From NCBI GenBank assembly GCA_004151065.3, contig NWUY0300067724.1:1-21919 (forward strand): 21,919 bases of DNA, read 5' to 3'. The stretch is from Larix sibirica. Lineage: Eukaryota > Streptophyta > Pinopsida > Pinales > Pinaceae. Of the stretch, positions 1 to 21,919 are shown piece by piece. The notes beneath the pieces are model-generated. The model searched no databases, had not been told where the DNA came from, and worked only from the letters and a program-made list of their open reading frames with translations. The stretch's first letter is position 1, and every line of letters starts with the position of its first letter. A program made the translations under genes and the position numbers.

Positions 1-390
1 TGCAGGTCACTTCCTTTTCCCAGGTGGCCTCATAACCCATCTTGGGGATGGCCTCTTAGTAGAAATAGTATATTATGGATAGAGTTCCTATGGTTGGATG
101 GAAAATCGCTCTTACACAACCAATTGCTCGGATCTTTTTTGTTTAAAGATCAATCTTCTCTTGTATTTTAATTTGCAACGTTTTTATTTGATGCCTGTGA
201 TTATTATGCTTGTATATGCATGCTATGTGTGTGTGGATAGAGTTTATTTCCATTGTGTATTTTTATTAATGAATATGTACATGCATTTGAGTATTTATGA
301 ATTCGTAATATGGCCATGGGAACAAATTTAGAATCCCATAATTCGATCATGTCCCCTCTACTGGTCAGATTGATGGATGGCGATGTGACA
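1..390 (-). mobile_element. LTR-like end of a second element family (minus strand, runs off window)
   Basis: Read on the minus strand from 390 downward, this begins TGTCACATCGCC and aligns over more than 200 bases with the plus-strand segment starting at 21687 (TGTAACGTCCC). The best conserved block is 181-250 against 21838-21906, including a shared AAATAAACTCTATCCACACA. Similarity stops at the TGT on both sides, which fits the 5' terminus of an LTR. The other end lies outside the window, so neither LTR length nor target duplication can be seen. No coding is evident. It could instead be the end of another repeat type. Confidence 0.55.
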
Positions 391-905
391 AAAATCCTAC
401 AAACAAAAAGAAAACAAATATTCTCCTTTCTTGTCCCAAGAAAGATATCTGATGCCACTGGTAATGTCCTTGACCTCAGATATTTAGAGAAAATAGTTAA
501 ACCTCGTGTTCCTCTTCATGTGGGCAACCTTCAAAAGCAAAGCTCCAAATACAATAACAATTCTTGGCCAAACATTACATATCTCACTACTCTTTATATA
601 GTGTTTTGATAGCCAAAATCCTAACTACTTTCAGTTCCTCTATTAATGAGGGTTAACCACCCAGTCTACCTTTATTCAATAAAGAGGACAATTTTACATT
701 TAGACATTACCTACTAATGATCTAATGGTCCTGATGGCCTTGTACATTGACAAATTAAGGGGGTTAGGGTAGGACCCTAACAAAGTAGTTCCTATGACTG
801 CCTTATCATTGTCACTCTCCTCTCTATCCACAATGTCATCATCATCATCATCATCATCATCATCAATGATATCGTACACAATCAAGGGTAGGGTCCCTTG
901 CATCA
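391..905. other. Unassigned flank between two elements
   Basis: About 515 bases between the minus-strand LTR-like end and the target duplication of the main element. Short open frames occur on both strands, but none shows a recognisable domain or composition. The only defined structure is the TCA microsatellite near 836. This is pre-insertion sequence for the 19.3-kb element and may itself be an older repeat. Confidence 0.5.
836..865. repeat. (TCA)10 microsatellite
   Basis: Ten uninterrupted TCA units, 41 bases before the target duplication. On the minus strand it reads as an aspartate run in a short frame, which I regard as a shadow of the repeat and not a protein. Confidence 0.95.
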
Positions 906-910
906 TGTCC
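906..910. repeat. Left target-site duplication TGTCC
   Basis: TGTCC lies directly before the first base of the 5' LTR and is repeated at 20211-20215 directly after the last base of the 3' LTR. The two copies sit exactly where similarity between the LTRs begins and ends, as expected for integrase-made 5-bp duplications. Confidence 0.85.
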
Positions 911-1140
911 TGTTGAAACTGCAACCACCCTCCCCAGTATTTTCTTTTGAAAAGACTAGGGCTTGTCCTTAAATTTTTCCTTTACCTATCTGAAACATTT
1001 GCATACCTCTTAAACTAAGTCAAGTACTGGAGTAATTTGGCATGTTCCCCAAAAAGAGAAAGTACTTAGCCAAATTTTTAAGTTTTCCTTAGTCAATCTT
1101 TTTCTATAAGTTTGCATTTTTTGGCGAGTTTTCCTAAGTT

Positions 1141-1700
1141 CCTCGAAACTTTTAGTGGGTCACCGAAACATCGGCTAAGATTTTGACTTCTCGCCGAAAC
1201 TTCGGTGAAGTTTTGGTTTTCACACCGAAATGTTGGCATAACTCAATATTTTCTGCCGAAAATTTTAAGAGATGTTGAAATTCCACCGAAACGTTAGAAT
1301 GATTTCTCCTAGTCTGAAAAAACATTTCTTTCACCGACGTGTCACTTAATTTTCTGGATAGTCGCTGAAACAATCGACATTTTCTTGTCTTTTCAGCGAA
1401 TTTGTCAATTTTGGCGCCAAAACATTTCGACAGACTTATCAATTTTGCACCAAAATGTATTGGTGGGACCTTTCGTTTTCTGTCAATATGGTCACAAAGA
1501 CTTGGTCCTTCCCGCGAAACTCAATATCGCAAAAGTTTTTAACTTTCCATCGAAACATATCATGGAAAATTGTATTTTAACACTGATACCATCACAGTGG
1601 CTTGAAACTCATCGCCAAAACATATTATTGCAGGGGAAATAAAACTCAACATTGAACCACGTTGGTCCAACTTTCCCTTTTACGCTGAAATGACTCGTTC
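1141..1700 (+). promoter_or_regulatory. Cluster of CCGAAA / CCGA-N4-TCGG motifs in the 5' LTR
   Basis: About sixteen variants of a CCGAAAC-like word recur every 30-40 bases. The clearest are near-palindromes, CCGAAACATCGG at 1163-1174 and CCGAAACTTCGG at 1194-1205. The same array occurs in the 3' LTR, where different members retain CpG, so losses look like independent CpG decay. The position about 0.75-1.3 kb before the LTR ORF fits an enhancer or promoter array; function is inferred. It could also be a degenerated tandem repeat with no regulatory role. Confidence 0.45.
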
Positions 1701-2434
1701 AAGTCTCAAAACCACATCATTTTCGCTGTTTAAATCCTCGGTTTGGATTTAGGGTTTTAAAGGACCTTTTAATACGAGGAACGTCATTTCCCCACCATAA
1801 TTGTTGTCATGTGAACCCATTCAATCCCACGCCAGTTGGAGAATATTCCTCACTCGGTACGCTCGAATCTACTACCAATCAATGTAGAACACCTGTCATT
1901 CATCATCTAGGTAGGTACACTTTTTCCTTGTTTCGTTGGTCTCAAACTGGTTAATCTCCACTTGGCAATTTGTAGTTGGAAGGAAATGGCCCATGATTGG
2001 TCTTACTGATCTCATAAATGACTGTTTTCCTTTTTTTTATTTGATTTTATTGGTTGTCTTTGTGTTTATTTGGACATAAGAGTTTCGAGCCACCTCACTT
2101 GTGTTGAATGACTTATGCCCTAGATCTCATTCCACACCTCTTTTTCCCAAATGAGTAGTCTTTTAAAGTTTTCTCTCGTTCCTGTTAAAACCCTACCTTA
2201 AACCCTAACTCCAAGAACGTGTCGATTTTACACAACCTTTTTTCAACTGACACGAGCCGTTACATTTTCCCTATTGTGAGATATCAAATGTGCAAATTCA
2301 TACCCTAAAGAATAAGCTAGGAAGTTTCCAGATTTAGTTGATGAACAATTCATTTATTCATATGAAAATAACTTGTTTATTCAGTGCAGATCTTTGTATT
2401 TGTTGCTTGTTTTTCTGAAATTGCATCTCATTTC
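1701..2434 (+). other. Leader-like segment before the LTR ORF
   Basis: No ORF of note. The segment is conserved with 15340-16080 in the 3' LTR. An AG|GTAGGT at about 1909-1915 and a TGCAG at 2383-2387 could delimit a 5'-leader intron in this copy, but the 3' LTR has lost both sites, so this is weak. Promoter and transcript start of the ORF should lie in or before this stretch. Confidence 0.3.
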
Positions 2435-5186
2435 ATGGTTTCAATGGAATTTACCCAAGATAATGCTGTTTCCACTGTCATATAGGATTGAAAAATGTCA
2501 AAAAGGGGTTCTAAGCGCTCCTCTAAAACCCTATTGGACATAACATCTGATGACGAACAAACTCAGGAAGCATCCTTGGTGTCTCAATTTGATGATACGC
2601 AACATATCACTAGAATTTCTCCTGAATTCAAATGGGGTGAGATTTACCATTTGATCAGAGACCGGAATGTCCTAGAAGCCACCATTGAAGAAGACTTGAT
2701 ATATCATAACATCAAAAGGTTAGGCATTCACAAGGCTGCAACCAGGCCTAAATTGTTTCCTTGTGCTGAAGTGATAGGGTGGGTCCTTCCCCATATTGAT
2801 ACTAAATCTTGTATCATTACCAACGCTACAGGGAAAGGTTTTGTTTCATTCCATCTAGTGCACATTGAGAAAGAATATAGACTTCTAGCTCCAAGAGAAT
2901 TTTTGACAGAAGAATGGCTCACAATCCTGAAACTAGATTATGCTAAATGTGCTAAGAAGATGCTGCTACCAGGAAAGCAGCTACGCCAAATAGACAACAG
3001 GTAATATGAAACTAAATTTTTGAAGACTCCTTTTAGGATTGCTACTACTCTTATATGTAGGCTTTTTGGGAATCCCAACTCAACTCATTACAAGCTTAGT
3101 TTGTTGCCTTTTCTTTATCATATTACCATGCATGGAACTATTTTTAATTTAGCATACATTATCTTTGAGAATATGTTTGAAGCAATCAAATATGCTCAAC
3201 ATGGCCTAAAAGTAAAGAAGGAATACTACAAGCAGATATGTGAAGAGTTCATGGCCCCCTTATAAAAATTGATATATGAAAAGGAGCAAGATTGTATGTT
3301 TGAATATGCTCTTGCAGTAGTCACTGAATTAGGGGATTTCTATCTGACCCCTAAATGCACATACTTGTGTATCTATGGAGGATCAAAGGGTCCATTTTTG
3401 TTACCCAAGTATGTCACAAATAGTATTATTTTGAAAGAAATTGTGAGGCAATCCTTTGTGAATGGCATTGGCCATTTTCTACATAATAAAAAAAATTATT
3501 CCTGGCCTCCACTTCATTTCATAGTCAGATCGTACAGATTGAACAATGTCAAAGATGTCCTGAACCTGATAAAGGATTTGGAATCCTTTCAATTTGGAGA
3601 GAATATTTTTGTAAGAAATGATAGTCATCAAAAGGTGGCCTTTCATTATGCATTTGTCAAAATCCACTACGAATATGTAGACCAATTTTTGAAGGAGGAA
3701 GAAGTATACAGACGGGTCCCAAGCCTCACAGAATTGGACAAAAGACTTAACAACAGAAAAGGGTTTAAGGATGCAAGCTCAAGCAAACCCGTAGATGCCT
3801 CAACATAAGAAAACTTGGAAGAAGTCGCTAGAAAGAAAGTTGTAGAAGAAGCCCTTCTCGCTGAAACAAGTAAAATATTGAAGGAGGTAGAGCTTGCCAG
3901 AAAGGCCAAAGAAGAAAGAAAAGCAAAAGAGGAAGTAGAAGAACAACAAAAGAGGATAGAAAAAGAAAAACTATATAAGCTTGCTGCAGAACAAGAAAAT
4001 AAAAGGCATGAGTTAACACAACAACAGGAATCGGCTTGGCAGGAAGAACTCCAAAGAAGAAGAAGAAGAAGAAGAAGAAGAAGAAGAATCTTTCAAGAAA
4101 GTTGTGGAAAATAAAGGTCAACAAGGAGATGAAGAAATGGGTAATTAAGGTCAAGATATAGAAATTGACACTACAATATACACCAACACGGAAGTTCCAC
4201 TCACTGGAGGGCATCTCCCTTTCGTTGAGTTAGGACTCGCCCCATTCACCCCCTCCAAACAGCATGTCGTGGCTAAGTTGGAGACTATTGTTTATGACTC
4301 GAAGAGAAAGGACATCATGAAATAGACGAAGAAGAGGCTTAGAATTGCCTCACAACATGATGTAGTTACAATACAGGAAGTCGTGGTGGTCAAACGTACC
4401 AATAAGGACCCGAGGTTCACAACATATGTTGGTGTAGCTACAACCCTATCCAATGAGGATAATGTACACAAAATGATAGATAATGTAGAAAGAAGCAAGG
4501 CGAATGTGGTTAAGCTTAAAGACAATCTAGTTCAAGCAAGGAATGAAGGAATTGAGCTAAGATGCCAGCAAGACACCCTTGAACTTCAAAAGGGAGAAGC
4601 CATGAACACCATTCAAAGTCGGCAAGTAGAAAGAGATTCACTTAATGTTCAGGTGGTAATATTGGAAGGAGAGAAGTCAAATTTGAAGTCCCAATTATGA
4701 GAAATGCAATAAAAGGAAATTCGATGGGATCAACATATAGAATATCTCACTATTGAAAAGGGATCCCTACAGGCTCAAGTAACAGAGCTTAATGAAGAAA
4801 AGGATTCATTGACAATTGCATTGAACACTTACCAAGAGCAGAAGAAGGATCTAACCCCATTTTATGATTGCACATATACCCTTCAGGAACAATTGTTCCA
4901 TTCACAGGAGATTCTCACAGAATATAAGTTTGAAGTACAGGGAATGGTGGCTAGACTCAAGCAAATATCTGAGACAACTATTGCCACTCGAAAAAAATTA
5001 AGAGATATTCATGACAAAATGAAGAAGCTGAATGCCCGGGAAAATGAAATCCCTCCCCATATGCCTAGGAGATCTACAGATGAATTGAGATTATATTTTT
5101 TAACTCTAGATAGTTTACAAAAGGATGAGAGGAAATTGCAAAGTGAGGTAGCAGCCTCTATTTCAAGATGTGAAGGGATACATTAG
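2435..5186 (+). pseudogene. LTR-embedded accessory ORF, copy 1 (globular domain plus coiled coil)
   Basis: The chosen start is ATG 2435, shared with the 3' LTR (MVSM-E/D-FTQDN). One frame runs from 2435 to 4114 and is broken only by stops at about 2483-2491, 3002, 3266 and 3806, none of which is in the other copy. Order of regions: Ser/Lys-rich and acidic N-terminus (about 1-60), a conserved mixed domain with GWVLPHIDTKS, LTEEWLTILKLDY, FVNGIGHFLHNKK and FVRNDSHQKVAFH, then from about 3815 a Glu/Lys/Gln-rich coiled coil, an AAG repeat, and a second coiled coil (4383-5186). A frame change lies near the AAG repeat. TAG at 5184-5186 is also in the other copy; coding-like sequence continues to a shared TGA at 5552-5554. 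I do not recognise the family. It resembles neither gag nor pol, and lies on the element's sense strand within probable U3. Confidence 0.75.
4054..4086. repeat. (AAG)11 repeat inside the LTR ORF
   Basis: Eleven AAG units; the 3' LTR has six at 17843-17860. In the upstream reading frame it gives an arginine run, in the downstream frame a glutamate run. The glutamate reading joins smoothly to the following coiled coil, so the ancestral protein probably had poly-Glu here and an indel has shifted the frame. Confidence 0.9.
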
Positions 5187-5554
5187 AATATATCTAAATC
5201 TTTCGAAAAATTCCATTTGACTTCTCATGTCCCATTTGAAAATCCTGTGCCGAAAGAGTAGAGATTGATTGAATTAAGAACTATTAAAGATGAATATATA
5301 GCTACCATTCGTAATCTAGAAAGTCTCACTCCAGAAGACCCGCATTAACGTATTGGGAAAACAATGTTGAAAACATAGTACTTGGAAAATGGGAATAGTA
5401 CAATGACCAAAGAACTTACTCCATTTGTCAAATACTTGTATTTCCTGAAGTGGCCTTATGGATGTTATTGCCACAACAGTTAAATGTTATATCTTATGAA
5501 AGCGGCATTTGGAATGAATATTTACAAACTCAAGAGGGTGCCCCACCCTCATGA
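5187..5554 (+). pseudogene. Possible C-terminal extension of the LTR ORF
   Basis: After the shared TAG both copies keep protein-like sequence: NPVPKE, IELRTIK, RNLESLTPED, then LKT followed by a second shared TAG (5376-5378), then YLENG. It ends at TCATGA, also shared. In the 3' copy one frame is continuous from 18952 to 19323 with only the two TAGs and one private TAA. A 1-base loss near 5450 shifts this copy. Either the donor element already had a shortened gene with a decaying tail, or the tail has another role. Confidence 0.4.
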
Positions 5555-5695
5555 TGTAATAATTTTATTTTCATTTTGTATATTTGTCCCCTTTATTCAA
5601 GTTGTAACTGAAATATGACAAAATTCCTGGAAGACAAAAGGTTGTAACTAGATGAAGGTGAAATGAAAATTCACCTAGGGGCTTGAGTAGAAAGG

Positions 5696-5703
5696 ATAAA
5701 TAG
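5696..5703 (+). promoter_or_regulatory. Candidate TATA box of the genomic RNA promoter
   Basis: ATAAATAG in a well conserved block (AAAGGATAAATAGAGGAAATG); the same box is at 19465-19472 in the 3' LTR. It lies about 800 bases before the LTR end and after the accessory ORF. If used, R would begin around 5725-5735, U5 would be about 0.77 kb, and the ORF would fall in U3. The sequence fit is good; use as a promoter is inferred. Confidence 0.4.
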
Positions 5704-6503
5704 AGGAAATGAGGGAAAGGAAGGGGCTTTTACTTTTAAGAAGATTTTTCCAAGACTCATATGCAATAATTATTCTGATAATGAACAAGGAAATTTTCTA
5801 GGTGGAAGCTTGCAATGGATATTGTGTCAAAATGTGTGGAAGAATGCGTGGAACTGATTTCCTCCTTTTGTCTATTAAAATTCCGTAAGATTGCTCTTGT
5901 TTCTGTTGGATTATTCTAATAGTTTATGGATTATTTTAGTGCATATGCAAGTGAAAACAGTTTTATTTTCTTTCTACGAGCAATGAATGTTAATACTCAA
6001 GTTATATAATGTGTTAACTTTATCTTGTAACTGTTAAATGTGTTTTATTTTTAGTGGTTATCTCCTCTAAAAGTGCAAGATGCAGTTTCCTTGCATTGCT
6101 CCCTTTTAATATCGCTCCTTTCAAGGATAGTTTAGTTTAATAGAATATTGCATTTAATTAGGGAATTCACTTGGGTGATCGATAGTAAGGGAAGTGATAA
6201 GACGAGAGGTAAGAACCTACGCATCACCGTGTGAGGATTCTTTCTATCGATTAAACAAGTACATATTAATGAGCATAAAATCTTGCATTTAGGATTAGTA
6301 GCTTGCATCTCATTTAACATCAATTAAAATCCTAAACGGTGGGTCGGGACGCATACGACAAATTTTATTCCAAGACTATCTTGAATGGTAGTTGGACCGT
6401 AAACCGGATGGGTTCCCTATTTCATATAGTGAAGGGTTTAATTGGGACTTTTCGTTGGGGAGAACCCCTATTGTCGATGCAAGGATTTTTCCAGGTGTTA
6501 ATA
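5704..6503 (+). other. Probable R/U5 part of the 5' LTR
   Basis: No ORF worth calling. The stretch is strongly conserved with 19473-20210, including a block around 5800-5880 (GGAAGCTTGCAATGGA) and another at 6290-6400. About 72 bases near 6408-6479 are missing from the 3' LTR. In the assumed layout this is the leader of the genomic RNA. Confidence 0.4.
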
Positions 6504-6530
6504 GATTTCGCACTAGAAGGAGGGCCGCCA
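6504..6530 (+). promoter_or_regulatory. Candidate primer-binding site region (degenerate)
   Basis: Directly after the 5' LTR is GATTTCGCACTAGAAGGAGG, followed by a GC-rich GCCGCC. A PBS should begin TGG within a few bases of the LTR; here that box is not intact and I cannot assign a tRNA. The call rests on position only. Confidence 0.25.
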
Positions 6531-6596
6531 GTGTATGGATGGTAGAGGAAGTATTTTCCATCGAGGATTTTTTTTTCTTCTGGATCTCCACCTGAT

Positions 6597-7895
6597 ACAT
6601 TACAACCTAAAGGTTTAGTTCAAGTAAAACCTGAAATTGAACACGAAATCGACTACTACAAAGATAGTAACACTGAATTGGAACAAGTTAGAACTCTATA
6701 CATAGTACCACACCAAGAAGTGGATAATTTCCGAAGATATACTAGAGTCTACGTCAGAAAACATGGTGTATTTCCTGTAATTCCATTGTTACCTATAAGA
6801 CATGCTCCTTCTAAAAAATATAAAGAGAACAAGGACTCTGTTTTGGTTGAACCCGTGGAAGAGTTGGTGGATTTATCTTTACAAGATATATCAGAACCTA
6901 ACAATTAGACATGATGAGCTTCACCTGATTTTGCCTCTTCACATCAAACCCAATCACCTCCAAATACACCTCCGCATATTTGCAATATGGCTCATAATGT
7001 AAATCAACCACCAGCTCGTAGGGCTCGAGGTCCTTTAAAATTACCTTCTCCTCTTCATGATTTGCCCAAACACCCTGAGCGGGTTTTTCCCAAATGTGAT
7101 CCTGGAAAAGGCATAACTGCAGATGATAATTTGAATTTTTTTTTATCTTGCCTTAAATATTGTAAATGTAGATCATGAGGATGTAGTATGCCATTTGTTT
7201 CCTTATATTTTGAACCTTAGGCTTCATCATGGTATTTCAGCTTGTAGGATGGATCTATATCTGATTGGGATAGTTTTGAAAAAGCTTTTCTTAGTAAATT
7301 TGGTGAGCAAAGAACATTAGCCTCCCTCATGAAAGAATTGTTCTCTCGAAATGGAGAAGAGATAAAAGGTGCAGGATTTTAATTAGAGATTTACAATCAT
7401 GTTGAATAAGTTCAACACCACTTCTAAACCGGTCGAGGAATCTTTAATGGAATATTATACTATATCCCTTCATCCATCCTTAGCCATGTTCATTAAACAC
7501 TCTTGCAAGAACACCTTTATGGAAAATTTTGAAGAGGCCATGAAGATTGAGACATAAATGATTAGCATAGACAGACACTCTATTGAAATAGAACCCAAAC
7601 CTATCTCTTCTAAGAAACCACTACTGCTCACAAGGCCTGCTAAAGAACAATCCACTGATTTGGAAGGCATTGTTAAGCTGGTTCGAAAACTTTCTAAAAA
7701 GATTGTAGATATGGAAAAGGAGAAAGGAGAAAGTTCTTCCATGAAGAAACCCTTTAAACCACTTTATAAAAGAAAAGAAGAAACTCCAAAACCTCCAATA
7801 AATGAAGCCTCTATACTGATCTTGAATGAGGTAGGCATGGACCATTTTTGCACATTCCACCAAGAACATCACTCAGAGAAAACCTGTCCTCAATA
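6597..7895 (+). pseudogene. gag: gag (capsid core and zinc knuckle), broken
   Basis: A frame with a proline-rich N-terminal part (QPPARRARGPLKLP) runs into the capsid core. Core signatures are DHEDVVCHLFPY (from about 7171) and GSISDWDSFEKAFLSKFGEQ (from 7251), the WxxFxxAFxxKF pattern of the plant retrotransposon gag domain. After a frame change, NKFNTTSKP and SLAMFIKHS follow, then NFEEAMKIET before a stop near 7555. A separate frame 7558-7895 ends with CTFHQEHHSEKTC, a CX2HX4HX4C knuckle typical of this gag class. At least two frame changes and several stops (about 6906-6920, 7177, 7380, 7555, 7894) make it non-functional. The protein normally packages element RNA into virus-like particles in the cytoplasm. 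Confidence 0.85.
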
Positions 7896-8592
7896 GATTA
7901 ATTCTATGACTTTGGTGATGAATCAACTATTAGATACACAAATTTTGGATGAAGAGGAAGACAATGAAAATGTACAACTACATGAGACAAGGGAAAGAAT
8001 GGAAGAAACCATGCTGGTATTGTGGGATTGGGAACCAAATATATATTTGGAAGATGATGAAGAGGTGGCATGGATACACAATGTACATATTTCTCTTGTC
8101 AATTATGCATTAAGGAGCCAAGGTCCTGTGGATACTCAAGATAAATCAGTTCCACGTAGTAAGACAAATAATTTCGTGAATAAAATTCAAAGAAAAGTGA
8201 CTGCTGCAACACAATCCCAAAAGGAAACATAGAAGAGACCTTTCAACCATACATAAACCTTAAGAAATTTATCCCCTATTAACCCTAAAGAATCAACCCC
8301 TTCATCAAATAACGTTGTGATAGTCGGAAATGTTGGAGGAAATCATAACATGGGGTATGATGTGATATAAGATATAAAAAAGACCAAAGCCAACATATCT
8401 CTGTTCAAAATTTGCAGTCTTCCTCAACCGAGAAAAAGATAAATAGAAGCATTGGACCTCAACTAACAAGCAAATGACTCTGCTATTAATGAGAAACAAT
8501 AAGTTAATACATAACAAGACACATAAGTCAATGAATCCAATATTGGTGGTAAATCTAAATCTCAGACTCCACCCTTTTTGTTCACTTTTTAA
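7896..8592 (+). pseudogene. gag-protease linker, no recognised domain
   Basis: The gag frame continues after a stop as an acidic segment (7906-8232; EEEDNENVQ, LEDDEEVAW) with no domain that I recognise. From 8233 to 8592 there are frequent stops in every plus frame. Plant gypsy elements usually have a low-conservation linker here. The minus-strand open frame across 8305-8715 is a shadow, since the plus strand enters the protease at 8593. Confidence 0.5.
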
Positions 8593-9209
8593 ATTTTCAA
8601 TTATAACGTAGATAATTGTTTGGTGGATTGTGGAGAATATTCTAACATTATGTTGCTTTCTGTTTGTAACAAAATTAATGGACAACCTATCCCTTCTCCT
8701 TCTAGGATTATTCAACTTGATAGATCTGATGTTAAAGTGGTGGGAGAAATGAAGAATGTCCTAATCAGGCTGGCTTTAGATGAAAGGGTTTGTCAATTCA
8801 TTGATATTGTTGTAGTATATATACTGGAAGATTATGGTTTATTATTGATTAGAGATTGGTCAAGCAAACTAAATGGGTATTTATCTACTGATTGGTCCCA
8901 CTTGTGGCTGCCATATCAAAATAAGCAGAATCAAATAAGGGTAAACAAAGAGCCACACATGAAACTAAACATTACTGAGTTGGTAGGAGGAAATGAGCCC
9001 GTAAATTTTGTACATTCAGTATTGGGTAATTACTTTTTGGAAACTGAACCAAGTTGTTATCAAATAGAAACCACAAGTAATCTATCAGACAGACAGTCCG
9101 ATCTCCTTCAATTTTCATGGGATGATGATAATGATTGTAATATAATAGAGTTAAGTACTAATGTATATTTAGATGCTAATCTTGATTCCAGGAGTAGAGT
9201 AGGATGTGA
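8593..9209 (+). pseudogene. Retroviral-type aspartic protease (PR), broken
   Basis: The frame is open from 8593 to 9276. NCLVDCGEYSNIM carries the active-site loop, with Asp at 8626-8628; family members have D-S/T-G, here D-C-G. The flap and later strand regions follow (FIDIVVVYILEDYG), ending with LLLIRDWSSKLNGYLSTDWS, which matches the conserved GRDWL...DWS block of Tat-like proteases with G replaced by I. The protease processes the gag-pol polyprotein. A frame change near 9210 separates it from the next domain. The DCG loop and the lost Gly suggest loss of activity. Confidence 0.75.
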
Positions 9210-9761
9210 TTTTGGACTTTATGTGTTGATGGATCCAAAACAAAGGAGGGAGCAGGGGAAGGTTGTGTCTTTGTAGATCCTCAAAATAATAGAACCTTTC
9301 TCTCATGTAGATTAGAATTTGAATGCACCAATAACATAGTCGAGTATGAATCTCTGATTCAAGGGCTCAGGAAATCTATTGATTTAAATGTTAAAAATTT
9401 AAAGGTTTTTGTTGACTCAGAGATAATTGTTAAACATATTAGAAATACCATTTATTGTTTGTCTCCACACTTAAAATGGTACCAGGTATGGAATCTGATT
9501 TCAAATTTCGATGCTTTTAATATTAATTACATTCCTAGATCAAATAATGTTGTAGTTGATTTATTAGCTAATATTGCTTCTCATGTATCTCCCCTTCGTG
9601 ACAAATTTTCCATTGAATTGATTTTCAGGCCCTCTATCCCTAACACCATAACAAATTGGAGAGTATTTGATGATGATCAACATATTATAGACTTTTTAAC
9701 GGATGAAGATACATTCAAAAGTTCAATCATTGATGAAATAGAACACCAATCCAATTTTTAG
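9210..9761 (+). pseudogene. RNase H-like domain upstream of RT (aRNH/RVT_3 type)
   Basis: The frame from 9210 begins WTLCVDGSKTKEGAGEG. All four acidic positions of the RNase H fold are visible: Asp 9228-9230 (VDGSK), Glu 9342-9344 (IVEYESL), Asp 9414-9416 (VFVDSE) and Asp 9558-9560 (VVDLLAN). A further conserved stretch (SNFDAFNINYIPRSNN) precedes the last Asp. There is no stop inside the domain; the first is TAG at 9759. The same frame continues through a linker into RT, so the two belong to one ancestral polyprotein. Many Tat elements carry an extra archaeal-type RNase H; the order commonly described puts it after the RT-RNase H, so its place before RT is noteworthy. Confidence 0.8.
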
Positions 9762-10768
9762 AAGACATATGAAAATTAGTTTGGAGGAAATTTCATGCCC
9801 AAAGGGGTGCACACGCTTGAGAAGTTATTTGTTATGCAACATAAATTTAGAAAACTAGCGAATGTCAAAACAAATAGCTCTTCTATGCAATATGAGTTGG
9901 TAAATTTGGGCACTGAGAAAGAGCCAAAATATGTAAATCTTGGAACCTATTGTTCACTGGGTTAAAGACGCAAGTTTATTTATCCTTTCCATCAATATAA
10001 GGATGTATTTGCATGGAATTATGATGACTTGAAAACATATGATACAAGCATTATACAATATGTTATCTCTATCAAGAAAGGGGTTAAACCATTTCAGTAG
10101 AAAATTCAGAAAGTACATCCTACGCTGGAACCTCTAATCCAAAAGGAATTGAAGAAGTTGCTTGACGCTAAGATCATATTTAAGGTCAAACATTCAGCGT
10201 GGGTAGCTAATTTTGTGCCAGTATGGAAGACTTCTAGAGAAATATGATTATGTGTGGATTTCTGGAACTTGAATAGGGCATATGATAAAGACAATTATCC
10301 TATTCCTCCCATGGAGAAAATATTGCAGGTCGTCTCTGGTTCATAAATGTTCTATTTATTGGACGGGTTTTCCGGATACAACCAATTACTTGTGGCCAAA
10401 GAAGATCTCCTCAAAACTACTTTTCACACCAAATGGGGGACTTTTTCTTTTTGTAGAATGCCTTTTGGTTTGATGAATGTTGGAGCCACATTTCAAAGGG
10501 CCATGGACATTTCATTTCATGGTATGATTGGTCATAGTGTGGTTGTATACTTGGATGATGTCACACTGTTCTCCAAGAAAAGGGAAGATCATGTCTATCA
10601 TTTGAAACAGATTTTTGATCGATGTTGAAAATATAGTATTTCCCTTAACCCCAAGAAAAGTTTATTTGTTGTTTTTGAAGGAATATTGTTGGGACATATT
10701 ATTTCAAAAAAGGGAATATCAGTTAATCCTCAGAGAATACAACCCATTCTACAGATTACCATGCCTCA
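9762..10768 (+). pseudogene. pol: Reverse transcriptase, first part up to the N
   Basis: Same frame as the upstream RNase H. The linker includes VNLGTEKEPKYVNLGTY. RT follows from about 9966 (DVFAWNYDDLKTYD), with HPTLEPLIQKELKKLLDA, LCVDFWNLNRAYDKDNYP, LLDGFSGYNQ, FCRMPFGLMNVGATFQRAM and the catalytic YLDD at 10548-10559. Stops are at 9777, 9963, 10098, 10245, 10344 and 10626. The palm motifs are otherwise complete. It copies element RNA into cDNA. The thumb region is present twice around the N at 10769. Confidence 0.92.
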
Positions 10769-10985
10769 NGGATGATGTGACAGTGTTCTCAAAGAAAAGG
10801 GAAAATCATGTATTCCACTTGAAGCATATTTTCGATCGCTGCAGGAAGTATGGAATTTCTTTGAACCACAAGAAAAGTGTTTTCGCTGTTCTTGAAGGCA
10901 AGCTTTTGGATCTTGTCATTTCAAAGAAGGGAATCTCGATAGATCAGGATAGAGTGAAAGACATAAACAAGATTCCCATGCCCCA
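10553..10985 (+). repeat. Diverged 216-bp duplication joined by an N in RT
   Basis: 10553-10768 and 10770-10985 both encode the DDV..FSKKRE.HV.HLK.IFDRC to SKKGIS block. They are homologous but not identical: I count about 17 mismatches in the first 84 aligned bases. The N at 10769 sits exactly at the join, and the reading frame moves from frame 3 to frame 1. This looks like two contigs, perhaps from two element copies, laid end to end at a minimal gap. A genuine duplication is less likely. Confidence 0.75.
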
Positions 10986-11089
10986 CAACAAAAAATCTAT
11001 GCAATCATTTATGGGCACAATAAATTTTGTTCGCAGATTTGTCCCTGATTTTGGTCAAATCGTAAAATGACTGCAACAAATGATTAAAT
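10770..11089 (+). pseudogene. pol: Reverse transcriptase thumb/connection, second part
   Basis: Frame from 10770: FSKKRENHVFHLKHIFDRC, NHKKSVFAVLEG, ISKKGISIDQDRV, then MQSFMGTINFVRRFVPDFGQIVK, the conserved end of RT before RNase H. A TGA at 11068 breaks it. It contains only part of YLDD (DDV), since it begins just after the N. In frame with the following RNase H. Confidence 0.85.
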
Positions 11090-11643
11090 AGGACGTGCAA
11101 TTTAAGTGGATTGAATTAGAGAAAAATGATTTTCATAACATTAAAACTGCAATTTCTCATGCACCAGATTTGAGTAGTCCTGATTTCAAAAAGGACTTTA
11201 TCATTTATACATTTGCGTCCGATCATTCCCTTGCAGCAGTGCTCACTCAGAAAGGAGAGCAAGGGGACGAGTATCCAATAGCATTTATGAGCACTGGGTT
11301 ACAAGGGGTTGAAATGAACTATCCATATGTTGACAAACAAGCTTATGCAGTATTTAAAGTTGTAAAGCAGTTTGACAAACAAGCTTATGCAGTATTTAAA
11401 GCTGTAAAGCAGTTCATGCCCTACACTTTAAAAAACAAGACTAAAGTCATAGTACCTCACCCAATAGTTAGATCATTTTTTGTATACAAGGAGTTGGGAG
11501 AAAGATGTGGAAACTAGGTTATGGCGTTGCAAGAATATGATTTGGAATTCAAGCCCACTACTATAGTTAAGGGCCATGGATTTTGCAAACTGATTACTGA
11601 AAGTTTAGCTGAAGAGGCTAATGGATGGGATAATGAAGCATAA
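11090..11643 (+). pseudogene. pol: RT-linked RNase H domain
   Basis: The domain includes DFIIYTFASDHSLAAVLTQK (catalytic Asp region), YPIAFMS, and YPYVDKQAYAVFKVVKQF. Then comes an in-frame 14-residue repeat of the DKQAYAVFK block and MPYTLKNKTKVIV. After a TAG at 11515-11517 the family pattern continues as LQEYDLEFKPT, ending near 11643. Together with the domain at 9210-9761 this makes two RNase H domains in one element. It degrades RNA in the RNA:DNA hybrid. Inactive here through stops and the internal repeat. Confidence 0.85.
11332..11415 (+). repeat. 42-bp tandem duplication in RNase H
   Basis: Unit 11332-11373 is repeated at 11374-11415 and encodes DKQAYAVFKVVKQF then DKQAYAVFKAVKQF, one residue different. 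It is in frame. Family members have this block once, so the second is an insertion by replication slippage, old enough to have acquired a substitution, or another assembly effect. Confidence 0.9.
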
Positions 11644-13268
11644 ATGAACTTACTAGAAATTCATTCCACTAATACGGCCCCTGATTCTTGGTAGCGATAT
11701 TTGGTGCAATATTTACAGCATGGGTATGCCCCTGAAAATTTGAATTCAAAGCAAAGGAGAGCTCTCCGATTGAAATCAACATCATATCATATAATTGGTG
11801 GAGTGCTATTCTGAAGGAGTTCTGATGGAGTATTTATCAGGTGCTTAGAGAAGGAATATGTAGATAAGGTATTGAAAGAATTACATGATGGGCTTGCTGG
11901 AGGACATTATTCTAGAGATACTGCTGCTCACAAGATCGTTAAAGCAAGATATTATTGGCACAATGTTTTTAAATATGCTCATGCTTATGTCCAAAAATGC
12001 ATTGTATGTCAAAAGGGTGCCGGTAGGAAGATAAAACTAGCAGTGTCACTGCGACCAGTAATAATTTCATAACCATTTGAGCAGTGGGGCTTGGATGTTA
12101 TTNCAACATCATATCATATAATTGGTGGAGTGCTATTCTGAAGGAGTTCTGATGGAGTATTTATCAGGTGCTTAGAGAAGGAATATGTAGATAAGGTATT
12201 GAAAGAATTACATGATGGGCTTGCTGGAGGACATTATTCTAGAGATACTGCTGCTCACAAGATCGTTAAAGCAAGATATTATTGGCACAATGTTTTTAAA
12301 TATGCTCATGCTTATGTCCAAAAATGCATTGTATGTCAAAAGGGTGCCGGTAGGAAGATAAAACTAGCAGTGTCACTGCGACCAGTAATAATTTCATAAC
12401 CTTTTCAGCAGTGGGGCCTGGATTTTATTGGAGAAATAAATCCAAATTCTTACAACATCGTTATATTCTTACAACTACATATTATTTCACATGTTGGATT
12501 GAAGCTATCCCTCTTTGCAAGGCTAATGAAGATGTTGTCATCAAGTTTCTTTAAGAAAACATCATAACCATGTTTGGGGTTCCAATTGCCCTAGTTTTTA
12601 ATAACGCTTCCTATAGATCTTCTTTAAAGTTAAGTGAATTTGATATGGAAAGGGAAATTAAATTTCATTATTCTTCCAATCATTATCCCCAACGAAACAG
12701 GTTAAACGAATCTACAAATAAAAACCTCATCCACATACTTAAGAAAACTGATATTGAAAATCAAATAAATTGGCATGATGCTCTCCCAAACGCTTTGTGG
12801 GATGATATGGTCACACCAAATAATTATTTAGGGGTTTCTCCTTACACTCTAGTTTATGTAAAAGAAGCTATTGTTCCTCCTAACATTTTGTTTCCTTCAC
12901 TCCAGTTAGCCCAAGCCTCTAGAGGAACCAATAGCTGTGCTATACAAGAAAGAATTAACACCCTACTCAAACTCAAAGAGGAAAGAGAAAAGGCCAAAAA
13001 TAAATTTACCACTCATCAATTTAGTGTCAAGATATGGTTTAATAAAAGTAGGGAAGGGAAGAAATAATTTGAAATCGGTGACCTAATCCTGAAGTGGGAT
13101 CAACCTCACGAAGAAAAGGGAAAGCATACAAAATTTCAACATTTATGGCTTGGTCCTTACACTATCACTGAGAAACTTGGCCCAGGAACTTATAGATTAC
13201 AAAATTTGGAAGGGGAAGTGGAAAATATTCCCGTGTATAGCCAATATTTAAAGCAGTACTTCACTTAG
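11644..13268 (+). pseudogene. pol: Integrase (HHCC finger, DDE core, C-terminal domain), broken
   Basis: The HHCC zinc finger is at 12193-12400 (ELHDGLAGGHYSRDTAAHK ... CIVCQK) and is duplicated at 11872-12072. The core starts with QWGLDFIG (Asp 12421-12423). Frameshifts follow between 12430 and 12570, where the text reads partly as TCWIEAIPLCKANEDV. From 12570: MFGVPIALVFNNASY, with Asn at 12600-12602 where the second catalytic Asp is expected. Then RLNESTNKNLIHILKK contains the catalytic Glu (12708-12710). The C-terminus (KFQHLWLGPYTITEKLGPGTY, ending LKQYFT) closes at TAG 13266-13268. Stops include 12552, 13065 and others. It joins cDNA to host DNA and makes the 5-bp duplication. Confidence 0.88.
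11777..12429 (+). repeat. Near-identical 326-bp duplication joined by an N in integrase
   Basis: 11777-12102 and 12104-12429 align at a constant offset of 327. They are essentially identical except for a few mismatches in the last 30 bases (for example CATTTGA versus CTTTTCA). The N at 12103 separates them. Clustered mismatches just before the N resemble a low-quality contig end, so I read this as an unresolved contig overlap and not a real tandem copy. Confidence 0.8.
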
Positions 13269-14547
13269 TCTAGGAAGATCACTTATGTACATAAATAAAA
13301 AAATTCTTTGTTGTTTCGCCCTTTTATCTTTTGATTACTTTGTTTTGGCCTAGTTGTTATTTTAATAAAACTAGTTATTTGATTCCCTGTTTTAAGATTT
13401 TAATAAAATTGAGTTAAGAAATCAGATTACTTGGTGGGAATGCTTTGATCTCATTAATTATGCAATATCTCTTTAAGTTGATTAATTCCTTTAAAACCTC
13501 TGGTGTGTGAGAAATACTTTGAAGTTTAAGTTTCTTCTTACTAGGAAGAGTCAGTGATGCATTTTCAAGCACTATCACTTGAAAGGATTTCAACTTGTCT
13601 ATCTTTGTTCTATTTATTTGGTTACTCGGAAAACTTATCACATGATCAGGATAAAACTAAAATGTATTATATCCTGTATATTTTGTTGGGATAAAGACTT
13701 CTAAGTTACTATCTTGAGGCCCCACCCCATTGAAACACATTCATAACCATGTCTTGAAATTGTCTACTTATGGATGACCCATGGGAAGGAAGCAAGATAT
13801 TGCATATGCATAGCAAATCAAATTGATCCTATACTTGATATAATTCCCTAAATGCTCAATAAAACCAACTCTTCTCCATTTTAAGACATCCATAGCAAAT
13901 GAAGATGGATATCTGAAGAATCAAACGAAGACATGAACATATGAAATGAAATGTTCAAATAAGATCAATAGGATATCCCAAATATCATTCCAAGGGGGAT
14001 TTTATCCATTTGTGGGAACATTACATACAATAAAATATTATTCATCACCCACACAGAGGGACACTATGGATGGAAGAGCCTAGAATATTGCCTCTAATGA
14101 AATAGGGAAACTTTCTTACTAACGCTGGTAAAGCATCAAAAAATTATAATGCATCAAATAAATGCATATGGTATAGGAATGAGGAACACACATTTACATC
14201 TTCCTGGTTTTGTTACTTACCCCATGGTGTCTTACCTAATTTACAGTGGAAGGACTAGTTTGGTAAATGAACCTCATAAATTGACCTTGAGAGAGTGGCT
14301 ATGAAGTCACAACTAAGCTACCCTTTCCCTTAAAACATATCTTCATAATGTTTGATCACTGTGTTATATTTTTTTGATATAAAACCAAAATTGAGCTCAA
14401 TGTAATACAAATAAATGATACCAAGACTCTTACAACAAGTAGTGACTTGTAAACAAAGTAGATCTTCACTACATCTTAAATTTTCATAAACTATAAGAGA
14501 TCCTTTTATTTTATCAGAGATCTAAGTTCTCTAGGTTTTTCACCAAT
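13269..14547. other. Non-coding 3' internal region, no polypurine tract seen
   Basis: About 1.28 kb between the end of pol and the 3' LTR. It is AT-rich and full of stops in all frames; the short minus frame near 13414-13641 shows no domain. The bases just before the 3' LTR (CTCTAGGTTTTTCACCAAT) are pyrimidine-rich, not the purine tract that should prime plus-strand DNA. A short purine run (GGGAAGGAAGCAAG near 13783) is too far away. The segment may hold a nested insertion or a long untranslated region typical of large Tat elements. Confidence 0.5.
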
Positions 14548-14778
14548 TGCTGCAACTGCAACCACCCTCCCTAGTGTTCTATTTTGAAAAGACTAGGGCC
14601 CCTCCTTAAATTTGGCCTTTACCTATCTGAAACAGTTGGATCCCTCTTAAACTAAGTCAGGTACAACATGAAGTTGGCACGTTCCCAAAAAAGAGAAAGT
14701 ACTTAGCCAAAATTTTAAGTTTTCCTTAATCCTTCTTTTTTTGTAAGTTTTCATGTTTCATCAAGTTTTCCTAAGTTC

Positions 14779-15330
14779 ACTGAAACATCACAAAAAAATT
14801 TAGTGGGTCGCCGAAACATCGACTAAGATTTTGAATTCTCACCAAAACTTCGGCGAAGTTCAGGTTTTCGTGCCGAAACGTTGGTGTAAGTCAACGTTTT
14901 CTACCGAAAATTTGGAGAGATGTTGAAATTATGCCGAAATGTCGGAATGATTTCTCCTAGTTTGACAAAACATTTCTTTCGTCGAAGTGTCTCTTAATTT
15001 TCCGAATAGTTTCCGAAATAGTCGGTGTTTTCTCGTCTTTTTGGTGAACTTGTCAATTTTGGTGCTGAAACGTTTCGACAGACTTATCAATTTTGCGCCG
15101 AAATGTATCAGTGGGACCTTTGGTTTTCTGTCGATACGATCTTAAAGACTTGGTCCTTCCTGCCGAAACTCAACATCGTAAAATTTTGTAACCTTCCATT
15201 TAAACATAACAGGGAAAATTGCAGTTTAACGCTGATACCATCGCAGTGGCTTGAAACTCATCATTGAAACATATTATCGCGTGGGAAATAAAAATCAACG
15301 TCGAAACACGTCGGGCCAACTCGCTCTTTT
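14779..15330 (+). promoter_or_regulatory. CCGAAA / CCGA-N4-TCGG motif cluster in the 3' LTR
   Basis: Counterpart of 1141-1700. Clear members are CCGAAACATCGA at 14811-14822 and CCGAAATGTCGG at 14934-14945, with more at roughly 14873, 14904, 15014, 15098 and 15162. Several sites here keep CpG where the 5' copy has TpG or CpA and the reverse, so the ancestral array was more regular than either copy. Confidence 0.45.
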
Positions 15331-16869
15331 ACGCTAAAATGACTCGTTCAAGTCACAAAAGCATGCCATTTCTTTCGTTTAAAGCCTCGGTTGGGACTTA
15401 GGGTTTTAAAGGGCCTTTTAATACAAGGAACGTTGTTTCCCCCCATCATTGTTGTCACGTGAACCTTTCGATCCCGCGCTAGTTGGGCAAGATTCCTCAC
15501 TTGGTACACTCACATATTCTACCAATCAATATAGCACATTTATCATTCATCATCCAGTTAGGTACACTTTTTCCCTATTTGGTTGGTCTCAAACTAGTTA
15601 ATCTCCACTTGACAATTTGTAGTTAGAGGGTAGTGGCCCATGATTGGTCTTACTGGTCTCATACTTAACCATTTTCCTTTTTTTTATTTGATTTTATTGG
15701 TTGTCTTTGCATTTATTTGGACCCAAGGGTTTCGAGCCACCTCACTTATGTTGAAGGACTTATGCCCTAAATCTCAGTCTACGCCTTTTTTTCCCAAATG
15801 AGCAATCTTTTGAAGTTTTCTCTCGTTCCCGTTAAAACCCTACCTTAAACCTAACTCCAAGAACGCGTCAATTTTCCACACCCTTGTTTCAATTGCAACG
15901 AGCCATTACATTTTACCTATTGTGAGATAGCAAATGCACCGATGCATACCTTAATGAATAAACTAGGAAGTTTATAGATTTAGTTGATGGACAATTCATT
16001 TATTCATATGAAAATAACTTGTTTATTTAGTAAAGATCTTTGTAGTTGTTGCTCGTTTTTCCAAAATTGCATCCCATTTCATGGTTTCAATGGACTTTAC
16101 CCAAGATAATGATGTTTCCACTGTCATACAGGATTCAGAAATGTTGAAAAGAGGTTCTAAGTGCTCCTCTAAAACCGTATTGGAGATAGCATATGATGAC
16201 GAGCCAACTCAAGAAGCATCCTTGGAGGCTCAGTTTGACGATACACAACATATCATGGGAATTTCTCCTTAATTCAAATGAGGTGATATTTACCATTTGA
16301 TCAAAGACTAGAATGTCCTAGAAGCCACCATCGAAGAAGACTTGATATAATAGAACATCAAAAGGTCAGGCATTCAGAAGGCTGCAACCATGCCTAAATT
16401 GTTTCCTTGTACTAAAGTGATAGGATGGGTCCTTCCCCATATTGATACTAAATCTCGTATCAACACCAGCACTATAGGGAAAGGTTTTGATTCATTCCAT
16501 CCGGTGTAGATCGGGAAAACATATAGATTTCTAGCTATGATAGTATTTTTGACAGAAGAATGGCTCACAAGCCTGAAACTGGATTACGCTGAGTGTTCTA
16601 AGAAGATGTTGCTACCAGGAAAGCAGCCGTGCTAAAGGGACAATGGGGAATATGAAACTAAATTTTTGAAGACTCCTTTTAGGATTGTTGCTACTCTTAT
16701 ATGCAGGATCTATGGGAGGCCCAACTCAACTCGTTACAAGCTCAGTTGGGTGCCTTTGCTTGATCATATTACCATGCATGGCACTGTTTTTGATTAGGAA
16801 GACATTATCTCTGAGAATATGTTCCAAGAAATCAAATATGCTCAACAGGGCCTCAAATTAAATAAGGAA

Positions 16870-17007
16870 TAATTTCATATGTCTTCTTATTTGGTGGAGT
16901 GTATCATGACATTGCATCCCTTTCCCGGTATCAGATGTATATGGAATCCTAATGAATCTCCTATTTATGTTGCCTATCAAATTTTTTGGGCTCAAAAGCA
17001 TGCAAAC
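16870..17007 (+). other. 46-codon segment of the LTR ORF missing from the 5' LTR
   Basis: Here GAA is followed by 138 bases before TACTACAAG; in the 5' LTR GAA 3221-3223 is followed directly by TACTACAAG. The length is a multiple of three, so the 5' copy lost it without a frameshift, or the ORF exists in two forms. The segment begins with a TAA in this copy, and otherwise reads as good protein. Confidence 0.8.
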
Positions 17008-17842
17008 TACTACAAGCATATATGAGAAGAGTTCGTGGTCCCCTTATACAAATTGATATATGAGAAGGAGCTAGATTGCATGTCTGAATATGCTCTTGCA
17101 GTAGTCACTAAATTAGGGGATTTCTATCTAACACTTGAAGGCACATACTTGCGTATCTATGGAGGATCAAAGGGTACATTTGTGTTACCCAAGTATGTCA
17201 CATTTTGTATTATTTTGAAATAAATTGTGAGGAAAACCTTTGTGAATGGCATTGGCCATTTCCTACATAATAACAAAAGATATTTATGGCCTCCATTTCC
17301 ATTGATAGTCGGATCATATAGATTGAACAAGGTAAAATATGTCCCGTACCTCATAAAGGATTTGGACTACTTTCACTTTGGCGAGAATATTTTTGTAAGA
17401 AATGATAGTCATCAAAAGGTGGCGTTGCATTGCGCACCTGTCAAAATCCACTACGAATATGCAGACCAATTTTTGAAGGAGGAATAAGTATACAGACGGG
17501 TCCCAAACCTTGTAGAATTGGACAAAATATTTAACAAAAGAAAAGGGGTTAAGGAGGCAAACTAAAGCAAACCAACATATGCCTCAACACAAGAAAAATT
17601 GGAAGAAGTCGCTAGAAATAAAGCTGTAGAAGAATCCCTCTTGGTTGAAACAAGTAAAATATAGCAGGAGGAAGAGCTAGCCAGAAAGGCTAAAGAATAA
17701 ATTAAAGCAAGAGAGGAAGAGGAATAACTATAGAATAGGATAAAAAAGAAACACTAGATAATATTGCTATAGAATAAGAAAATAAAAGGCCTAAGTTAAC
17801 ACAACAACAGGAATAAGCTCGGCAGGAAGAAATCAAAAAAAA

Positions 17843-17860
17843 AAGAAGAAGAAGAAGAAG
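17843..17860. repeat. (AAG)6 repeat, counterpart of 4054-4086
   Basis: Six AAG units against eleven in the 5' LTR, preceded by a ten-base A run absent there. Repeat length has changed since insertion. Confidence 0.9.
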
Positions 17861-18954
17861 AATTGAAGAAAGTTGTGAAAATAAAGGTCAACAAGGAGAT
17901 GAAGAAATGGGTAATGAAGGTCAAGACATAGAAAATGACTCTACAATAGAAACCAACATGGAAGTTCCACTCACTGGAGGGATTATCCCTTTCCCTGAGT
18001 TAGGACTCACCCCCTCTAAACAACATGTCGTGGATAAGTTGGAGACTATTGTTTATGACTCAAAGAGAAAGACCATCATGAAAAAGACGTAGAAGAGGTT
18101 TAAAATTTCCTCACAACCTGACATAGTTACAATACAATAAGTCTCGGTGGTCGAAGGTACCAATAGGGACCCGAAGTTCACAACATTTGTTGGTGTAGCT
18201 GCATCCCTAGCCAATGAGGATAATGCACACAAACTGATAGAGAATGTAGAAAGAAGCAAGGCTAAAGTACTTAATCTTAAAGAAAATCCGATTCAAGCAA
18301 GGAATGAAGGAATTCATATAAGACGCTAGTGGGACACCATTGAAATTCAAAAGGGAGAAGCCATGAACACCATTAAAATTTTAGAAGTATAAGGAGATTC
18401 ACTTAATGTTCATGTGGTAATATTGGAAGAGAGAAGACATATTTGAAGTCGCAATTACGAGAAATGCAATCAAAGTAAAGTCGATGTGATCAACAGATAA
18501 ATATCTCACTATTGAAAAGGGATCCCCGCAGGCTCAAGTAGCAGAGCTTAATCGAGAGAAGGATTCGTTGACAATTGCATTGAGCATTTACCAAGAGAAA
18601 ACACAGGATCTAAACCAGTTTTATGATTGCACATCTACCTTGAGGAACAATTGTTCCATTCACAAGAGCTACTCACAGAAAAAAACATTTGAAGTATAGG
18701 GAACGGTGTCTAGACTCAAGCAAATATCCGAGATAGCTACTGCCACTCGACATAAATTAGGAGATATTCATGACAAAATAAAGAAGTTGACTGCCTAGAG
18801 AAAGAAATCAAAGGATATCCATCCTCATCTTCCTAGGAGTTCTACAGATGAATTGAGATTAGATTTTGCAACTCTGGAGAGTTGCAAAAAGGATGAGAGG
18901 AAATGGATAAGTGAGGTAGCAGCCTCTATTTCAAGATGTGAAGAGATACATTAG

Positions 18955-19323
18955 AATATAGCCAAATATTTTGAAAATTTTCATTTTCCTTCTCCTATCC
19001 CATTTGAAAACCCTGTACCGAAAGAGAAAAGATTGATTGAATTGAGAACTATTAAACATGAAGATAAAGCTTCCATTCGTAATCTGGAAAGTCTCACTCC
19101 AGAAGACATGCATGAATGTATTGGGAAAGCAACATTGAAAACATAGTACTTGGAAAATGGGCATAGTACATCGACCAAAGGCCTTACTGCATTGGTCAAA
19201 GACTTGTATTTTCATGAAGTGGCTTTACAGGTGTTGGAGCCACAACAGTTAAATGTTATATCTTATGAAAGTGTTCTTTGGAATTAATATTTACAAAATC
19301 AAGAGGGTGCCCCACTCTCATGA
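18955..19323 (+). pseudogene. Possible C-terminal extension of ORF copy 2
   Basis: Same frame as the shared TAG at 18952: NIAKYFENFHFP, NPVPKEKRLIELRTIK, NLESLTPEDMHECIGKATLKT, the second shared TAG (19144-19146), then YLENGHSTSTK and EPQQLNVISYES, a private TAA near 19286, and the shared TGA at 19321-19323. The frame is otherwise uninterrupted for 370 bases in an otherwise decayed LTR. Confidence 0.4.
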
Positions 19324-19464
19324 TGTAATAATTTTATTTTATTTTTGTAATTGTGTCCCCTTTATTCAAGTTGTAGCTAAAATATGACAAAATTCCTATA
19401 AGACAAAATGTTGTAACTAAATGAAGGTGAATTGAAAAGTCACCTAGGGGGTTGAGTAGAAAGG

Positions 19465-19472
19465 ATAAATAG
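19465..19472 (+). promoter_or_regulatory. Candidate TATA box, 3' LTR copy
   Basis: ATAAATAG, identical to 5696-5703 and within a conserved block. In the 3' LTR it would fire into flanking DNA. Confidence 0.35.
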
Positions 19473-20210
19473 AGGAAATGAAGGAACGGAAGGGGATTTT
19501 ACTTTTAAGAATATTTTGTTGAGACTCATCCGTAAGAAATATTGTTGATAATGAACAAGGTAATTTTCTGGGTGGAAGCTTGCAATGGAGACTGTGTCAA
19601 AATGTGTGGATGAATGCATGGAACTGATTTCCTCCTTTTGTCTATTAAAATGCAGTAAGATTGTTCTTGTTTCTATTGGATTATTCAAATGGTTTCTGTA
19701 TTATTTTAGTACATATGCAAGTGAACACAATTTTCTTTACTTTCTATGGGCAATGAATGTGATGAATGTTAATACTCAAGTTATCTAATGTGTTAACTTC
19801 TTCTTGTAACTGTTAAATGTGTTTTATTTTCAGTGGTTATCTCCTGTAAAAGTGCATGATGTAGTTGTCTTGTGTTGCTCCCTTTTAATCTTGCTCCTTG
19901 CAAGGATAATTTAGTTTAATAGAATATTGCATTTGATTAGGGCATTCACTTAGGTGACTGACAATAAGGGAAGTGATAAGACGGGAGTTAACAACCTATG
20001 CATCATTGTGTAAGGCTTATTTCTATAAGTTAAACAAGTACATATTAGTGAGTATAAACTTTTTCATTTAGTATTAGTAGCCCACATCTCATTTAACATC
20101 AATTAAAATCCTAAACAGTGGGTTGGGCCTCATCCGACAAATTTTATTCCAAGACGATCCTAAACGGTAGCTGGACCATAAACTGGCAAGGATTTTTCCA
20201 AGAGTCAACA

Positions 20211-20215
20211 TGTCC
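20211..20215. repeat. Right target-site duplication TGTCC
   Basis: Directly follows the final CA of the 3' LTR and matches 906-910. Confidence 0.85.
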
Positions 20216-21686
20216 CTTATCCCCTATGATTCCATGGTGATCCTTAATGTTGGGTCACCACGTTTTAGGTGATTTGAATTAGATGGTGACCAGTTCCTCA
20301 TCAAGGTGTTTCCAATGGTGGTTAGTAGCCCTTACTAGTAATTGATCAATGTCTTTCTCGATGCCATCCAATATAGTCTCTACACCCTACTTGCATCTAT
20401 ATGTTGGTGGGGCAGGATCCACTTCCTCAACATGCCCACACCATCACTACTACCCTACTGGGCCCATTGGTCCAACATTTTCACACACAAAAGAGAGGAT
20501 AACCATCAATAACATGGATCACATAGATATCATCTATTCCAATATGTAAGCGCAACTTAAAAAATTATGAAGCCATATGTTTACTCACCATCTGATCTCG
20601 ATTCCTGGCCAAGTGGTTGAGGGATATTTTTATCTCCTTGGTTTTCCATACATGTGTATGGATCATACTCAATCACAACAATAATTTAGTGCCATTGGGA
20701 AAATAAATTTAGTTGGGATACATTTCCCACTACATCTTCTCACCACTTCGTCATCAAATTGCCCCATCCTCACATTTGGGACTCCCTAGACCTTGTATCT
20801 AAAATGGAATGATGGGGGTGCAGTGTTGGTACCCACTAAAAAAAGGGAGCATATAAATATCCCAAAGGCAAAGTCTCCTCCACCTACTCTGTTGCAAGTT
20901 GGAAATTGTTGATGCACCACGACCAAGAACATATGGGCCCATCCAAAATAGGTGTCTACCAAGACCTATTGTATGATCATCATATGAATATCAAAAAATT
21001 GATGGGGCCCACTTAAACAAACCCTTCTAATACCACTCGAGTCGTTATGCTCTTAATACCCTCTATCTACATAGATGAGTCATGTAACATTGTGTTAGCC
21101 CTCTACAAATTCCTCCATGGATTGATCTTGACATGTTTCCTACCACTCCATACATGGGTATATTGGTCATGAAATACACATCACAAAGGGTGATATTTAT
21201 GTGCTCACCTTATAGGATGAGCATCCCCAAATTCGCATCCTAGTACTTGATGATCTTCGATAGTAGAAGACCACGAGATTGTATCAATGGGTTATCAAGG
21301 AATATGAGCAACTAGTATTGTTCAATCATCCATCACATAGTTGGATCTCCCCTTCAAGAAGTATCTCTCATTCAATTTGATCATCATGTATTCATTTTTT
21401 CAGTTCTAGTCAAAAGGTCAATGCACATAATTTTTTATAAAAAAATCATTGTGAGATTGCACATATTTGGGTAATATGTGTGACCTCACTACACACCTAT
21501 TCATCAAACATGTGTGCATGTTGCATGCATGTTCACCAAATAAGCACACAATTGAGCCATGCTTCCGTGGCCCATGGCCACACATGCATCACACCTATTG
21601 ATCCTTTTTCTATGTGCGTAGCACAAAAAATATTGAAAGTGCATGCTCAGCTATGAATATTTTAGAGATTTCATTAGGCTCACAAA
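20216..21686. other. Unassigned right flank
   Basis: About 1.47 kb with no frame that I can support on either strand; the longest plus frame (20349-20549) has no domain. The composition is somewhat richer in CCCA/TGGG words than the element. On the minus strand some stretches look faintly protein-like but stops are frequent. It is probably an older degraded repeat. It should be contiguous with 391-905 in the empty site. Confidence 0.45.
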
Positions 21687-21919
21687 TGTAACGTCCCTAT
21701 CCCTCAATCCGACCGGTTGAAGGGGAAATTAAATAGATTCGGGCTTCTAAATTTCACCCCATGGCCATATTATGAATCCATAATAATTAAAATGGAAATG
21801 GAAATACATGTGGAGATGAAAAATAAAATACATAGCAGAAATAAACTCTATCCACACACATCTGCATGCATATACCAGCATAATCATTACATGCATCAAT
21901 TAAAAACATTGCACATTCA
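21687..21919 (+). mobile_element. LTR-like start of the second family (plus strand, runs off window)
   Basis: Begins TGTAACGTCCCTATCCCTC, a typical plant LTR terminus, and aligns with the minus strand of 390 down to about 166. Shared blocks include GGCCATATTA, AAATAAACTCTATCCACACA and GCATGCATATAC. The orientation is opposite to the left copy. The remainder lies outside the window. Confidence 0.55.

What the first reader, a model, noticed from the sequence alone, without database searches (positions are those of the whole stretch)
2435..5554. A long non-gag-pol gene carried inside the LTRs of a retrotransposon
Seen: both 5.6-kb direct repeats contain the same sense-strand ORF of roughly 1000 codons, with a globular N-terminal domain and a long coiled-coil C-terminus, in the part that should be U3. 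Known: plant LTRs normally hold no protein gene. Extra ORFs in Ogre-type elements lie in the internal region, and the sag gene of mouse mammary tumour virus is a rare LTR-encoded case. Inferred: because every reverse transcription copies the LTR twice, the element doubles this gene at each insertion. It may be an accessory factor or a captured host gene. I cannot tell whether the family is already described.
Basis: partly seen in the sequence, partly recalled or inferred. Interest (0 to 1): 0.88.

Follow-up and report, generated by a model that had tools for sequence, protein, structure and literature searches.

The report
Conserved gene inside retrotransposon end repeats
A family of plant jumping genes, probably from a gymnosperm, carries a third, roughly 1,080-codon gene inside its long end repeats, and substitutions show it was kept as a working protein gene although both copies in this stretch are now broken.

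Summary
The repeats are true LTRs (911-6503, 14548-20210) with a 5-bp target duplication, TGTCC, and an internal region with PBS, two RNase H domains, RT and integrase. The gene (about 2435-5554; 16081-19323) is in both, but neither copy is open: the longest stop-free pieces are 180 and 91 codons. It was nevertheless a real gene. Between this element's two LTRs changes ignore codon position (ratio 1.06; dN/dS 0.84). Against 12 other copies third positions change 1.4-2.4 times more (dN/dS 0.17-0.46); against six sister-family LTRs the ratio is 2.1-2.5. Non-coding LTR controls give 0.75-1.27. The gene was listed upstream of the LTR end in 10 of 16 5' LTRs and downstream of the internal region at 14-15 of 21 3' junctions. 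RNase H between protease and RT points to Tat elements of gymnosperms (TatII) or club-mosses (TatI). The longest open relative found matches no Pfam family. I read it as an accessory gene of the 3' (env-position) kind that lies in U3, comparable in place to MMTV sag. Function is unknown; U3 placement and expression are inferred. No polypurine tract adjoins the 3' LTR. Literature searches here listed no such case, but the library lacks most subscription papers.

The parts
906..910 (.). target-site duplication TGTCC, left copy
   Evidence: same five bases follow the 3' LTR at 20211-20215
911..6503 (+). 5' LTR (TGTTG ... TGTTAATA; CATCAACA in other copies)
911..2434 (+). non-coding leader part of the LTR; no codon periodicity in 8 of 9 comparisons; in the one sister LTR fetched with its leader (C9315) only the first 36 bp align
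2435..5554 (+). LTR gene, 5' copy, broken by in-frame stops and at least one frame change; lacks 138 bp
5555..6503 (+). LTR trailer, alignable in two sister LTRs (C9716, C7830), not in C9315
5695..5703 (+). TATA-like GATAAATAG, proposed promoter of the full-length RNA
   Evidence: GATAAATAG in 6 and GATAAA in 9 of the 9 copies that have the region; function inferred
6204..6215 (+). splice-donor-like GAGAG/GTAAGAA
   Evidence: GGTAAG in 6 of 10 copies, among them sister C9716; also in C7830; function inferred
6504..6525 (+). primer-binding-site region (TTTGGCACTAGAAGGAGGG in related elements)
   Evidence: primer tRNA not identified
8593..9273 (+). protease region, by position (no Pfam match)
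   Evidence: inferred
9210..9758 (+). RNase H domain (PF13456) between protease and RT: the additional RNase H (aRH) of Tat elements
   Evidence: E 2.3e-17
10347..11067 (+). reverse transcriptase, broken
11092..11514 (+). RNase H of the RT (PF17919/PF17917)
11815..13265 (+). integrase, with a 327-bp tandem duplication at 11776-12429
14548..20210 (+). 3' LTR
16081..19323 (+). LTR gene, 3' copy, more broken, with the 138 bp (about 16871-17008)
20211..20215 (.). target-site duplication TGTCC, right copy

Best explanation
This is a degenerate Ty3/gypsy element of the Tat kind whose third gene, a sense-strand accessory ORF of about 1,080 codons, lies inside the LTR, most likely in U3. Shown: it is in the LTRs of many elements of several related families, and it evolved under purifying selection while those elements were spreading. 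Inferred: a promoter downstream of the gene starts the full-length RNA, so that RNA carries the gene once, near its 3' end after pol, where Athila-type elements carry their 3' accessory (env-position) ORF. Second-strand synthesis starts upstream of the gene and makes it part of U3, so each insertion gains two copies and a solo LTR keeps one. The protein would be made from its own LTR transcript (leader promoter) or from a spliced RNA, and would act as an accessory or structural factor in the element's cycle. Its biochemical function is not known.
For: LTR status: TSD TGTCC and matching ends. A solo LTR with GATGG on both sides (C6823; it holds an internal partial duplication) also carries the gene. 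Coding and selection: ratio 1.06 for the LTR pair; 1.39-2.35 for 12 of 12 other copies; 2.12-2.51 for 6 of 6 sister LTRs; dN/dS 0.84; 0.17-0.46; 0.10-0.11 in the 3 of 6 sisters with estimable dS; shifted frames 0.66-1.64; non-coding controls 0.75-1.27, 1 of 17 at p<0.05; pol 1.27-1.44. Position: (gene upstream of 10 of 16 LTR ends joined to PBS/gag, and downstream of 15 of 21 3' junctions, of which one, C6127:13938, is really the next LTR's gene). In the sister LTR C9315 the gene aligns with the window while the leader beyond 36 bp does not. A third family (about 64% in pol) has it at 31-39% amino-acid identity upstream of its LTR end. U3: TATA-like box downstream of the gene, also in one sister.
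Against: No RNA data. No polypurine tract adjoins the 3' LTR in window, C707, C9315 or the 10 of 11 further junction pieces that hold internal sequence, so how second-strand synthesis starts is unexplained. Most copies are broken (4 of 119 matched stretches without a stop), so present-day function is doubtful. No protein family or fold was identified. The open relative on C12907 (40% identity) could not be placed in an LTR. At 6 of 21 junctions, 6 of 16 5' LTR ends and 4 of 24 other ends no gene was listed; the gene searches scored only the best candidates. One sister (C11975) has the gene only 387 bp from the LTR start.
Confidence: 0.72

Rival explanations
1. The repeats are not LTRs but tandem units, and the gene is an ordinary internal 3' accessory ORF next to a short LTR.
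For: No polypurine tract at 14548; a purine-rich run just after the gene at about 5703-5728 would suit a short LTR.
Against: TSD TGTCC outside both repeats; shared terminal sequences in several elements; solo LTR with GATGG on both sides; PBS directly after the 5' repeat; CCAAT followed by the LTR start in 13 of 13 junctions.
Confidence: 0.05
2. The frame is a captured host gene, carried passively.
For: Captured genes are known in plant elements (review PMC7264820, passages).
Against: Selection between elements and families; 119 related places scored out of 1,185 candidates, and no protein family matched the open relative. A host ancestor is not excluded: most candidates were neither scored nor looked at.
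Confidence: 0.1
3. The gene is a true homologue of the Athila 3' ORF (Transposase_32 PF20167 / Athila ORF1), shifted into U3.
For: Weak PF20167 match of window 3005-3262 (16.9 bits, E 0.006); a sunflower Athila 3' ORF has PF20167 (PMC11728184, passages).
Against: Below the Pfam cut-off of 45 bits; 2 of 10 natural pieces match at E<=1 and 1 of 10; the open 344-aa piece P0001 does not, nor the open 532-aa relative at E<=5.
Confidence: 0.3
4. The gene lies in R or U5, not U3, and is the first cistron of the full-length RNA.
For: The transcription start was not mapped.
Against: The TATA-like box and donor-like site are downstream of the gene, and the leader differs more than the trailer between copies.
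Confidence: 0.2

Closest known systems
Tat elements with additional RNase H upstream of RT (TatI of club-mosses, TatII of gymnosperms; PMC6317226)
   Same: order protease - aRH - RT - RNase H - integrase; 5-bp TSD; very long LTRs
   Different: the paper sorts extra ORFs as lying 5' or 3' of the polyprotein and does not, in the passages read, describe a gene inside the LTR
Athila / sunflower Athila 3' accessory ORF (PF20167, PF03078)
   Same: sense orientation, downstream of pol on the RNA
   Different: lies between pol and the 3' LTR; sequence relation to this gene only weak
Ogre and Retand extra ORFs (plant mobile domain PF10536; Transposase_28 PF04195)
   Same: large non-canonical ORF in elements with long LTRs
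   Different: those domains were not detected here; location differs
Retrosat2 ORF0 (rice, LTRs > 3.2 kb; PMC3485330)
   Same: extra ORF of unknown origin in an element with very long LTRs
   Different: ORF0 lies upstream of gag-pol; chromovirus (Tekay) type
MMTV sag (recalled)
   Same: accessory gene inside U3, doubled at each insertion
   Different: animal retrovirus superantigen; no sequence relation claimed

Membership tests
LTR retrotransposon, Ty3/gypsy | LTR pair with TG..CA-type ends and target duplication | tested here: met
   TSD TGTCC; the 5' LTR of this element ends in a mutated TGTTAATA
LTR retrotransposon, Ty3/gypsy | RT before RNase H before integrase | tested here: met
LTR retrotransposon, Ty3/gypsy | polypurine tract directly before the 3' LTR | tested here: not met
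   CCAAT in 13 of 13 junctions (GTCRCCAAT in 8), no purine run
Tat (TatI/TatII type) | additional RNase H between protease and RT | tested here: met
   (PF13456 at 9210-9758); class definition from PMC6317226; protease assigned by position
Tat (TatI/TatII type) | RT/integrase phylogeny within Tat | not tested
   no reference set of Tat RT sequences at hand
Tat (TatI/TatII type) | characteristic primer tRNA | not tested
   PBS TTTGGCACTAGAAGGAGGG seen, tRNA not identified
Transposase_32 / Athila ORF1 | Pfam match above cut-off | tested here: not met
   best 16.9 bits against cut-off 45; PF03078 not listed
Plant mobile domain (Ogre ORF) / Transposase_28 (Retand ORF) | PF10536 or PF04195 match | tested here: not met
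   neither listed
U3-encoded accessory gene (works like MMTV sag) | gene between the 5' edge of the LTR and the transcription start | tested here: inconclusive
   gene inside LTR shown; start site only inferred
U3-encoded accessory gene (works like MMTV sag) | expressed from a subgenomic RNA | not testable with these tools
   no RNA data

The most novel reading that the evidence does not exclude
A whole branch of gymnosperm Tat retrotransposons has moved its third gene into U3 and kept it there under selection through the radiation of several families. Solo LTRs are then stand-alone copies of this gene that could supply the protein to other elements after gag-pol is lost. The same elements lack a polypurine tract at the U3 edge, so second-strand DNA synthesis may start by another means, and that change may be what let the gene become part of the LTR.
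Probability: 0.4. Interest if true: 0.85.

Novelty: new variant of a known kind. Interest (0 to 1): 0.68.

Why it matters
Plant LTRs are usually treated as regulatory, non-coding sequence. If a large selected gene sits there, solo LTRs remain coding, gene counts and copy-number ratios of such elements mislead, and the role of plant accessory ORFs, an open question, becomes testable with one conserved family. The missing polypurine tract raises a separate question about replication.

Tried and rejected
Intron idea for the 138 bp missing from the 5' copy: rejected, because the stretch continues the reading frame and is a multiple of three. Inverted primer-binding site at the 3' junction as a tRNA primer site: not supported; of three junctions tested one beat its shuffles (181 of 20,000 reach it), the others did not (3,646 and 9,089), and a junction motif from related elements has no match in the window itself within 3 mismatches. 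A splice acceptor just before ATG 2495: dropped, since the frame starts upstream at 2435/2444 and the acceptor is not shared. C7830 as a complete sister element: the left copy is truncated and not followed by the PBS, so it is not called a pair. PDB searches gave one chance-level row each (E 0.68 and 0.49). NCBIfam gave none, Rfam none. A PF20167 scan of the genome did not complete.

Full report
The window is one whole contig (C12671) of a 618-Mb assembly. Its two long direct repeats are the LTRs of one element. The left copy starts TGTTG at 911 after ...TGTCC. The right copy ends ...GTCAACA at 20210 before TGTCC. A 5-bp target duplication outside both, with shared terminal sequences, is the mark of integrase. 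Other copies share the ends TGTTGCAAC... and ...CATCAACA, with point changes, and the copy at C6823 is a solo LTR (with an internal partial duplication) flanked by GATGG on both sides. After the 5' LTR comes a primer-binding-site region, TTTGGCACTAGAAGGAGGG in C2839, C8005 and C14869. The two LTRs differ at 13.8% of 5,492 sites (K2P 0.154). With a conifer rate near 2.2e-9 per site and year, which is recalled and comes from no call, this would be some 35 million years.

The internal region holds reverse transcriptase, its RNase H, integrase pieces and, at 9210-9758, a further RNase H domain (PF13456, E 2.3e-17) before the RT. The protease is assigned by position; Pfam gave no match. Neumann et al. 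2019 (PMC6317226; section 13 read and other passages seen) state that this order marks TatI of club-mosses and TatII of gymnosperms. The 2023 survey PMC10508981 (passages) found the same order in gymnosperms, most abundant there apart from two Gnetophyta, and in three club-mosses.

The gene. The frame is not open in either LTR: the longest stop-free pieces are 180 codons (3266-3805) and 91 codons. The 5' copy lacks 138 bp that continue the frame in the 3' copy. So the claim of an ORF of about 1000 codons holds for the coding region, not for an intact frame.

Was it ever a gene? I did not build a consensus; that step was left out. Instead I compared natural copies by codon position, taking window 2495-4050 and 4326-5183 as reference frame. 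Between the two LTRs of this element, which have evolved since insertion, the third-position ratio is 1.06 (p=0.64). Against 12 other copies of the family it is 1.39-2.35 (all p<7e-4). Against six LTRs of sister families it is 2.12-2.51 (all p<6e-18). dN/dS is 0.84 for the pair and 0.17-0.46 for the 12. It is 0.10-0.11 for three sisters and not estimable, with saturated dS, for the other three. Shifted frames give 0.66-1.64. Non-coding LTR parts, read in one arbitrary frame, give 0.75-1.27, with 1 of 17 estimates below p=0.05 (C891 leader, p=0.018), and pol gives 1.27-1.44 in four comparisons, two of which (C2839, C8005) are the same to three digits. The 12 copies come from 10 contigs near the top's list. 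Fetched but left out of this count: C14869, which reads almost like C8005; the second copies in C4612 and C6823; the N-terminal piece C5579:64588; and C17129 (L008), whose scores equal those of C17155. Many places were not fetched. The six sisters were chosen because they hold the 3' junction.

Is it in the LTR elsewhere? I took 21 places with internal sequence running towards the 3' LTR start (the internal-side rows; the other rows lie in the LTR or are second pieces) and 40 LTR ends (all rows but one second piece of the same C11681 end). These were set against gene matches. Gene downstream of the LTR start: 15 of 21, or 14 if C6127:13938 is set aside, because the gene found there belongs to the next LTR. 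Gene upstream of an LTR end that is joined to PBS and gag: 10 of 16. Gene upstream of an end that stops there or earlier: 20 of 24. The misses are not shown absences, since only the best candidates are scored. LTR start-to-end spans of 5.7-6.0 kb were found in C2295, C10107 and C5382. In the sister C9315 only the gene and the first 36 bp of the fetched LTR align with the window, apart from the internal region before it; its trailer does not align. The trailer does align in C9716 and C7830. A still more distant family on C707 (64% in pol) has the gene at 31-39% amino-acid identity upstream of its LTR end. A protein search of the genome gave 119 matches from 1,185 first candidates (117 scored), 38-100% identical, four of them without a stop in the matched stretch.

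What is the protein? Window piece 3005-3262 matches Transposase_32 (PF20167) weakly: 16.9 bits, cut-off 45. This was the only lead to a known accessory-ORF family: a sunflower Athila 3' ORF carries PF20167, related to Athila ORF1 (PMC11728184, passages). But the longest natural open relative that I fetched, 532 aa on C12907, matches no Pfam family at E<=5, the open 344-aa piece P0001 does not match PF20167 either, and the other scans add nothing. I treat homology to Athila ORF1 as possible, not shown. The last long piece (4713-5183) is heptad-like; the middle piece 3809-4070 is rich in charged residues but not periodic.

How it may work (inferred). In the trailer, a TATA-like box, GATAAATAG at 5695-5703, is kept exactly in 6 of the 9 aligned copies that have the region, one of them the sister C9716, and as GATAAA in all 9. 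A donor-like GGTAAG at 6208-6213 is kept in 6 of 10 copies, again with C9716, and in C7830. If the box starts the full-length RNA, the gene is in U3, appears once on that RNA, after pol, and is doubled by each insertion. That is the position of a 3' accessory ORF in Athila-type elements, with one difference: the start of the second DNA strand lies upstream of the gene. At that point a polypurine tract is expected, but none is there. Window, C707, C9315 and ten further junctions have CCAAT before the LTR start in 13 of 13 (GTCRCCAAT in 8 of 13); an eleventh fetched piece (C14182) holds only the LTR side. A resemblance to an inverted primer-binding site was not significant for two of three junctions.

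Comparison with print. Vicient and Casacuberta 2020 (PMC7264820, abstract and passages) describe additional ORFs in the internal region; the passages seen mention none in LTRs. Neumann et al. sort extra ORFs by side and orientation. Retrosat2 ORF0 lies upstream of gag-pol (PMC3485330, abstract and passages). Passages of PMC11963269, PMC6431247 and PMC2633040 were also seen and show no LTR-located gene. Searches worded for ORFs or genes in LTRs and for gymnosperm or Tat elements and extra ORFs listed no such case by title and abstract start; two searches showed 20 of 98 and 20 of 130 papers. The library lacks most subscription papers, among them Steinbauerova et al. 2011, so earlier description cannot be ruled out. 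MMTV sag is recalled as the known U3 gene.

Verdict: the location and the past selection are well supported. U3 placement, expression route and function are inferred. It is a new variant of the known accessory-ORF theme in Tat-type elements.

Noticed in passing
window 14530-14550 and the junctions L030-L039, C707, C9315: No polypurine tract next to the 3' LTR; CCAAT stands before the LTR start in 13 of 13 junctions (GTCRCCAAT in 8).
   Followed up: partly
window 13990-14001: A short G-rich run (CCAAGGGGGATT) about 550 bp before the 3' LTR could be a displaced or internal polypurine tract; its conservation was not tested.
   Followed up: no
window 11776-12429; 10553-10982; 11330-11414: Tandem duplications inside pol (327 bp at 98%, 217 bp at 74%, 42 bp at 97%).
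   Followed up: no
window 170-390 and 21687-21917: Inverted copies (76%) of another repeat flank the element on both sides.
   Followed up: no
window 5885-6053: Possible small intron in the LTR trailer, GTAAGAT ... TTTTCAG/TGG; GTAAG is kept in 7 of 10 aligned copies, including sister C9716.
   Followed up: partly
C2839, C8005, C14502 against the window: The LTR gene differs more at third positions (0.28-0.33) than pol (0.16-0.18), which hints at exchange between LTRs and internal parts of different subfamilies.
   Followed up: no
L051 (C12907:1306-2904, minus strand): A 532-aa open frame, about 40% identical to the LTR gene product, without any Pfam match; its setting could not be assigned.
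   Followed up: partly
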